From NCBI RefSeq assembly GCF_002251795.1, contig NZ_NOXU01000032.1, positions 62,001-126,000 on the forward strand: a DNA stretch of 64,000 nt. The letters run 5' to 3'. Shown in pieces: positions 1 through 64,000 of the stretch. This DNA comes from Niveispirillum lacus. Its GTDB lineage: Bacteria > Pseudomonadota > Alphaproteobacteria > Azospirillales > Azospirillaceae. How positions within the stretch are numbered: position 1 is the stretch's first letter; each line of letters starts with the position of its first letter. The position numbers and the translations under genes are program-made. The notes under the pieces were generated by a model. It was not told where the DNA came from. It saw nothing but the letters and a program-made list of their open reading frames with translations, and did no database searches.

Positions 1-1283
1 ATGCTGGGCTCTGGATAGGCATCGGGCTTTTCCGGTACAGGCCCATCCAGCGCGGGCCGGCCGCCGCGATAGGTGATGTCGATCTCGGACAGGACCACGT
101 CACGCACTGGATAGCCCGCCTGCCCCGCGATGATGCTGGCAAAGCGGGGATCAACATCGGTCGCCCGCAACCGTTCGATGCGCACACCCCGGATGCCGCC
201 GGGCGGCGTCCCATCGGGTGCTCGCAGGCGGGCACCGGCATAGATGAACAAGGCGGCCGTTGTGATCTCCCGCATGGTGATGTCGCTGATGCGGACGTCG
301 GTCAGCATCCCACCATCGACGGTTTCCAGCGCCAAACCACGCGACCGCTCGAAGGTGCAGCGTGTGATCTCTATATCGTGAAAGCCGCCATTGCTTTCGG
401 TGCCCAACTTGATGCGGCCTGTCATGCCATCCTGATCGGGGGCCTTGTCCTGGGTACGACGGAAACGCCCATCCAGCATGCTGCCGGGATCAAAGCCGCT
501 GACATGACAATCATGGATGCGCACATGCGCCGTCACCCTTGCTTCGCCCAGGGCCAGGGAGGATTTCAGGACGATGGCATCATCGTTGGGCGTGTTGATG
601 CGACAATGGCTTACCATGCAATGGCGCACACAATCCAGGTCCAGCCCATCGCGCTGCGTATCAATACGCAGGCGGTTGATGGTCAGGTGATCCACGCCCG
701 TCGCCAACACCGCAAAATGCCCACCCCTGGCGATGGTGACGTCGCGGAGGGTCACATGGGTGCAGTGTTTCAGGGCGATGGCCTTGTTGCCCTGGCCCTG
801 CATCGCCGCTTCTTCCGGGTCCTCGGCGGCCAGTTCAGCCGCACTCATCCCCGCCATGCTTTCCGGGAAATAGCCTTTCCGCTTGGCCCATTTCGCCCCT
901 GGCCCCTTACTGGTCAGGCCATGGCCGTCGATCAGTCCGGGGCCGGTGATGGCGATGTCGGTCAGGCCATCGCCCCAGATCAGGCTGTTGTGCCAATGGG
1001 AATGGCCGAAATCCTGATAGAGATCGTGGGGGTTAGGCTCCGGCGGATCATAGGCACCCATAGGCCCCGGCACCGCCGCGCGGATCACGGCGCCTGCATC
1101 CAGATGCAGGCGGACATGCGATGCCAGCCGCACGGAGAAGCACAGCCACACCCCTGCCGGCACCCGCACCGCCCCACCACCTGCGGCGGCAGCGGCCTGG
1201 ATGGCGCGGTTGATGGCCGGGCTGTCGATGGTCACGCCATCGCCCACGGCCCCATGGTCGCGGATATCGATCCACGTGGTCAT
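1..1283 (-). CDS. Glycoside hydrolase family 28 (polygalacturonase/rhamnogalacturonase-like), 3' end cut by window
   Basis: The frame stays open from an ATG at 1283 to the window edge, giving about 427 residues without a stop. The protein is a right-handed beta-helix type enzyme: it begins MTTWIDIRDHGAVGDG, the usual GH28/pectate-lyase opening, and has the GH28-like acidic clusters RDGLDLD and NTPNDDAIVLKSS followed by GRIKLGTE, where family members carry catalytic aspartates and a substrate-binding RIK. No signal peptide is visible. The ATG overlaps the stop of the preceding gene by 4 bases (ATGA), so it is translationally coupled as the last visible member of the pectin operon. A role in hydrolysing the galacturonate-rhamnose backbone is inferred from context; the exact substrate is not determinable. 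The C-terminus is missing only because the window ends. Confidence 0.85.
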   Translation of the reverse strand, partial: MTTWIDIRDHGAVGDGVTIDSPAINRAIQAAAAAGGGAVRVPAGVWLCFSVRLASHVRLHLDAGAVIRAAVPGPMGAYDPPEPNPHDLYQDFGHSHWHNSLIWGDGLTDIAITGPGLIDGHGLTSKGPGAKWAKRKGYFPESMAGMSAAELAAEDPEEAAMQGQGNKAIALKHCTHVTLRDVTIARGGHFAVLATGVDHLTINRLRIDTQRDGLDLDCVRHCMVSHCRINTPNDDAIVLKSSLALGEARVTAHVRIHDCHVSGFDPGSMLDGRFRRTQDKAPDQDGMTGRIKLGTESNGGFHDIEITRCTFERSRGLALETVDGGMLTDVRISDITMREITTAALFIYAGARLRAPDGTPPGGIRGVRIERLRATDVDPRFASIIAGQAGYPVRDVVLSEIDITYRGGRPALDGPVPEKPDAYPEPS

Positions 1284-2406
1284 GGTGGCAGCAGCCTGAC
1301 ATCCACCGGCTGTTCCCGGTCGGCCGTCAACCAGCCATCCTTGAAGCCCAGTTCGGCCACCTGAATGACCGACCGGCGCTGCCATGTCGGGTCGCTGGCT
1401 GCCTCCGGCTCCCCACCTTGCTGCACAAAATAGAACAGGAAGGCACGGTCGCCGCTGACCACCACATCGGCATGCCCGCCCTTGGCCCGGTCGGTCAGGG
1501 CGCGGCCCGGCTGCTTCAGCAGGTTGTAGGGCTGATGCTCCCAGGTGGTCAGATCCTTGGAACGATAGACGCCCAACCCGTCCCAGGCATCCAGGATCAG
1601 CCAGTACCAACCCTGCCATTCAATGATCTGTGGGCCTTCGCCGCGCGTTTTCACGGCCACGCCACCATGGGTCCAGGTCTTCAGATCCTGGCTGTCGGCA
1701 TAATGGGTGGAGGAACCGTCACGTTCATCCTTGTACCAAAGCCGCCAGCCACCACCCGGCAGCGGATGCACCGCTGCGTCAATGACCCGGTCCGACCCCA
1801 GATCAACCTTGCCGGCAAAATCCCAGACTTTCAGGTCGCGGCTGGTCAGATGCACAATTTCGCGCGATGCGTTCCAATCCTTGAACACCCCCGGCACGAT
1901 CGTCAGGAACATATGCCACTGGCCGCCGATATATTCGACATTCGGCGCCCAATAGGTGATGCCCTCCCCGCTGCCATAGCGGATATCGGCCGTGCCGTCA
2001 TAGGTCCAGCTCTTGCCGCCATCCTTGGACACGGCCCGTCCGATGCGTGTGCCATGCACCCATTCCACACCCTGCGCGTCCGCCAGGGTGGCGCGGCGGT
2101 TGGTATAGAACATCACCCATTGCTGCCCGGCCGGATCATAAACCAGCGATGCATCCGCCGCGCCGTCGAACACAGGATCGCGGTAGAGCGGTTTGGGCGC
2201 GTCAGCAAAGGTGGGGGTGGCGACGAAAAGCAACAGCCCCAACAGACCAGCAAGCCCCTTCCCGCCTCCCCCGCGAAAGCGGGGGTCCAGGGGCCAAGGG
2301 CACCAACCGTCGGGCTTGTGGCCCCTGGGTCCCCGCTTTCGCGGGGAAAGCAGGTTTGCGATACCCCCGATCATCCGGCTTATCCGGGAAGCATCAAGCA
2401 AAGCCA
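1280..2406 (-). CDS. GH43-like five-bladed beta-propeller glycosidase, probably secreted
   Basis: The core (from about 2200 down to 1280) reads as a five-bladed propeller glycosidase: it starts KPLYRDPVFDGAADASLVYD, contains SKDGGKSW, YWAPNVEYIGGQWHMF and RVIDAAVHPLPGGGWRLWYKDE, and ends near VDVRLLPP. The pattern resembles GH43 and related clans that release arabinose or galactose units, but I cannot assign a subfamily. A hydrophobic stretch followed by TPTFADA looks like a signal-peptide cleavage region. The start is uncertain: the ATG at 2406 would put a palindromic repeat (2269-2346) inside the coding sequence and the signal peptide about 55 residues in, whereas a TTG at 2242 with a GGGAAGGGG-type ribosome site 12 bases ahead would fit a normal signal peptide. 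The stop overlaps the GH28 start by 4 bases. Confidence 0.75.
2269..2346. repeat. Palindromic GC-rich repeat, paired inverted arms
   Basis: Two 28-base arms (2269-2296 and 2319-2346) are inverted copies of each other with one mismatch, separated by 22 bases. Each arm is itself a small hairpin (CCCCGC GAAA GCGGGG) followed by a CCAGGGGCCA tail. Related copies occur at 6814, 9672, 61710 and 63121 in this window. It sits at the junction of the esterase and the GH43-like gene. Confidence 0.85.
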
Positions 2407-3353
2407 TGGGTCCGGCTCCAGTCCAGGAAAAGCTGCGGCCACGCCGCCACGGGGGCGGCCTTTTCCGCGCGCAGCCCAAAGCCATGACCGCCCGCTTCGA
2501 ACAGGTGCATGGCGACCTTTGCCTTCTGCGCCCGCAAGGCAGCATAGATCAGCAGGGCGTTCTCAACGGGGACCGCGCCGTCATCGGCAGCATGGGTGAT
2601 GAAGGTGGGGGGCACATCGGCAGGCACGCTCTTGTCGACCGAAAATTCTTCGATCTTTGCGGCACTGGGGTTCTCCCCCAGCATGTTCTTGGCCGACCCG
2701 CCATGGGTGATGCCCGCCAGCATGGAGATGACCGGATAACCCAGGGCCGCGATGTCGGGCCGGGCCGACAGGCGGTCAATCTCATCCACTGGCTGATATG
2801 TTTCTTTTCCGTAGCGCGTGGCCGCCATCCCGGCCAGATGCCCACCGGCCGAGAAACCCATAACCCCCAGCCTGTTCGGATCAAAACCGTAACGGCTGGC
2901 CTGCGACCGCATCACGCGGATGGCACGCTGGGCATCCTGCAAGGGCGCATCCGGCCCGGCGGCCCAGCCATCGGCGGGCAGGCGGTAGAGCAGGACATAG
3001 ACGGTGATCCCGGCCCCTACCAGCCATTGCGCGATATCATAACCCTCCTTACCCACCACCACCCGCTGATACCCACCACCGGGGATGATCAGCATGGCGG
3101 CCCCATTGGGCTTTGCGGGGCGGAAGAGGGTCAGGTTTGGCTGGGTGACATTCAGGATGGCCACATCCTTGAAACGCGGGTCGTCCGACCGGGCGATCTC
3201 CGACTGGGTCACCGTCACCTTCTCCCCGCCCGGCGGTTGGCCCGGCCATAGCGGCAGCACCAGGCCGGGCGCATCGGCAGCACCGGCCTGGGTTGCAACT
3301 CCCGCCACCAGGGCGGTCGCAGCAGCGGCGGAGAAAAGCTGGCGGCGGTTCAT
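2394..3353 (-). CDS. Secreted alpha/beta-hydrolase, acetyl (xylan/pectin) esterase type
   Basis: A 319-residue alpha/beta-hydrolase with an N-terminal export signal (MNRRQLFSAAAATALVAGVA, twin Arg, hydrophobic core, AGA-type cleavage site). The fold markers are the oxyanion stretch IIPGGGY, the nucleophile elbow GFSAGGH, a late Asp in HAADDGAVPVE and a His in EAGGHGFGL, so a complete Ser-Asp-His triad is present. The layout matches BD-FAE/Axe-like carbohydrate acetylesterases, and the neighbourhood points to removal of acetyl groups from pectin oligosaccharides in the periplasm; the substrate is inferred. An AAGGA ribosome site precedes the ATG. It lies 28 bases after the CE12 gene on the same strand, suggesting two acetylesterases of different fold working together. 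Confidence 0.85.
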   Translation of the reverse strand: MNRRQLFSAAAATALVAGVATQAGAADAPGLVLPLWPGQPPGGEKVTVTQSEIARSDDPRFKDVAILNVTQPNLTLFRPAKPNGAAMLIIPGGGYQRVVVGKEGYDIAQWLVGAGITVYVLLYRLPADGWAAGPDAPLQDAQRAIRVMRSQASRYGFDPNRLGVMGFSAGGHLAGMAATRYGKETYQPVDEIDRLSARPDIAALGYPVISMLAGITHGGSAKNMLGENPSAAKIEEFSVDKSVPADVPPTFITHAADDGAVPVENALLIYAALRAQKAKVAMHLFEAGGHGFGLRAEKAAPVAAWPQLFLDWSRTHGFA

Positions 3354-3381
3354 GGTTACATCCTTCGGAAGATCTAGTCGG

Positions 3382-4638
3382 TTAGTTGCCCCGTGGCGTC
3401 ACTTCCGACCGGACCGGGCTTTCGGGTAGGTTCAACGCATCCGGCCCCGGCGGGTGCCTTGGGTCGAACGGTGGCAGATCGCGGCGGATATGGGATTTGA
3501 GTGCCAGATCGCTCGCCATGATCCCGGCCACCACGGCGCGGGCCATCAGCCAGGCGCCGACATTATTGTGGTGGGTGGCGTCCTTGCCGTCATTACTGAA
3601 GGCACGCGGGGCGATCTCCGGTCCCAACGCTTCATAAATCTCCTTCGACAGGGCGTTCAGGTCGATCAGCGCCACCCCCTCCGCCCCCGCCACCTTGCGC
3701 ATGGCATCGGGATAATCGCCATGGCTGTTGGTGATACGGCCCGCCGCGTCAAAGGTACGGCGATGGGGCGAGGTCACCAGAACCGGTACCGCACCCCGCC
3801 GCCGCACCTCGGCGATGAAAACGCGCAGATAGGCGGGATATGTGGAGGCGGCATCGACATAGGTCTGCGGCCAGGCCGACTTGCTGTCATTATGGCCGAA
3901 CTGAATGAGCACCGTGTCGCCGGCCTTGATGCTGGACAGGATCTTGTCCAGGCGCAGACCGGTGATGAAACTCTTCATCGTCTCGCCAGACTCCGCATGG
4001 TTGGCGACCGCGATTTCGGGCGTCAGCATGCTGGTGATCATCTGGCCCCAACTGGCACCCGGTTCGGCGGGCTGATCCGTCACGGTACTGTCGCCGGCCA
4101 GATAGAGGGTCGGCAGCTCGACCTTCTCCACCGTCACCGCCGCCACGCGCGGGGTTTTATCGGCAAATTCCAGGGTCAGCTTGTCGTCCCAATGCAGCGT
4201 CCCCACCTCCCGCTCGTTTATGCGGACGGCGGTGCCGCCCGGCGCATTTGGTGGCGGCGGCGGCAGGGCCGTGGTGCGGACATTGACGATGAAGGACCGG
4301 GTATCGAACCGGCCCTTGTCCGTCTCCACACCCCACAGCATCAGACGACGGCTTTCCGCCTTCACGCTGGTCCGCGCCTTGGCCCTGGCATCGCCAAGCG
4401 TCACCGTCACCCGGTAATTGCCCTCCGGCACCTTGACGGAGAACCGAAAGGGCCGGTCCCCGCCGGGTGCGAGGCCCGGTTCGAAACCATAGCCCTTTAC
4501 AGGATCATAGGTTTCCGTCGCCGTCACCGGTGTGCCGGGACCTTGGCCTGCGAAGCGGAATTCCCAGCGATCAGGTTCTGCGCGGGCGGGCATCGCGATC
4601 CCCAGACAGAGCAGTATCAAGGCCCCCCAGCGCATCAT
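3382..4638 (-). CDS. Rhamnogalacturonan acetylesterase, CE12 SGNH hydrolase with N-terminal beta domain
   Basis: A 418-residue secreted esterase. After a signal peptide (ILLCLGIAMPARA) comes a region of about 140 residues with beta-sandwich character (WEFRFAGQG to RVAAVTVEKVELP), then an SGNH/CE12 domain: block I LAGDSTVTD with the nucleophile Ser, block III IQFGHNDSK, and the C-terminal Asp/His block DATHHNNVGA. These are the diagnostic motifs of rhamnogalacturonan acetylesterases such as Bacillus YesY/RhgT, which are usually only about 220-250 residues long, so the N-terminal domain is an addition that may bind carbohydrate. The start codon overlaps the stop of the GH53 gene by one base (TGATG), so the two are coupled. 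Confidence 0.9.
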   Translation of the reverse strand: MMRWGALILLCLGIAMPARAEPDRWEFRFAGQGPGTPVTATETYDPVKGYGFEPGLAPGGDRPFRFSVKVPEGNYRVTVTLGDARAKARTSVKAESRRLMLWGVETDKGRFDTRSFIVNVRTTALPPPPPNAPGGTAVRINEREVGTLHWDDKLTLEFADKTPRVAAVTVEKVELPTLYLAGDSTVTDQPAEPGASWGQMITSMLTPEIAVANHAESGETMKSFITGLRLDKILSSIKAGDTVLIQFGHNDSKSAWPQTYVDAASTYPAYLRVFIAEVRRRGAVPVLVTSPHRRTFDAAGRITNSHGDYPDAMRKVAGAEGVALIDLNALSKEIYEALGPEIAPRAFSNDGKDATHHNNVGAWLMARAVVAGIMASDLALKSHIRRDLPPFDPRHPPGPDALNLPESPVRSEVTPRGN

Positions 4639-5858
4639 CAGATCAGCCCGTACTTCCTTGACAGACCGCGATAAAGCTCCAGGAACTGGTTGGCGTCATA
4701 CCGCCCGCCCTCTCCATGGCGCTTGGGCCCTGGCGGCGGCGGCGGTGGCGGCGCGCTGCCGGGTTGTACCGCGCCCGGTGCCTCGGCGGCATTGATACCT
4801 TGCGACAGCAGATTGGGCTTGGCCCCGCCCCCGGCATTGCGGCCATTCTTGTCGAACACGGCCTCCTGATGCCGGGTCGGCTCCCAAATGAAGCTGCCCC
4901 AGCCGCGTTTACCAGGCGCGTTGAACACCAGATCGTTGATATATTCCTTGCGGCCCGAATATTCGACCGCACAGAAGCCTAATTGCGGATAGCGCTTCAC
5001 GAACTCAGTGAAGGTCCGCTCCCAGTCGCCTTCCGCCAGTTGCTGATAGCAGGAAAAGCCGATCAGATCGAAGGTGACCCCGCGCGCCAGCAGCGCGTCG
5101 GTCCATTCACGAACGATCACCCAATGTCGGCCCAGATGGTTGTGCAGCATGATGCTGGCCTGGGGCAGAACCTCCCGCGTGGCGTTGATCCCTGCCTTCA
5201 GCAACGTGGCAAACTGATCATAGCCGCCAACGCCTTCCGGCTTCAGATGCACTGCATCGGTGGCGGGGTTGCCGGTCGGCACCGGCAGGGCCACACGCCC
5301 GTCAGGCCACAGCATGCCGAACGTGACCTCATTGCCAATATGGACCATGTCCGGCGCCACGCCCGCTGCCTTCATGGCAGAGAGGCTGTCGCGTGTATGC
5401 GCCGCCACCGCCTTCACCAGATCGGGGAAGGACAGGGACGCCCAGGCAGCGGGCTTTTCCTGATGCTGCGGGTCGGCCCATGTGTCGGAATAATGGAAGG
5501 TCAGGGCGATCTTCATCCCCGCCGCCTTTACCCGCTGGGCCAGCTTGATGGTCTGTTCCAGACCGCACCAGGGGCTGTCCTTCTTTCCCGACGAATAGCC
5601 ATTTTCCGGATTGACGAATAGGCGCAGCCTCACCCAGTTGAACCCGGCCCCGGTGAGAATGGTGAAGATATCCTGGCGCTGGCCGTTCAGGTAAAATTCT
5701 GCGCCCGCCGCCTCATCCTCCGGAATCCAGGAGATGTCGGCCCCCATGATATAGGCACCCGGTCGTTCCGGCCCGACCGCTGCTCCCGCTGGCAGGGCGA
5801 ACCACGCGCCGGCGGCCAGCGCCGAGAGGCCCAGTTCTCGCCGCGTCAGCCCCCTCAT
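4638..5858 (-). CDS. GH53 arabinogalactan endo-beta-1,4-galactanase
   Basis: A 406-residue GH53 (clan A) enzyme that cuts beta-1,4-galactan side chains of rhamnogalacturonan I. Export signal MRGLTRRELGLSALAAGAWF looks Tat-like. The family opening GADISWIPEDE, the strand GFNWVRLRLFVNPENGYSSG, FHYSDTWADP, the acid/base Glu in HIGNEVTFGMLWPDG and the nucleophile Glu in AVEYSGR are all visible. The tail after residue about 355 is unusual: a run of prolines and then KRHGEGGRYDANQF, longer than in many GH53 enzymes. The ATG overlaps the stop of the upstream amidohydrolase by 4 bases. A galactanase next to a GH35 beta-galactosidase gives a full galactan side-chain pathway. Confidence 0.92.
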   Translation of the reverse strand: MRGLTRRELGLSALAAGAWFALPAGAAVGPERPGAYIMGADISWIPEDEAAGAEFYLNGQRQDIFTILTGAGFNWVRLRLFVNPENGYSSGKKDSPWCGLEQTIKLAQRVKAAGMKIALTFHYSDTWADPQHQEKPAAWASLSFPDLVKAVAAHTRDSLSAMKAAGVAPDMVHIGNEVTFGMLWPDGRVALPVPTGNPATDAVHLKPEGVGGYDQFATLLKAGINATREVLPQASIMLHNHLGRHWVIVREWTDALLARGVTFDLIGFSCYQQLAEGDWERTFTEFVKRYPQLGFCAVEYSGRKEYINDLVFNAPGKRGWGSFIWEPTRHQEAVFDKNGRNAGGGAKPNLLSQGINAAEAPGAVQPGSAPPPPPPPGPKRHGEGGRYDANQFLELYRGLSRKYGLI

Positions 5859-6763
5859 AACGTCACCGCCAGACGGTAGATGCGGGCCGCATTGCCAGCG
5901 AACATCGCCCGCCGTTCCGCATCCGTGAAGTCACCCGTGATGGCGTCATAGGCCGCGTAATGCGTGCCAAAGGCGCCGTAAAGCTTATCGACTGGGAAGT
6001 TGCTGGCGAACATGGTGCGATCCGCTCCAAAGGCGTCGATGGTGTGGAGGATGAAGGGGCGAAGGCTTTCAAGGGTCCATTGCCGGTCGATCATGGCCAG
6101 ACCGGAGACCTTGATCGCGACATTGGGCTGTGCGGCCAACAGGGCCAGGCCTTGACGCCACAGGGCCAGACCATCGGCATCCCGATCCGTTGGCATGCCC
6201 GCATGGTTCACGATGACGGGAATATCCGGATGCCGGGCCGCCAATTGTGCCGCAACATCCATCTGAGACGGGTAGATCTGCAGGTCGAAGGACAGGCCAT
6301 ATTTGGCCAGCAGGGCGTAGCCGCGCTGCCAATCGGCATCGCCGATCACATCACGGGCCGAATAGGTCTTGGCCGGGTCTTTGTGCCAGTTGATGATGTG
6401 CCGGATGCCGCGCACGGCCGCATGCTCGGCATGGCCAGCCAGCAGCGCTTCCACTTCCGGGTCGTTCAGGGCCGCAAAGGCGACCAGGGCCATCGGCAGA
6501 CGCCCCTGATCGGCCACTTCCTGCAACCAAGTCGTCTCTGACAGGGCATGGGCGGGATTGGCGCCCGCCTCCACATGCACTACCCCGCGCACATCATACC
6601 CGGCAGTGTCCGCCAAATAGTCCGAAAGGCCATAGGGGGTAGCAATCGGCTCCACATTTCCCGCTGCGTTGGACGGCAGGGGCCGGTCCATGAGCCAGGA
6701 ATAATGCTGACGCGTGAAATCCCACAGATGCATGTGGGGATCGACGATGGGCAGGCTGGTCAT
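5855..6763 (-). CDS. Amidohydrolase-2 family protein, probable sugar-acid lactonase
   Basis: A 302-residue metal-dependent hydrolase of the amidohydrolase-2 (COG3618) type. It starts VDPHMHLWD, the HxH metal motif, and carries VIVNHAGMP and MFASNFPVDKLYG, where a His and an Asp complete the TIM-barrel metal site. No signal peptide, so cytoplasmic. Relatives include L-rhamnono-1,4-lactonase, L-fuconolactonase and 4-sulfomuconolactonase. In a locus with rhaM, hydrolysis of L-rhamnono- or galactono-lactone from an oxidative sugar pathway is the best guess. No sugar dehydrogenase gene is nearby to confirm it. The gene precedes GH53 with a 4-base overlap and follows a 160-base gap holding a palindromic repeat. 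Confidence 0.8.
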   Translation of the reverse strand: MTSLPIVDPHMHLWDFTRQHYSWLMDRPLPSNAAGNVEPIATPYGLSDYLADTAGYDVRGVVHVEAGANPAHALSETTWLQEVADQGRLPMALVAFAALNDPEVEALLAGHAEHAAVRGIRHIINWHKDPAKTYSARDVIGDADWQRGYALLAKYGLSFDLQIYPSQMDVAAQLAARHPDIPVIVNHAGMPTDRDADGLALWRQGLALLAAQPNVAIKVSGLAMIDRQWTLESLRPFILHTIDAFGADRTMFASNFPVDKLYGAFGTHYAAYDAITGDFTDAERRAMFAGNAARIYRLAVTL

Positions 6764-6813
6764 GGGACTGCTCCGGTCAAGAATCTTGAAGCCAGGTCTC
6801 TACCTTATTGCCT

Positions 6814-6895
6814 CCCCCGCAAAAGCGGGGATCCAGGGGCCGTTTGCACTGAAACGTGGTCGCCAGTGGCCCCTGGGCCCCCGCTTTGCGCGGGG
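6814..6895. repeat. Palindromic GC-rich repeat, paired inverted arms
   Basis: Arms at 6814-6841 and 6868-6895 are near-perfect inverted copies (CCCCGC AAAA GCGGGG hairpin followed by a CCAGGGGCC tail) with a 26-base spacer. Same family as at 2269, located in the gap between the MFS transporter and the lactonase gene. Confidence 0.85.
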
Positions 6896-6923
6896 AAAGC
6901 AGCAAGGGGAACGTAGGGACTTC

Positions 6924-8399
6924 TCACCGCCCCCACAGCCGCTCATATTTCCACCCGGTCAGGTCCTCCAGGATGGCGCGACGCTCCGGCGTGGTCTCTT
7001 TCTGACCCTCCTTGAAGCGGGCGATTTCCTCCATCAGGATCACATGGCGCGGGCCATCCAGTTGGAAGCGGCGGGATACGGCAAATCCGGCCAGAAGCAC
7101 GCCGATCGTACCGATGCCCATGACGGCCAGGATGGTGTTGATGGCCTCGGCACTCTGGGTTTCGGCCTTGGGCATGAAGCCACCGGCCTCCAGGATCAGG
7201 CCCACGCCCATCACGGCGGCAGCCTGGGTGGCCTTGCGGATGAAGGTCATGACACCGGCAAAAATGCCCTCGCGGCGCTTGGCGGTCACCACCTCATCCA
7301 CGTCGGCCATATAATTGTAGGTGTTCCAGGGGATGTAGTTCAAACCACCCCGGCCCAGACCCGACAGGATGATGGGCACGAACAGCCACAGATGCAGGTT
7401 TTCAGGCCGGACAAAATGGATCGCCAGGAAGCCCAGAACACCCAGGATGTAGAAACAGACGGCCAGCCGGTAGGACGGGGCGGGATGGATACGCAGGCAG
7501 AGCTGGATGAACATCGCCACGGCAAAAAGCTGTGCGATATACATGCTGCCCAGCAAGTTGGAGGCTTCTGACACCGACCCGGCCAGCACAAAGACGATGA
7601 AATATGTGAAGACCGCGTTGAACACATCCTGGCTGATATAGCCGCCCAGATACATGCCCAGATGCAGGCGGAAGGCACGGATCTTCAGGGTGGAGAACAG
7701 GTCGCTGTACAGCTTGCGGAAACTGTCGCCCAGCGTCAGGACCGGTTCGCCGGCCTTCATCTGCTCCACTTCCTCCACCGACCGCTCATAGGTGAAGGCC
7801 CAGGTGAAGGCCAGCACAACGGCAAACACCACCGCGAAGATCACACCCATGATGAAGAAAGTATCCGCGCTGTCCTTGCCACCCGCCCAGCCGACAATGG
7901 CAGCGGGCAGGAAACCGGCAGCGATGGCGGAGCTTTGCGCAAACAGGATGCGGATGCCGGCCAGCTTGGCCTTGATCTTATAATCCTTGGTCATCTCGGC
8001 GGCCAAGGTTTCATAAGGGATCAGGACAATGGCATAGACCGTCTCGAACAGCACATAGGTGGCCAGATAATACCAGAACCCCTGGCCGCTGACCCACATC
8101 AGGGCAAAGGACGGCACCAGCGGGATACAGATCAGCAAGAAGAAGCGCCGACGGCCGAACCGGCGGCCCAGACGGGTGCGATAAAAATTATCCGACAGAT
8201 GCCCGACAATCGGGCTGACAATGGCGTCCAGCAGTCGGGCAATGGCGAAGATCGCCGCTGCCTGCGTCGCCGACAGGCCGCAGAAGGTCGTGTAGAAAAA
8301 CAGGATCCAGCCGCTGATGACGGCCATTGATCCCGCGCCCAGGATGTCGTTGGCGCCATAGGCCAGGTAATTGATAGGCTTCACACTACGCTGGCTCAT
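6924..8399 (-). CDS. MFS transporter, glycoside-pentoside-hexuronide:cation symporter (MelB type)
   Basis: A 491-residue inner-membrane carrier with about 12 hydrophobic segments. The first 70 residues (NYLAYGANDILGAG, DAIVSPIVGHLSDN) and the cytoplasmic RTRLGRRFGRRRFF match the GPH/MelB group that couples sugar uptake to proton or sodium entry; PYETLAAEMTKDY is the typical conserved loop. In this locus it should carry pectin-derived sugars or short oligosaccharides released in the periplasm into the cytoplasm; whether rhamnose, galactose or unsaturated disaccharide cannot be read from sequence. A strong AGAGGAAA ribosome site precedes the ATG. It lies between the GH105 gene (106 bases upstream) and the lactonase gene. 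Confidence 0.88.
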   Translation of the reverse strand: MSQRSVKPINYLAYGANDILGAGSMAVISGWILFFYTTFCGLSATQAAAIFAIARLLDAIVSPIVGHLSDNFYRTRLGRRFGRRRFFLLICIPLVPSFALMWVSGQGFWYYLATYVLFETVYAIVLIPYETLAAEMTKDYKIKAKLAGIRILFAQSSAIAAGFLPAAIVGWAGGKDSADTFFIMGVIFAVVFAVVLAFTWAFTYERSVEEVEQMKAGEPVLTLGDSFRKLYSDLFSTLKIRAFRLHLGMYLGGYISQDVFNAVFTYFIVFVLAGSVSEASNLLGSMYIAQLFAVAMFIQLCLRIHPAPSYRLAVCFYILGVLGFLAIHFVRPENLHLWLFVPIILSGLGRGGLNYIPWNTYNYMADVDEVVTAKRREGIFAGVMTFIRKATQAAAVMGVGLILEAGGFMPKAETQSAEAINTILAVMGIGTIGVLLAGFAVSRRFQLDGPRHVILMEEIARFKEGQKETTPERRAILEDLTGWKYERLWGR

Positions 8400-8504
8400 C
8401 GGAGTTTCCTCTGGGGTGTTGTCGTTATCCTGTGAAGGCCCGCGGGTCAGGGCGGGGGGGAGACCCGCGCCCTGACAATCTCAAAGCCGCAACGGCGTCC
8501 GTCC

Positions 8505-9611
8505 TCAAATGAACCGGCGCAGCATTTCCGTCAGGCAGACGATGGCCAGCGACTGGCCATAAGGCATCGAGGTCAGCTTGACGTCGCGATAGTATTGGAG
8601 GTCGCTGCCCAGGGCCGTGCCAAACGACACTTCCTGCAGCTCTCCGTCCGGCGCAATCTTGTTCAGGACGGCATGCACTGCCTTGATGGCCATCGGCTCG
8701 TAATCCGCGCTGATATAGCGCTTGCGCACAGCCTTCATGATGCCATAGGCGAAGCCGGCGGCGGCCGAGCTTTCAAGATACGAGGTCGGGTCGTTGATCA
8801 ATGTGTGCCAACGGCCATCCTCGGTCTGGTACTTGGCCAGCGCCTTGATCTGGTTTTCCAGCGTGTCGATCAGGAAGGTACGCAGCGGGTCGCCGGCCTT
8901 CAGGTCCAGCAGTTCAATGAATTCCGGGATGGCAATGGTGACCCAGCAATTACCGCGCGCCCACAGCGCATTGGCAAAGTTGTGGCGACCGTCGAATGTC
9001 CAGCCGTGGAACCACAGGCCCGTCTTGGTATCGAACAGATACTTGATGTGGATCAGGAACTGGCGCTTGGCCTCCTCCACATATTCTGGACGGTTCAGCA
9101 GCAAGCCGATCTTGGCCAGCGGCAGCACCGACATCATCAGCGTGTCATCCCAGAGCTGCTGCGGGTTCTCGCTGTTGAACACGATATGCTGGAACCCGCC
9201 CTCCTCCGTTTTGGGCAGACCATGCATGACCCATTCGGCCCAGGTGTCGAGATAGGGGATATAGGTCTGGTTGCCCGTCTTCTCATAGAGATAGGCCAAG
9301 GTCAGGAAGGGGCTGACCGTGTTGATGTTCTTGGTGGGCGTGCCGGCGGCAAAACGGTCGCGGAACCAATCCAGCATGATCTGAAAGGCCCGCTCGTTGC
9401 CCGTCATCTCATAATATTTCCACATCCCATACAGGCCGATGCCGTGGGTCCATTCCCAGTCATTCCAGCCTTTGGTGTCGATGACGCGGCCATCCTCCAG
9501 TCGCAGCAGGAATTCCCCTGTTTCATCCTTGATATCGACCAGATTGCTGATCAACAGGTCGATGGTGCGGGTCACATCTGCGGCCTGCAGGCCATGGGCG
9601 AGGTTAGGCAT
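8505..9611 (-). CDS. GH105 unsaturated rhamnogalacturonyl hydrolase (YteR/YesR type)
   Basis: A protein of about 368 residues with an alpha6/alpha6-barrel pattern (WEWTHGIGLYGMWKYYEMTGN, NINTVSPFLTLAYLYEKTGN, WDDTLMMSVLPLAKIG, HNFANALWARGNCWVTIAIPEF). The Asp in QLWDDTLMM and the His in GLWFHGWTF lie where GH105 enzymes place catalytic and binding residues. The family removes the 4,5-unsaturated galacturonate left at the non-reducing end by rhamnogalacturonan lyases, so it acts directly after PL11 and PL26. No signal peptide is seen, so the reaction is expected in the cytoplasm, as for Bacillus YteR. I chose the ATG at 9611 because the reading further upstream runs into a palindromic repeat and an AGGAAAG ribosome-site-like stretch precedes 9611. 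Confidence 0.9.
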   Translation of the reverse strand: MPNLAHGLQAADVTRTIDLLISNLVDIKDETGEFLLRLEDGRVIDTKGWNDWEWTHGIGLYGMWKYYEMTGNERAFQIMLDWFRDRFAAGTPTKNINTVSPFLTLAYLYEKTGNQTYIPYLDTWAEWVMHGLPKTEEGGFQHIVFNSENPQQLWDDTLMMSVLPLAKIGLLLNRPEYVEEAKRQFLIHIKYLFDTKTGLWFHGWTFDGRHNFANALWARGNCWVTIAIPEFIELLDLKAGDPLRTFLIDTLENQIKALAKYQTEDGRWHTLINDPTSYLESSAAAGFAYGIMKAVRKRYISADYEPMAIKAVHAVLNKIAPDGELQEVSFGTALGSDLQYYRDVKLTSMPYGQSLAIVCLTEMLRRFI

Positions 9612-9671
9612 GGGATCGGTCTTTCCTGGGGACGTAATCTTGGGGTTGGTGATCCGCCTTTCCCCCGGCAT

Positions 9672-9789
9672 CCCGGCGAATGCCGGGACCCAGGGGCCAA
9701 GGGCGCTAAGAGTGGGGTTGGGTCGCAGGGCGCCGGCTGACCGGCAGACTTGCGGCTAGACTAGCCCGGCGTTCGCCGGAATGGCGGGA
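9672..9789. repeat. Palindromic GC-rich repeat, one intact arm and one degenerate arm
   Basis: A 28-base arm at 9672-9699 (CCCGGCGAATGCCGGG hairpin plus CCAGGGGCCA tail) is followed at 9765-9789 by a degenerate inverted partner (CCGGCGTTCGCCGG core). It fills the 200-base gap between the GH43-GH35 gene and the GH105 gene, where no other element is seen. Confidence 0.65.
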
Positions 9790-9811
9790 ACAGAAGGGAG
9801 AAGGTTCTCTA

Positions 9812-12800
9812 TCACTTCACCACCTCCTTGTATCCCGGCGCCGGTACAGTGCCCACCACCAGCGATGACCGGGCATTGCGCAGGCTGACCAGACGCACGG
9901 CCTCCAGTCCGTCCTGTGGCTTGCCATCGGATGTGACAGCCAGGGCCAGCGTGTTCTTGCCATTGGGGTTCAGGATACCGGTGGGCAGCACGAAGGTCCG
10001 CTGCGGCCCGACATCGGCGATGAACTGACCCATGTTCCAGCCATTGACAAAGATCAGCACACGATAGGAGCCAATCGACCGGGGGACGCTGGTATCACCG
10101 AACGACAGGCCAATGGCGCTATCCTGACCCTTTGGCAGGTCAAGGCTGAACTCCGTGCGGTACCAGACAGTGCCGGGCTGTGCCGTCGTTGCCGGGACCG
10201 CCGCCGTGGTCCAGCCCTTGTCATCAAAGCCGGGCAGATGCCAGCCATGGCGCTCCCCATACTGGCCGCCATTGTTGAACACCCCGCGCACAGGGTCGGC
10301 AATGTCCTGGCCGCCCAGATTGCCCTGGATCTTCCAGCTTATGGGGATGGCAAAACTTTTGCCCGTGGGCGTGGCCAGCGAGGCGGAGATCAGGCCGCGT
10401 GCTTCTTTATGCAAATCATCGGCGTCCAGATCCCAATGGTGGGAATTGTTGCGGACCATGACCGACAGGACCCGTTCACCCGGCGCCTGCAAATCTTCCG
10501 GTATGGTGAAGGTCGCCAGACCCTGACCCGGCGGGCGCGGCAGACCGGTGGGCAGCACATGCTGACCGATATAGCGGCCATCGAGCCAGACCTGAACCAT
10601 GCCGGCCCCGCCGCCACCATAATGCAGGTCGAGCTTGGACACGCCCGGCTGCGCCGTGTAGCGGCCCCGGTACCAGACATCGCCATGGTGGAAATTATAG
10701 TCGTCCATGTTCAGCAATGGCTGACCACCCGGCGGCTTCACAAAGCTGGCCGTGCGGCCCGGCTTGGTCACAGCCCAGGCACTGTCGTCAAAATCCTTTG
10801 CGGCCTCCGGCGATCCGGTCTGGAAGCGCCAGGTTGCCTTGGTCAGGTCGGGCAGAGTGACCGCAACGGGACCGGACAGATCCTTGCGGGCAATCAGGCT
10901 GCCGCCGATGCCCTTTTCCATGGCGACCGTTGCGCCATTCCAGCGCACCGACGTCACCGCTTCGGGTGCCCAAACCTCCAGCGGGCTGTCGCTTTCGGTA
11001 TCGCCGGTCAGGTCCAGGGTCTTGCCCTTGACCGACGCGGTGCGCACCAGGGTGGGGCCGCGTTGCAGCAACACACCATCCTTGGTTTCCTGCCGCCAGA
11101 ATGTCTCGGCCATGGGCAGATCGGCAATCAGCAAGGTGAGGTCAGGACGACCGCCGCCGCTGATCCGCACGCGGGCCAGACCCTGGTGGCTGTAATTCAG
11201 GCGCAGATCGCCCTTGGCCGCGTCAAAGCTGCTGTCCACCTTACCGTCCAGCACGGTCACCGTGGGGGCACTGCTGTAACGCAGAACCGTCTCCCCGTCT
11301 TCGCCCTGTCGGCCATAAAGGAGGGCAAGGTCACCATTCCCCTGGCGCAGATGGGTAAACAGCTCCGAGGTGGAATAGACCAGCCGCTGCCGTTCCAGAT
11401 TGTACCCGGCCATCCACAGCTTGGCGTCATGGCCCTTCAGGCGCAGCGTGCCGGCCTGCGGGATCGTGTATTCGCCATCGGGCAATGCCGCCTTGAAGCT
11501 GAAAGCCTCATCGAATTGCCCATTGTTCGGATTATGCGTGGCCACCAGCAGACGGGTGCCGGTCTCCGGATTCACATTGTGATAGAGACGGATTTTGGGG
11601 TTGCTGGGCACCAGACCAGTGGCGCGGTCCATCTGCGTCAAATCCTTCACCGTCTGAAGGAAATGGCCCATGAGTTTGATGCCGCGTGCCTTCTCGCGCA
11701 GGCCCCGCGCCTCGTCAATGGCGGCGCCGTAATCATAGGACGTATAGACCACCGGCGCCGGCATCCAGCCCCAACTGGTCCCGCCATAGGTCATGTAGAA
11801 ACTTTGAATGGTCAGGCCATTGGCGATATTGGTGCCGTAGAACACACGCTGATAGCCGCTGCCCAGACGCTGGGCATTGCAGTTATAGGCACCATTGCTG
11901 CCCCAATAATCAAACCAGCCACCGCCATACTCTGCGGCAAAACCCGGTGTATTGGGAGAGGCGCTGGCCCCGCCCGAGGCCCCGCCGGGACCGTAAAGAC
12001 CCCAGTCGGGCGCCAGGTTCGGCTTGCCGACCGTGGCGTCCACATCGCATGACCCGCCCGGATAGCCGTCAAAGGCATAGAGATCGTTCGGGCCTTCGAC
12101 CGTGCCCGGCACATTGCTGCCCTTGGGCACCCAGATGCCGTTACGGCCCTTGTCATTATGGAAGATGGGCACCGTGATGCCGTCGGCCCGCGCCTTATCA
12201 TACAGAAACTTCATGTAGCGCTGCTGGGTGGGCTGCGTCACATCCAGTTCATTTTCAATCTGATAGGCGATGATGTTGCCACCGCCATCGGTGATCTGGT
12301 GCTTTTTCAGGATGGCATTGATGGCCGTCAGCCATTCATTGGCCGCCGCCAGATATTCCGGATGGTCGGTGCGGGCCCTCGCCTGCTGTTTGACCAGCCA
12401 ACTGGGGAAGCCACCACGTGTGACTTCGGCATTCATATAGGGACCGGGCCGGACGATGACGTAAAGCCCCGCCTCCTTGGCCATGGTCAGCACGCGGTCC
12501 ATGTCGCGCACGCCGGTAAAGTCGTACACGCCGGGCTTGGGAGAGTGATAACCCCAGCCGAAATAGATGGCGACGGTGTTATAGCCAGAAGCCTTCATCT
12601 TCTGGAACACGTCGCGCCACAGATCCGGGCTGGGCAGGCGGAACGGGTGCATTTCCCCGCCCCAACTGAACACCCGCTCTCCGCCGATCTTCAGGGAATA
12701 GCGGTCCCAGGTGACAGGCGTCGTCACCGGGGCGGGGAGCGCCTTCTTTTCCGGCGGCCCGTCCTTCAGCACGGTGAAATGACGAACCTTACCCGAAAGT

Positions 12801-13633
12801 CCACCTGGCAGTTCCACCTTGGGCGCCCATTGGCCGGTAAAACCAGGGCCGACACTGTCGCTATACCAATAGCGCTTGTCGACATACTCGTCGAAATAGA
12901 TACGCCAGCCACCATCGGGCCGCTTGACCACCGCCGGCCCTTCCACCAGCGTGCCCCACCCGGCCCAGTCGCCGGTGCGGATGAATACCCAGGGGCCATC
13001 CAGCGTCGGTGCCGTCGCCAGTTCGATGAACTTGGTCGTTTCGTTCTTGATGAAGGCGTAGTAGCGCCCCGCCTCTTTGATGATCTTGGCATCAATATGG
13101 TTGGGGCCAAGCCCGTGCAGCACGGACGGTTCCGTCCATTTGGACAGGCTGTCATCGGTGGCGGTCAGGCGGTAGGTCTTGAACTGCCCGTTGGGGCCAT
13201 TGGTCGACACGGCCAGGATGATATGGACCGAGCCATCCTCATCCACGAACCATTCCGGCGCCCAGCTATTGGTGGTGCCGGGAATGCTGATCTTGTGGTT
13301 GCCCAGGAAGGTCCAGTCTTTGAGACCCTTCGACCGGGCAAATCCGATCAGGTCATTGTTCCAGTCTGTTGTGTAGGTGACATAGTACCAGCCATCCTTG
13401 TGCCGGATGATGCTGGGGTCACGCAGCAGCCCTTGCGGCGGCTTAAAGGCCTCGGCCTTTTCCAGCGTGAAATTCACCGCATCGGTTGAGCGGTAAACCG
13501 ACATCGACTTGGCATCGCCATTGATGAAGGATGTCAGGATATAGGACGGGGCATCCGCCGCCATTGCCACCGGTGACAGAAGCGGAGCCAGAATCAGCGC
13601 CAGACGGCGCGCGGTGCGGGAAATCTGCGTCAT
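9812..13633 (-). CDS. Two-domain secreted glycosidase: N-terminal GH43-like propeller fused to GH35 beta-galactosidase
   Basis: A 1273-residue enzyme. Residues 1-25 are a signal peptide. Residues about 30-300 form a GH43-like propeller with its three acidic residues: RDPSI (about 71), HIDAKI (about 179) and VEGPAV (about 229). Residues about 305-700 are a GH35 beta-galactosidase barrel: GGEMHPFRLP, KASGYNTVAIYFGWGYHSP, VRPGPYMNAE, acid/base Glu in QIENELD (about 461) and nucleophile Glu in AEYGGGWFDYWG (about 567). Beta-sandwich jelly-roll domains (YRGRYTAQPG, WVWLDGRYIG-like and YRTEFSLDLPKGQ) fill residues about 900-1250. Both catalytic sets look intact, so one polypeptide may remove both an arabinose- or galactose-type unit and beta-galactose from side chains. 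The gene has a GAGGTAG ribosome site and follows rhaM by 17 bases. No frameshift is needed for the fusion. Confidence 0.92.
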   Translation of the reverse strand: MTQISRTARRLALILAPLLSPVAMAADAPSYILTSFINGDAKSMSVYRSTDAVNFTLEKAEAFKPPQGLLRDPSIIRHKDGWYYVTYTTDWNNDLIGFARSKGLKDWTFLGNHKISIPGTTNSWAPEWFVDEDGSVHIILAVSTNGPNGQFKTYRLTATDDSLSKWTEPSVLHGLGPNHIDAKIIKEAGRYYAFIKNETTKFIELATAPTLDGPWVFIRTGDWAGWGTLVEGPAVVKRPDGGWRIYFDEYVDKRYWYSDSVGPGFTGQWAPKVELPGGLSGKVRHFTVLKDGPPEKKALPAPVTTPVTWDRYSLKIGGERVFSWGGEMHPFRLPSPDLWRDVFQKMKASGYNTVAIYFGWGYHSPKPGVYDFTGVRDMDRVLTMAKEAGLYVIVRPGPYMNAEVTRGGFPSWLVKQQARARTDHPEYLAAANEWLTAINAILKKHQITDGGGNIIAYQIENELDVTQPTQQRYMKFLYDKARADGITVPIFHNDKGRNGIWVPKGSNVPGTVEGPNDLYAFDGYPGGSCDVDATVGKPNLAPDWGLYGPGGASGGASASPNTPGFAAEYGGGWFDYWGSNGAYNCNAQRLGSGYQRVFYGTNIANGLTIQSFYMTYGGTSWGWMPAPVVYTSYDYGAAIDEARGLREKARGIKLMGHFLQTVKDLTQMDRATGLVPSNPKIRLYHNVNPETGTRLLVATHNPNNGQFDEAFSFKAALPDGEYTIPQAGTLRLKGHDAKLWMAGYNLERQRLVYSTSELFTHLRQGNGDLALLYGRQGEDGETVLRYSSAPTVTVLDGKVDSSFDAAKGDLRLNYSHQGLARVRISGGGRPDLTLLIADLPMAETFWRQETKDGVLLQRGPTLVRTASVKGKTLDLTGDTESDSPLEVWAPEAVTSVRWNGATVAMEKGIGGSLIARKDLSGPVAVTLPDLTKATWRFQTGSPEAAKDFDDSAWAVTKPGRTASFVKPPGGQPLLNMDDYNFHHGDVWYRGRYTAQPGVSKLDLHYGGGGAGMVQVWLDGRYIGQHVLPTGLPRPPGQGLATFTIPEDLQAPGERVLSVMVRNNSHHWDLDADDLHKEARGLISASLATPTGKSFAIPISWKIQGNLGGQDIADPVRGVFNNGGQYGERHGWHLPGFDDKGWTTAAVPATTAQPGTVWYRTEFSLDLPKGQDSAIGLSFGDTSVPRSIGSYRVLIFVNGWNMGQFIADVGPQRTFVLPTGILNPNGKNTLALAVTSDGKPQDGLEAVRLVSLRNARSSLVVGTVPAPGYKEVVK

Positions 13634-13650
13634 GGGTCAGGCTACCTCGA

Positions 13651-13965
13651 TCACGGGAAATAGAACATGCTGGGCAACGGCACCTGCACGGGGCTGTTGT
13701 CCGGGTTCACATCCATGATGTCGGCCATATAGTCCCACCAGCGGCGCATGACGGGGAGTTTGGGCAGTTCGTCGGCCTTGTTATTCTCTGTCAGCCGCAG
13801 CACGGCGAACAGGGAAAGGCTCTCCTCATCCAGAAAAATCGAGTAATCATAAATGCCGGCATCGCGCAGCGCTGCGGCCAGATCGGGCCAGAGCGCATCA
13901 TGGCGGCGTTTATACTCGGCAACATGTCCAGGCTTCAGCTTCATGCGGAACGCAATGGGCGTCAT
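13651..13965 (-). CDS. rhaM: L-rhamnose mutarotase
   Basis: A 104-residue protein of the RhaM/YiiL family, which interconverts alpha- and beta-L-rhamnose in the cytoplasm so that catabolic enzymes get the right anomer. Family hallmarks are the opening RMKLKPGHVAEYKRRHDALWPDL, with the conserved catalytic His, the IYDYSIFLDEESLSLFAVLR strand and the tail MRRWWDYMADIMDVNPDNSPV. Length matches the family. Ribosome site AAGGGAGTGG precedes the ATG. It is the first gene of the minus-strand pectin series, so its promoter should lie in 13966-14200, divergent from the TonB receptor. Its presence ties the whole cluster to rhamnose-containing pectin. Confidence 0.95.
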   Translation of the reverse strand: MTPIAFRMKLKPGHVAEYKRRHDALWPDLAAALRDAGIYDYSIFLDEESLSLFAVLRLTENNKADELPKLPVMRRWWDYMADIMDVNPDNSPVQVPLPSMFYFP

Positions 13966-14018
13966 GGATCCACTCCCTTGCCATTAGCGGCGGCCCTTCT
14001 ATGGAGCCATCCTAAATA

Positions 14019-14063
14019 TCATACAATTTAGTCATACAATGTGGATAGTCATCACACAATATG
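14019..14063. promoter_or_regulatory. Candidate operator: three TCAYACAAT direct repeats
   Basis: TCATACAAT occurs at 14019-14027 and 14032-14040, and TCACACAAT at 14052-14060 (extending to CACAATATG, 14055-14063). The inverse of the last, CATATTGTG, recurs at 14142-14150 and again at 19819-19827 ahead of the PL26-like gene. The half-site is compatible with GntR-type regulators of sugar-acid pathways, but the regulator is not in the window, so this is an inference from repetition and position. Confidence 0.45.
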
Positions 14064-14428
14064 AGATTTCTATCCGATCGAAATTTAACCGATCGCGCTG
14101 GCGACCTCTCTGTCAGAAAACCGCTGAGCCCCAGCAAATCCCATATTGTGATTATCTGTTCTGACATATGAAAAAATATGCTTGCCAGGGGGGTAAAAGT
14201 GCGCCATGGTGAGGGCCGTCGAAAGTGACTGCATGGCCGTCCGGTCCTGTCGTTCCTGCCGACGCCTTTTCGGGTCTTGTCTGGTCGTGTGTTGCTTTGG
14301 CAACGGCGCCCGACACGCCCCGTTCTCTACCGTCCGGCGGCTCTCCGTCGGTCGGTCTCCGATCTGCCCGCCCAATGGTGGGTCGTCGGATTTGCAGGTG
14401 ATATTCACCTTGCTTCCCTCCTATCTCT

Positions 14429-14461
14429 CCCGGTCGGGTCGGTCCCGGCCGGGTATTTTTT
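14429..14461 (+). terminator. Intrinsic terminator in the leader region upstream of the TonB receptor
   Basis: CCCGGTCGGG (14429-14438), loop TCGGT, CCCGGCCGGG (14444-14453), then TATTTTTT. The 10-base stem has one G-U pair and is followed by a proper U-run on the plus strand only. No gene ends just before it. It therefore terminates either a short non-coding RNA started in 14140-14200 or an attenuated leader of the receptor transcript. Confidence 0.7.
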
Positions 14462-14672
14462 CTGTCACAATCTGGCAGAATTTTGGATAGTGGTCCCATA
14501 ATACGCTTTCGCGGGCCACATTTTGGTATTATGTTATTTATGGGATTACGTTCCATATGTTGAAACCGCACCGGCTGGGGATGCGCCTTGGGCCCTTCCG
14601 GTGTACGACGCACCAAAAACACCCTGGCCGCCCGGTCAACCAGCGGCCCACCTTGTGGGGAGGAGTTTAGAG

Positions 14673-17609
14673 ATGGCATACGCAATGGGCCGCGCCGCGC
14701 GGTCGGGAAATCTGTTGACCAGCGCGGGCTTGGGCCTGCTGATGACAGCGGTTTCCCTGCCTGTCGTGGCACAGACGGCCCCGGCTGAGAAGATTGAACT
14801 GGAAGAGATCATCGTTGTCGGCACCCGTTTGTCGCTGCAATCTGCCATCGATCGCAAAAAGAAGGCGAATACGGTTGTCGACAGCCTGGTGGCGGAGGAT
14901 GTGGCGCAGTTCCCCGACAAGAATGTCGGCGAGGCCTTGCAGCGTATCACCGGCGTTCAGTTGTCCCGCTCCTTTGGCGAGGGTGAGTCGGTCTCTATCC
15001 GTGGCGTTGAACCTGACCTGAACCGTGTGGAAATCAACGGCGTTTCCGTCCTTGGCGGTGCAGGGACCGGTTCGCGTGGTGCCGACCTGCGTGACATGGC
15101 GTCGGAACTGATCAAATCGATCGATGTCTTCAAGGGGTTCACCGCCGACATGACGGAGGGCGGCGTTGGCGGCACGGTGTCGGTGCAGACCCGCCGCCCG
15201 CTGGAACTGCGGCGGACCCTGTTTTCGGTCACGGCCGCGGGCCAGTATCTGGACCTGCAGAAGCGCGTGACCCCGCGCGGCAACCTGACCTTTGGTGACA
15301 AGTATCTGGATGACCGGCTGGGTCTGCTGGTCAACGTTACCTATGATGATGTTGATACGCGCGGCGACTTCCTGCGCAACACCGAATGGGTGGCGCTGGC
15401 TGACTACGACAATTCCCCCAACAAGACCCGCAATGTCGCGGGTTTCGAGAGTGTGGCGACTAAGGCGGCCTGTGCCAGCCAGAGCACGGCCGCCAATCGC
15501 ACCACCTGTGAATCGCAATGGTACGACCTGTCACCGCGCATTCCGCGTTACGGCATGTGGTACCGCAATGATAAGCGCGTCTCGGCCATGACGACGCTGC
15601 AATATCAGGTCACGGAGGAGTTGGATGTCTATGCCGATGTGAACTGGAACAAGCGAGACCAGTTCCTGACCGACTATAACTATTCCATCGACCTGACCGC
15701 TGCGACGCGCATCAACCCCGTGGGCGTGTCGGTTGATGAGAATCACAATGTCATCGCGCTGACCACCGCCGCGACCGCGCCGACCAGCACGACCGGCGCG
15801 GGTAATATTTTCGGCTCGCAGATGCGTGGTTTCGACTACACGCTGGAATCCAAATATTACACGGGTGGTTTCAACTGGTCTGGTGAAAGCCTGGTTGCGA
15901 CGGGCTTCTTCTCGACCGCTGAAAGCACGATGCACAGCGACAGCAATTCCGTCGCGATCAGCGCAACCGTGCCGAATATCGGGGTGACCCTGTCGGACAA
16001 TGGCATTCCGACCTTCACCTTCCCGACCGGGTTTGACCCGTCCAATCCGGAGACCTACCGCAACGGTGGTGCCGGGATACAGTATCGCCCGGAAGAGGTG
16101 GAGACCACAGAGGATGCCGCCAAGCTGGACCTGGATTACAGCCTCGACCGCTGGTCATTGACCACCCTGGAAGTTGGTGGGCAGTGGCGTAAGACCGGTT
16201 CGCTGCGTTATACCGGTGGCGGTTACACGGCGACCGATGGCACCGTTGTGCCCTCTGCCAATGTCACCTCCAACGTTGCGCTGGGTGCCACAAATAATGG
16301 TCTGATCTGGACCCCGCAGAAGCTTGTGGATTTTGTCCGCGCAACGGCGCATCAGACGCCGCAGAATTTCTATTCCGGCTATAAGGGCAACATCGGCAAT
16401 GTGCCCAATGGCTGGATGGCACCTCAGGTGCGCCAGATCGGCGACTGGTTCGATGTTTCAGGCTTCAATCATGATCTGATCCGTCGTGCCAATGGCCGCG
16501 ACCAGATCCCCGCCCATGACATTGATGAGGAAGTGGCCGCTGGTTACGCCAAGGCGAATTTTGAATTCGATGTTGGCGACATGCCGGTTTCTGGCAATTT
16601 TGGCGTCCGTTATGTGGAAACGGAAGTGACGGCCTCCGGCGCACTGACCCGCCGCGAACGCCGCCAGACGGGGACCACCACCACCGGTTCGCCCATCACC
16701 ACCATCGTGACGGTGGGCGTGACGCCGGTTTCCATCGTTGAAAAATATTCCGACACGCTGCCGGCCTTCAATATGAGTTTTGGTCTGATCCCGGACGAGG
16801 TGATTGCCCGTGTCGGCTGGGCCAAGGTGATGGCGCGGCCCAAGCCCACCGATCTGGTGCCAGCGTCTAACTGCCTGTTTGACTTGACCGAAGCTGGTCA
16901 GGCCGACAACCTGCTGGATAGTTGCACGTCGGGCAACCCGGACCTCGATCCCTATCGCGCCGACCAGTATGATCTGAATGTCGGTTGGTACATCAATGCC
17001 GATACGCTGCTCAACGCGTCCTACTTCTACAAGGATGTGAAGAGCTTTATTCTGGCTCGGACGCTGGTCCGTAACATCGAACTGTTCAATGATGGCGCAT
17101 TGTTTGATGTGACCATGCCGATCAATGGTGGCGGGGCCAAAATTGACGGCCTGGAACTGTCGGCCCAAACGGCCTTCACCTTCCTGCCCTCGCCGTTCGA
17201 TGGTTTGGGCGCCAGCGTCAACTATACCTATTCCCGCGCCAAGGATGTGGGTCTGTTCAATTCACTGACGGGCGAGGAACTGCCGTTCCCCGGCCTCTCC
17301 AAGCACAGCTACAACCTGATCGCCTATTACGACAAGGACGGCATCAATATCCGCGTCGCCTATAATGGCCGTACCAAGTGGCTGCAGGCTGCTGCCGAAC
17401 GCTCGGGCAATCCTGTCTTCCGCGACGGCACCGGTTATCTGGACGCCAAGGCCACCTACCGTCTGGGCGACACCGGGGTGTCCTTCTTCATCGAAGGCAA
17501 GAACCTGACGGGTGAGGCGGAGCGCACGACGTCGGGTGACGATATCCGCCTGGGCGAGCTGGCCTATTCCGGCAAGCGTTTCTATGCGGGTGCTTCCTAT
17601 AAGTACTGA
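14673..17609 (+). CDS. TonB-dependent outer-membrane receptor for pectin oligosaccharides
   Basis: A receptor of about 978 residues. I chose the ATG at 14673, preceded by GGGGAGGAG and followed by a signal peptide (LLTSAGLGLLMTAVSLPVVAQ). The plug begins EEIIVVGTRLSLQSAIDRKKKANTVVDSLVAEDV with FPDKNVGEALQRITGVQLSR and GEGESVSIRGVEPDLNRVEING, a pattern of the large Xanthomonas/Caulobacter carbohydrate receptors; the rest is a 22-strand barrel ending in an aromatic strand (FYAGASYKY). It should import rhamnogalacturonan fragments across the outer membrane using TonB energy. No SusD-like partner is present, as expected for proteobacteria. Transcription is divergent from rhaM and ends at a strong terminator just downstream. 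Confidence 0.92.
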   Translation: MAYAMGRAARSGNLLTSAGLGLLMTAVSLPVVAQTAPAEKIELEEIIVVGTRLSLQSAIDRKKKANTVVDSLVAEDVAQFPDKNVGEALQRITGVQLSRSFGEGESVSIRGVEPDLNRVEINGVSVLGGAGTGSRGADLRDMASELIKSIDVFKGFTADMTEGGVGGTVSVQTRRPLELRRTLFSVTAAGQYLDLQKRVTPRGNLTFGDKYLDDRLGLLVNVTYDDVDTRGDFLRNTEWVALADYDNSPNKTRNVAGFESVATKAACASQSTAANRTTCESQWYDLSPRIPRYGMWYRNDKRVSAMTTLQYQVTEELDVYADVNWNKRDQFLTDYNYSIDLTAATRINPVGVSVDENHNVIALTTAATAPTSTTGAGNIFGSQMRGFDYTLESKYYTGGFNWSGESLVATGFFSTAESTMHSDSNSVAISATVPNIGVTLSDNGIPTFTFPTGFDPSNPETYRNGGAGIQYRPEEVETTEDAAKLDLDYSLDRWSLTTLEVGGQWRKTGSLRYTGGGYTATDGTVVPSANVTSNVALGATNNGLIWTPQKLVDFVRATAHQTPQNFYSGYKGNIGNVPNGWMAPQVRQIGDWFDVSGFNHDLIRRANGRDQIPAHDIDEEVAAGYAKANFEFDVGDMPVSGNFGVRYVETEVTASGALTRRERRQTGTTTTGSPITTIVTVGVTPVSIVEKYSDTLPAFNMSFGLIPDEVIARVGWAKVMARPKPTDLVPASNCLFDLTEAGQADNLLDSCTSGNPDLDPYRADQYDLNVGWYINADTLLNASYFYKDVKSFILARTLVRNIELFNDGALFDVTMPINGGGAKIDGLELSAQTAFTFLPSPFDGLGASVNYTYSRAKDVGLFNSLTGEELPFPGLSKHSYNLIAYYDKDGINIRVAYNGRTKWLQAAAERSGNPVFRDGTGYLDAKATYRLGDTGVSFFIEGKNLTGEAERTTSGDDIRLGELAYSGKRFYAGASYKY

Positions 17610-17631
17610 TCACCGGGGTGATCTCAGCACG

Positions 17632-17661
17632 GGCCGGCGCCGAAACGCGCCGGCCTTTTTT
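17632..17661 (+). terminator. Intrinsic terminator after the TonB receptor
   Basis: GGCCGGCGC (17632-17640), loop CGAAAC, GCGCCGGCC (17647-17655), followed by six T. It lies 22 bases after the receptor stop codon. Confidence 0.9.
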
Positions 17662-17713
17662 ATTCCGTGCCAATCACGTCAACCAAACGGGCATCAATCC
17701 CCTTGGCCTGCAA

Positions 17714-17750
17714 TAAAAAGGGTCGCGCCTGACCCTGCCAGACGCGACCC
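17714..17750 (-). terminator. Intrinsic terminator after the PL11 gene
   Basis: Read on the minus strand, GGGTCGCG (17750-17743) pairs with CGCGACCC (17727-17720) and is followed by a T-run (17719-17714). It lies about 100 bases past the stop of the PL11 gene, back to back with the receptor terminator. Confidence 0.85.
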
Positions 17751-17846
17751 GGAATGATGATTTACCGCTGCCGCCGCACCGTTGGAACAGCGGCCAACGA
17801 CCCGGAGAGCCTGTTCCCGATGGCCGGCAACAGCCGCACGCCGGTA

Positions 17847-19739
17847 TCAGGGCATCTTCATGCCCGTACCCAGGAAGTAGCTGGTGTGCGGTGGCTGGTT
17901 ATAGGCGACGTTCTGCCACGCCACACCCAGCCGATAGACCGGGTCCTGCATCAGGGTTACCAGACGGTATGCGGTGGGAAATGGCGTGGTGTAGATGCGC
18001 AGGGACCGGTTATCCTTGGTCCGCCAGATCACCTCTTCCCGCCAGTCGCCGATGATATCGGCGGACAGGGCGGGTGTCGCCTTGGTGCCGTTGTTGGACG
18101 ACACATCGGGCGGGGACAGCAGGGGAACCGCCTCTCCCTTCTTCCAGTCCCATTTCAGGACCTGTTCCTTGTCCAGCAGTTCGCGTGACAGGTCGCCATC
18201 CCACCAAAGGCCGAAATTCACCTGACGCGGTCGGGTGGCGGCGATCATGGTGCCTTGTGCGCTGTAGAGATTGGGACTGTTGCTGGCCCAGGCCTCTGCC
18301 CCCGGCGAACGCGGGTCGATATCCAGGGCGACACCCCGGCCCGTATCCTTGTCGGTGGGGGTGGACCACAGCACCTTGCCGGTGGCCGCGTCCAGCATGG
18401 CAGCACCGATGCCGCCATTGCGCGACGGCACCTCATGCACGCCAAACTTCTCCAGACCCGGACGCAGCGGGTCCAGGTCCGACACATGCATTGTATCACC
18501 ATGCAGCAAGCCAGACGACCACAGGCCCGTGCCATCATCGTCAAGCGCCATGGCGCCGTAGATGATCTCGTCCTTGCCATCGCCATCAACATCGGCGACG
18601 GAAAGCTGATGATTGCCCTGCCCAGCATAGGCGTCGTTGCCCGGTGTGGCGCTGTCAAATTGCCAGCGCGGGGTCAGTTTGCCATCGCGCCAGTCCCAGG
18701 CCCCGATGGCTGTGCGCGTATAGTACCCCCGTGCCATCACCATACTGGGCAGTTTCCCGTCCAGATAGGCAACACCGGCCAGGAACCGGTCGGAACGGTT
18801 GGCATAACCATCGCCCCAGATCGCCTGCATCTGGTCGGGTGTGGGGTCGTTGGTGTCGGGATGGCGGGCGGGCCAGTATGGCGCGCTGGCCAGGGCCTTG
18901 CCGGTCCGACCGTCAAAAACGGTCAGATATTCCGGCCCTTTCATGATGCGACCTTGCACACGGGCCACCTTGCGCCCGTCGGGCGTGGTGGTGGCGCCGG
19001 TACGGTCGGCCTGTGGCACTTCCCCGTCATGCGATCGCCAATCGGCCTTGGCGTCCCCCAGCACAGTACCCGTTCCATCCACCGTGCCATCGCTGGTGCG
19101 AACGGCCAGTTCTGCCTGGCCATCGCCGTCAAAATCCATCACCAGGAACTGGGTATAGTGGGCGCCAGCCCGGATGTTGTGGCCAAGGTCGATACGCCAC
19201 AGCCGGGTGCCGTCCAGCCGATAGGCATCCAGGATCACTGACCCCGTGTAGCCGCCAAAGGCATTATCCTTGGCGTTGCTGGGGTCCCATTTCAGAATGA
19301 TCTCATATTGCCCGTCGCCATCCAGGTCACCGACGCTGGCATCGTTGGCATTGTAGCTATACGCTTCCCCCGCCGGCGTGACACCATCGGCAGGCGGCTG
19401 CAGGGGGATGGACAGGTAGCCATCGCGCCAAACGCTGGCGGTCGCACCCGCAGCCTCGCCCACGCGTCGCACCTCATACCGGCCTGTGCCATCCGCTCCT
19501 TTATCCAGAAAACTGGTGGCCTGGGTCAGCGGCGTGGCGTTCAGCTTGCGACCGTCACGGTAAAGGTCAAACCCAGCTCCCGCCGGATCGCTGTCCAGCA
19601 AACGCCACCCCACCAGCACCCCGCCCTCGGCTGTCACGGCCACCAGACCACGATCCAGCTTTTCCATCGGCCGTGCCGTCACCGGCATCGCGGCAATCCC
19701 GCACAACAAAGCGGCTGTCAGCCATTTCCGGGTCGCCAA
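17847..19739 (-). CDS. PL11 rhamnogalacturonan endolyase (YesW type)
   Basis: A 630-residue secreted lyase of the eight-bladed beta-propeller family PL11, which cuts the rhamnose-galacturonate bond by beta-elimination. After a signal peptide (LTAALLCGIAAMPVTA) it reads MEKLDRGLVAVTAEGGVLVGWRLL, the standard PL11 opening, then YSYNANDASVGDLDGDGQYEIILKWDPSN and further DxDGDG calcium loops (VMDFDGDGQAELAV, SVADVDGDGKDEIIYGAM), and ends with HTSYFLGTGM as family members do. The best start is a TTG at 19739, with a GGGAGG ribosome site 5 bases ahead; no ATG is available before the signal peptide. It is convergent with the receptor and divergent from the PL26-like gene, and the two lyases make endo and exo activities available together. 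Confidence 0.93.
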   Translation of the reverse strand: MATRKWLTAALLCGIAAMPVTARPMEKLDRGLVAVTAEGGVLVGWRLLDSDPAGAGFDLYRDGRKLNATPLTQATSFLDKGADGTGRYEVRRVGEAAGATASVWRDGYLSIPLQPPADGVTPAGEAYSYNANDASVGDLDGDGQYEIILKWDPSNAKDNAFGGYTGSVILDAYRLDGTRLWRIDLGHNIRAGAHYTQFLVMDFDGDGQAELAVRTSDGTVDGTGTVLGDAKADWRSHDGEVPQADRTGATTTPDGRKVARVQGRIMKGPEYLTVFDGRTGKALASAPYWPARHPDTNDPTPDQMQAIWGDGYANRSDRFLAGVAYLDGKLPSMVMARGYYTRTAIGAWDWRDGKLTPRWQFDSATPGNDAYAGQGNHQLSVADVDGDGKDEIIYGAMALDDDGTGLWSSGLLHGDTMHVSDLDPLRPGLEKFGVHEVPSRNGGIGAAMLDAATGKVLWSTPTDKDTGRGVALDIDPRSPGAEAWASNSPNLYSAQGTMIAATRPRQVNFGLWWDGDLSRELLDKEQVLKWDWKKGEAVPLLSPPDVSSNNGTKATPALSADIIGDWREEVIWRTKDNRSLRIYTTPFPTAYRLVTLMQDPVYRLGVAWQNVAYNQPPHTSYFLGTGMKMP

Positions 19740-19818
19740 TCTTTCCTCCCTGAACAGGTTTTCCAGAGCTTAGTCTGATCCAGATGACATTTGAATTCCA
19801 ATATTAAGGATGATGTAT

Positions 19819-19827
19819 CATATTGTG
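19819..19827 (+). promoter_or_regulatory. CATATTGTG element upstream of the PL26-like gene
   Basis: The same 9-base sequence found at 14142-14150, and inverted at 14055-14063, in the main divergent promoter. It sits in an AT-rich stretch 28 bases before the PL26-like start and 80 bases upstream of the PL11 start, where a regulator could control both. Confidence 0.4.
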
Positions 19828-19854
19828 GTAAATTTTAATATCAGGAAGGAAACA

Positions 19855-22536
19855 ATGATGGGCGTGCCTGGCTTCAACCGGCGGCAATTCATGCAGGCGA
19901 CGGCACTGACGGCCTTGGCAACAGGGGCGGCGGGTGGGTCCGTGCAGGCCAAGCCGTCGGCCCCAGATACGCCTATCGGCTGGATCGACGGTACAGCACC
20001 GGCCCGCCATCTGGGTCAGACGTGGGGGGTGCCCTGGCCACAGGGCCTTTACAGGCCGGCACAGCGTTTCCGCCTGACCGACGGATCGGGCGTGGCAGTG
20101 CCGGTACAGTCCTGGCCGCTGGCCACCTGGCCTGACGGCTCACTGAAATGGTCAGCGCACAGTATCGCGGCTGGGGCGGGTCCGTCCGGCCTGACCCTGT
20201 CGGCCGGCAAGGCGGCGGCACCAGCAGAACCGGTGAAGGTGACCGAAGGGGCCGAGGCCATCACCATCAGCACCGGTCCTCGGCAATGGCGCATCCCGGT
20301 GCGCGGTGACCGGTTGATCGACAGCGCCACCGTCAATGGTCAGACGATCCTGCGGGATCTGCGCCTTGTGTGTCTATCGCAGGACCAGTCCGACCTGACG
20401 GAGGCACAGACGGTCAGCCAGCGTCGGTCCATCGGGACCGTCACGGCCATAACGGTGGAACAGCGCGGGCCTGTGCGGGCCGTGGTGAAGCTGGAAGGCA
20501 GCCACGAAGACGGGGAACGTTCCTGGCTGCCCTTTACCGTCCGGCTTTACTTTTATGCCGGGGCGGAGTCCGTCCGTATCGTGCATTCGTTCATTTTTGA
20601 CGGGGATGAAAAGAAGGATTTCATTCGCGGTCTGGGCGTCACCGCGTCGGTTGCCATGTCCGACGCGCCGCACGACCGTCATGTGCGGTTCACCGGCGAG
20701 GGTGACGGGCTGTGGGCCGAGGCTATCCGCCCCCTGACCGGCCTGCGCCGTGACCCTGGCAAGGATTATCGACAGGCGCAGATTGATGGACGCGCCATCC
20801 CGCCCCTGTCCGGCATGGCAGAGACGGTGTCAAAGCGGCTGGACCTGATCCCGACCTGGGGTGACTTTACCTTATCGCAGGCCAATGCGGACGGCTTTGC
20901 CATCCGCAAACGCACCAAGCCCGGCCATGGCTGGATCGACGCACAGTCGGGCCGCCGTGCGGGCGGACTGGCCTATATTGGCGGAGCGGCGGGGGGTGCA
21001 GCCGTGGCCATGGCCGATTTCTGGAAACGCCATCCCGCCCGGCTGGATGTGCGTAACGCAGCCACGGAAACAGCGGAACTGACCGCCTGGCTCTGGTCAC
21101 CCGATGCGCCCGCCATGGACCTGCGTTTCTATCATGATGGGTTGGGCATCAAGACCCATGCACAGGAACGCGAAGCCCTGGAAATCACATATGAGGATTA
21201 TGAGGAAGGCTGGGGGCGGCCCTATGGAATTGCCCGCACCACCGAACTGCACCTCTGGTCCCTGCCCGCGACGCCATCGCGTGACTGGTTCACGCACGTG
21301 GCCGGCATTCTGAACGCCCCACCGCGCCTGATGGCACCGCCCGCCCGGCTGCGCGCTGTCCCGATCTTTGGCGACTGGGATCTGGTCAGCCGTCTTACGC
21401 CTGCCCGCACACGGATTGAAGATCAGGCCGATTTCCTGCTGGCGCTATACCGTGATCAGGTGGAACAGCGCCGCTGGTATGGGTTCTGGCACTATGGCGA
21501 TGTCATGCATTCTTATGACAGCGACCGGCATGAATGGCGCTATGACATTGGCGGTTATGCCTGGGCCAATTCTGAACTCTCCCCCGATCTCTGGCTCTGG
21601 TACAGTTTCCTGCGCACGGGCCGCGCCGACATTTTCCGTCTGGCAGAGGCGATGACACGCCACACGGGCGAGGTTGATGTCTGCCATATCGGCCCGTTTA
21701 AAGGGTTCGGCACCCGCCACGGGGTCCAGCATTGGGCCGACAGTTCCAAACAGCCGCGGGTATCGAATGCCGCCTATCGCCGCATTTATTATTATCTCAC
21801 CGCCGATGAACGGGTGGGCGACCTGATGCGCGATCTGGTGGACAGCGACCAGACATTGGCCAGGGTCGATATCAGCCGCAAGCTGCCCAATCCCACGCCA
21901 CCCGGTGTGATTGAGGCCGGGTTCGGCACCACCTGGTCCTCCTTGGTCGCCGCTTGGCTGACCGAATGGGAGCGGACCGGCGATAAACGGTGGCGCGACC
22001 GTATCGTCAATGGCATGCGCAGTATCGCGGCGCTGCAGCATCGTTGGCTGGCCGGCGGCGCCCCCTACGACCTGGAAACAGGCAAATTCTCCGGACCCGG
22101 CGACAGGATCGGCATCTCCCACCTGTCTGCCGTGTTCGGCGCCGTCGAGATCCATGCTGAGTTGCTGGCCCTGCTGGATGTGCCTGACTATCGGGCTGCG
22201 TGGCTGGAATATTGTACCTTCTATAATGCGCCGGCAGCGGAGTTCCGGGCACGGTTCGGGCAAGATGTGCGCGGGCGCGGCCTGCGTCTGGCCCATTCCC
22301 GACTGACCGCCTATGCCGCCCATCACCTGAACGACCCTGCCCTGGCGTCCCGCGCCTGGACAGAATTCTTCGATAAAGGTGAGCAGATTGGCGGCACCCG
22401 CACACCCATCACCGGCAATATGGTCCTGAACCCCGTGGATGAGGTGGCGGGTATGTCCACCAATGGCGTTTCGCAATGGGGACTGGCCGCCTATCAGAAC
22501 CTTGCCCTGATTGGCGATGCCTTGCCGGCGGAATAA
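19855..22536 (+). CDS. Secreted PcRGLX/YetA-like protein, probable PL26 rhamnogalacturonan exolyase
   Basis: About 893 residues, exported by a Tat signal (GFNRRQFMQATALTALATGAA). The N-terminal part (WPLATWPDGSLKWSAHS, LYFYAGAESVRIVHSFIFDGDE) resembles the RIFT-barrel domain of PcRGLX/YetA proteins. The middle and C-terminal parts (WYGFWHYGDVMHSYDSDRHEW, DIGGYAWANSELSPDLWLWY, VDVCHIGPFKGFGTRHGVQHW) resemble the helical barrel and sandwich of the same family, whose fungal member is a rhamnogalacturonan exolyase. The start at 19855 follows an AGGAAGGAAA ribosome site. Exolytic release of unsaturated disaccharide for the GH105 enzyme is inferred from family and neighbours; I cannot confirm the catalytic residues by eye. 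Confidence 0.82.
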   Translation: MMGVPGFNRRQFMQATALTALATGAAGGSVQAKPSAPDTPIGWIDGTAPARHLGQTWGVPWPQGLYRPAQRFRLTDGSGVAVPVQSWPLATWPDGSLKWSAHSIAAGAGPSGLTLSAGKAAAPAEPVKVTEGAEAITISTGPRQWRIPVRGDRLIDSATVNGQTILRDLRLVCLSQDQSDLTEAQTVSQRRSIGTVTAITVEQRGPVRAVVKLEGSHEDGERSWLPFTVRLYFYAGAESVRIVHSFIFDGDEKKDFIRGLGVTASVAMSDAPHDRHVRFTGEGDGLWAEAIRPLTGLRRDPGKDYRQAQIDGRAIPPLSGMAETVSKRLDLIPTWGDFTLSQANADGFAIRKRTKPGHGWIDAQSGRRAGGLAYIGGAAGGAAVAMADFWKRHPARLDVRNAATETAELTAWLWSPDAPAMDLRFYHDGLGIKTHAQEREALEITYEDYEEGWGRPYGIARTTELHLWSLPATPSRDWFTHVAGILNAPPRLMAPPARLRAVPIFGDWDLVSRLTPARTRIEDQADFLLALYRDQVEQRRWYGFWHYGDVMHSYDSDRHEWRYDIGGYAWANSELSPDLWLWYSFLRTGRADIFRLAEAMTRHTGEVDVCHIGPFKGFGTRHGVQHWADSSKQPRVSNAAYRRIYYYLTADERVGDLMRDLVDSDQTLARVDISRKLPNPTPPGVIEAGFGTTWSSLVAAWLTEWERTGDKRWRDRIVNGMRSIAALQHRWLAGGAPYDLETGKFSGPGDRIGISHLSAVFGAVEIHAELLALLDVPDYRAAWLEYCTFYNAPAAEFRARFGQDVRGRGLRLAHSRLTAYAAHHLNDPALASRAWTEFFDKGEQIGGTRTPITGNMVLNPVDEVAGMSTNGVSQWGLAAYQNLALIGDALPAE

Positions 22537-22545
22537 ACCAACCAC

Positions 22546-22584
22546 CAGCGCCGTTGGCCCGGCCCTGCCCGGCCAACGGCGCTG
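22546..22584. terminator. Long hairpin between convergent genes
   Basis: A 14-base perfect stem, 22546-22559 with 22571-22584 (CAGCGCCGTTGGCC arms), separates the PL26-like gene from the convergent small gene. There is no T-run on either side, so it is a probable bidirectional or Rho-assisted stop rather than a classic terminator. Confidence 0.55.
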
Positions 22585-22595
22585 TGATGGCGCTG

Positions 22596-23111
22596 TCACG
22601 CCGCGCGCTCGAACAGCATCACCCAGTTGGTTTCCCAGCTTTCGCCACCGTCGGCGGAAAAGGCCTGTTCCCACCGGGCCGATACGGGTGTGATCGCTGA
22701 CCAGATGAAACGGACCTTGACGCAACGGCCGTCAAATCTCTCATCAGCCAGAAAGGTGCCGACACCATCCTGGAACCCGCCCTGCATGGGCACGCCCACC
22801 GCATCGAACCGTTGGTCGAACCACCAGATATTCCAAAGGCCTGTGAGGGGGCTGAGGCGGCGCAGGGTGATGGCGCGGTAGGGGCCGGTCGGGTCCTCCA
22901 GCCTGTTGTCATCGACATTACCGCTGCCTTCCAGCAATTCCCAGGCATGGCACGACCCGGCAAATTCCAGCCATGTGTCGCAACCGACCAACCGCGCTTT
23001 CAACTTGCGGTGCCGTACATGCCAGTGACCGTTCAGAAAGGCAAAATCATGCGGGCTTCCTGCCGGGGGATTGGCTGGAACAAGGGGGGTATGGTGATCG
23101 GCGGACATCAT
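22596..23111 (-). CDS. Conserved-looking protein of unknown function (DUF1579-like)
   Basis: A 171-residue soluble protein without signal peptide. It begins with HDFAFLNGHWHVRHRKLKARLVGCDTWLEF and continues with PYRAITLRRLSPLTGLWNIWWFD and FIWSAITPVSARWEQAFSADGGESWETNWVM. The arrangement of a FLxGxWxVxHRKL opening, a description of treated material and a WETNWxM end resembles lipocalin-like DUF1579 proteins. No catalytic motif is evident. It is convergent with the PL26-like gene and divergent from the flavin reductase, so its context says little. Start supported by GGAG ahead of tandem ATG codons. Confidence 0.7.
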   Translation of the reverse strand: MMSADHHTPLVPANPPAGSPHDFAFLNGHWHVRHRKLKARLVGCDTWLEFAGSCHAWELLEGSGNVDDNRLEDPTGPYRAITLRRLSPLTGLWNIWWFDQRFDAVGVPMQGGFQDGVGTFLADERFDGRCVKVRFIWSAITPVSARWEQAFSADGGESWETNWVMLFERAA

Positions 23112-23285
23112 GGCTGCTCCATCGCTGAGGGACAGCGCCTGTTGTAAGGCCCCTTACCTGACATCTGTTGTCAGGTATTTTTGTCCCCGCGTGAGAGCCT
23201 TTACTGGGTTGCGCGACCACCCACTTGCTGCTCCCGGCGCCCCACCCCTAACTGAAGCAGGAATTCCGCAACCAAGGACCGTCCC

Positions 23286-23915
23286 ATGCGCTTTGACCTG
23301 CGCGACCTGCCGACCGCCACGCGGTACAAGATCATGACCGCCACCATCACCCCGCGTCCTATCGCCTGGGTGACCAGTGTTTCGGCTGATGGGGTGCGCA
23401 ATGCCGCCCCCTTCAGTTTCTTTAACATGGTCGGCGATGATCCGCCGCTGCTGGCCCTGGGCATCATGCACCGGCCGGATGGACGGCTGAAAGACACCAC
23501 GTCCAATATCCTGGCGACCGGCGAATTCGCCGTGAATCTGGTATCGGAGGAGGATGCGCAGCGCATGAACCGCTGTTCCGCCGACGCCCCACCGGAGGTG
23601 GATGAATTGGCCTATGCCGGTATCGATACCGTTCCCGCCAGCCTGATCCGTGCCCCGCTGATCGCCAGTGCCCCCGCCAGTTTTGAATGTCGCCGCCATA
23701 CGGTGATTGAAACAGGGCCAAAACAGACCTTGATCCTGGGGGAGGTGCTGGCCGCCCACATCGCCGACCGGTTCATCCTGGATGCTGCCAATCACCATAT
23801 CGACACGCCAGCGATGAAACTGATCGGCCGGACCCATGGGCGGGGTTGGTATGTGCGCAACGGGGAGACATTGCAGATGGATCGCCCGCCCTATGATCCG
23901 GACTGGCGCCCGTGA
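23286..23915 (+). CDS. Flavin reductase-like FMN-binding split-barrel protein (flavoredoxin type)
   Basis: A 209-residue protein with the flavin reductase-like split barrel: YKIMTATITPRPIAWVTSVSADGVRNAAPFSFFNMVGDDPPLLALG is the FMN-phosphate and isoalloxazine binding region, followed by DTTSNILATGEFAVNLVSEEDA. Proteins of this type bind FMN and pass electrons to partner oxygenases, or act as flavoredoxins; the partner here is unknown. No signal peptide. An AAGGA ribosome site precedes the ATG. The next gene on the same strand, a methyltransferase, starts about 60 bases on, so they may be co-transcribed. Confidence 0.88.
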   Translation: MRFDLRDLPTATRYKIMTATITPRPIAWVTSVSADGVRNAAPFSFFNMVGDDPPLLALGIMHRPDGRLKDTTSNILATGEFAVNLVSEEDAQRMNRCSADAPPEVDELAYAGIDTVPASLIRAPLIASAPASFECRRHTVIETGPKQTLILGEVLAAHIADRFILDAANHHIDTPAMKLIGRTHGRGWYVRNGETLQMDRPPYDPDWRP

Positions 23916-23973
23916 TTAGCACTGGTCGCCGCACCAGCGTGGCCGGTACATTGCCGGCCCTGTTCCGTCTTTG

Positions 23974-25179
23974 ATGATTGTTGCCATGGCCAGCCCCCTC
24001 GCCCCTGCCCTTGCAGAACTCCGTGCGCTGCTGCTGGACGGGGACAGGCTGGTGCGTGCGGTGGCCAGCGGACGCATGCGCAACATGGCGCCCCCCTGGC
24101 GCCGGGTCGAACTGCGTCCTGTGGCGCTGAAGGCGGGTCCGCATCTGCAGACCGTGGCGTATGACGACCGTCAGGCCCATACAAGCAACGCCGCCTTCGG
24201 CCCCGCCGCCGAAAAGGCCGTCGATGATCTGCTGGCCCTTGGCATGGGCAATTGGCATGTGGAAACGCTCGGTACCACCATGCAGGTGCGCATCACAAAG
24301 AAGGGTGAAGCCATGGTCAGCCGCACAGCCGCCGCCGCGCCTAATGAACGCACCCTGGACCATGACCGGGCCAAGCAACGCCTGCTGGACCCCGCAGACC
24401 CGTTCTGGCGCGCCGTCGGCATCGCCGATGCTGAAGGCCGGATCAAACCCACCCGTCAGGATAAGTACCGCCAGGTGGAGGAATTTATCCGCGCCCTGGA
24501 CGCCGTGCTGAAGGGCGCGGTGTTTCCCGGCGACCGGCCGCTTCGCGTGGTGGACCTTGGCTGTGGCAATGCCTATCTGACCTTCGCCGCATACCGTTTC
24601 CTGTCCCATGTTCGCGGACTGGATGTGGATTTCACCGGTGTCGATACCAAACGCCAGGCGCGCGAACGCAACAGCGAACTGGCCACTGGCCTGGGCTGGA
24701 ACGGGCTGCATTTCATCGAAGGCACGATTGCCGACGCGCCCGTCGACGGGGCCGATATCGTGCTGGCCCTGCATGCCTGCGACACGGCAACCGATGATGC
24801 CCTGGCCCGTGCGGTCGCCTGGGGGGCGAAATATGTGCTGGCAGCGCCCTGCTGCCACCATGATCTGCAAAAGCAGCTACGCGGGGGGGAAGCACCAGCC
24901 GCTTACGGCCTGCTGACCCGCCACGGTATCCTGCGTGAACGGTTCGCCGACATGCTGACCGATGCCCTGCGCGCCAGCCTGATGCGGCAGGCAGGATACA
25001 GGACAGAGATCATCGAATTCGTGCCGTCCGAACATACGCCCCGCAATACATTGCTGCGGGCCGTACGGACGGGGGTAAAGCCGGACGCCGCCGCATTGAC
25101 GGAGTACCAGACCCTGGTGAAGGAATGGTCGGTGACGCCGAAACTGTCGACCTTGCTGGCGGCCGACGCCGGGTTCTGA
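23974..25179 (+). CDS. SAM-dependent methyltransferase, METTL25/GSTCD-like
   Basis: About 401 residues. The N-terminal 150 residues are family-specific without a recognised fold. A class I methyltransferase domain follows: VVDLGCGNAYLTFAAYRFL is the SAM-binding motif I, VDFTGVDTKRQARER motif II, DIVLALHACDTATDDALARA motif IV, and VLAAPCCHHDLQKQL the Pro-Cys-Cys-His block of the METTL25/GSTCD group. The substrate is unknown, although relatives are suspected RNA or protein methylases. Start is uncertain between ATG codons at 23974 and 23986, neither with a clear ribosome site. It is convergent with hppA, with a terminator between. Confidence 0.82.
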   Translation: MIVAMASPLAPALAELRALLLDGDRLVRAVASGRMRNMAPPWRRVELRPVALKAGPHLQTVAYDDRQAHTSNAAFGPAAEKAVDDLLALGMGNWHVETLGTTMQVRITKKGEAMVSRTAAAAPNERTLDHDRAKQRLLDPADPFWRAVGIADAEGRIKPTRQDKYRQVEEFIRALDAVLKGAVFPGDRPLRVVDLGCGNAYLTFAAYRFLSHVRGLDVDFTGVDTKRQARERNSELATGLGWNGLHFIEGTIADAPVDGADIVLALHACDTATDDALARAVAWGAKYVLAAPCCHHDLQKQLRGGEAPAAYGLLTRHGILRERFADMLTDALRASLMRQAGYRTEIIEFVPSEHTPRNTLLRAVRTGVKPDAAALTEYQTLVKEWSVTPKLSTLLAADAGF

Positions 25180-25181
25180 CC

Positions 25182-25213
25182 CTAAAAAACCCCGGTCCGT
25201 TGCCGGACCGGGG
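25182..25213 (-). terminator. Intrinsic terminator after hppA
   Basis: On the minus strand CCCCGGTCCG (25213-25204) pairs with CGGACCGGGG (25199-25190) over a 4-base loop and is followed by a T-run (25189-25184). It also separates hppA from the convergent methyltransferase gene. Confidence 0.9.
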
Positions 25214-25234
25214 TCGCGCAAAAGCCTGTGGCGG

Positions 25235-27358
25235 CTAGCCGTGGGCCAGGATGGCCAGCAGCAGCAACGCCACGATGTTGGTGATCTTGATCATCGGGTT
25301 CACGGCGGGACCGGCCGTGTCCTTGTACGGGTCGCCGACAGTGTCACCGGTCACGGCCGCCTTGTGGGCGTCCGAGCCCTTGCCACCATGGTGGCCCTCT
25401 TCGATATATTTCTTGGCATTGTCCCAGGCGCCACCGCCCGACGTCATGGAAATGGCGACGAACAGGCCCGTGACGATCACGCCCAGCAGCATGGCGCCAA
25501 CGGCGCTGAACGCCGCCCCCTTGCCCGCGATGGCGGCGATCAGGAAATACAGCACCACCGGTGCCAGCACCGGCAGCAATGAGGGGATGATCATTTCCTT
25601 GATGGCCGCCTTGGTCAGCATGTCGACCGCGCGGCCATAGTCGGGCTTGGATGTGCCCGCCATGATGCCCTTATCCTCGCGGAACTGACGGCGCACCTCT
25701 TCCACCACGGAACCGGCGGCGCGGCCCACAGCGGTCATACCCATGGCACCGAACAGATAGGGCAGCAGGCCGCCCAGGATCAGGCCGACGACGACGTAGG
25801 GATTGGCGAGGCTGAAATCCACCGTCACCCCATCGAAATAGGGATATGTCGCGGCATTGGCGATGAAGAACTTCAGATCCTCGTTATAGGCCGCGAACAG
25901 AACCAGGGCCCCCAGACCGGCGGAACCAATGGCATAGCCCTTGGTCACGGCCTTGGTGGTATTGCCGACGGCGTCCAGCGCATCGGTGGTGACGCGCACA
26001 TCCTTGGGCAGGTCGGCCATTTCTGCGATGCCGCCGCCATTGTCAGTGACAGGACCATAGGCATCCAGTGCCACCACCATGCCCGCCACGGCCAGCATGC
26101 TGGTCACCGCAATGGCAATGCCGAACAGACCCGCCAGCAGGAAGCAGGCGATAATGGCCACACAGATCACCAGGGCCGGCAGGGCCGTCGATTCCATCGA
26201 CACGGCCAGACCCTGAATGACATTGGTGCCATGGCCGGTGGTGGAGGACTGCGCCACCGACTTCACGGGGCGGTAGTTGGTGCCCGTGTAATATTCAGTG
26301 ATCCAGACAATCAGGCCGGTCACGGCCAGACCGATCAGACCGCAATAAAACAGGTGCCGGCCCGTGAAGGTCACCCCATCACCGGTGGTGAATACGGTCT
26401 GGAACCCTTCGGGCAGGACATAATGGGTCACGCCGCCGATGGCGACCAGCGACAGCAGACCGCAGGCGATGAAGCCCTTATACAGCGCACCCATGATGTT
26501 GTTGGACGCACCCAGCTTTACGAAATAGGTGCCGATGATGGAGGTGATGATGCAGGCCCCGCCAATGGCCAGCGGATAAATCAACGCCGACTCCAGCACT
26601 GCCTGACCCGCAAAGAAGATGGAGGCCAGCACCATGGTGGCGACCACGGTCACGGCATAGGTCTCGAACAGGTCGGCGGCCATACCGGCGCAGTCGCCAA
26701 CATTGTCACCGACATTGTCGGCGATCACGGCGGGATTGCGCGGATCATCCTCGGGAATGCCGGCTTCGACCTTGCCCACCAGATCGGCGCCCACATCGGC
26801 GCCCTTGGTAAAGATACCGCCGCCCAGACGCGCGAAGATGGAAATCAGCGAGGCGCCAAAGCCGAGCGCCACCAGCGCGTCGATCAGTTCGCGGCCCGTC
26901 ACCCCCATCCCGGTCAACACGACATAATAGCCCGCGACCCCCAGTAGGGCCAGACCCGCCACCAGCATGCCCGTGACGGCACCAGCGCGAAAGGCCAGCG
27001 ACAGACCCTGCGCCAGCCCCTGGCGCGCGGCTTCCGCCGTGCGGACATTGGCGCGCACTGAGATATTCATGCCGATATAGCCAGCCGCCGCTGACAAAAC
27101 GGCACCGATAATGAAGCCGATGGCAACCTTGGCGCCCAACAGCACCCCGACCAGCACCGCAATCACGACTCCGACGATGCCGATGGTGGTATATTGACGG
27201 TTCAGATAGGCGCCGGCCCCGATTTGGATGGCCTGGGCGATTTCCTGCATGCGGGCATTGCCCGGACTGGCGGAGAGCACGGCACGGGCCGTTACCAGCC
27301 CATAAAGAATGGCCAGCACCCCACATGCCAGCACGAAGTACAGCACTTGCGTGGTCAT
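25235..27358 (-). CDS. hppA: Proton-pumping membrane pyrophosphatase, potassium-insensitive type
   Basis: A 707-residue integral membrane enzyme of about 16 segments that couples pyrophosphate hydrolysis to proton export. The catalytic block [22 protein letters not shown] (written in part), [18 protein letters not shown] and the second [10 protein letters not shown] region are intact. The stretch [16 protein letters not shown], around residue 465, has Lys where potassium-dependent enzymes have Ala, which is the accepted marker of the potassium-insensitive, proton-pumping subclass found in Rhodospirillum rubrum. Monocistronic: no gene on the same strand lies close by, and a clear terminator follows. 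It probably recovers energy from biosynthetic pyrophosphate. Confidence 0.96.
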
Positions 27359-27620
27359 GTCGTTTCCTTACCCTGTTGAAGATGCCGCTTCTGTTTTGAT
27401 GACCGGACGGCCGGCGGCATTAGGCGGGCGCAAGCATGCCATGCGTTTTTGAATGCGGCAATACGCCACGTTATCCAAATGGATCAAGGCGTTCCGCGCG
27501 GTACGGCCGGCCCGGCCCGGTTCGCACGATGACGGGGCATATGAAAAACGCCCCCTTTTGGTGGGAAAGCATATCAATTATAAACATAAAATATATATCG
27601 GGCAGCAAGGGGGAGATCGA

Positions 27621-28586
27621 ATGATGTCTACCGGTGAGCAGCAGAGCTTCATCCGCCCTCTGGGTGCCGCCATTGCCGCCAGACTGGCCGACCTGCCGGC
27701 GCAGTTTGACGCGCCGGTTCCCGCTCGCGAAAGTTTGCTGGAAGGGTTCCGCAGGCGCAACGCCCTCCTCGATGGGATTTTCTACGACGTGAAGGTCATC
27801 ACCCCTGCGGAAGCGAGGGCCATCGCGCCGCGTTGGGGGGCGGAGGGCAAGATACTGATCGTCCCACCCAGCGACGCCGGGCCCTTGCGGTTGGTGGATG
27901 GTCCCGCGAACATCAACAAAGCAGAACGCCGGTCACTGAAGGCACTGGCCATCGCTGGCGTCGGCAGCTCCGCCCTGGGCACGGCGGCTTTCGCGCGCAA
28001 CGTGGCCGATGCGATCGGCGGCCCCGTGGTTGCCGTCATCTCTGGCTATGGGCTGTCCGATCTGGTGACCGAAGCCCTGGGCGGCTATTTCTTCTTTGGC
28101 ATGCTGAACGGTCTGCGCCACCGGTTCGAGGCGCTTGATCGCCTGACCGCACCCGGCAGCGCCAGCGTCGACGGCCTGGGTGACCTGTTGCTGCGCAGCA
28201 GCCGCGATACCCAGACCGTTCTGTCGCTGCTGACAGAACCGGGCTTCGACTTCCGGCTGCTGACCGGCCACTCCAAGGGTAACCTTGTCCTGGCAGAGGC
28301 CTTGTATGCCCTGGAGAAGCAGGCGCCCGAAACGGCGCAATCCCTGGCGGACAAGGCGGCATTGGTGACTGTCAGCGCCCGCATCGGCATGCCAGGACGG
28401 TTCGGGACCGTCATCGACATCATGGGGGAATGGGACTGGTTCGGCGCCCTGAATTCCCGCCCCACCATCCTGCCCGACCATGTGGTGCCCTGGGCTTGGC
28501 ACCATACCAATACCGATCTTTACGCCAGCCTGCCGGTGACCCCGGCATTACGGGCCGTCCTGGATCGTTGGGAAATCAGGATATAG
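27621..28586 (+). CDS. Unknown protein with lipase-like GHSKG nucleophile elbow
   Basis: About 321 residues from the ATG at 27621, which follows a GGGGGAGA ribosome site. No signal peptide. Residues about 100-170 are small and hydrophobic (ALAIAGVGSSALGTAAFARNVADAIGG, ALGGYFFFGMLNGL) and could lie in or on a membrane. LLTGHSKGNLVLAEALYALE places Ser about 218 in a G-x-S-x-G elbow typical of alpha/beta-hydrolases; DIMGEWDW and the paired His in PWAWHHTNTDLY are candidates for the other triad members. It stands alone between hppA and the FliL-like gene. I do not recognise the family, so activity as a lipase or esterase is only suggested by the motif. Confidence 0.75.
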   Translation: MMSTGEQQSFIRPLGAAIAARLADLPAQFDAPVPARESLLEGFRRRNALLDGIFYDVKVITPAEARAIAPRWGAEGKILIVPPSDAGPLRLVDGPANINKAERRSLKALAIAGVGSSALGTAAFARNVADAIGGPVVAVISGYGLSDLVTEALGGYFFFGMLNGLRHRFEALDRLTAPGSASVDGLGDLLLRSSRDTQTVLSLLTEPGFDFRLLTGHSKGNLVLAEALYALEKQAPETAQSLADKAALVTVSARIGMPGRFGTVIDIMGEWDWFGALNSRPTILPDHVVPWAWHHTNTDLYASLPVTPALRAVLDRWEIRI

Positions 28587-28639
28587 CCAATTGGATTTCC
28601 GTGCGATTGACGGCTGCAACGGTCCGTTTCAGCCGGACC

Positions 28640-29107
28640 TCAATAGACGGGGCGCTGACTGACCGACTGGATCAGCACATCATGGGCCACATCGGGGCCC
28701 AGCACCTTTTCGGTGGTCTCCATCAGTTTGGTCTTCAGCGCCGGGATATTCAGCACCTGCCCGTCGATCACCTGACCCTTGTCGATACCGCCATACAGGG
28801 CCTGGACATAGGCATCGACCAGCCGCGGGCTTTGCTGGCGAACCTGATCACGGGCCGCATCATCATCCACCTCCAGACTGATGGTGATCATGATGTTCTG
28901 TTCCACCGTCTTGGCGCCCAGAACCGGAACAATCATTGGGCCCACCTGTACAAAGACAGGCGGGCCGGTCCGCTCCTTCTTCTTGGGCTTCTCTTCGACA
29001 TGTTCCTCCCCCTCTTTCTGTGCCTTGGGACCAAACATGACGTAGCCGCCGACACCAGCGCCGACCAGCACCAGCAAAGCCAGAACAAGCAGGATGATCT
29101 TTTTCAT
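28640..29107 (-). CDS. FliL-like single-pass membrane protein
   Basis: A 155-residue protein with an N-terminal membrane anchor (IILLVLALLVLVGAGVGGYVMF), a charged linker rich in Lys and Glu (EEHVEEKPKKKER) and a periplasmic domain with PPVFVQVGPMIVPVLG, NIMITISLEVDD and LKTKLMETTEKVLGPDVAHDVLI. This layout is that of FliL, the stomatin-like ring protein at the flagellar stator. No other flagellar gene is in the window, so it is either a distant part of the flagellar set or a FliL paralogue with another job. It is convergent with the GHSKG protein gene. Confidence 0.75.
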   Translation of the reverse strand: MKKIILLVLALLVLVGAGVGGYVMFGPKAQKEGEEHVEEKPKKKERTGPPVFVQVGPMIVPVLGAKTVEQNIMITISLEVDDDAARDQVRQQSPRLVDAYVQALYGGIDKGQVIDGQVLNIPALKTKLMETTEKVLGPDVAHDVLIQSVSQRPVY

Positions 29108-29261
29108 GGAACAGGTGACCCTTTAACCGACAACACCACTATAGCACCCCTGGGCGCCGGTCATCAGGGCCAATTACCAGAAGCAATACGGCGCAGGCCC
29201 GATAGTTTGAACATCGTTCATGTCATCGGGCCTGTCAAGCAGGACGTCGCGGCGGTCCGGG

Positions 29262-31076
29262 TCAGTGGTTATCCCGAGGCACACCGTAGGTTTCCGCGAT
29301 ACGTTGGAACTGCACGGCGGGTTCCAGTACCGCACCATCGCCCAGTTGCCCGACCATACGGCGCTGGATTTCCTGCCAGGGCGTCTGCGATGGTGGATAG
29401 ACATAGCCGCCGGCCGTTTCCAAAGCGCGGCGGCGCGCATCAATCTCTGCCGGTGCAATCAGGATATCGGCCCGCCCCCGCTTCAGATCGACGCGCAGTC
29501 GGTCGCCGGTGCGCAGAATGGCCAGATTCCCGCCGGCCGCTGCCTCGGGCGAGGCGTTCAGGATCGACGGTGACCCCGATGTACCCGACTGACGCCCGTC
29601 ACCGATACAGGGCAGGACCGTGATCCCCTGTTTGATCAGATAGGCAGGTGGACGCATATTCACCACTTCCGCTGCGCCGGGATAACCGATGGGACCGGTG
29701 CCGCGCATCACCAGAATATCGGTCTTCCCGATATCCAGCGCCGGATCATCAATGCGGTGGTGATAATCCTCCGGCCCGTCGAAGACGATTGCCCGGCCCT
29801 CGAACGCGTCCGGATCGTCGGGGTTGGAGAGGAAGCGGTCCCGGAATTCCGGGCTGATCACACTGGTCTTGACGATGGCATTATCAAACAGGCTGCCGCG
29901 CAGCACGATGAAACCGGCCTCCGGCTTCAGCGGATTGTCGAAGGTGCGGATCACCTCCGGCATCTCGATGGCCTTGCCGCGGCAATTCTCCCCGATGGTG
30001 CGTCCATTGGCGGTCATCGCCCCTTCGCGGATCAGCCCTTGCTGCATCAGTTGGTTGACCACGGCCGGCACACCACCGGCATGGTGATAATCTTCGCCCA
30101 GATACTCACCGGCTGGCTGCAGATTGACCAGCAACGGGATTTTGTGGCCATGGGTCTGCCAGTCGTCCAGCGTCAGGTCCACCCCCACATGCCGGGCGAT
30201 CGCAACCAGGTGGATGGGCGCGTTGGTGGACCCGCCGATGGCGGAATTCACGACAATAGCATTGAGGAAGGCATCGCGCGTCATGATGTCGGACGGTTTC
30301 AGATCTTCTTCCACCATGCCGACGATACGTTTGCCCGTCTCATAGGCCACTTGCTGCCGCTCCCGATAGGGTGCGGGAATGGCGGCGGAGCCCGGCAACT
30401 GCATGCCCAGCACTTCCGCCAGGGAATTCATCGTTGTCGCCGTGCCCATGGTGTTGCAGTAGCCGGTGGACGGGGCGGACGATGCCACAAGATCAATAAA
30501 GCCCTTATAGTCGATCTCGCCAGCCGCCATCATCTGTCGGGCTTTCCAGACAATTGTGCCCGAGCCTGTGCGCTCCCCCTTGTGCCAGCCATTCAGCATG
30601 GGGCCAACCGACAGGGCAATGGCGGGGATATTGACGGTGGCGGCAGCCATCAGCATGGCCGGCGTGGTCTTGTCGCAACCGATGGTCAGCACCACCCCAT
30701 CCAGCGGATACCCGTACAGCAGTTCCACCAGCCCCAGATAAGCCAGATTGCGGTCCAACCCTGCCGTCGGCCGTTTGCCCGTCTCCTGGATGGGGTGGAC
30801 GGGAAATTCGATGGCGATGCCGCCGGCCGTCCGGATGCCTTCCCGGACACGCTCGGCCAGCACCATATGGTGGCGGTTGCAGGGGCTGAGATCGGAACCG
30901 GATTGGGCGATGCCAATGATGGGCTTACCCGATTGCAGTTCCTCGCGGCTCAACCCGAAATTCAGATAGCGCTCCAGATACAGCGCCGTCATGTCGGCAT
31001 TGGCCGGGTTGTTGAACCATTCCTGCGACCGCAGGCGGCGGGCCCCCTGGCCCTGCGCGACCTGATCCTTGGCCAT
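29262..31076 (-). CDS. IlvD/Edd-family sugar-acid dehydratase (L-arabinonate/D-xylonate type)
   Basis: A 604-residue iron-sulfur dehydratase. The pattern [52 protein letters not shown] and [21 protein letters not shown] is that of the pentonate/hexonate dehydratases, with the three cluster-binding Cys in NPC-, GCDKT- and YCNTMG-like positions. It turns a sugar acid into a 2-keto-3-deoxy acid in the cytoplasm. Valine/isoleucine-pathway IlvD is less likely because the N-terminal DxxxW...NxR region and [23 protein letters not shown] match the sugar-acid branch. L-arabinonate or D-xylonate is the likely substrate and would fit breakdown of pectin side chains, but it is not linked to the pectin locus. 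Strong GGGGAGA ribosome site. Confidence 0.87.
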
Positions 31077-31216
31077 TCCTCAATCTCCCCTGAAACACCG
31101 GCACCACGCAGCCAAGGCGGCGCCGAGCCCCCTGGACATAGCATGGGCGGGGATATATTTCCATTATTATATTATAATTGATCCGTCAGAAAAACACTAT
31201 TGACCCGTCCCGCAGG

Positions 31217-34200
31217 TCATTGTGCGGCTGCCTGTGGCGGCGCCGGCGTCGCTTCTTCTTCTTGTTGACCGCTGAACCTGACCCGGTTGCGACCGGCCTG
31301 TTTTGCACTGTACAGCGCGGCATCAGCACGGCCGATCAGTCGGGCAACGCTGTCATCCGCCGGCCGGTATTCGGCCCCCCCGACACTGGCCGTGAGGATG
31401 ATCTCTCGCCCCTCATGGTCCACCGGGCGGGCGGCGATCATCTGCCGGATACGCTCGGCAACAACCAAGGCTTCGGCCTCATCGGTTTCAGGCAGCAGCA
31501 CTGACAGTTCCTCACCACCATATCGGGCCACGACATCCGTGGTACGGACGGACTCCATCACCCGCTGCGCCGCGCTGCGCAGAACGGCGTCCCCGGCATT
31601 ATGGCCGAAATTGTCATTCACCTGCTTGAAATGGTCCAGATCCACCAGAAGCAGAGAAAAAGGCCGGCAATATCGCTGGGCGCGGTCAATTTCCGCCAGG
31701 GCCATTTCATCAAAACGGCGCCGGTTCAGCAGTCCGGTCAAGCCATCGGTGCTGGCCAGACGCTCCAGTTCGGCATTGGCATTGACCAGATCTTCCGTCC
31801 GCTGCGCCACCAACTGTTCCAGCCAATGGCGCTGTCGACGCAGGGCCGCGGTCCGTGCCTGCACCACCAACCCTAGAAGGGCCAGCACCATCAGCACTGC
31901 GCCGACCCGCGCCAGCCCGGTCTGATACCAGGCCGGCATCACATGGACCGTCACGGTCCGGTCGGCGGCCCCCCAGACCCCTTCTTTGTTGGTGGCCCGC
32001 AGGCGCAGTGTGTAGGTGCCGGGTGGCAGGTTGGTGTAGGTGGCCAGCCGACCCATGGCATCCACGTCCGTCCAACCCTTATCAAACCCCTCCAGGCTGT
32101 AGCTGTAACGCAAACTTGCAGGCCCGGCATAATCAAGCGCAGCGAAACCCACCGTCAATGTTTGTGCTGCCGGCGGCAGCGTGATGGCGGCGGCGAGAAA
32201 CGGCCGGGCCTTGGCGGCCCCTGCTGGCATTTCTGTGGGGGCGGGCGTCAGGTTCAGGGCTGCGGCCGGTACCGGTTCATTGTCAATGCGGATATCAGTC
32301 AGCACCAGCGGTGGCTGAAACGCCCATTGCTGCAACGCATCGGGCCGCACCACGGTCAATCCCTCGCGGCCGCCAAACAACAACTCGCCACTGAGCAGCC
32401 GTGTCGCTGACCCGATCCAGGTACCACGTACACCCAACCCGTCATCCCAGCCGATGGCGGTGACCGCCCGGCTTTCAGGGTTGATGCGCGCCAGACCATC
32501 TTCAGTGCTGACCCAGATCTGTCCAAGCGCATCCATCACCATCGATTGTACACTGTCGCCCGGCAATCCATGGCGCTGCGACAGGGTGACAAAGCGATAG
32601 CGTTCATCGGACAGATCGCTGGTCAGGACACTGACCCCGCCCCCCAGCGTCCCGACCCACAGCCGTCCCTGCTGGTCATGCAGCAGGCCGGTAATGTAGT
32701 TATGGGCCAGCGACGACCAATCCCAGGACCGGTTCTGGATACGCTTGACATGTCCGCTGACCGGATCGACCAGATGCAAGCCGCGATGGGTTCCGGCCCA
32801 GATGCGCCCATCCGTCGTGGTTGCAAGGACCCGTATCCGGTCATCGGCCAAGGTGGCCTCATCGTCCGGATCATGCCGGAACTGGGTGATTGACCCGCTT
32901 TGGGGATTGAAGCGGATCAACCCTTCGCTGGCCAGCCACAATTCCCCCTGACGCACCAGGATGGCATGGATGGGCAGGCCGGCGACGGACCCTGGCAAGT
33001 CAACGGCTGTAACCTGACCTGTCGCCCGGCTATACCGGGCCAGACCAAGCTGCGTGCCAATCCAGACAGTGTCAGCACCCTCCTCCGCCATCGACAGGAC
33101 ATTGGCCCGCGGCAGCCCTAACGCTTTGCCTTGTCCGGGGAACAGTCGTTCACGCGCACCGGTGACCGGGTCAATGATGTCGATCCCTCTGGTCTCAAAT
33201 CCCAGCCACACCTTGCCGTCACGCGCCGGCATTACCGACCGCACCTGCGGTTCACTGGGACTGCCCGGCTTCGACGGCGAGGAGAAGACCGACAGCACGC
33301 CCTGGTTGGCAGGGTTGTGGACATTCAACCCACCCCCCCAGGTCGCCACCCAGATCAGGCCTGACCGGTCCCGCAGCATCGACCGCGTCGCGTCACTGCT
33401 GATGCTGGACAGGATCGCCGGGTCATGATGGATCGACCGGACAGCGCCGGTCCTGACATCCAGCTCAATCAGGCCGCCAGGATCGGTTGCCACCCATATC
33501 CGGTCGCGCACAGTCCCGTCTGACTGAAGGTCCTGAAAGGCGCGCACATGGGGACGGTCAGCAATACGGCCCTCGGCCAGGGCCATGTCAAAGGACCGGG
33601 CGATACCGGATGTCGGGTCATAGCAGATGACAATGCCAGCGCGCGTACCGATCCAAACCCGGCCCTGTGCATCACGATACAGGGCCGAGATGGGTGTATC
33701 GGGCTGCAGCGATGGTAGTGGCACAACCTCCTGGACGGGCTGAAACTGGCGTTCGCCCGGTCGGCGAATGGCCAACCCCTGGTCTGTGGCTACCCACAGC
33801 ATGCCCGATGCATCAAACAACAGGTCCAGAACGACATTGCCGGGCAGCCCACCCTCCTGCCCGTCCTGGGTCCGGAAATTCTCAGCCGCGCCGGTATCGG
33901 CATCCAGCCGGGCGAGGCCGGATCGCAGCGCGACCCAGATATTGCCCTGCCCATCTTCTTGAAACCGGTAAGCCGTGGGATGGGCGAGCCCGCCCGGCCC
34001 GGCCGGGTATTGGGCGAAACTTTCCGTTTCCGGAATGAACCTTGCCACTCCGCCATTATTGGTCCCAACCCACAGGCGTCCGCGCCGGTCCACATGCAGG
34101 GCGTTGATATAGCCGTCAGGCAGGGAACTGGGGTCACGGCTGTCTGGCTGGAACACCCGGAACCGGTACCCGTCGAACCGCGTCAGGCCGACTGGCGTAC

Positions 34201-34414
34201 CAACCCAGATGAAGCCGGCACGGTCCTGGGCAATGGCCGTGACGATATCGCTGGGCAACCCGGCACCGCGTCCGATCCGCTCATACAGTACCGCAGCCTG
34301 CATGTCCCAGTAGGAAGGCGCCGGCCGTTCATCCGCTTTGGCGACAATTGCCAGGATGAAAAACAGCGATAATGCATAGAAAACGCAAAAGGCACGTTGA
34401 AAGAACCGACGCAT
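31217..34414 (-). CDS. Periplasmic beta-propeller sensor fused to diguanylate cyclase
   Basis: About 1065 residues from the ATG at 34414. A signal/anchor ([19 protein letters not shown]) precedes two seven-bladed propellers built of Reg_prop repeats ([51 protein letters not shown] and others, residues about 60-730), a Y_Y_Y domain ([21 protein letters not shown], about 790-860), one membrane segment ([17 protein letters not shown]), a short coiled coil and a C-terminal GGDEF domain. The cyclase motif is RYGGEEL and an RxxD product-inhibition site (RTTD) lies five residues ahead, so it should make c-di-GMP and be feedback-inhibited. The sensor half is like that of Bacteroides hybrid two-component regulators of polysaccharide use; the ligand is unknown. 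Confidence 0.92.
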
Positions 34415-34513
34415 GGCCGGCATCCAGCCGTGTGTTGGCCATGCAGCGTTGCCCAAACTCTTCTCCCGTCTCACACTAGGGATGTAGATTAGCATTTCCG
34501 GACGAAAACCACC

Positions 34514-35440
34514 ATGCGGCTTACGGTTGCAAACGGAGCAGAGCCTTGTTCTGCGCGGCTATGGGCGATCAGCGATCTGCATCTGTCCCTGGCTGGCAAC
34601 CGTCAGGCAGTGGAGGCCTTACCCAACCACGGGCCGGATTGGCTGATCCTCGCCGGTGATCTTGCCGAGCAGCCCGCGGACCTGGCCGCCGCATTCACCA
34701 TGCTCCGCCAGCGCTTCGCCCGTCTGATCTGGGTTCCTGGCAATCACGAACTCTGGACGGTCAAGACACCCAACGGGACATTATCGGGCGAGGCGAAATA
34801 TCGGGCTATGGTAACCATTGCCCAGCGCCATGGGGTGGTGACACCGGAAGATCCCTACCCTCTTTGGCAGGGCCCCGGCGGCCCGGCCCTCTTGGTGCCG
34901 ATGTTTCTGGGCTTTGATTATTCGTTTCGCCCCGATGATGTACCGCTGGACCGCGTTCTGGACTGGGCATGGGAAAGGCGGCTGCGCAGCGCTGACGAGA
35001 CACGGCTGTCACCGACCCCCTACACCACCCGCCAGGAATGGTGTGCGGCACGAGTGGCCTGGACGGCCGCCCGGTTGGACATCGAACGGCCGCCGGGCAT
35101 GGGGACCGTGCTGATCAACCATTATCCGCTGCGGGCCGATCTGGTCACCCTTCGCCGTATCCCGCGTTTCAGCCCCTGGTGCGGGACAACCGCAACCAAC
35201 GACTGGCATCGGCGTTTCAACGCCATCGCCTGCATCCACGGACATCTGCATGTGCCCGCCACGCATTGGCGCGACGGTGTGCGGTTCGAAGAAGTATCGC
35301 TGGGTTATCCCCGGCAATGGCAACCACATGGCCGCGGACCTGACCGTGCCCTGCGCCTGATCCTGCCCGCAGCCACTGACAGCGATCCCGTCGCCGGCCG
35401 GATGCCGCCGCAATCCGTGCCGCAAACGCCAAGGGCGTGA
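34514..35440 (+). CDS. Calcineurin-like metallophosphoesterase
   Basis: A 308-residue cytoplasmic protein with all metallophosphoesterase blocks: [10 protein letters not shown] (D-x-H), [10 protein letters not shown] (GD), VPGNHELW (GNHE), a lone INHYPLR His and [10 protein letters not shown] (GHxH). These bind two metal ions and hydrolyse phosphoesters; the substrate is not predictable. The family includes 2',3'-cyclic nucleotide phosphodiesterases and protein phosphatases. The gene is divergent from the cyclase gene, with about 100 bases between starts, and is followed by a small membrane protein gene. Confidence 0.85.
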
Positions 35441-35536
35441 TAAGATCAGGGGGGACGGAACCGCGCGGGTGCGGGCGCTGCATTCGGTGCGGCGGCGGGT
35501 GCCTTGGTGCGAAGTCTTGCTGGAGAGGAGGGGTCG

Positions 35537-35746
35537 TTGCGCGCCTTCATTGTGCTGCTGATCGGGGCCATGCTGGGGATGGGTGCCCTGACCTATGCCA
35601 CCTTCCACACCACCGAAACCCTGGCGCCGCTGCCCACCGCCGGGCGCGGCGCCATTCTTGCCGCTGTCCTGGGTGCGGCCGGTCTGTTCAGCCTGTTTGT
35701 CTGGCTGCAACGACAGGGCCGTCACCGCGACCAGCACAAACGCTAA
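35537..35746 (+). CDS. Small two-helix membrane protein of unknown function
   Basis: About 69 residues starting at a TTG (35537) with a strong GGAGAGGAGGGG ribosome site, which is why this start is preferred over one further upstream. Two hydrophobic helices (AFIVLLIGAMLGMGALTYATF and GAILAAVLGAAGLFSLFVWL) flank a short loop, and a basic tail RQGRHRDQHKR follows. No family recognised. It lies about 100 bases after the metallophosphoesterase gene on the same strand. Confidence 0.55.
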   Translation: MRAFIVLLIGAMLGMGALTYATFHTTETLAPLPTAGRGAILAAVLGAAGLFSLFVWLQRQGRHRDQHKR

Positions 35747-35764
35747 GGCTGCAAAACCGTATCC

Positions 35765-36976
35765 TCATGATGAGCCCGGCGATCCGTCCTGGATCACCTG
35801 CGGCAACAGGTCAGGGATACGTTCCTTGAAGGCAAAAAAACCTTTGGTCGCCAGCGGCCAGCACAACGCATCATAAGGCCGACGCACCGGCACCAGCCGG
35901 ACCCCTGCCTGCGACAGCACCGGGGTCAGCGCTGTTAACGCCGCACGCACAGGACCCACCGGTGCCTCTGGTGTAACGATCTGGGTCAGTCTGTTCTGTC
36001 GTGCCCATGCCACCACCTCCCCGACGGACAGGGTGGTCCCGGTCAGGCCCTGCGACCGGCCAGCCTCAGTCATTCCGTTGTCCAGCGCCGCCGCCGTCCA
36101 GGCCTGTGCGGCCGCCACACGCCCATCCTCGATCACCAGACCCGCCAGCGCCTGGATATCAGCCGCAACCGCCAGACCGATGCCGGCCACATCATCACCA
36201 TGCAGCAGCAGACCCGTGGGCGCCCGCCGGTCGGGTGCCGGCAGCGGCAGCAGGGCAAGCGGCGGGGGTGGCGGCGGTTCGTCCAGGGCCAGTGCCACGC
36301 CACTCAGCCCTTCTGGGTCAAACCGACCATAGCTATGGTCACGGATATTGTCGCGCCGGGCCAGATAGGTCTTGCCCCGTGTCTGCAAACCGGCCACCCA
36401 GCGCCAGGACAAGGTGTTGCTGGCCGGATCAGCATCCAGCAGATGGCGATAGAAAAAATCTGCCCCCAGTTCCCAGGGCAACCGCAGGGTAAATATCCAG
36501 ATGCTGGCGAACCACATACGGGCGTGATTGTGAAGGTACCCCGTCTCCACCAGTTCGCGCGCCCAGTCATCAAAGCCGTCAATGCCGGATCGGCCCTCGC
36601 AGGCCCGTTCCACCCGCCGCGCCAGCGACCGATCATGCTGCATCGCGGTCATCGCTGCGGACAGTCCGGCCCGGTAGCGATCATGGATAGCGGGCCGCAT
36701 CTCCAGCCAGCCCTTCCAATAGGTGCGCCAGAACACTTCCTGGATGAACTTCTCCGCCCCCGCTGCGCCATGTGTGGCGACGGCGGCACGGATCAGTTCC
36801 GCCTCGGTGAGCAGCCGGTGACGGACATAGGGGGAAAGCTCGGACACAGCCGTGCGTTTGCCGGGACCGGGATCGCTGTTACGGCCGGCGGCATAGGTCC
36901 GGCCCATGCGGGGGGTAAAACGGGTCAGCCGGTCAAGACCGGCGGCACGTGTCGGGGGGAAATGGATCGTCTGCAT
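35765..36976 (-). CDS. Photolyase/cryptochrome-family FAD protein with apparently swapped domain order
   Basis: About 403 residues from the ATG at 36976. The N-terminal 215 residues are a photolyase FAD-binding domain: SELSPYVRHRLLTEAEL, FIQEVFWRTYWKGWLE, GFDDWARELVETGYLHNHARMW and DADPASNTLSWRWVAGLQTRGK correspond to the SxLSPyl, EL-WReFy, tGwmHNxxRM and LDxDxAxNxxxWQW blocks that bind FAD and DNA. In ordinary photolyases this domain comes second. Here the residues after it (about 240-400) form an alpha/beta unit, opening with TGLLLHGDDVAGIGLAVAAD and closing with RLVPVRRPYDALCWPLATKGFFAF, which resembles the N-terminal antenna domain. A proline run separates the two. Light-driven DNA repair or light sensing is inferred; an FAD-binding photolyase relative is certain. 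Confidence 0.85.
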   Translation of the reverse strand: MQTIHFPPTRAAGLDRLTRFTPRMGRTYAAGRNSDPGPGKRTAVSELSPYVRHRLLTEAELIRAAVATHGAAGAEKFIQEVFWRTYWKGWLEMRPAIHDRYRAGLSAAMTAMQHDRSLARRVERACEGRSGIDGFDDWARELVETGYLHNHARMWFASIWIFTLRLPWELGADFFYRHLLDADPASNTLSWRWVAGLQTRGKTYLARRDNIRDHSYGRFDPEGLSGVALALDEPPPPPPLALLPLPAPDRRAPTGLLLHGDDVAGIGLAVAADIQALAGLVIEDGRVAAAQAWTAAALDNGMTEAGRSQGLTGTTLSVGEVVAWARQNRLTQIVTPEAPVGPVRAALTALTPVLSQAGVRLVPVRRPYDALCWPLATKGFFAFKERIPDLLPQVIQDGSPGSS

Positions 36977-37080
36977 GGCAGAGGGAGATAGATCATCCCC
37001 ACCGACCGGAAAGGGGGAGCCCAACAGGCAACGGCCCCGCACGCCGCCATATCGATCAGCCAGGAGGCATGCCGATGCGC

Positions 37081-38277
37081 TTAGATGCCGCTATTGGCAA
37101 CCTCGCCTGTCACCGCGTCCATGCTGGCCATGATCCGGGCATAGGCTTCCCGTTCAACCGCTGAGAGATGGGGATGCCAGATGTCAAAGATCAAGACGAC
37201 CCGCAATTCGTCACTGTCATTCCAGGCTTCATGCTCAATCGTATCATCGAATATCCAGGCCTGACCGACCTTCCATTCCCGGGTCTCCGATCCCACCCGG
37301 AAACCGCATCCCGGCGGCACCACCAGCGGCAAATGCACGACCAGCCGGGTATTGGCGACCCCATGATGCGGGGGGATGCGGGTGCGCGGCTTCAACAGCG
37401 AGAACATCGCCACCGGCGACCGGTTGGGCACGCGCGGCTGCGGCATGTCGGCCAGGACGGACATGGTCACAGGACAACGGTCGGCGTTGGCCGGAACGGG
37501 GATACCCTTCTCCAGCAAATGGATGGCACTCCACCGCGGGGAATTATTCAGGGGTTTCCACTGGTCCAGCGGGGCCCAGTCCGGATACTGGATATAAGGT
37601 ACAGCCGAGGATGGTTCGGGATTGTCCAGCATGCCGGCCAGTTCACGCTGGATATCGCGGGTCGCCCCCTCCAACCGCGCCAGCCAGGGGAATTCCTCCC
37701 GCTCGAAAAACTCGATGGAGGGCAGGCCCGGCAGGTGGAAATGGGTCGGCTGCTGGGTATAGACCTTCCGACGCCCCATCAGATGATCAATCATCCGGTC
37801 GATGCGCCGTGTTTCCGCTGATCCGCGCGGACTGCCCAGTGCTGCCACCGACCCGCGCAGACTGCCTTCCAGTTCCGACATATACTCCGCATGCAGGTGC
37901 TGAGCGCGGGCGATGGCCCGGCGGGTCGGTTCGTCATAATGACCGGTCGGTGAATATTGGGTCAGCGCCACGCCATAGGCCTGGGCTGCCTGCCGCTTGT
38001 GGCCTTGCGTCTCCAGAATATGAGCCCGCATCAGCAGCGCCAGAAAACTGCGCGGATCGGCCCGCAACGCCCCGTCCAGCGCCAGCATCGCTGCCGGCAA
38101 ATCCCCGCTGGCCCGGTGGGCAACGGCTAGGTTCAACCATAAGGAGACATCGGCAGGGAAGCGGCGCAGCGCCGCGTCCAACACCTCAAGTGCATCACGC
38201 AGCCGGCCTGTCCCCATCAGCCGCATGGCCGTCAGGCTCGCTTCCTGTGCTGTCGGCTCCGCAACTGCCACCGCCAT
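37081..38277 (-). CDS. TPR protein with aspartyl/asparaginyl beta-hydroxylase domain
   Basis: A 398-residue protein. Residues about 10-130 are TPR-like helices (MGTGRLRDALEVLDAALRRFPADVSLWLNLAVAH, then GDLPAAMLALDGALRADP). Residues about 200-380 match the aspartyl/asparaginyl beta-hydroxylase domain: PPHHGVANTRLVVHLPL has the first iron His with the HxG arrangement, and FDDTIEHEAWNDSDELRVVLIFDIWHP has the second His and the 2-oxoglutarate Arg. Such enzymes hydroxylate Asp/Asn side chains or modify lipids (LpxO type); the TPR arm suggests a protein target. No signal peptide. It precedes the photolyase-like gene by about 105 bases on the same strand. Confidence 0.88.
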   Translation of the reverse strand: MAVAVAEPTAQEASLTAMRLMGTGRLRDALEVLDAALRRFPADVSLWLNLAVAHRASGDLPAAMLALDGALRADPRSFLALLMRAHILETQGHKRQAAQAYGVALTQYSPTGHYDEPTRRAIARAQHLHAEYMSELEGSLRGSVAALGSPRGSAETRRIDRMIDHLMGRRKVYTQQPTHFHLPGLPSIEFFEREEFPWLARLEGATRDIQRELAGMLDNPEPSSAVPYIQYPDWAPLDQWKPLNNSPRWSAIHLLEKGIPVPANADRCPVTMSVLADMPQPRVPNRSPVAMFSLLKPRTRIPPHHGVANTRLVVHLPLVVPPGCGFRVGSETREWKVGQAWIFDDTIEHEAWNDSDELRVVLIFDIWHPHLSAVEREAYARIMASMDAVTGEVANSGI

Positions 38278-38475
38278 TGGCGTTCCCCGCGTTCATGACC
38301 ATGCTGTCGGCTTAGGCAATAAGCACTAAGCCGATTTTGATGATAGGGATGGGGCCAGTTCTGTAAAGGGCCGTTAGCGCCGCATGCTTAACGGTCGATT
38401 AACAAGATGATTTTTTATCAAAACATGTCAAAACATCCCCGATTCTGCATATTTCCCCCGCGGATCCATGCAATT

Positions 38476-39483
38476 TCAGGGTATTAGAACCTTGGTTAGG
38501 CGATCCATCGCCACAGAATCGGGGGGCAGGCCCAGGCGTAACAGACCGGGCCGGTCACGAAATGATCGTGCCAATAGCCCGGCCTGTCCCAATTCACGGT
38601 ACAGATCGCGTTCTATCCGGGTCCGGATCAGCGCATAAAGATCAGTGCCGCCGATAAGCTCCACCCCTGCCTTTTGATATAGACTCAAGGACCGAGCCAT
38701 GGCCTGTGCCAGCCGGCGGCGCATGGCCTTTTGCCAGCCCTGGTCAGAAAGGGCCGTCGCCCCCACCACCAGCGCTGGCCCCGACACAGCCCACGGCCCG
38801 AACCGGCCCGACACTGCCCGGACAAGGTCTGGCGGCGCCAGCAGGAAGCCCAGTCGCAGTCCGCCAAGACCATAAAACTTCCCGAAGGAGCGCAACACCA
38901 GCAACCCCCGCCGCCCGGCCAGCGCCGCCAGTGACAGGTCAGGCCGCAGGTCACAGAAGGCTTCATCCACCAGCATCCATCCTCCCCGACACGCCAACGC
39001 CTCAAGCAGGGGCAGAAGCCGGGCCGGATCATGGGTGCGCCCGTCGGGATTGTTGGGATTGACCAGCAGCAGCACATCGGGCAGCGGCCCGGCCGGGTCG
39101 GGCAGGTCGGTGATCATCCGCACCCGGTGCCCGGCCCGCGCCCAGGCCGGTTGGTGTTCACCATAGGTAGGGCCGACAATGGCAATATCATCACCCGGTG
39201 GCCGCAGGAAAGGCAGGCCGTTGATCAGCACCTGCGACCCCGGAGCCGCCAGGATCGCGTCCGGGTCGGCCACGCCATAGGCCGCCATGGCCGCCCGCTG
39301 CAATGCCGCCGCATCCGACGCAGAGGGCAGACGGGCCCAAAGCGCCGGGTCCAGCGCGGGCAGCGGATAGGGCCAGGGATTGATACCCGTGGACAGGTCG
39401 ATCCAGGGCCGGAATGCATCGGGGAACAGGGCAGACATCACCCCCAGATCGCCGCCATGGGGCTGCACGGTGCTGCCATCCAT
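38476..39483 (-). CDS. cobC: Threonine-phosphate decarboxylase of cobalamin synthesis (CobC)
   Basis: About 335 residues, a fold-type I PLP enzyme of the histidinol-phosphate aminotransferase group: ALFPDAFRPWIDLSTGINPWPYPLP is the CobC-specific opening, LLVNPNNPDGRTHDP binds the cofactor, and LRSFGKFYGLGGLRLGFLLA holds the PLP lysine. It makes aminopropanol phosphate (or its equivalent) for the cobalamin nucleotide loop, the substrate of CbiB. The ATG at 39483 has an AAGGTG ribosome site; a further ATG at 39504 lacks one. It is divergent from cbiB with about 19 bases between starts. Confidence 0.9.
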   Translation of the reverse strand: MDGSTVQPHGGDLGVMSALFPDAFRPWIDLSTGINPWPYPLPALDPALWARLPSASDAAALQRAAMAAYGVADPDAILAAPGSQVLINGLPFLRPPGDDIAIVGPTYGEHQPAWARAGHRVRMITDLPDPAGPLPDVLLLVNPNNPDGRTHDPARLLPLLEALACRGGWMLVDEAFCDLRPDLSLAALAGRRGLLVLRSFGKFYGLGGLRLGFLLAPPDLVRAVSGRFGPWAVSGPALVVGATALSDQGWQKAMRRRLAQAMARSLSLYQKAGVELIGGTDLYALIRTRIERDLYRELGQAGLLARSFRDRPGLLRLGLPPDSVAMDRLTKVLIP

Positions 39484-39502
39484 GCTATCACCTTGTTCCA
39501 TC

Positions 39503-40447
39503 ATGGAGATTTTCCCACCTTTGCTGATCTGTGCGCTGGTTCTGGAGGCCTTGCTGGGCTATCCGGACACGGTGTTCCGCATCATCCGGCATCCGGTTGT
39601 CTGGATCGGGACGGTGATTGCCGCCCTGGACCGCACCTTGAACCGGGGGCCGGGCTGGCAACGACGATTGGGCGGTATGGTGGCGGTGCTGATCCTGGTC
39701 GGCGGGGCGGTCGGGATCGGGGCTGCGCTGCAGGTCTGGCTGCTGTCCCTGCCTTGGGGCTGGGTACCCCTGGCGCTGCTGGCTGCCACCCTGCTGGCCC
39801 AGCGCAGCCTGTATCGGTTCGTGAAGGCCGTTTCGATTGGCCTGCAGGAAGACGGGCTGGCCGGCGGGCGGGCTGCCGTTGCCCATATTGTGGGCCGCGA
39901 TCCGGACAGCCTGGATGAGGCGGGGGTGACGCGGGCCGCCATCGAAAGCCTGGCAGAGAATTTCTCCGACGGGGTGACGGCACCGGCCTTCTGGCTGGGC
40001 GTTGGTGGCCTTCCCGGCATCCTGGCCTATAAGGCCATCAATACCGCCGACAGCATGATTGGCCACCGGACACCCCGGCATGAGGCGTTTGGCTGGGCCG
40101 CCGCGCGTCTGGATGATCTGGTCAACCTGCCTGCATCGCGCCTGACTGCCCTGCTGCTGGCACTCGCCGCTGGCCGCCGTGCGGGGGCGGCGCTCACGGC
40201 TGTTTGGCGGGATGCCGGCAAACATCGCAGCCCCAATGCCGGCTGGCCGGAGGCCGCCATGGCCGGCGCGCTGGGCCTGCGTCTGGCCGGTCCCCGCCGC
40301 TATGCCGGGCATGTCGTGGACGACCATTGGATGGGCGATGGAAGGGCGGCGGCAACGGCGGCGGATATTGACGCGGGTTTGCGGCTTTACCGCCGCGCGC
40401 TGGCGCTGCTGTGGCTGCTGGCGGTGGGGTGGGTGCTGCTGGGATGA
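39503..40447 (+). CDS. cbiB: Adenosylcobinamide-phosphate synthase (CobD/CbiB)
   Basis: About 314 residues, an inner-membrane protein with several hydrophobic segments that attaches aminopropanol (phosphate) to adenosylcobyric acid. The family blocks are ALVLEALLGYPDTVFR, AIESLAENFSDGVTAPAFW, AYKAINTADSMIGHR, RLDDLVNLPASRLTALLL, and DAGKHRSPNAGWPEAAMAGALGLRLAG near the C-terminus. Called cobD in the Pseudomonas/alphaproteobacterial naming. The start at 39503 has no strong ribosome site. The only B12 gene of the block on the plus strand, it is convergent with cobQ. Confidence 0.93.
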   Translation: MEIFPPLLICALVLEALLGYPDTVFRIIRHPVVWIGTVIAALDRTLNRGPGWQRRLGGMVAVLILVGGAVGIGAALQVWLLSLPWGWVPLALLAATLLAQRSLYRFVKAVSIGLQEDGLAGGRAAVAHIVGRDPDSLDEAGVTRAAIESLAENFSDGVTAPAFWLGVGGLPGILAYKAINTADSMIGHRTPRHEAFGWAAARLDDLVNLPASRLTALLLALAAGRRAGAALTAVWRDAGKHRSPNAGWPEAAMAGALGLRLAGPRRYAGHVVDDHWMGDGRAAATAADIDAGLRLYRRALALLWLLAVGWVLLG

Positions 40448-40487
40448 TCTGGTTCCGGCGGGCATCATATCCCCTTGCGATCCAACC

Positions 40488-40524
40488 GTAGGTCAGGACG
40501 AGCCTCCGGCGCGACCTGACCTAC
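40488..40524. repeat. Perfect inverted repeat at the cbiB/cobQ junction
   Basis: GTAGGTCAGG (40488-40497) and CCTGACCTAC (40515-40524) form a 10-base perfect stem with a 17-base loop that takes in the cobQ stop codon (40521-40523). There is no T-run, so it may be a bidirectional stop, a stabilising 3' structure or a dispersed repeat. Confidence 0.5.
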
Positions 40525-41984
40525 CCCGCCACAGCCAGCAGCCCGTCCAGATCCAGGTGCCGCTCCACCGCCGCCGCACATTCATCCAGGGCCGCATCCA
40601 CCGCCGTTTCATAGGACAGGCCCGACCCCGCCCCGAAGCCGGACAGGAACCCGGCCCGGAACCCGTCGCTGGAAAACAGCCCATGCACGTAGCAGCCGGC
40701 GATGCGGCCATCGGCGGACACGGCGCCCTCCGGCCCTGCACCATCAATGCGCAGCAGCGGGTGGTCTCGGCCCGGCCCCGTCGTCACGCCAACATGCATC
40801 TCATAGCCGGTAAAGGCCCCCTCCCCCCGCGCACCAATACCCGTGACCGGCCGTAGCACCTTCGATCCCGTCAGAACCGTTTCCACCGCCAGCCAGCCAA
40901 GGCCAGGTACCTGGCCCGCCGGCCCCTCGATCCCGCCGGGGTCGGCGATGGTCCGGCCCAGCATCTGATAGCCCCCGCAGATGCCCAAAACCCGCCCGCC
41001 GCGCCGGATATGGGCATGCAGGTCCACGTCCCAGCCTTGCGCCCGGAAAAAAGCCAGATCGGCAATGGTGGCCTTGCTGCCCGGCAGGATGATCAGGTCG
41101 GCATCCAGCGGCAGCGGCCGGCCCGGCGGCACCATGGTGACCGACACCGACGGCTCCAGCCGCAGCGGGTCGAAATCATCAAAATTGGCGATGCGCGATA
41201 GCATGGGGACCGCGATGCGCAGGTGCCGGCCCGATCCCGCTCGCCACTGGTCCAGCACCACCGCATCCTCCGCCGGTAGCCGTGCGGCGGCAGCCAGGAA
41301 GGGCAGCACGCCGAAGCTGGTCCAGCCGGTGCGGCGCGCAATGTCCAACAGACCATCATCAAACAGCCGGATGTCGCCCCGGAACTTGTTGATGATAAAG
41401 CCCTTGATCGCGGCGCGGTCGGCATGGTCCAGGACCGTATGCGTGCCCACGAGGCTGGCGATCACCCCGCCCCGGTCGATATCGCCGGCCAGGATGACAG
41501 GCACATCGGCGGCCAGCGCGAAGCCCATATTGGCAATGTCGCGGGCCCGCAGGTTGGTCTCTGCGGGACTGCCCGCCCCTTCGACCAGGATCAGGTCTGC
41601 CCCCTCCCCCAACCGGGCGAAACTGTCCAGAACGGCGGTGAGCAGCGTGCCTTTACGCTGCTGATATTCCGACGCCTCGGCGGTGCCCATCATGCGGCCC
41701 TGCACCACCACCTGCGCACCCGTATCGCTCTGCGGTTTCAGCAGGACCGGATTCATATGGACCGACGGCGCCACCCGCGCGGCGCGGGCCTGCAGCGCCT
41801 GTGCCCGCCCGATCTCTCCCCCGTCGGCGGTGACGGCAGCATTGTTGGACATATTCTGCGGCTTGAACGGCCGCACCGACAGGCCCCGGTTGGCAAAGGC
41901 GCGGGCCAGCGCCGCCACCAGCAGCGACTTGCCGACATCCGATCCGGTCCCCTGGATCATCAGGGCGCGGGGCACCGTCGCCAT
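40521..41984 (-). CDS. cobQ: Cobyric acid synthase
   Basis: A 487-residue amidotransferase that amidates the b, d, e and g side chains of adenosylcobyrinate diamide. N-terminal dethiobiotin-synthetase-like ATPase: [20 protein letters not shown] (P-loop), [25 protein letters not shown]-terminal type I glutaminase-like domain: [26 protein letters not shown] with the triad Cys, and GCYVHGLF with the His. Its start overlaps the cobO stop by one base (TGATG). Confidence 0.96.
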
Positions 41985-42619
41985 CAGAATTCGATCCCGG
42001 CCTGGGCCTTGATGCCGGCATTAAACGGGTGCTTCACCTGCTGGAACTCCGTCACCAGATCGGCAGCGTCCACCAGCAGCGGGCTGGCATTGCGGCCTGT
42101 GACCAGCACATGCAGATCGGGCCGGCGCGACACCAGCGTCGCCACCACCTCCTCCACATTCAGATAGCCATAACGCAGGGCAATATTCATCTCATCCAGC
42201 ACGATCAGACGATAGCGCTGATCCTGCATCATGGCGCGGGCCTGGTCCCAGGCCCGGCCTGCGGCCTGGATGTCGCGTTCCTTGTCCTGGGTTTCCCAGG
42301 TGAAGCCCTCGCCCATCACATGATGGTCGATCAGGTCATCGAACCGTTCCAGCGCCACCTGTTCACCCGTGGCCCAGGTGCCCTTGATAAACTGGATGAA
42401 GCCGACACGGAAACCATGGCCGGCCGCGCGCATCATCAGGCCCAGCGCCGCCGTGGACTTACCCTTGCCCGGCCCCGTATGGACCATCAGCAAACCCTTC
42501 TCACTCTGCCGTTCGGCAACACGCCGATCCATCAGTTCCTTGCGCTTCTGCATCTTGGCCTTGTGGCGCTCGGCCTCTTCCGGCGTGATCGCAGCGTCCA
42601 TCATTGTTCCCTTCTGCAT
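41984..42619 (-). CDS. cobO: Corrinoid adenosyltransferase (CobO/BtuR/CobA family)
   Basis: A 211-residue ATP-dependent enzyme that adds the upper 5'-deoxyadenosyl ligand to cob(I)yrinate diamide or salvaged corrinoids. P-loop [48 protein letters not shown] and [20 protein letters not shown] are the family signatures, with EMKxxKHPFxAGIKAQxGIEF as the C-terminus (here [18 protein letters not shown]). Starts at 42619 or 42604; both have purine-rich sites ahead. Sits between cobU and cobQ. Confidence 0.95.
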
Positions 42620-42668
42620 GTCCCTCAGTCGCCGCCGTACCAGCGGTCACAGCCCTTGACCATTGGTG

Positions 42669-43178
42669 TCATTTCAACTGCATCGGCAGGCCGGCAGCCA
42701 TGAACAGCACCTTGTCGGCGATGCGCGCGATATCCTGATGCAGCCGGCCCGCATGGTCACGAAACAGGCGCGACAGACGGTTGTCGGGCACGATGCCCAA
42801 CCCCACCTCATTACCGACCAGGGCCACGGGCACCGTCAGACCGGGCAGCAGGTCGAGAAGCCGTGCCGTCTCTCCCTCCACCTCGCGTCCGGCCAGGATG
42901 ATATTGGTCAGCCACAGGGTCAGGCAGTCGACCAGCACGGGCCGACCGGTGGCATTGGCGCGGCTTAAGGCCGCCACCAGATCCAGTGGTTCCTCCACCG
43001 TGACCCAGCCATCGGCCCGACCGCCCTGATGCAGCCGTATCCGGTCCTGCATCTCGGCATCAAAGGCCTGGGCCGTCGCGATATAGACCCAGGGGCCCGG
43101 CAGGGCCGTCACCAGTTCCTCCGCCTTGCGGCTTTTGCCTGACCGCGCGCCGCCCAGGATCAGCGTCAATCCTTTCAT
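42669..43178 (-). CDS. cobU: Adenosylcobinamide kinase / adenosylcobinamide-phosphate guanylyltransferase
   Basis: A 169-residue bifunctional enzyme (CobU, called CobP in Pseudomonas) that phosphorylates adenosylcobinamide and then adds GMP. P-loop [19 protein letters not shown], the substrate stretch [21 protein letters not shown] with the guanylylated His region, [12 protein letters not shown] and [29 protein letters not shown] are all family blocks. Its ATG overlaps the stop of the ABC ATPase gene by 4 bases, so import and salvage are translationally coupled. Confidence 0.95.
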
Positions 43179-43966
43179 GCCCGCATCTCCGACCGCAGCC
43201 GCCGCCAGGGCAAGGCAAACGGCGCCCCTTCATGCCCACCGCGCAGCAGTTCGATGCCATAGACCCGGCCCAAGGCACCGCTGTCCAGCAGGTCAGCGGG
43301 GGCCGTATCCGCCGCCACCTTCCCCGCCTCATCCAGCAGGCACAGGCGTGTGCAGTGCCGGAGCGCGAGTGTCAGATCATGCAGCACGACCACGACGGCC
43401 ATGCCCCCCGCCGCCAGCCCGGCCAGCAATTCCATCACCTGCAACTGGTGATACGGGTCCAGTCCCGCCGCCGGCTCATCGGCCAGCAGGATGGCCGGAT
43501 CGCCGGCCAATGCGCGGGCCAGCATGACCCGCGCCCGCTCTCCGCCCGACAGGCTTGTCACACTCCGCTCGGCAAACTGTGTGACGTCGCACTGTTGCAT
43601 GGCGCGGGCAATCGCGGCCCGGTCAGCCTCGGCTTCGCCACCCCACGGGCTGGCATGGGGCAGCCGGCCCAGCGTCACCACACGCTCCACCGTCAGGGGC
43701 CAATGGCAGGTGGCACCCTGCTCCAGAAAGCCGATACGCCGCGCCCGATCGGCCCGCTTCCACTGCTCCAGCGGCCTGTCATCCAGGGCGACGGCACCAT
43801 CCGCCTTCAGCAGGCCCGCCATGACCGACAGCAGGGTGGATTTACCGGCACCGTTCGGTCCGATCAGGCCGACACACTCCCCCGCCCCCACCGACAGGTC
43901 CACCCCATCCAGGATGGGCCGGCCCCCACGCGCGAACCGGATATTGCGGGCTGACAGCAGGCTCAT
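43175..43966 (-). CDS. btuD: ABC transporter ATP-binding protein, probable cobalamin importer ATPase
   Basis: A 263-residue ATPase of the FecE/BtuD group: Walker [19 protein letters not shown]-loop [23 protein letters not shown], signature [17 protein letters not shown], Walker [14 protein letters not shown] and H-loop [13 protein letters not shown]. By sequence alone it could serve heme or siderophores, but it overlaps the permease gene by 4 bases on one side and cobU by 4 on the other and lies under a B12 riboswitch, so vitamin B12 import is strongly favoured. Confidence 0.88.
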
Positions 43967-44985
43967 CGCATCCGCTCCCTGGTTTTCAGCAGCAGGTGAA
44001 AGAAGAAGGGCGCCCCGATCAGACCGGTGACAACGCCCAGTTTCAACTCATCATTGGTGGGCAGCAACCGCACCAGAATGTCGGCGGCCAGCAGCAGACA
44101 CGCGCCGGCCAGCGCCGACGGCCAGAGCAGCCGTGACGGCTGGTTGCCCGTGACCCGGCGCAGCAGATGCGGCACCACCAGCCCGACAAAGCCGATGCTG
44201 CCCGTCACCGCCACTGCTGCCCCCACTGCCAGGACGGTGCCGATGATGATGCGCCAGCGTAACCGGTTCAGGTCCACGCCCATGCTGCCCGCTGTCCGCT
44301 CCCCCAGACCCAGCGCATCCAGCGCCCGGCCAGATCCGGCCAGCACCAGGATACCGGCAAGGATAAAGGGGGCAGATACCAGCAGATGGTCGTTGGTGCG
44401 GTCGGTCAGGCTGCCCAGCAGCCAGAAGGCGATCTCCAGTGCGGCATGCGGATTGGGCGCCAGATTGAGGGCCAGCGAGGTCAGCGACCCTGCCAGGGTC
44501 TGTACTGCCAGCCCGGCCAGGATCAGCATCAGCACAGACGCTTCCCGCCCCGCCAGCCCCTGGATCAGCAGCATGGCCAGCGCGGCCCCCAGCATCCCCG
44601 CCACCGGCAATGCCAGGGGAACGGTGGCCGACAGCCCGAAATAGATGGCCAGCACCGCGCCCAGCGAGGCCGATGACGATGCCCCGATCAGCGACGGTTC
44701 GGCCAGCGGGTTGCGCAGATAGCCTTGCAGGGCCGCCCCCGCCATGCCCAGCCCGGCCCCGACCAGCGCCCCCAGCAGGGCACGCGGCAACCGGATTTCC
44801 AGCGCGATCAGGGCGGCGGGGCTGCCCTGCCCGCTGAACAGGCCCGACAGCAGATCAGCCGCCGGCACCTCCGCCGGACCAATCAGGAAGCTGGCGAGTA
44901 ATAGGCAGGGGAACAGGATCAGGAGTGCGATGTGGACCGGCACTTTGGCCGGTGCTGCCAACCTTGCGTGCGTGACGGCGGTCAT
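43963..44985 (-). CDS. btuC: ABC transporter permease (FecCD/BtuC family)
   Basis: About 340 residues with about ten membrane helices. FecCD hallmarks: [42 protein letters not shown], and the coupling region [20 protein letters not shown]. It forms the inner-membrane channel of the B12 importer with the ATPase and BtuF. The ATG at 44985 is chosen because a GGAGATG ribosome site precedes it and membrane segments begin shortly after; longer versions would overlap btuF. A 109-base gap to btuF is the widest in this operon. Confidence 0.9.
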
Positions 44986-45094
44986 GGGCCATCTCCTGCG
45001 GCATCCAAGGCCTTTGCCATCACCCTGCTGGTTACCGGGGCCCGGTGCCAAGGAAGAAGCGTAAGCCACGGTTCCCTTGTACGAAACATCGCCC

Positions 45095-45934
45095 TCATCT
45101 CCGCCCCCCCAATGCTTTGCCCGCCACATCCGCCAAATGCTCGACCCCCGCGATTGAGGCCGGCGAAGCGCAGAGCCACCAAGCGATCTGGAAAGTGGCG
45201 ATCGCCATCTCCGCCTGTGCAGCCGCCAGGGCCGGGTGATCCAGCACCGACTGGCCGATACCGGGCCGGTCGGGACGGACAGAATCCAGCACCAGCAGGT
45301 CAGGCGGGTTCAGCAGCAGACTTTCCACCGCGACCCGCCCATTGGGTCGGCCCGAGAGGTCGCCGCCGATATTCTGCAACCCGGCGGCCTTCATCATGTC
45401 ATTCACAATGCCACGCGATCCCGGTACGTCCCCGCCGGGGCGGTAGAGTGCCGCCGTGGGGCGCAGGCCGGCGGCCGGTTCCGACAGCTTGGCCCGCAAC
45501 CGGTCGGCCAAGGCCCGTCCCGCCGCCGCCCGCCCCAGGGCGCTGGCGACCTGTTCGATCTGCGGCGGGATATCGGCCAGGGTCTGCGCCGTTTTCAGCC
45601 GCAGGATGGGCACGCCCAGCCGTTCCAGCATGCCCACCGTCTGCGCCCGGGCATAACCGCCGGTAATGACCAGATCGGGTTTCAGCATCAAAACGCTTTC
45701 CGCTGTCCCGTCATGGATGGGCAGGCCAGCGGCCCGGTCGGCATAAGGCGACAGATGGTCATCCCCTGCCAGCCGGGTCAGGCCGGCAATCTGCGCCTGC
45801 GCGTCCAGGGCCAGCAGGAACTGATCCGCGCACAGCGACAAGGAGACGACCCGGCCGGCCGGGTGTGGGTCCGGCGCCGCTCCCACCGGAAGCACCATCA
45901 AGGCCGCCACCAGAAGGGCGACGCCGGCCCGCAT
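45095..45934 (-). CDS. btuF: Periplasmic corrinoid-binding protein (BtuF type)
   Basis: A 279-residue type III solute-binding protein. Signal peptide VALLVAALMVLPVGAAP; then RVVSLSLCADQFLLAL, the motif GTAESVLMLKPDLVITGGYARAQTVGMLERLGVPILRL, and a long backbone helix linking two lobes. This delivers B12 to BtuC. Length and layout suit BtuF, although Fe-siderophore binding proteins share the fold. Start overlaps the btuB stop by one base (TGATG), which supports the B12 assignment. Confidence 0.87.
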   Translation of the reverse strand: MRAGVALLVAALMVLPVGAAPDPHPAGRVVSLSLCADQFLLALDAQAQIAGLTRLAGDDHLSPYADRAAGLPIHDGTAESVLMLKPDLVITGGYARAQTVGMLERLGVPILRLKTAQTLADIPPQIEQVASALGRAAAGRALADRLRAKLSEPAAGLRPTAALYRPGGDVPGSRGIVNDMMKAAGLQNIGGDLSGRPNGRVAVESLLLNPPDLLVLDSVRPDRPGIGQSVLDHPALAAAQAEMAIATFQIAWWLCASPASIAGVEHLADVAGKALGGRR

Positions 45935-47790
45935 CAGAAGGTCACCGTCACGCCGCCAAAGGCCGAGCGGCCCGGCGCACGGTAGGTGCGAACCTCCTGG
46001 TAATCCTCGTCAAACAGGTTCTCCACCCGCCCGAACAGGCTGACATTGTCCAGGACCGCCCAGCGCGCCGTGACATCCACGGTGGTGTAGCTGTCCAGGA
46101 TCGGCGAGGTGGCCGACGCCGTATCGCGCTGCTTGCCGACATAGCGAAGGGCGGCCCCGACATCGACACCCTCAAGGACGGTCCAGTCAATGGAGGCGTT
46201 GAGCGTGTCCTGCGGACGGCGCGGCAGGTCGCGGCCGGTCACCCGGTCCTTGGCCTCCAGATAGGTGTAATTGGCCTGGATCAGGACGCTTTCGACCGGG
46301 GTGGCTTCAAAGGTCAGTTCCACACCCTTGGTGCGGGCCCGTGCGATATTCACATAGCCGGCGGGGAAGGAGAAACCGATCAGGTTGGTGTAGCTGTTGC
46401 GAAACAGGCTGGCACCGAAGCCCACCCGGCCATCCAGCAGCTTCTGCTCAAACCCGATATCGGCCCCCTTGCCATCCTCGGCCCGCAGCGCCGCATTGCC
46501 ATAGGTCGGGTCGTAAAGCTGGAACAGCGTGGGCGCCTTGTTGGCGGTGCCATAGCTGGCGCGCAGCACGGTCCCCGTGGCCGGCACCTGATAGGCACCC
46601 GTGGCGCGCCAGGTGCCCTCGGTCCCGAACTGCTCATGATCATCAACACGACCACCCAGGGTCAGGGTCAGGTCGCTGCTGACGGCGGTCTGATACTGGA
46701 CAAAGGCCGACTTGGTGGTGACGCTGTCATCCAGGCCGGTGGTGGTGGCGGTGCCCACCGTATTGGTGGTCTTGGCATCCTCCTCATCGACCGACACGCC
46801 GATGGTGGCGATGTCTGCATCGCGCAGGCGCAGATTACCCTGGTAATCCAGCGCCTTACGCCGGCTGTCAAAGGTGGAGAAACGGTAGAAGCCCGTGGGC
46901 TCATCAAAGTCGCGGTCGGTGGAGGCGTAGCTGGCGGCCAGCACATTCTCAAACGCGCCGTCCAGCAGGCTCAAGCTACCCGCCCCACGCACCTGCCAGG
47001 TTTCCTTTTCCTGGTCAGACGGGCCGTCGCCGCCGAACGGATCAAACTCCGTGTCCATCCAGGACCAGCCCGCATTCAGATCAAAGCGCAGAATATCGGA
47101 CGCTGTCACACCCAGCCGGCCACTGGCCGACCGTGCATCGGTGCCGTCCTTCTCATTGCCGACGATCGTGCGGGAAAAACCGTCCGTGTGCAGGTTGGCC
47201 GCCGACAGGGCGTAATCCACCTGCTGCGTGCCGCCCGTCAGGCTGGCCAATTGGCGGAACGTACCGTGCGCACCGGCCTCCAGCGTACCACGGATCGCCG
47301 CTTCGCCTTCGCCGCGCCGTGTGATGACATTGATCACGCCGCCCATGGCGTCATTGCCGTAAAGCGCGCTCTGCGGGCCTTTCAGCACCTCAATCTTCTC
47401 AATATCGCCGGTCAGCAGACTGTTGAAGTCGAACTCATTATTGGCGCCCGAGGCGTCATTCACCTCGACCCCGTCGATCAGCACCTTGACCATTCCGCTT
47501 TCCGATCCGCGCAGGCGCACCGTGGATGTGCTGCCCAGACCGCCATTGCGGGAGATGGACACGCCTGGCGCACGCTTCAGCAGGTCAAGTGCCTGCACCT
47601 GTTGCCGGCGCTCGATCTCGGTGCGGGTGATGACACTGACGCTGCTGCCCACCCGTTCCTGCGCGGTGGGGAGCTTGTTGGCGGAAACAATAATCTCTGC
47701 CACCTGCGTCGGCTCCGCCAGGGCGGCGGAGGCGGTCAGGCTGGCCGCAGCCCCCAGAAGGGTGGCGCGGAAATAGGATACTCGGCTCAC
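45934..47790 (-). CDS. btuB: TonB-dependent vitamin B12 receptor
   Basis: About 618 residues. The best start is a GTG at 47790 (VSRVSYFRATLLGAAASLTASAALAEP) with a GGAG site 7-8 bases ahead. After the signal peptide come AEIIVSANKLPTAQERVGSSVSVITRTEIERR (TonB box region and plug), LLKRAPGVSISRNGGLGSTSTVRLRGSESGMVKVLIDGVEVND and KIEVLKGPQSALYGNDAMGGVINVITRRG, a close match to BtuB. The barrel ends in RSAFGGVTVTF with terminal Phe. It is the first gene under the cobalamin riboswitch and brings B12 and other corrinoids across the outer membrane. Confidence 0.94.
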   Translation of the reverse strand: MSRVSYFRATLLGAAASLTASAALAEPTQVAEIIVSANKLPTAQERVGSSVSVITRTEIERRQQVQALDLLKRAPGVSISRNGGLGSTSTVRLRGSESGMVKVLIDGVEVNDASGANNEFDFNSLLTGDIEKIEVLKGPQSALYGNDAMGGVINVITRRGEGEAAIRGTLEAGAHGTFRQLASLTGGTQQVDYALSAANLHTDGFSRTIVGNEKDGTDARSASGRLGVTASDILRFDLNAGWSWMDTEFDPFGGDGPSDQEKETWQVRGAGSLSLLDGAFENVLAASYASTDRDFDEPTGFYRFSTFDSRRKALDYQGNLRLRDADIATIGVSVDEEDAKTTNTVGTATTTGLDDSVTTKSAFVQYQTAVSSDLTLTLGGRVDDHEQFGTEGTWRATGAYQVPATGTVLRASYGTANKAPTLFQLYDPTYGNAALRAEDGKGADIGFEQKLLDGRVGFGASLFRNSYTNLIGFSFPAGYVNIARARTKGVELTFEATPVESVLIQANYTYLEAKDRVTGRDLPRRPQDTLNASIDWTVLEGVDVGAALRYVGKQRDTASATSPILDSYTTVDVTARWAVLDNVSLFGRVENLFDEDYQEVRTYRAPGRSAFGGVTVTF

Positions 47791-48027
47791 TTCATCACTC
47801 CGTTTCGTTTCCATGACGAATTCGGCGGTGATGCGCAGATAATGGCTGCCCGTTGCGTCCCCTTGCAGGGACACGGCTGGCGTCAATTTGACAGTCTGGT
47901 CCTGTGTAAGCCCCAGGGGGGCTTGGCATCGAACCGGTTCACCCGCGCACTCCTTCCGAAGCGCCAGCGCGAAACGGTGAACCGTCCCATCGGGGCACCC
48001 CGCCCAATGGCCGCGCGACGCATTGCC

Positions 48028-48192
48028 GATGGCAGGTCTCCTGGCTCACGGGTCCTTGCACTCGCCCGGCCTTCCCAGTTTCCCAGTGGCCATGTCGGGC
48101 AGCACTCGCCGTTTACAGTTGCGGGGGCAGCCATGGCATTGGCACCTCGCGGCGCCGCACCATGTTCCCTTTTCATCCCTTTCGGGAAACCA
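48028..48192 (-). ncRNA. Cobalamin (adenosylcobalamin) riboswitch
   Basis: Read on the minus strand the region has the hallmark pieces in order: an AAAAGGGAA-type 5' stem region (about 48175), GCTGCCCCCGCAACTGTAA (48131-48113), the core GCCACTGGGA (48090-48081), GGGAAGGC, and the B12-box 3' part GAGCCAGGAGACCTGCC (48047-48031). It ends about 240 bases before the btuB start. A small hairpin (AAGCCCC / GGGGCTT, 47908-47924) lies in the expression platform but has no T-run, so control at translation or by Rho is as likely as by termination. It should shut off the btuB-to-cobQ series when B12 is plentiful. Confidence 0.95.
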
Positions 48193-48465
48193 TCGATAAA
48201 TTGGTCTTAGCGCGCCCGCCGTTGGCGCGCAAGAGCGCCGCAGGTCTGCGTCCGACATGCCACCATCCCGGATGTGGCATGGAAGTGACGGTCGGACAAA
48301 ACCAGCGGTGGTGGACAGTTGCATAAAAAAAGATCGTGGCCAAAATCCAAACGATCCCGCAACGTCAACGGATTGGAACAAAACGGACATCAATCGGCGT
48401 CAAGATAAATCGACAAAAGCACACGGACGTATCCAGTTTCCCCCAAATAGCAAGGGAAAAGGCCC

Positions 48466-50544
48466 ATGATCCTGTCGCTGCGCTCTTCGGTGAAAAACCG
48501 CCTTGTCCTTTCCAGTGTTGGCCTATGTCTCGGGTTGGGTCTGGCCCTGACCATTGGCGCTGCCTTTCAGGTGCAACGCACAACAGGTGAACAGGTCCGC
48601 CTCGCCCTGCGGGAAGCGACGACGGGCTTTTCCTTGATCGCCGCCGATCTGGTTGAAAACGCCATCAATAATGCCCTGATCGTCAATGCGCAGACGGAGG
48701 GCGGGCTGACCACCGCCGGTTATTCGCGTGAGATGCTGTCGCAGCAGGTCAGCGCCGCCGTTGCCATCAATCCAGACATTGTCGGTGTCACGACCGCCTT
48801 TGAACCCAACGGCTTTGACGGCAATGATGCGGCCGGCAAGGGTTTGCCCGGTGCCGATGCCGCTGGCCGCTACGTCCCTTACTTTTTCCGTAAATCCGAT
48901 GGCACTGTGGGCATCGAAGCGCTGGTCATGACGGTGGAGGCGGGGATCAAGGAATGGTACCTGGACCCGCTTGCCGCGAACCGCACCATGCTGACGGCCC
49001 CATACCCCTATCCGGTTGAGGGCCGGGAAGTGCTGATGGTGACCGTCAGCACCCCCATCCGACGCGGCGGCAAGCCCATCGGTATCGTCACAACCGACAT
49101 GGCATTGACCGCCCTGCAAAAACAGTTTGCTGCCTTCCGGCCGCTGGAAGCAGGCGATGTCCGGTTGCTGGCGCAGAATGGCAATTGGGTGGTTCATCCC
49201 GACGCCGCCCAATTGAACAAGCCATTGGCCAAGGGGCCGCTCGCCGATCTGGTGGGGCAGGCCCAAAAAGACGGTCGCGCCACATCTGCGACGCTGATGC
49301 TGGAGGGGGCGGAACGGCTGGTCTTCGCAACACCGATCCGATTTGACGGGGTGCAGGAGCAATGGGTGCTGCTGACCACGGTACCGACCAGTGTGATCAG
49401 CGATGCCCTGATCCGGTCGGTAACCACCCTTGCCATCATCGCTGCCATTCTCGTCGCCGTCGGCGCCGGACTTTTTGCGCTGATGGGAAATAATCTGGCC
49501 CGGCCCATTCTGGCCCTGACAGAGGCGATGGCGCGCGTGCGGCGCGGTGACCTGAAAAGCAGTATCCCTGGCACGGACCGGATCGACGAAATCGGCAATA
49601 TGGCAGAAGCCGTGGTGGCGTTCCGCGATGGGCTGGCCGAGGCTGAATTCCTGCGGGCGGAAGCCGCCCGCAAGGATGCGGCAGCAGAGGCCAAACTGAA
49701 ATCCGACCGTCTGGCACTGGCGGACCGGTTTGAACGCGAGGTGGGTGCCCTGCTGCATGCGGTGACCAACAGCGCCGAACAAATGGTGGAGATGGCGCAA
49801 CTGATGTCCGCCGATTGCGCCGATACCCAGCAAAGCACCGCCCTGGGCGCGTCTGCCGTAACAGAAGCAGCCAGCAATGTGCAGACCGTGGCCGCCGCCG
49901 CCGAACAGTTGCGTGCGTCCATCGCCGAGATTGGATCCCAAGTCCAGATGTCGGCCAGCATCGCATCGCGCGCTGCCGAAGAGGCCGGCACCGCCACCGG
50001 TACCGTCGATGCGCTGACAAACAGCGCCGAGCGTATTGGCGCCGTTGTCAGCCTGATTAGCGAGATTGCCAGCCAGACCAACCTTCTGGCGCTGAATGCG
50101 ACAATTGAAGCTGCCCGCGCCGGTGAAGCCGGCAAGGGTTTTGCCGTCGTGGCATCAGAGGTCAAGAACCTTGCCACCCAGACGGCCAAAGCAACGGAGG
50201 AGATTGCCGAACTGGTCTCGTCCATCCGTGGATCGTCGGCAGAGGCGGCCAAGGCCATGGTCGGCATTGCCACCACAATCCGCACCATCAACGAAACCGC
50301 AGCCGCCATCGCCAGCGCGGTGGAGGAACAGACCGCCGCCACCCAGGAAATCGCCCGCAATGTGACAGAAGCTGCGAACGGCACCGATGAGGCGTCCCGC
50401 GCCATCCAGGGGATCGCTGACAAGGTCCTGGCCGTGACGGAGTCTGCCGTCATGGCGTTGGACAATGCTGCCAAGGTACGGGACAACGCCAGTGCCACAG
50501 ACCAGAAGGTCGGCGGTTTTGTGGCCCAGATCCGGGCGGGCTGA
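48466..50544 (+). CDS. Methyl-accepting chemotaxis protein with periplasmic Cache domain
   Basis: A 692-residue chemoreceptor. Membrane helix [22 protein letters not shown], periplasmic double-Cache-like domain (residues about 40-290: [14 protein letters not shown]-type loop, [30 protein letters not shown]), second helix [24 protein letters not shown] domain ([34 protein letters not shown]), and the signalling tip [38 protein letters not shown]. No CheR-binding pentapeptide at the C-terminus. Ligand unknown; dCache receptors often bind amino acids or organic acids. Monocistronic, with a GGAAAAGG ribosome site. Confidence 0.94.
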
Positions 50545-50623
50545 CAGCACGCGCCCCAACCCATTGCACCTGCGCCCCCGGAACGGGTAAGCCTATCTTC
50601 TCTTTCCCGTTCCGGGCCGCCCC

Positions 50624-51856
50624 ATGCGCTTTCTGCACGCCGCCGACATCCATCTGGACAGCCCGTTGCTGGGTCTGGCTGCCAAGGCCGGTGGCCGGGC
50701 GGACCATCTGGTGGGTGCCACACGCCGTGCACTGGTGCGACTGGTCGATCTGGCGATCGACGAGCAGGTCGCCTTCCTGATCATCGCTGGTGATCTGTAT
50801 GATGGTGACTGGCGGGATTTCATGACCGGCCTGTTCTTCGCCGGCGAAATGGCGCGACTGGAACGGGCCAACATCCCGGTCTATCTGTTGCGCGGCAATC
50901 ACGATGCCGAAAGCACGATGACGCGGCGCCTGACCCTGCCGCCCAATGTCCATGTGTTCGATCCCAGAAAACCGCAGACGTTTCGTCGCGACGATCTGGG
51001 GGTGGCTCTACATGGGCGCAGTTTTCATACACGCGACGTCACTGACAACCTGGCTGCAACCTATCCAGCACCCATCGCCGGCCTGCTGAATATCGGCGTG
51101 CTGCATACCGCATTGGAGGGCAAACCGCCGCACGCGCGCTACGCTCCCTGCTCGCCCGCCGATCTGAAGGCCAAGGGCTATGATTACTGGGCGCTGGGCC
51201 ATGTGCATGAACGCACTGTGGTCGACCGCGACCCCTGGATCGTTTTCCCCGGCAATCTGCAAGGCCGCCATGTCAACGAGACAGGGCCGAAGGGGGCCAC
51301 GATGGTAACGGTGGCGGCCGGGCGGATTGTCGAAGTGGCCCATATCGTGCTGGACGATGTGCGCTGGGATCGGCTGTCGCTGGACCTGACCGGCGTGGGT
51401 GATGACCGGACGCTGGCAGACCGAACCGCCGCCGCCCTGACCAGGGCACGCGAACAGGCAGGTGACCGCACCCTTGCCCTGCGGCTCACCTTCACAGGCC
51501 ATACCCGTCTGCATCGCCGGCTGAAGGCAGACCCTGACTGGGTGTCGGCAGAGGTGGCGATGGCAGCATCGCGTGCCGGCGGGGATATCTGGATCGAAAA
51601 GCTGGACGTGCGAACCCAGGACTGGGCGGAACCACAGGCCAGAGGCGACGGGCTGGCCGATCTGACCGCCATCCTGGCCGAGGTCAAGGCCGATCCCGTG
51701 GCGCTGGCCCCGCTTCTGGCCGATCTTGAGCAGATCAAGGCCCGGTTGCCCGCCGCCGCCCACGCCGATCCCGATCTGGATCGCCAGGACGTCCTGGCCG
51801 CCCTGCTGGCCGATGCAGAGGCATTGCTGCTGAACCGGCTGGCGGGGGAGGCCTGA
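50624..51856 (+). CDS. DNA repair exonuclease, SbcD/Mre11/YhaO-like
   Basis: A 410-residue metallophosphoesterase nuclease: MRFLHAADIHLDSPLLGL (D-x-H), FLIIAGDLYDGDWRDF (GD), VYLLRGNHDAES (GNHD), IGVLHTALEG, and YWALGHVHERTVV (GHxH) give the two-metal centre of Mre11-type nucleases. The longer loop after DSPLLGL and the overall length resemble YhaO rather than classic SbcD. It overlaps the following ATPase gene by one base, as expected for a nuclease-ATPase pair that processes DNA ends and hairpins. Confidence 0.9.
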   Translation: MRFLHAADIHLDSPLLGLAAKAGGRADHLVGATRRALVRLVDLAIDEQVAFLIIAGDLYDGDWRDFMTGLFFAGEMARLERANIPVYLLRGNHDAESTMTRRLTLPPNVHVFDPRKPQTFRRDDLGVALHGRSFHTRDVTDNLAATYPAPIAGLLNIGVLHTALEGKPPHARYAPCSPADLKAKGYDYWALGHVHERTVVDRDPWIVFPGNLQGRHVNETGPKGATMVTVAAGRIVEVAHIVLDDVRWDRLSLDLTGVGDDRTLADRTAAALTRAREQAGDRTLALRLTFTGHTRLHRRLKADPDWVSAEVAMAASRAGGDIWIEKLDVRTQDWAEPQARGDGLADLTAILAEVKADPVALAPLLADLEQIKARLPAAAHADPDLDRQDVLAALLADAEALLLNRLAGEA

Positions 51857-54800
51857 TGCGTATCGAGCGTCTGGATCTGGAACGGTACGGGCATTTTGAC
51901 GGGACCAGCCTGGACCTGTCTGATCCGGCGGCCCGTCTGCATATTGTGCATGGACGCAACGAGGCCGGGAAATCAACCGCCCTGTCCGCCATCTGCGACC
52001 TGCTGTTCGGCGTACCGGGCAATTCCGGCATGGGCTTCCGCCATTCCAACAGCGCGCTGCGCATCGGCGCCCTTCTGGCCCTGCCGGATGGAAGCCGCTT
52101 GATGGTGAAGCGACGCAAGGGCACCAAAGCCACCCTGCTGGACGGGGACGGCACCACGCCCCTGCCCGAAGGTCTGTTGCTGCCACATCTTTGCGGCCTG
52201 GACCGCGCCGGGTTTCAGCGCCTGTTCGGCCTGGACCATGAACGGCTGCGGGCTGGCGGGCAGGCGATGCTGGCGGCAGGGGGCGATCTGGCCCGTACCC
52301 TGTTTCAGGCGGGAAGCGGTTTGTCTGGTCTGGACCGGATTGTGGCCGGTCTCACCGCGGATGCTGACGCCATCGGCAGCCCCCACCGCAAGCAGGCCAG
52401 CAAACCCCTGTGGCAAGCCATCGACGCCCATGCCGACGCCAGCGCCCGTATGCGGAATGAGGCGACAAAGGCCGAGGCCTGGGACGCTGCTGAAACCGCG
52501 GTTACAGTGGCACAGCAGCAACTCGCAGCGATCCGCACCAGCCTGGCCGAGGCGCAGCGGGAGCGCAGCCGCCTGGAACGGCTGCGCCGTGTCCGCCCCC
52601 TGCTGGCCCGACTGGACGACCTGTCCCGTCTGCTTGCCGATGCCGGTGACGGCCCCGACCTGCCCGCCAGCCTCGCCGCCGACTGGCGCCGCGCAGAGGC
52701 GGAGGTGCTGACCAGTACCCGGCAGGCGGAGCAGGCCGCCCTGACCTTGGCAGAGGCGGAAGCCGCCCTGACTGCGGCCGGTCCCATCCCAGCCCTGCTG
52801 AGCCTGGCCGCCCCGATCGAGGCGCTGTATCAGCGGCAGGGGGAGATGGCAAAGTCCGCCGCCGACCTGCCAAAGCGACAGCAGGAGCGAGCCGCTGCTC
52901 TGGCCCGCCTGGAACAGGCGGCGCGGGATATTGGTCAGACCCCAGATCTTGACGCCCTGTCGGCGCTTCTGCCCGACCGGCTTTTGATTGCCCGCATCCG
53001 TGAGAAGGTGAAAGAGCATGCGCGGCTGGATCAGGCCCGCGCCGATGCTGCCCGTCGGTATGACGCCGCCAGCCGCGATGCCAGACAGGCTGAACGTCAG
53101 CAGCCGGCCCCCGCTCCCGATGCCACCCGCCTGTCCCAGGCCGACGCCGCCCTGTCTGCTGCCCGCCGCTTTGGTGAGGTGGAGTTACGCCAGGATCAGG
53201 CGCGCCGCGCGCTGGAGGAAGCCAGCACGCACCTGTCCCAATTGACCGCGCGCCTGGGGCGTTTTGCACTGCCACCCGACCGCCTGGGCGCCCTTCCCCT
53301 GCCGCCACCTGAGGCGGTGGAACGCCAACGGCAGCAGGAGCAGGCGCTGGATAACCGCCGCCTGCGCCTGATGGAGGACCAGCGTGCCGCCGAGGCCGAC
53401 GCGACTCGTCTGCGCCAGACCTTACGCCGGCTGACCACTGCCGGTGATGTGCCAACCCCGGCAGTGATCGCCCAGGCCCGGCGCGACCGTGACCAGTGCT
53501 GGTCCATCCTGCGCCCGCATCTTCTGACGGGCACGGTCCCGCCCGCCGATATGGTCCCGGTTTTTGAAACGGCGTTGCGCAACGCCGACGATCTGGCCGA
53601 CCGGCGCGACCGCGATGCGCAACGGGTGGCCGATTATCTGCGCGCCGACAGCGATCTTGTCGCCTGTATTGAACGGCTGGCCTCCCTCCAGCGGGAGGCC
53701 GTCGCCCTGGATCAAGAAGAGCAGCGCTTGTCGCAGGCCTGGACGGAGCTGTGGCGCCCGGCGGGCATCACCCCTGGCGGGGCCGCCGAAATGTCGGCCT
53801 TCCTGACCCAGGCGACGGCGGTTCTGGCCGCAATGGCGCAGCAATCCCAGCGACAGGACGGGCTGGACAGCGTTACCGCCGATGCCAGCCAATGCGCCGC
53901 CCATCTGCATCAGGTGCTGACCCTGTGTGGCGGCGATGCCCTGGACACGGGCCCGCTCCCCGCCTTGCGTGTCGCAGCGGAGGCCGCCTTTGCCCAAGCG
54001 CGGCGGGCCGCCGATGCGGCCGCCAAGGCCGACCAGCGGATCACCCTCGCCCGCACTGCCCTGGACAATGCCGGTGAGGATCTTGCCGCCGCCGACAAGG
54101 CCCTGGCCGGCTGGGGTGCTGGCTGGGCCGCCGACATGGCGGCCATCGGCCTGCCCCCGCTGGCGCTGCCGACGGAAGCGGAGGCCGCCCTGCGTGTATG
54201 GGAGGATATTGCTGGTGATGTGCGCCAGATCCGTGATCTGGACCATCGCATCGCCGGTCTGGGCCGCGATATTGACAGTTACCGGACCGACAGTGCCGCC
54301 CTGCTGACCGCTGCTGCGGATCTGGTCCCCGGTCTGGATGTGTCCGCCGATGCGGCCGCCAGCGCGCTGTATAACGCGCTGCGCTTGGCACGGACCCAGG
54401 CGGCGCGGCGGGAAAGCCTGCTGCAATCGCGTGATCAGGCCGCCAGGCGGGCCGAACAGGCCGATCGGGCCGCCCGCGATGCCGCCGCTGCCCTGTCCGA
54501 TCTGCGCCGCCTGCACCGTCTGGCGGACACCGATGATGTGCCAAGCCTTGTCGCCGCCGCCGCCCGCCGCCGCGACCTGCGCGCAACGGAGGCGGATTTG
54601 CGGGCCGACCTCGGCCGGGCCGCCGATGGGCTGGACCCGGATCAGTTACGCGCGGCGGTGACCGGTCTGGACCCCGACACGCTGACGGCGCAGGTTGCTG
54701 ACCTGTCTACCCAAATTGAAACCGCCCAGAATGATCTGGCCGAAACCTCGGTCAAGCTGCGGGAGGCGGAACGGGCCTTGGCGGAGATGCGGCAGCGTGC

Positions 54801-55359
54801 CGGCATTGGCGGCGCCGCCCAGGATGCCGCAGATGCCGCCGCCAGTGCAGGCTCTTTGGCCGACCGCTGGTTGCGCCTGCGTGCAGCGTCGCTGCTGCTG
54901 ACCCAGGCGGTTGAACGCTATCGCACCCGCAACGAACACCCGTTGCTGGCGCGCGCCGGGTCCATCCTGGCCACCATGGCCGCCAGTGGTGGCAATCCGG
55001 TGGTCCGGTTGAAGATCGATTACGGGACCGGCGACAGCCCGGTCCTGGTGGGCGTACGCCGGGATGGCAGCGACGCCTATGTGGAGGGGATGAGCGAGGG
55101 CCTGCGCGACCAGCTTTTCCTGGCGCTGCGCATCGCCTCGGTGGAGGCGCATGTGACCCAGGCCACCCCCCTGCCCTTCATCGCCGATGATCTGTTCATC
55201 ACCTCCGACGAGGCCCGCACCCGCGCCGGCCTGGTGGCGCTGGCCGAACTGGGCCAAGCCACCCAGGTGGTCCTGTTCACCCACCATGAATATGTGGTGC
55301 AGGCGGGGGTAGAGGCCTTGGGCGACGCGGCGCGGGTGCATCGCCTCACGCCGGCGTGA
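51856..55359 (+). CDS. AAA-family ATPase, SbcC/Rad50/YhaN-like coiled-coil protein
   Basis: An 1167-residue SMC-like ATPase. N-terminal MRIERLDLERYGHFDGTSLDLS and Walker A HGRNEAGKSTALSAICDLLFG, a YhaN-like region (GLDRAGFQRLFGLDHERLRAGG), then more than 700 residues rich in Ala, Arg, Gln and Leu with heptad character, and the C-terminal half-site with MSEGLRDQLFLALRIA (signature) and LPFIADDLFITSDEAR (Walker B). The N- and C-terminal parts pair to form the ATPase head. It partners the nuclease gene in front. Its last 14 bases overlap the convergent flavoprotein gene. Confidence 0.9.
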   Translation: MRIERLDLERYGHFDGTSLDLSDPAARLHIVHGRNEAGKSTALSAICDLLFGVPGNSGMGFRHSNSALRIGALLALPDGSRLMVKRRKGTKATLLDGDGTTPLPEGLLLPHLCGLDRAGFQRLFGLDHERLRAGGQAMLAAGGDLARTLFQAGSGLSGLDRIVAGLTADADAIGSPHRKQASKPLWQAIDAHADASARMRNEATKAEAWDAAETAVTVAQQQLAAIRTSLAEAQRERSRLERLRRVRPLLARLDDLSRLLADAGDGPDLPASLAADWRRAEAEVLTSTRQAEQAALTLAEAEAALTAAGPIPALLSLAAPIEALYQRQGEMAKSAADLPKRQQERAAALARLEQAARDIGQTPDLDALSALLPDRLLIARIREKVKEHARLDQARADAARRYDAASRDARQAERQQPAPAPDATRLSQADAALSAARRFGEVELRQDQARRALEEASTHLSQLTARLGRFALPPDRLGALPLPPPEAVERQRQQEQALDNRRLRLMEDQRAAEADATRLRQTLRRLTTAGDVPTPAVIAQARRDRDQCWSILRPHLLTGTVPPADMVPVFETALRNADDLADRRDRDAQRVADYLRADSDLVACIERLASLQREAVALDQEEQRLSQAWTELWRPAGITPGGAAEMSAFLTQATAVLAAMAQQSQRQDGLDSVTADASQCAAHLHQVLTLCGGDALDTGPLPALRVAAEAAFAQARRAADAAAKADQRITLARTALDNAGEDLAAADKALAGWGAGWAADMAAIGLPPLALPTEAEAALRVWEDIAGDVRQIRDLDHRIAGLGRDIDSYRTDSAALLTAAADLVPGLDVSADAAASALYNALRLARTQAARRESLLQSRDQAARRAEQADRAARDAAAALSDLRRLHRLADTDDVPSLVAAAARRRDLRATEADLRADLGRAADGLDPDQLRAAVTGLDPDTLTAQVADLSTQIETAQNDLAETSVKLREAERALAEMRQRAGIGGAAQDAADAAASAGSLADRWLRLRAASLLLTQAVERYRTRNEHPLLARAGSILATMAASGGNPVVRLKIDYGTGDSPVLVGVRRDGSDAYVEGMSEGLRDQLFLALRIASVEAHVTQATPLPFIADDLFITSDEARTRAGLVALAELGQATQVVLFTHHEYVVQAGVEALGDAARVHRLTPA

Positions 55360-56872
55360 TCCCCTGGCCATAGGTGAAGACGCTGTTCGGGTCGACCCGC
55401 TTTTTCACCTGCCGCAGACGGGGCAAATTCTCCCCGTAATAGGCCCTGGCATAATCATCCAGGGTCGGGTCGGGGAAGTTCTGATAGGCGCCGGCGGCCG
55501 AACAGAGCTTGTTGGCCAGGGCGTAGAAATCCTTCTGCCACTGCAGATTTTCCTCAACCAGGCCCGCCGGATCAGTCGGCAACCACCAGTTCATCTCCAC
55601 CGAGAACAGCCAGTCATTGCCGCGATGGACATAGGCGGTGGCGTCGGCCTTCATGTCGTTGCAGGCGCCGCCCGTCTGGAAGAACTTATAGGCGACGGGC
55701 ATCGACGTGCCCGGCTGCGCACGTTGCGCATCGAACAGCGCATCAATGGCGCCCCGCGTGATGCGAGAGGCCTGCATATAGCTGGATTTTTCCTGATAGA
55801 AATAAGGATAGGTTTCTTCGGCCAGATAGTCCTGCCCCTCCCAATAGGGGATGTTTTCATGGACCCAGACCTTGGTGGCCGTCTCCCACAACGGCCCGAA
55901 GATATCCTTCAGTGTCTGGCCCTTGGTCACATGCAATTGCGCCAGGATCGACACTTCGCTGCCCTTACCCTGACAGCGCTGCTGAATACTGGGCAGGGTG
56001 ACATTGATCTTGCTGCCAAAGGTACGCGGCGCATTCGGCAATGTTGTCAACAGCTTGTAAAGCACGTCCGCCTGATTGTCGGTCCATTTCAACTGGCAGA
56101 CCGACACGTTTTCGGCCGGGAAAGTGCGCAGCAGAAATTCCGTGTTGATGCCGAAATTACCACCCGCCCCACCCCGGCAGGCCCAGTACAGATCACTGTC
56201 AGTTTTGGCATTGGCGTCGCGGCGTTCACCATCGGCGGTCACAACCGTCGTGCCGGCCAGGAGGTCGGACGCGATGCCATACATGCGCATGCTAAAGCCG
56301 ATACCGCCGCCCAGCAGGAACCCCGCCGCCCCCACGGCATCACACCGCCCATGGGTAATGGTGCGGCCCAATCTCTCCATATCCTTGTAGACCAGGGCGT
56401 TGCCCGTGCCGCCCTTGACGCGGACAATGCCATCCTTTTTATCCACCACCTCCACCCCGGCCATCAGCGACATGTCGATCAGCAGGCCGTTGGTGGATGA
56501 ATAACCCGCATAATTATGGCCACCCGACCGCACGGCAAACGGCAATCCCTGCTGCTGCACCCATTTCAGCGCCGCCTGCACCTGTTCGGTCGACAGGCAG
56601 CGGGCGATGCCCATCGGCAGGGTGTTGTAGCGCAGATTGTTGGGCCGGCAGACATCGGTGAAAAACGGGTCATGCGGACGCAGGACACTGCCATCCAGAA
56701 GGCGGGACAGATCGTTCCAAGCGGAAGGCGGCGGGCAGGCCAGCGGCGGCGTTGCAGCGCGGGCCTTACCCCCCAAGGCCCAGGGGAGGGATGTGGCCAG
56801 CGGGGCCACCGCCGCAAACCGGCCCAACCCGACCAGGAAATGACGACGTGAAGGTTCAACCGTACGCAGCAT
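55346..56872 (-). CDS. Tat-exported FAD oxidoreductase with berberine-bridge domain
   Basis: A 508-residue flavoprotein. Tat signal ([28 protein letters not shown]), FAD-binding PCMH domain with [25 protein letters not shown] (His for covalent flavin) and [26 protein letters not shown], and a C-terminal BBE segment ([32 protein letters not shown]). The Cys in GRCDAVG lies where bicovalent family members attach the flavin a second time, so 8-alpha-histidyl, 6-S-cysteinyl FAD is plausible. Relatives oxidise carbohydrates, alkaloids or other alcohols and pass electrons to oxygen. The substrate here is unknown; periplasmic oligosaccharide oxidation is possible. Confidence 0.9.
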   Translation of the reverse strand: [508 protein letters not shown]

Positions 56873-56991
56873 GATCCCATCCCCCCGCTTTTTATCGCTT
56901 AGGTTTAATAGGGTATATGCCCATGCACGTCAATCCAGTCCTATGACCGACCTCCCAGTCCATCTTATTCCGCTTCCGGAACGAAGTCACA

Positions 56992-58317
56992 TCACCGGAA
57001 ACTACCTATTTCGATGCCGAAACGTTTCAGCTTGTCATAGAGGGTTTTCTTTGGGATGGCCAAGGCATCGGCCGTTGCTGCCACATCGCCTTGATGATCG
57101 GCCAGCATGGCACTGATCAATTGCCGTTCAAAAGCCTCCACCTGGGCCACCAGCCCGACCGTTTCCGCTGCCCCCGTCAGCAGGGCCGGCAGGCCCAGGG
57201 CCAGACGGTCGGCAACATTGCGCAACTCGCGCACATTGCCGGGCCAGGCATGGGCCAACAGCGCCTGTCGCTCTGCTGCCGGCAGCAATGGCGGCGGGGT
57301 GCCCAGCCGGTCGCTGGCCGTCAGCAGGAAATGGTCCAGCAGCAGCGGGATATCGTCGCGCCGGTGGCGCAGCGGCGGGATCGCCAGGGGCACGACATTC
57401 AGGCGGAAATATAGATCTTCGCGGAACCGACCCTGTTTTGATAGGGCGCCCAGATCCTCCTTGGTCGCCGCCACGAAGCGAATATCCAACGGGATCGACC
57501 GGTTGGAGCCCAGCCGTTCCACCCGCCGGTCCTGCAGCACGCGCAGCAGCTTCACCTGCGCCGCCAGCGGCATGCTTTCGATCTCGTCCAGGAAGACGGT
57601 ACCGCCATCGGCAAATTCCAGCTTGCCGATGCGGGTCTTAGCAGCCCCCGTGAAGGCGCCCGCCTCATGCCCGAACAGCTCGCTCTCCACCATACTGTCG
57701 GGGATTGCGCCGCAATTGATGGCGACAAACGGTTTGGGCGCTCGTTTGGAGAATTGGTGCAGAGCATGGGCCACCATTTCCTTGCCGCTGCCCGTCTCGC
57801 CCAGGATCAGGACATCGGCGCCGGTATCGGCCACCTGCCGGATCAGCTTTTTCACCGCCATCATGCCCGCTGACCGGCCCAGCAGGGCGGCATCCAGCCC
57901 ATCCTGCTGCACCAGCGCCTGACGCAGCGCCCCCACCTCCGCCACCAACCGACGCTTTTCCAGCGCCCGGTTGACGGTGGTGATCAACCGGTCGGACGCG
58001 AACGGTTTCTCAATGAAATCATAGGCGCCATCGCGCATGGCCCCCACCGCCATGGCAATGTCGCCATGTCCCGTCATCACAATGACGGGCAGACCCGCAT
58101 CCACGGCCAGGGCCGCGTTCAACAGTGCCAGACCATCCATCCCCGGCAGGCGCACATCGGTGATCAGCAGATCGGCCCCGTCCCGGCGCAACACCGCCAG
58201 TGCCGGTTCGGCCGCCGCGAAGCCTGCGACAGACAGGTCCGCCAGTTCCAATGCCTGCTCCACGCCCAACCGGACGGCGTCATCATCCTCCACCAGCAGG
58301 ATACGCGGTGCGACCAT
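56992..58317 (-). CDS. dctD: Sigma-54-dependent response regulator of C4-dicarboxylate transport
   Basis: A 441-residue NtrC-type activator. Receiver domain (ILLVEDDDAVRLG, LLITDVRLPGMDGLALL with the phospho-Asp, VIVMTGHGD), AAA domain (LGETGSGKEMVAHALHQFS, GHEAGAFTGA, the sigma-54 contact loop, and FADGGTVFLDEIESM), and a Fis-type helix-turn-helix at the C-terminus (HQGDVAATADALAIPKKTLYDKLKRFGI). It follows the sensor kinase gene by 3 bases. With dctB and dctA adjacent, it should activate dctA from a -24/-12 promoter, and a good candidate is present at 61549-61564. Confidence 0.93.
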   Translation of the reverse strand: MVAPRILLVEDDDAVRLGVEQALELADLSVAGFAAAEPALAVLRRDGADLLITDVRLPGMDGLALLNAALAVDAGLPVIVMTGHGDIAMAVGAMRDGAYDFIEKPFASDRLITTVNRALEKRRLVAEVGALRQALVQQDGLDAALLGRSAGMMAVKKLIRQVADTGADVLILGETGSGKEMVAHALHQFSKRAPKPFVAINCGAIPDSMVESELFGHEAGAFTGAAKTRIGKLEFADGGTVFLDEIESMPLAAQVKLLRVLQDRRVERLGSNRSIPLDIRFVAATKEDLGALSKQGRFREDLYFRLNVVPLAIPPLRHRRDDIPLLLDHFLLTASDRLGTPPPLLPAAERQALLAHAWPGNVRELRNVADRLALGLPALLTGAAETVGLVAQVEAFERQLISAMLADHQGDVAATADALAIPKKTLYDKLKRFGIEIGSFR

Positions 58318-58320
58318 ACG

Positions 58321-60096
58321 CTAACCCTCTTTTGCCGCCGGCAGGTCGATGCTGAACACCGCCCCGCCTTCCGGCCTGTTTGCGGCCGTCAGGCTACCAT
58401 CATGGTCGCGGATGATGCTGCCTGAAATCACCAGCCCCAGGCCCAGACCGTCACCCGGCGGTTTGGTGGTGAAGAAGGGCTCAAACAAATGCGGCATATG
58501 CGCGTCGGCAATGCCCGGCCCGGTATCCGCCACACATAGCTGCACACGGCCCCCCGCCGCCTGCCCCGTTACCGCCACACGCCGCACTTCCCGCCCTGTC
58601 ACCGCGTCCAGGGCATTGCCGATCAGGTTGACCAGCACCTGTTCCAGGCGCAGCTTGTCGCAGCGCACGGCCAGCCCATCGGCCAGATCCAGCACAATCT
58701 CCGCCCCCACCCGTCGCACCTTTTCGGCCAAAAGCGTCAGGCTGTTCTCAACGGCCCGCGCCACGACCACATTGTCGGGCCGGTTGTCCGACCGGCGGGC
58801 GAAGGTGCGCAACTGCCCGGTGATCCGCGCCATCCGTTCCGTCAGGCCGGCAATATGGCGCAGATTTTCCGCCACCCGGTCCAGCCTGCCCCGTTGCAGA
58901 AAGGCCGCCGCATTGTCGGAGAAGGTGCGCAGTGCCGCCAGCGGCTGGTTCAGCTCATGCGTGATGCCCGCCGAGAGCTGGCCCAGGGCCGCCAGCTTGG
59001 CCGCCTGCACCAGATCATCCTGCGCCCGGCGCAAATCCTCGTTGGCCGCGACCAGCGCCGCCGTCCGCGCCGCGACTTCGCGTTCCAGGGCGGCGGCAGA
59101 GCGTTCCCAGGCCCGCCTTGTCCGCCGCCGCTGCCGCCAGTACAGCCAGCCCAGCAGGCCCAGTGCGGCCAGCCCGACCCCGCCGACCCTGCCCACGGTA
59201 CGGGCCATGGCCACCCCGTCCAGGCTGGACAGAAGGTAAAGCCGCCAGGGCGTGCCCTCCACTGCGCTGTTGCTGGCCAGATAGGCACGTGGCGTACCTG
59301 CCAGCGTCACTGTCCCATCGTCACCGGCGCGCCAGTCCAGGGCGCGCAACGCCACCCCCTCATATTGCCGCGTATCGGCGAGCCTGACCTTCTCCGCGTC
59401 TGACAGCGGGGCCAGCGTGCGGAAGGTCCAGTCCGGCACCGACGACAGGATCACCACGCCATTGCCATCCACCACCAGGATACGGTCCGACAGCCCGGCC
59501 CAGCTTTTTTCCACCGGGGTCAGCGAGACCTTGACGACGGTGATACCCAGCGTCAGCCCCCCGTCCTCCAGCGCGCGGGCAAAATAATGGCCGGGTTCAC
59601 GGCTGGTGGTGCCCACGCCATAGAACCGGCCAGAACCGCCGGCCAGCGCGTCACGGAAATAGGGGCGATAGGCAAAGTTGCGGCCCACAAAACTGTCGGT
59701 CTGCCGCCAGTTGCTGGCCGCCAGCGTTGTGCCGGCGGTGTCCATCAGATAGAGCGCTGCCGCCCCCGTCCGCGCCGCAATCTGTTCCATATGGATGTTG
59801 GCGGCCTCTATCGCCGCCGGATCATCGGGGCTTTGCAGGGCGCTGCGCAGCGTGGCGGACAGGCCCAGAATGGCCGGCGTCGTCTCATGCCGCGTCAACT
59901 CGCTGCGCAGGCCGGCAATCAGCAGGTCCCGCCGCGGCCCCGCCTGATCCAGCAGCGCCTCCCGGCTGATCCCCGCCGCCAGTTCGCCGCCCCCCCAGGC
60001 CAGCACAAACGCCAACAGGGCAAAGCCCAGGCCGATCAGGCCGGTCTTCACCCTGTTGGGGCCGCGCATGGGAGGGGGGGAGGTCATGGCGGCCAA
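58321..60096 (-). CDS. dctB: C4-dicarboxylate sensor histidine kinase
   Basis: A 591-residue membrane kinase. Two membrane helices (LIGLGFALLAFVLAWGGGELAAG and GLAALGLLGWLYW) bracket a periplasmic double-PAS/Cache domain (SFVGRNFAYRPYFRDALAGGSGRFYGVGTTS is the DctB-typical block). A coiled coil, the HisKA box LGQLSAGITHELNQPLAALRTFSDNA with the phospho-His and an HATPase domain (LVNLIGNALDAV, VADTGPGIADAHMPHLFEPFFTTKPPGDGLGLGL) follow. It senses external succinate, malate or fumarate with DctA and phosphorylates DctD. Confidence 0.93.
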   Translation of the reverse strand: MAAMTSPPPMRGPNRVKTGLIGLGFALLAFVLAWGGGELAAGISREALLDQAGPRRDLLIAGLRSELTRHETTPAILGLSATLRSALQSPDDPAAIEAANIHMEQIAARTGAAALYLMDTAGTTLAASNWRQTDSFVGRNFAYRPYFRDALAGGSGRFYGVGTTSREPGHYFARALEDGGLTLGITVVKVSLTPVEKSWAGLSDRILVVDGNGVVILSSVPDWTFRTLAPLSDAEKVRLADTRQYEGVALRALDWRAGDDGTVTLAGTPRAYLASNSAVEGTPWRLYLLSSLDGVAMARTVGRVGGVGLAALGLLGWLYWRQRRRTRRAWERSAAALEREVAARTAALVAANEDLRRAQDDLVQAAKLAALGQLSAGITHELNQPLAALRTFSDNAAAFLQRGRLDRVAENLRHIAGLTERMARITGQLRTFARRSDNRPDNVVVARAVENSLTLLAEKVRRVGAEIVLDLADGLAVRCDKLRLEQVLVNLIGNALDAVTGREVRRVAVTGQAAGGRVQLCVADTGPGIADAHMPHLFEPFFTTKPPGDGLGLGLVISGSIIRDHDGSLTAANRPEGGAVFSIDLPAAKEG

Positions 60097-60129
60097 GGAT
60101 AAAGGATGAAACAGGTTCTGCGGAAGCGC

Positions 60130-61473
60130 TTACTCGGCCGGGGCCAGCACCGTGCGGGGGCGTTCCACCGCCTCTTCAATCCCCGTCGGGTTGGCCAGTT
60201 CGGCGTGCAGCTTGTTGGTGTCCAGCGCGCCTTCCCACTTGGCCACCACCAGCGTGGCCACACCATTGCCGATCAGGTTGGTCAGCGCACGCGCCTCCGA
60301 CATGAAGCGGTCAACGCCCAGGATCAGGGCGATGGAGGCCACGGGGATATGGCCCACGGTGGCCAGCGTGGCCGCCAGCACGATGAAGCCCGATCCCGTC
60401 ACCCCGGCAGCACCCTTGGAGGTCAGCAGCAGCACGGCCAGAATGCCCAGTTCCTGCCAGATGGTCAGGTCGGTATTGGTGGCCTGGGCCAGGAAGATGG
60501 CGGCCATGGTCAGATAGATGCAGGTGCCATCCAGGTTAAAAGAATAACCGGTCGGCACGACCAGCCCCACCACCGACTTTTCCACACCCAGCTTGTTCAG
60601 CTTGACCATCAGGCGCGGCAGCGCACTTTCCGACGATGAGGTGCCCAGCACGATCAGCAGCTCTTCACGGATATTGCGGATGAAGCGGGTGATGGAGAAA
60701 CCACAGACCCGCGCCACGACACCCAGCACACCGAAGATGAAGATCAGGCAGGTGGCATAAAACGCCGCCATCAACTGCCCCAGCGAGATCAGCGTATCGA
60801 CGCCATATTTGCCGATGGTAAAGGCCATGGCCCCGAACGCACCGATGGGCGCCACCTTCATCAGGATGCCGACAATCTTGAAAAAGACACCCGACGCCTG
60901 ATCGATCAGGTGCAGCATGGGCCGGCCCTTGTCGCCCAGGCTTTGCAGGCCAAAGGCGAACAGGATGGCGATGAACAGCACCTGCAAAATCTCACCCTCG
61001 GCAAAGGCGCCGACAACGGTGGTGGGGATGATATGCATCAGAAAGGCGATGGTCCCCTGCTCCTGCGCCTTGGCGGCATAGGAGGCGATGGACTTGGTGT
61101 CCAGGGTCGCGGGATCGACATTCATGCCGGCACCGGGTTCCCAGACATTGACGATCACCATGCCCAGCACCAGGGCGATGGTCGTCAGAACCTCAAAGTA
61201 AATCAGGGCCTTGAACCCGACCCGCCCCACCTTCTTCATGTCTTCCATGCCGGCAATGCCATGCACGACGGTCAGAAAGATGATGGGCGCGATCAACATC
61301 TTGATCATCTTGATGAAGGCATCGCCCAACGGCTTCATGCTTTCACCCACCGACGGGTAGAAATGCCCCAGCGCAATGCCGATGGCGATGGCCACCAGCA
61401 CCTGCACATAAAGGCTCTGATAGAACTTTTTCGGCGCCGCCGGGCTGGCGGCGATGCTGGCACCCTGGGCCAT
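60130..61473 (-). CDS. dctA: C4-dicarboxylate:cation symporter
   Basis: About 447 residues, a glutamate-transporter-fold carrier with eight helices and two re-entrant hairpins. Diagnostic stretches are [54 protein letters not shown] (the serine-rich hairpin), [29 protein letters not shown] and [21 protein letters not shown]. It takes up succinate, fumarate and malate. The ATG at 61473 has a GGGAGAAG ribosome site. The gene lies in front of dctB and dctD on the same strand and is preceded by a sigma-54 promoter candidate. Confidence 0.95.
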
Positions 61474-61548
61474 GTCGCTTCTCCCAATTGATCCGTGTCC
61501 GCCGGGTTGGGAGGCCACATAGCCCCGTCCCGCCTTCAGGGGCCTATA

Positions 61549-61564
61549 GGCATGGGGCGTGCCA
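61549..61564 (-). promoter_or_regulatory. Sigma-54 (-24/-12) promoter of dctA
   Basis: On the minus strand the 16 bases read TGGCACGCCCCATGCC, against the sigma-54 consensus TGGCACG-N4-TTGCW; the GG and GC cores and their spacing are exact. The expected start of transcription is near 61538, giving a 65-base leader before the dctA ATG at 61473. It fits control by the DctB-DctD pair encoded just downstream. Confidence 0.8.
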
Positions 61565-61870
61565 GGGGGCGAGTTGCTTGGGAATCAAGGGGTTGGCGTG
61601 GGGTGCGGGCGGGTTTTGTCTGGAAGTTCGGACAGGGGGTGTGGGGTTTGTGCGGGATTTCGGACGGGAGCGTCCGCCCCCGTGCGCGCCGAACACACTC
61701 TCCCGTCATCCCCGCGAACGCGGGGACCCAGCGTAAGCGGCGTCTGCCGCGATATGACTGACTTCACTGCGGGTGAGTCCCTAGTCTTAACCTTACCACT
61801 TGCCTGTCTTTCAGGAACTCTGTGCTGTATCCTGCGTATACCCTGCAACTGCAAGCCGCAGCCCACGCTC
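61565..61870. other. Intergenic region between dctA promoter and the pentapeptide gene
   Basis: About 300 bases without a convincing gene. The dctA-side part is where DctD enhancer sites would be expected; I see a GGACGGGAGCGTCC-type inverted element near 61664-61677 but cannot assign it. The rest contains a single arm of the palindromic repeat family (61710-61731). Confidence 0.5.
61710..61731. repeat. Palindromic GC-rich repeat, single arm
   Basis: CCCCGCGAACGCGGGG followed by ACCCAG matches one arm of the repeat family at 2269; the second arm and the GGGGCCA tail are missing. It lies upstream of the pentapeptide-repeat gene. Confidence 0.7.
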
Positions 61871-63103
61871 ATGACCAACAGCACCGAAAAAGCGACACCG
61901 AAGCCCGCTGAGGAGAATCCTTGGTATTTGCTCGCAACGCTGTATGGAGTGCCTAGCCTGGACGACGATAACCTTCGGCTACAGAACCGGGTCGCCTGGA
62001 ACCGCTTTTATGCAAACGAATGGACCGATATTCAAAGAAAGTACTTAGCCAACAAGATTGACGCCGAGGAAATAACGCCTTTTGACGATAACGAGATGGA
62101 GGAAATCCGACTTAAATTTGCAAGAAGGGCTGGAAAAGCAGCGGTGGATATACCAAGAGCTGACCAGTTAATTAACTTCGAAGATTGTCATTTTGACCAA
62201 GATTTTCGTTTTAGTTCGTATATTCTAAAGGATGCCTATTTCACTCATGCCAAATTCTCTCAAGGCGCATATTTCAGCAACGCCACCTTCTGCGGTGAGG
62301 CCTGTTTTCGCGGCGCTAATTTTGCAGGAGAGGTCCATTTCGATAGTGCTAAATTTTTTACATCCGCTCATTTCAGCAATGCTACCTTCGAAAGGTCTAT
62401 GTATTTCCGCCACGCAGTCTTTTGCGGGGAAGCCTATTTCCGCAGTGTAAAATTCAAGGGGCGCACGAATTTCGACAGTGCGAGTTTCGAAAGGGAAGTT
62501 ATCTTCTCCGGTGCAGAATTGGAGGCGGCGACAGACTTTGCCGATTGCCGGTTCGAAAAATCTCCACCCCAATTTGAAGGTGCTACGCTCCATCCACGCA
62601 CTAACTGGCGTCGGGTTGCTTGGCCACGACTGAAGGGATTAAAGCCTGCAGATGTTGAAGCGTTGACCGATGCGTATTGCATCCTCAAGCTGGAGATGGA
62701 CAAGCAAAAGCGGCACGAGGATGAGCTTCTATTCTTCGCTAAGGAATTGGAATGCCGGCGGAGGGAATTAGGACGGTTCAAAGGCTTACCGATCTCACTG
62801 TATTGGCTCACTTCCGACTATGGGCGAAGTTACTACTGGCCGTTCCTATGGCTGCTCTCGCTCTTCAATGCTGGTGCCCCGGCCTTGTTTTTCCTTCAAC
62901 CTGATATAGGGTGGACAAAATCGGTCGGACTGAGCGCCGTCAATTGCTTGGCCGGCTTCGGCCTGCGCAAGGAACTGATGGGCAAGACGGTGGAGAGCTT
63001 GGGCACCGGGGCGTTAATCGTTTCCGGCATACAGATGGTTCTGGGCCTGATCCTCCTCTTCCTTATCGGCCTCGGCCTGCGCAACCGGTTCCGGATGAAG
63101 TGA
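61871..63103 (+). CDS. Pentapeptide-repeat membrane protein
   Basis: About 410 residues from the ATG at 61871 (MTNSTEKATPKPAEENPW); an earlier in-frame ATG at 61754 would add a hydrophobic stretch but runs through non-coding-looking sequence, and neither has a strong ribosome site. Residues about 95-235 are roughly ten tandem 11-residue units with Phe at positions 2 and 7 (YFSNATFCGEA, CFRGANFAGEV, HFDSAKFFTSA and so on), the Pentapeptide_3 pattern that folds as a four-sided beta-helix. A charged helix follows (ILKLEMDKQKRHEDELLFFAKELECRRREL), then two membrane segments near the C-terminus (FLWLLSLFNAGAPALFFL, LIVSGIQMVLGLILLFLIGLGL). The repeat part is clearly AT-richer than its neighbours, a sign of acquisition. 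Function unknown. Confidence 0.82.
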   Translation: MTNSTEKATPKPAEENPWYLLATLYGVPSLDDDNLRLQNRVAWNRFYANEWTDIQRKYLANKIDAEEITPFDDNEMEEIRLKFARRAGKAAVDIPRADQLINFEDCHFDQDFRFSSYILKDAYFTHAKFSQGAYFSNATFCGEACFRGANFAGEVHFDSAKFFTSAHFSNATFERSMYFRHAVFCGEAYFRSVKFKGRTNFDSASFEREVIFSGAELEAATDFADCRFEKSPPQFEGATLHPRTNWRRVAWPRLKGLKPADVEALTDAYCILKLEMDKQKRHEDELLFFAKELECRRRELGRFKGLPISLYWLTSDYGRSYYWPFLWLLSLFNAGAPALFFLQPDIGWTKSVGLSAVNCLAGFGLRKELMGKTVESLGTGALIVSGIQMVLGLILLFLIGLGLRNRFRMK

Positions 63104-63498
63104 TCCGCTGCCCCTTTCCGCCTTCCCGGCGAAGGCCGGGACCCAGGGGCCACAAGCACACCCCTATCCATAGCCTCGATCAACGAAGCTGAAAGGTCGG
63201 GCGCTTGGCCCCTGGGTCCCGGCCTTCGCCGGGAAGGCGGTGGAGAGTGGGGGAGAGGTGGTGATCTTGGTGCCTCCAGGCCCTCCCCCCCCCTCCGCAC
63301 CCAACGCCTTGCCCCACCCCACCGCACCCCTGCCCCCCGCCATCCGCCCTTGTCGCAGCGCACAATCCCATGCGATAAGCACTCTATAACGCAACATTCT
63401 GGAACCGCCGCCCCATCGGGCCGCCACCGTTCCGGTGGTGCTTATGATGTCCGGCTGCATCCTGCGCCGGGCCGGTTACGAAGGTTACGTTTCCTCAC
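63104..63498. other. Intergenic region with a paired palindromic repeat, no gene seen
   Basis: About 395 bases. The first third is a paired repeat (see 63121-63237); the middle (63260-63350) is a C-rich low-complexity stretch. No reading frame with family features. A promoter for the downstream helicase probably lies in 63380-63490. Confidence 0.6.
63121..63237. repeat. Palindromic GC-rich repeat, perfect paired arms
   Basis: Arms 63121-63152 and 63206-63237 are perfect 32-base inverted copies with a 53-base spacer, the best-preserved pair of this family in the window. Each arm contains the CCCGGC GAAG GCCGGG hairpin and the CCAGGGGCCA tail. Confidence 0.9.
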
Positions 63499-64000
63499 AT
63501 GCTTGATTTTAATGGTCTGGGGCTGCTGTCCCCGCTTTCCGCCGGGCTGTCCGCTGCCGGTTACACCAAACCCACCCCCATCCAGGCGCAGGCCCTGCCC
63601 GCCGCCCTGGCGGGTCGTGACGTACTGGGTCTGGCCCAGACGGGTACGGGCAAGACGGCGGCCTTTGCCCTGCCCGTCCTGCAGGCCCTGGCCAAGGCCG
63701 ATAAACGCGCCCGGCCGCATTATCCGCGCGCCCTGATCATGCTGCCCACGCGCGAACTGGCGCTGCAGGTCGGCACGGTCTTCGACCTGCTGGGCCTGCA
63801 CTTGCCCTTCACCAATGCGGTTGTGCATGGCGGGGTGTCGATCAATCCGCAGATCAAGGCGCTGGCGGCCGGGGTCGATATCCTGATTGCCACGCCGGGC
63901 CGCCTGATCGACCTGATGGATCAGGGCAAGTGCAAGCTGGACAATGTTGTCCTGTTTGTGTTGGACGAGGCGGACCGCATGCTGGACATGGGCTTCCTGC
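63499..64000 (+). CDS. DEAD-box ATP-dependent RNA helicase, 3' end cut by window
   Basis: The first 167 residues of a DEAD-box helicase; the frame is open to the window edge. Q motif [26 protein letters not shown], motif [12 protein letters not shown] (Walker A), Ia PTRELALQV, Ib TPGRLIDL and motif [15 protein letters not shown] are all intact. The family unwinds structured RNA in ribosome assembly and mRNA decay (RhlE, DeaD, SrmB types); without the C-terminal part the member cannot be named. The ATG at 63499 has a GAAGG stretch some 14 bases ahead. Confidence 0.93.

Follow-up and report, generated by a model that had tools for sequence, protein, structure and literature searches.

Photolyases with a reversed order of domains have been described, among them Phr7, which in the excerpted text of its description has the FAD domain first and lacks Fe-S cysteines (PMC9426592). 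The described class closest to the protein reported here is NewPHL, whose members are CPD photolyases acting on single-stranded DNA and have "an inverted domain topology", as an excerpt of one paper puts it with reference to a study of 2020 (PMC13274461). The same excerpt names members from Dinoroseobacter shibae, Methylobacterium mesophilicum, Erythrobacter litoralis and Rhodospirillum centenum, gives the UniProt accessions A8LJA9 and M7YZC8, and uses SPL as an alternative name for the class (PMC13274461). Elsewhere, the NewPHL of D. shibae is said in a short extract to have "a mere Trp dyad" (PMC8948257), and NewPHL appears, in the part of a third paper that concerns it, among the classes retaining an asparagine (PMC12083526). 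The reversed-order class is already known, and the protein described here is not a new kind of photolyase. Rhodospirillum centenum belongs to the same family as our source organism, and Emmerich et al. are said to have reported in 2020 that the C-terminal domain of NewPHL seals the FAD site from solvent.

The gene of interest lies on the minus strand of the window (the whole stretch of 64,000 nucleotides that was analysed). Compared by description, its product shares with NewPHL an FAD domain placed first and another domain placed last, a tryptophan dyad, an asparagine at flavin N5, the absence of a conserved Fe-S set, and a membership that includes Alphaproteobacteria. No difference from the class was found by this comparison; residue 98 (36683-36685, minus strand), a tryptophan in 96 of 100 aligned relatives, is a histidine here and a tyrosine in the sister species of the genus. 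The Phr4/Phr5 pair and Phr6 of marine Synechococcus and Cyanobium likewise have the FAD part first and the alpha/beta part second, but in the excerpted account a photolyase domain is recognised in them and the four cysteines of the Fe-S cluster are present (PMC9426592), whereas the protein of the window lacks a conserved Fe-S set and its C-terminal domain has diverged strongly. Another likeness is to the SPL proteins (named in PMC9178010 and PMC9649867), since FAD-only proteins that we labelled SPL by resemblance form the nearest branch in our tree of FAD domains; these differ in being FAD-only, their alpha/beta part being encoded by the gene that follows. With class I CPD photolyases, the protein has in common the FAD domain and the flavin and lesion residues, but in that class the antenna domain comes first, the FAD domain is of full length, and there is a tryptophan triad.

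Gene and domain organization

The features of the locus are as follows.

35765..36976, minus strand: putative NewPHL-type photolyase gene; 403 aa from the ATG at 36976, stop codon 35765-35767
35765-37042, minus strand: longer version of the open reading frame; 425 aa from the in-frame GTG at 37042
36302..36964, minus strand: N-terminal FAD (catalytic) domain; residues 5-225, without the last ~60 positions of PF03441
36398..36475, minus strand: segment of residues 168-193, which holds W168, D181, D183, N187, W191 and W193
35768..36271, minus strand: C-terminal alpha/beta domain; residues 236-403, as modelled alone
35813..35881, minus strand: conserved C-terminal motif RPYDALCWPLATKGFFAFKERIP; residues 366-388

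In the numbering of the 403-aa version, alignments with relatives start mostly at residues 2-9, and two start at residue 15. A preliminary description of this DNA, made from the sequence alone, had read the protein as a photolyase-like enzyme with the flavin domain first and an antenna-like alpha/beta domain last. The order of the domains was confirmed: FAD_binding_7 (PF03441) is matched at residues 77-223 (Pfam, E 2.7e-22), and in a high-confidence model the C-terminal domain is built of alternating strands and helices. The inversion of the domains, with the flavin domain first and the alpha/beta domain last, is real.

The FAD domain and its conserved residues

The match to FAD_binding_7 covers only positions 1-143 of the 203 positions of the Pfam profile. 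Over residues 5-205, a profile of the N-terminal half could be aligned with the FAD domains of photolyases that have two domains (E 1e-31, probability 99.9%), so that the N-terminal part of the HMM search of each half, which had been suggested as a check, agreed with the reading of a photolyase FAD domain. The top sequence match in the PDB was the photolyase of E. coli (E 4.1e-14), in which residues 196-396 aligned with residues 2-205 of the present protein, and five NCBIfam photolyase models were matched in their C-terminal FAD-domain parts, with scores far under the cut-offs. When the whole protein was compared with Pfam, NCBIfam and PHROGs, all matches fell in the FAD half; they were to photolyase families and to a single phage family whose function is unknown.

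Assignment to other described groups was rejected. No N-terminal PF00875 precedes the FAD domain (Pfam), which speaks against class I by architecture; the score against the DASH cryptochrome model TIGR02765 (NCBIfam) was 58.3 bits, with a cut-off of 317.05 bits that was passed in none of the 289 genomes surveyed in the taxonomic class; and PF04244, the family of prokaryotic 6-4 photolyases, was without a match in the protein (Pfam).

Conservation was counted in an alignment of 100 rows, picked as relatives having both parts, and PF03441 was present in all of them. Residues Y28, L47, E80, W83, R84, N150, W168, D181, D183, N187 and W191 are invariant (100/100), S45 and S48 are kept in 99 rows, and W193 is kept in 98. 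Alignment with E. coli photolyase and with the photolyase profile places W191 and W168 at positions one and two of the triad that transfers electrons. By E. coli numbering, we take these two tryptophans to have the corresponding roles and N187 to lie beside the flavin N5, while W83 and W193 are presumably the tryptophans at the lesion-contact positions.

The third tryptophan of the triad of two-domain photolyases falls in the stretch equivalent to residues 99-121, and within these residues no column has tryptophan in more than 11 of the 100 rows. The third position is therefore without a conserved tryptophan, and the two invariant ones, W191 and W168, correspond to the dyad of NewPHL; the asparagine of the class, at the N395 or FAD-switch position, corresponds to N187. 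Residue 122 is a tryptophan in 35 of the 100 rows and a valine here. Since Trp98 (96/100) and Trp122 lie nearby, a further electron donor is possible in relatives. As for cysteines, four of the columns occupied in the protein of the window have Cys in at least 15 rows, with a maximum of 48 of 100. No cysteine column extends to half of the rows, and hence there is no conserved Fe-S set.

Relatives and distribution

A scan of genome contigs yielded at least 586 relatives among at least 592 pattern-matched stretches, and the best 80 were retained. These best 80 of at least 586 are 45-56% identical to the protein and come, by title, mainly from Alphaproteobacteria, with some from Gammaproteobacteria and Actinomycetota and one from Eremiobacterota; identity is 47-54% for those among them whose labels name Rhodobacteraceae or a genus of that family. 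In the survey of the 289 genomes, any match was found in 172, ordinary photolyases included, while a hand count of rows gave the two-domain type in 20 genomes and an FAD-only type in 8. The inversion is not a matter of chance, since nearly all of the pattern-matched stretches encode relatives and the two-domain type recurs in these 20 genomes. Within the family, the two-domain type occurs in 6 of 82 genomes and in 3 of 13 genera, including the genus of the window itself. The closest copy found, 77% identical, is in a genome of the same genus (G175), with coordinates that match NZ_CP025613.1 of Niveispirillum cyanobacteriorum, and a second genome of the family (G362) has a copy that is 57% identical.

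Annotation of this type of protein was sampled in eight plasmid records with a match: six say "FAD-binding domain-containing protein", one is without a feature at the place, and one is unannotated. In a set of Alphaproteobacteria with genomes of 1.2-1.6 Mb (L097-L102), the FAD half is 47-53% identical and the C-terminal part is 14-19% identical.

Two-gene relatives and the tree of FAD domains

Of the FAD-only proteins in the eight genomes, six have an open frame of 246-309 aa, whereas two form part of longer frames. By a scripted rule, an alpha/beta-like open reading frame follows directly downstream on the same strand at six of these eight loci (L143, L144, L147-L150), and at the other two a downstream alpha/beta frame was seen by reading the sequence. 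A profile of the six alpha/beta partners aligned with the antenna domains of class I photolyases (75%, E 2.5e-5) and, weakly, with the C-terminal domain of the two-domain type (15%, E 0.0019), the latter staying in register as far as the aromatic segment at the end. Pfam detected no family in the one partner that was scanned. When further FAD-only relatives were sought across the phylum (E 1e-45), 1 of 398 genomes gave a match.

The arrangement of an FAD-only gene followed by a small alpha/beta gene, seen in Alphaproteobacteria (L143-L150, L103-L110), resembles the Phr4/Phr5 pair of marine Synechococcus. A cysteine-rich, Fe-S-like C-terminus is seen in only some of the FAD-only proteins (L104, L105, L103/L147).

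In a midpoint-rooted tree of FAD domains with 52 rows, for which the bootstrap was unsettled and the programme gave a long-branch warning, the two-domain type formed one branch (26 of 26 rows, 100/99) and the FAD-only type a branch of seven rows (99/97), the two being joined at 99/95. Sequences labelled by us as class I (14 sequences) and class II were placed apart from both types. The protein falls outside the class I branch, and its membership of class I was rejected on the FAD domain as well. The expectation that it might mark a distinct branch held for the separation in the tree; the branch is not new, because the class has already been published.

The C-terminal domain

The whole-protein model has a mean pLDDT of 96.1. 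When the C-terminal 168 residues were modelled alone, the pLDDT was 92.4 and the secondary structure was nearly as in the whole model. The alpha/beta (antenna) domain of photolyases is built of alternating strands and helices; the predicted structure of the C-terminal domain has strands at residues 254-259, 274-280, 313-316, 332-336 and 360-364, the first two of which follow each other without an intervening helix. Conservation in the C-terminal motif is high, with G379 and F381 in 100 of 100 rows, D369 in 99, W373 in 97, and A376 and F380 in 95 each. A GFFxF-like segment stands at the C-terminal end in every one of the 100 rows, which were chosen for having both parts.

Comparison of sequences gave no significant match to antenna domains. 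Residues 224-403 matched no Pfam family up to E 10, and in the aligned relatives PF00875 gave a weak match (0.013) in 1 of 100 rows, while BLH_phosphatase was matched in 7 of 100 (best 0.00035); PF00875 was not matched in L077. By hhalign, the C-terminal domain aligned with class I antenna domains at 5-7%, or 0.1-0.5% under another setting, and with five class II sequences at 0.2%. HMMER comparisons with antenna domains in the two directions gave best E values of 0.12 and 0.29, and a search of the PDB with the profile of the domain returned 17 matches up to E 10, none of them a photolyase.

Comparison of folds gave a different picture. The whole model matched photolyases and cryptochromes of the PDB over 203-257 columns (Foldseek), which is approximately the size of the FAD part. 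When the C-terminal domain was searched alone, no PDB match was found at E 0.001 or below, and the first four matches were class II photolyases (E 1.6e-3 to 2.8e-3, TM 0.53-0.60). Of 1417 fold matches up to E 10, 50 were listed. Chains of class II photolyases account for 28 of the 50 (TM 0.51-0.60), their titles naming mostly Methanosarcina mazei and one plant enzyme, and the part of these targets that is matched is presumably their alpha/beta part. The rest of the 50 are 2 chains of mouse CRY1, 8 of phosphopantetheine adenylyltransferase (0.40-0.50), 11 of DOT1L (0.26-0.30), and 1 from a ribosome with HflXr. The proposal that this half is antenna-like, which an unrelated fold would have spoken against, found support in the fold, the best PDB matches being class II photolyases (E 1.6e-3 or above), and not by the HMM search of the C-terminal half. 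Judging from the model, the domain is probably antenna-like, as had been suggested.

Origin of the reversed order

Two other accounts of the C-terminal half and its position have to be weighed. That it is an unrelated Rossmann-like domain joined to a bare FAD domain would fit the sequence comparisons, never significant for antenna domains, and the presence of phosphopantetheine adenylyltransferase and DOT1L chains among the 50 listed fold matches. We consider this unlikely, as 30 of these 50 are photolyases or cryptochromes, the TM values of the class II chains exceed those of the other chains (0.26-0.50), and the separate alpha/beta partner, which aligns with antenna domains, also aligns weakly and in register with the C-terminal domain. 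The domain instead most likely shares its origin with the alpha/beta domain of photolyases and has since degenerated. The preliminary description went further and saw in the reversed order the pattern of a circular permutation. The order itself fits such an origin, and so would the resemblance of the protein end to the stretch that normally precedes the FAD domain, and an order of strands and helices that, in the model, appears to be that of an antenna domain minus its first helix. A strict permutation of a whole photolyase is nevertheless improbable: the FAD domain halts at profile position 143, which rejects a permutant with both a complete FAD domain and a complete antenna domain; the helix between the first two C-terminal strands is absent; the FAD-only relatives adjoin their alpha/beta frames in the same order; and in the tree it is the FAD-only proteins, and not class I, that form the nearest branch.

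A simpler route is fusion, because the FAD domain ends early and the FAD-only relatives encode their alpha/beta part in the gene that follows, with the order of the two parts unchanged. We infer that a reordering of domains, for which the joining of two neighbouring genes is the simplest path, explains the locus better than circular permutation. More tentatively, the C-terminal domain could be a degenerate photolyase alpha/beta domain gained when an FAD gene and an adjacent alpha/beta gene were fused; reversed-order photolyases would then represent a second, independent joining of the same modules, of which the separate pair would be a living alphaproteobacterial intermediate. This fuller scenario is a possibility that we hold somewhat short of even.

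Genomic context and proposed function

Contig C14 of the same genome carries a canonical-order photolyase, which groups with the class I sequences in the tree (L124), and on contig C24 there is a photolyase of the PF04244 type that has clustered cysteines. In the window, the neighbours that were scanned encode a metallophosphoesterase, an aminotransferase, and a single protein (37081-38277, minus strand) in which an aspartyl/asparaginyl beta-hydroxylase domain comes after TPR repeats; none of these has an evident link to the photolyase gene. Among the 80 related loci, a neighbour cluster occurs near the photolyase gene in 13, with a median of 139 bases between the open frames. The one member of this cluster that was checked (L025:4062-5831) has PF00875 and then PF03441, and is a canonical photolyase. 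This photolyase neighbour is the sole link to repair in the neighbourhoods of the 80 loci, and in L025 the canonical gene and the NewPHL gene possibly form a repair gene pair.

By its fit to the published traits of the class, the gene product is very probably a NewPHL photolyase that would split CPDs under blue or near-UV light, probably in single-stranded DNA. As is supposed for the class, FAD would be photoreduced through the tryptophan dyad W191/W168, and excited FADH- would pass an electron to the dimer, from which the electron would return. The C-terminal domain may pack on the FAD domain in place of the missing last helices and shield the flavin. A role as a cryptochrome-like blue-light sensor instead of a repair enzyme appears highly improbable, even though the flavin domain is present and repair is already covered in this genome by the canonical-order and PF04244-type photolyases. 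The asparagine at N5 is kept in every row, the tryptophans at the presumed lesion-contact positions are retained (W83 in 100/100, W193 in 98/100), Pfam detects no signalling domain, and a canonical photolyase cluster, known from its one checked member, adjoins 13 of the 80 related loci. Moreover, excerpts of papers that cite them state that characterised NewPHLs repair CPDs (PMC13274461, PMC9426592).

Based on these findings, our data place a photolyase of inverted topology in a genome close to Niveispirillum cyanobacteriorum, where it is most likely an ordinary member of NewPHL. They also provide support, at the level of the fold, for kinship between the C-terminal domain of this class and the usual antenna domain. 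The forms in which the FAD part and the alpha/beta part are encoded by two genes bear on how photolyases were assembled.
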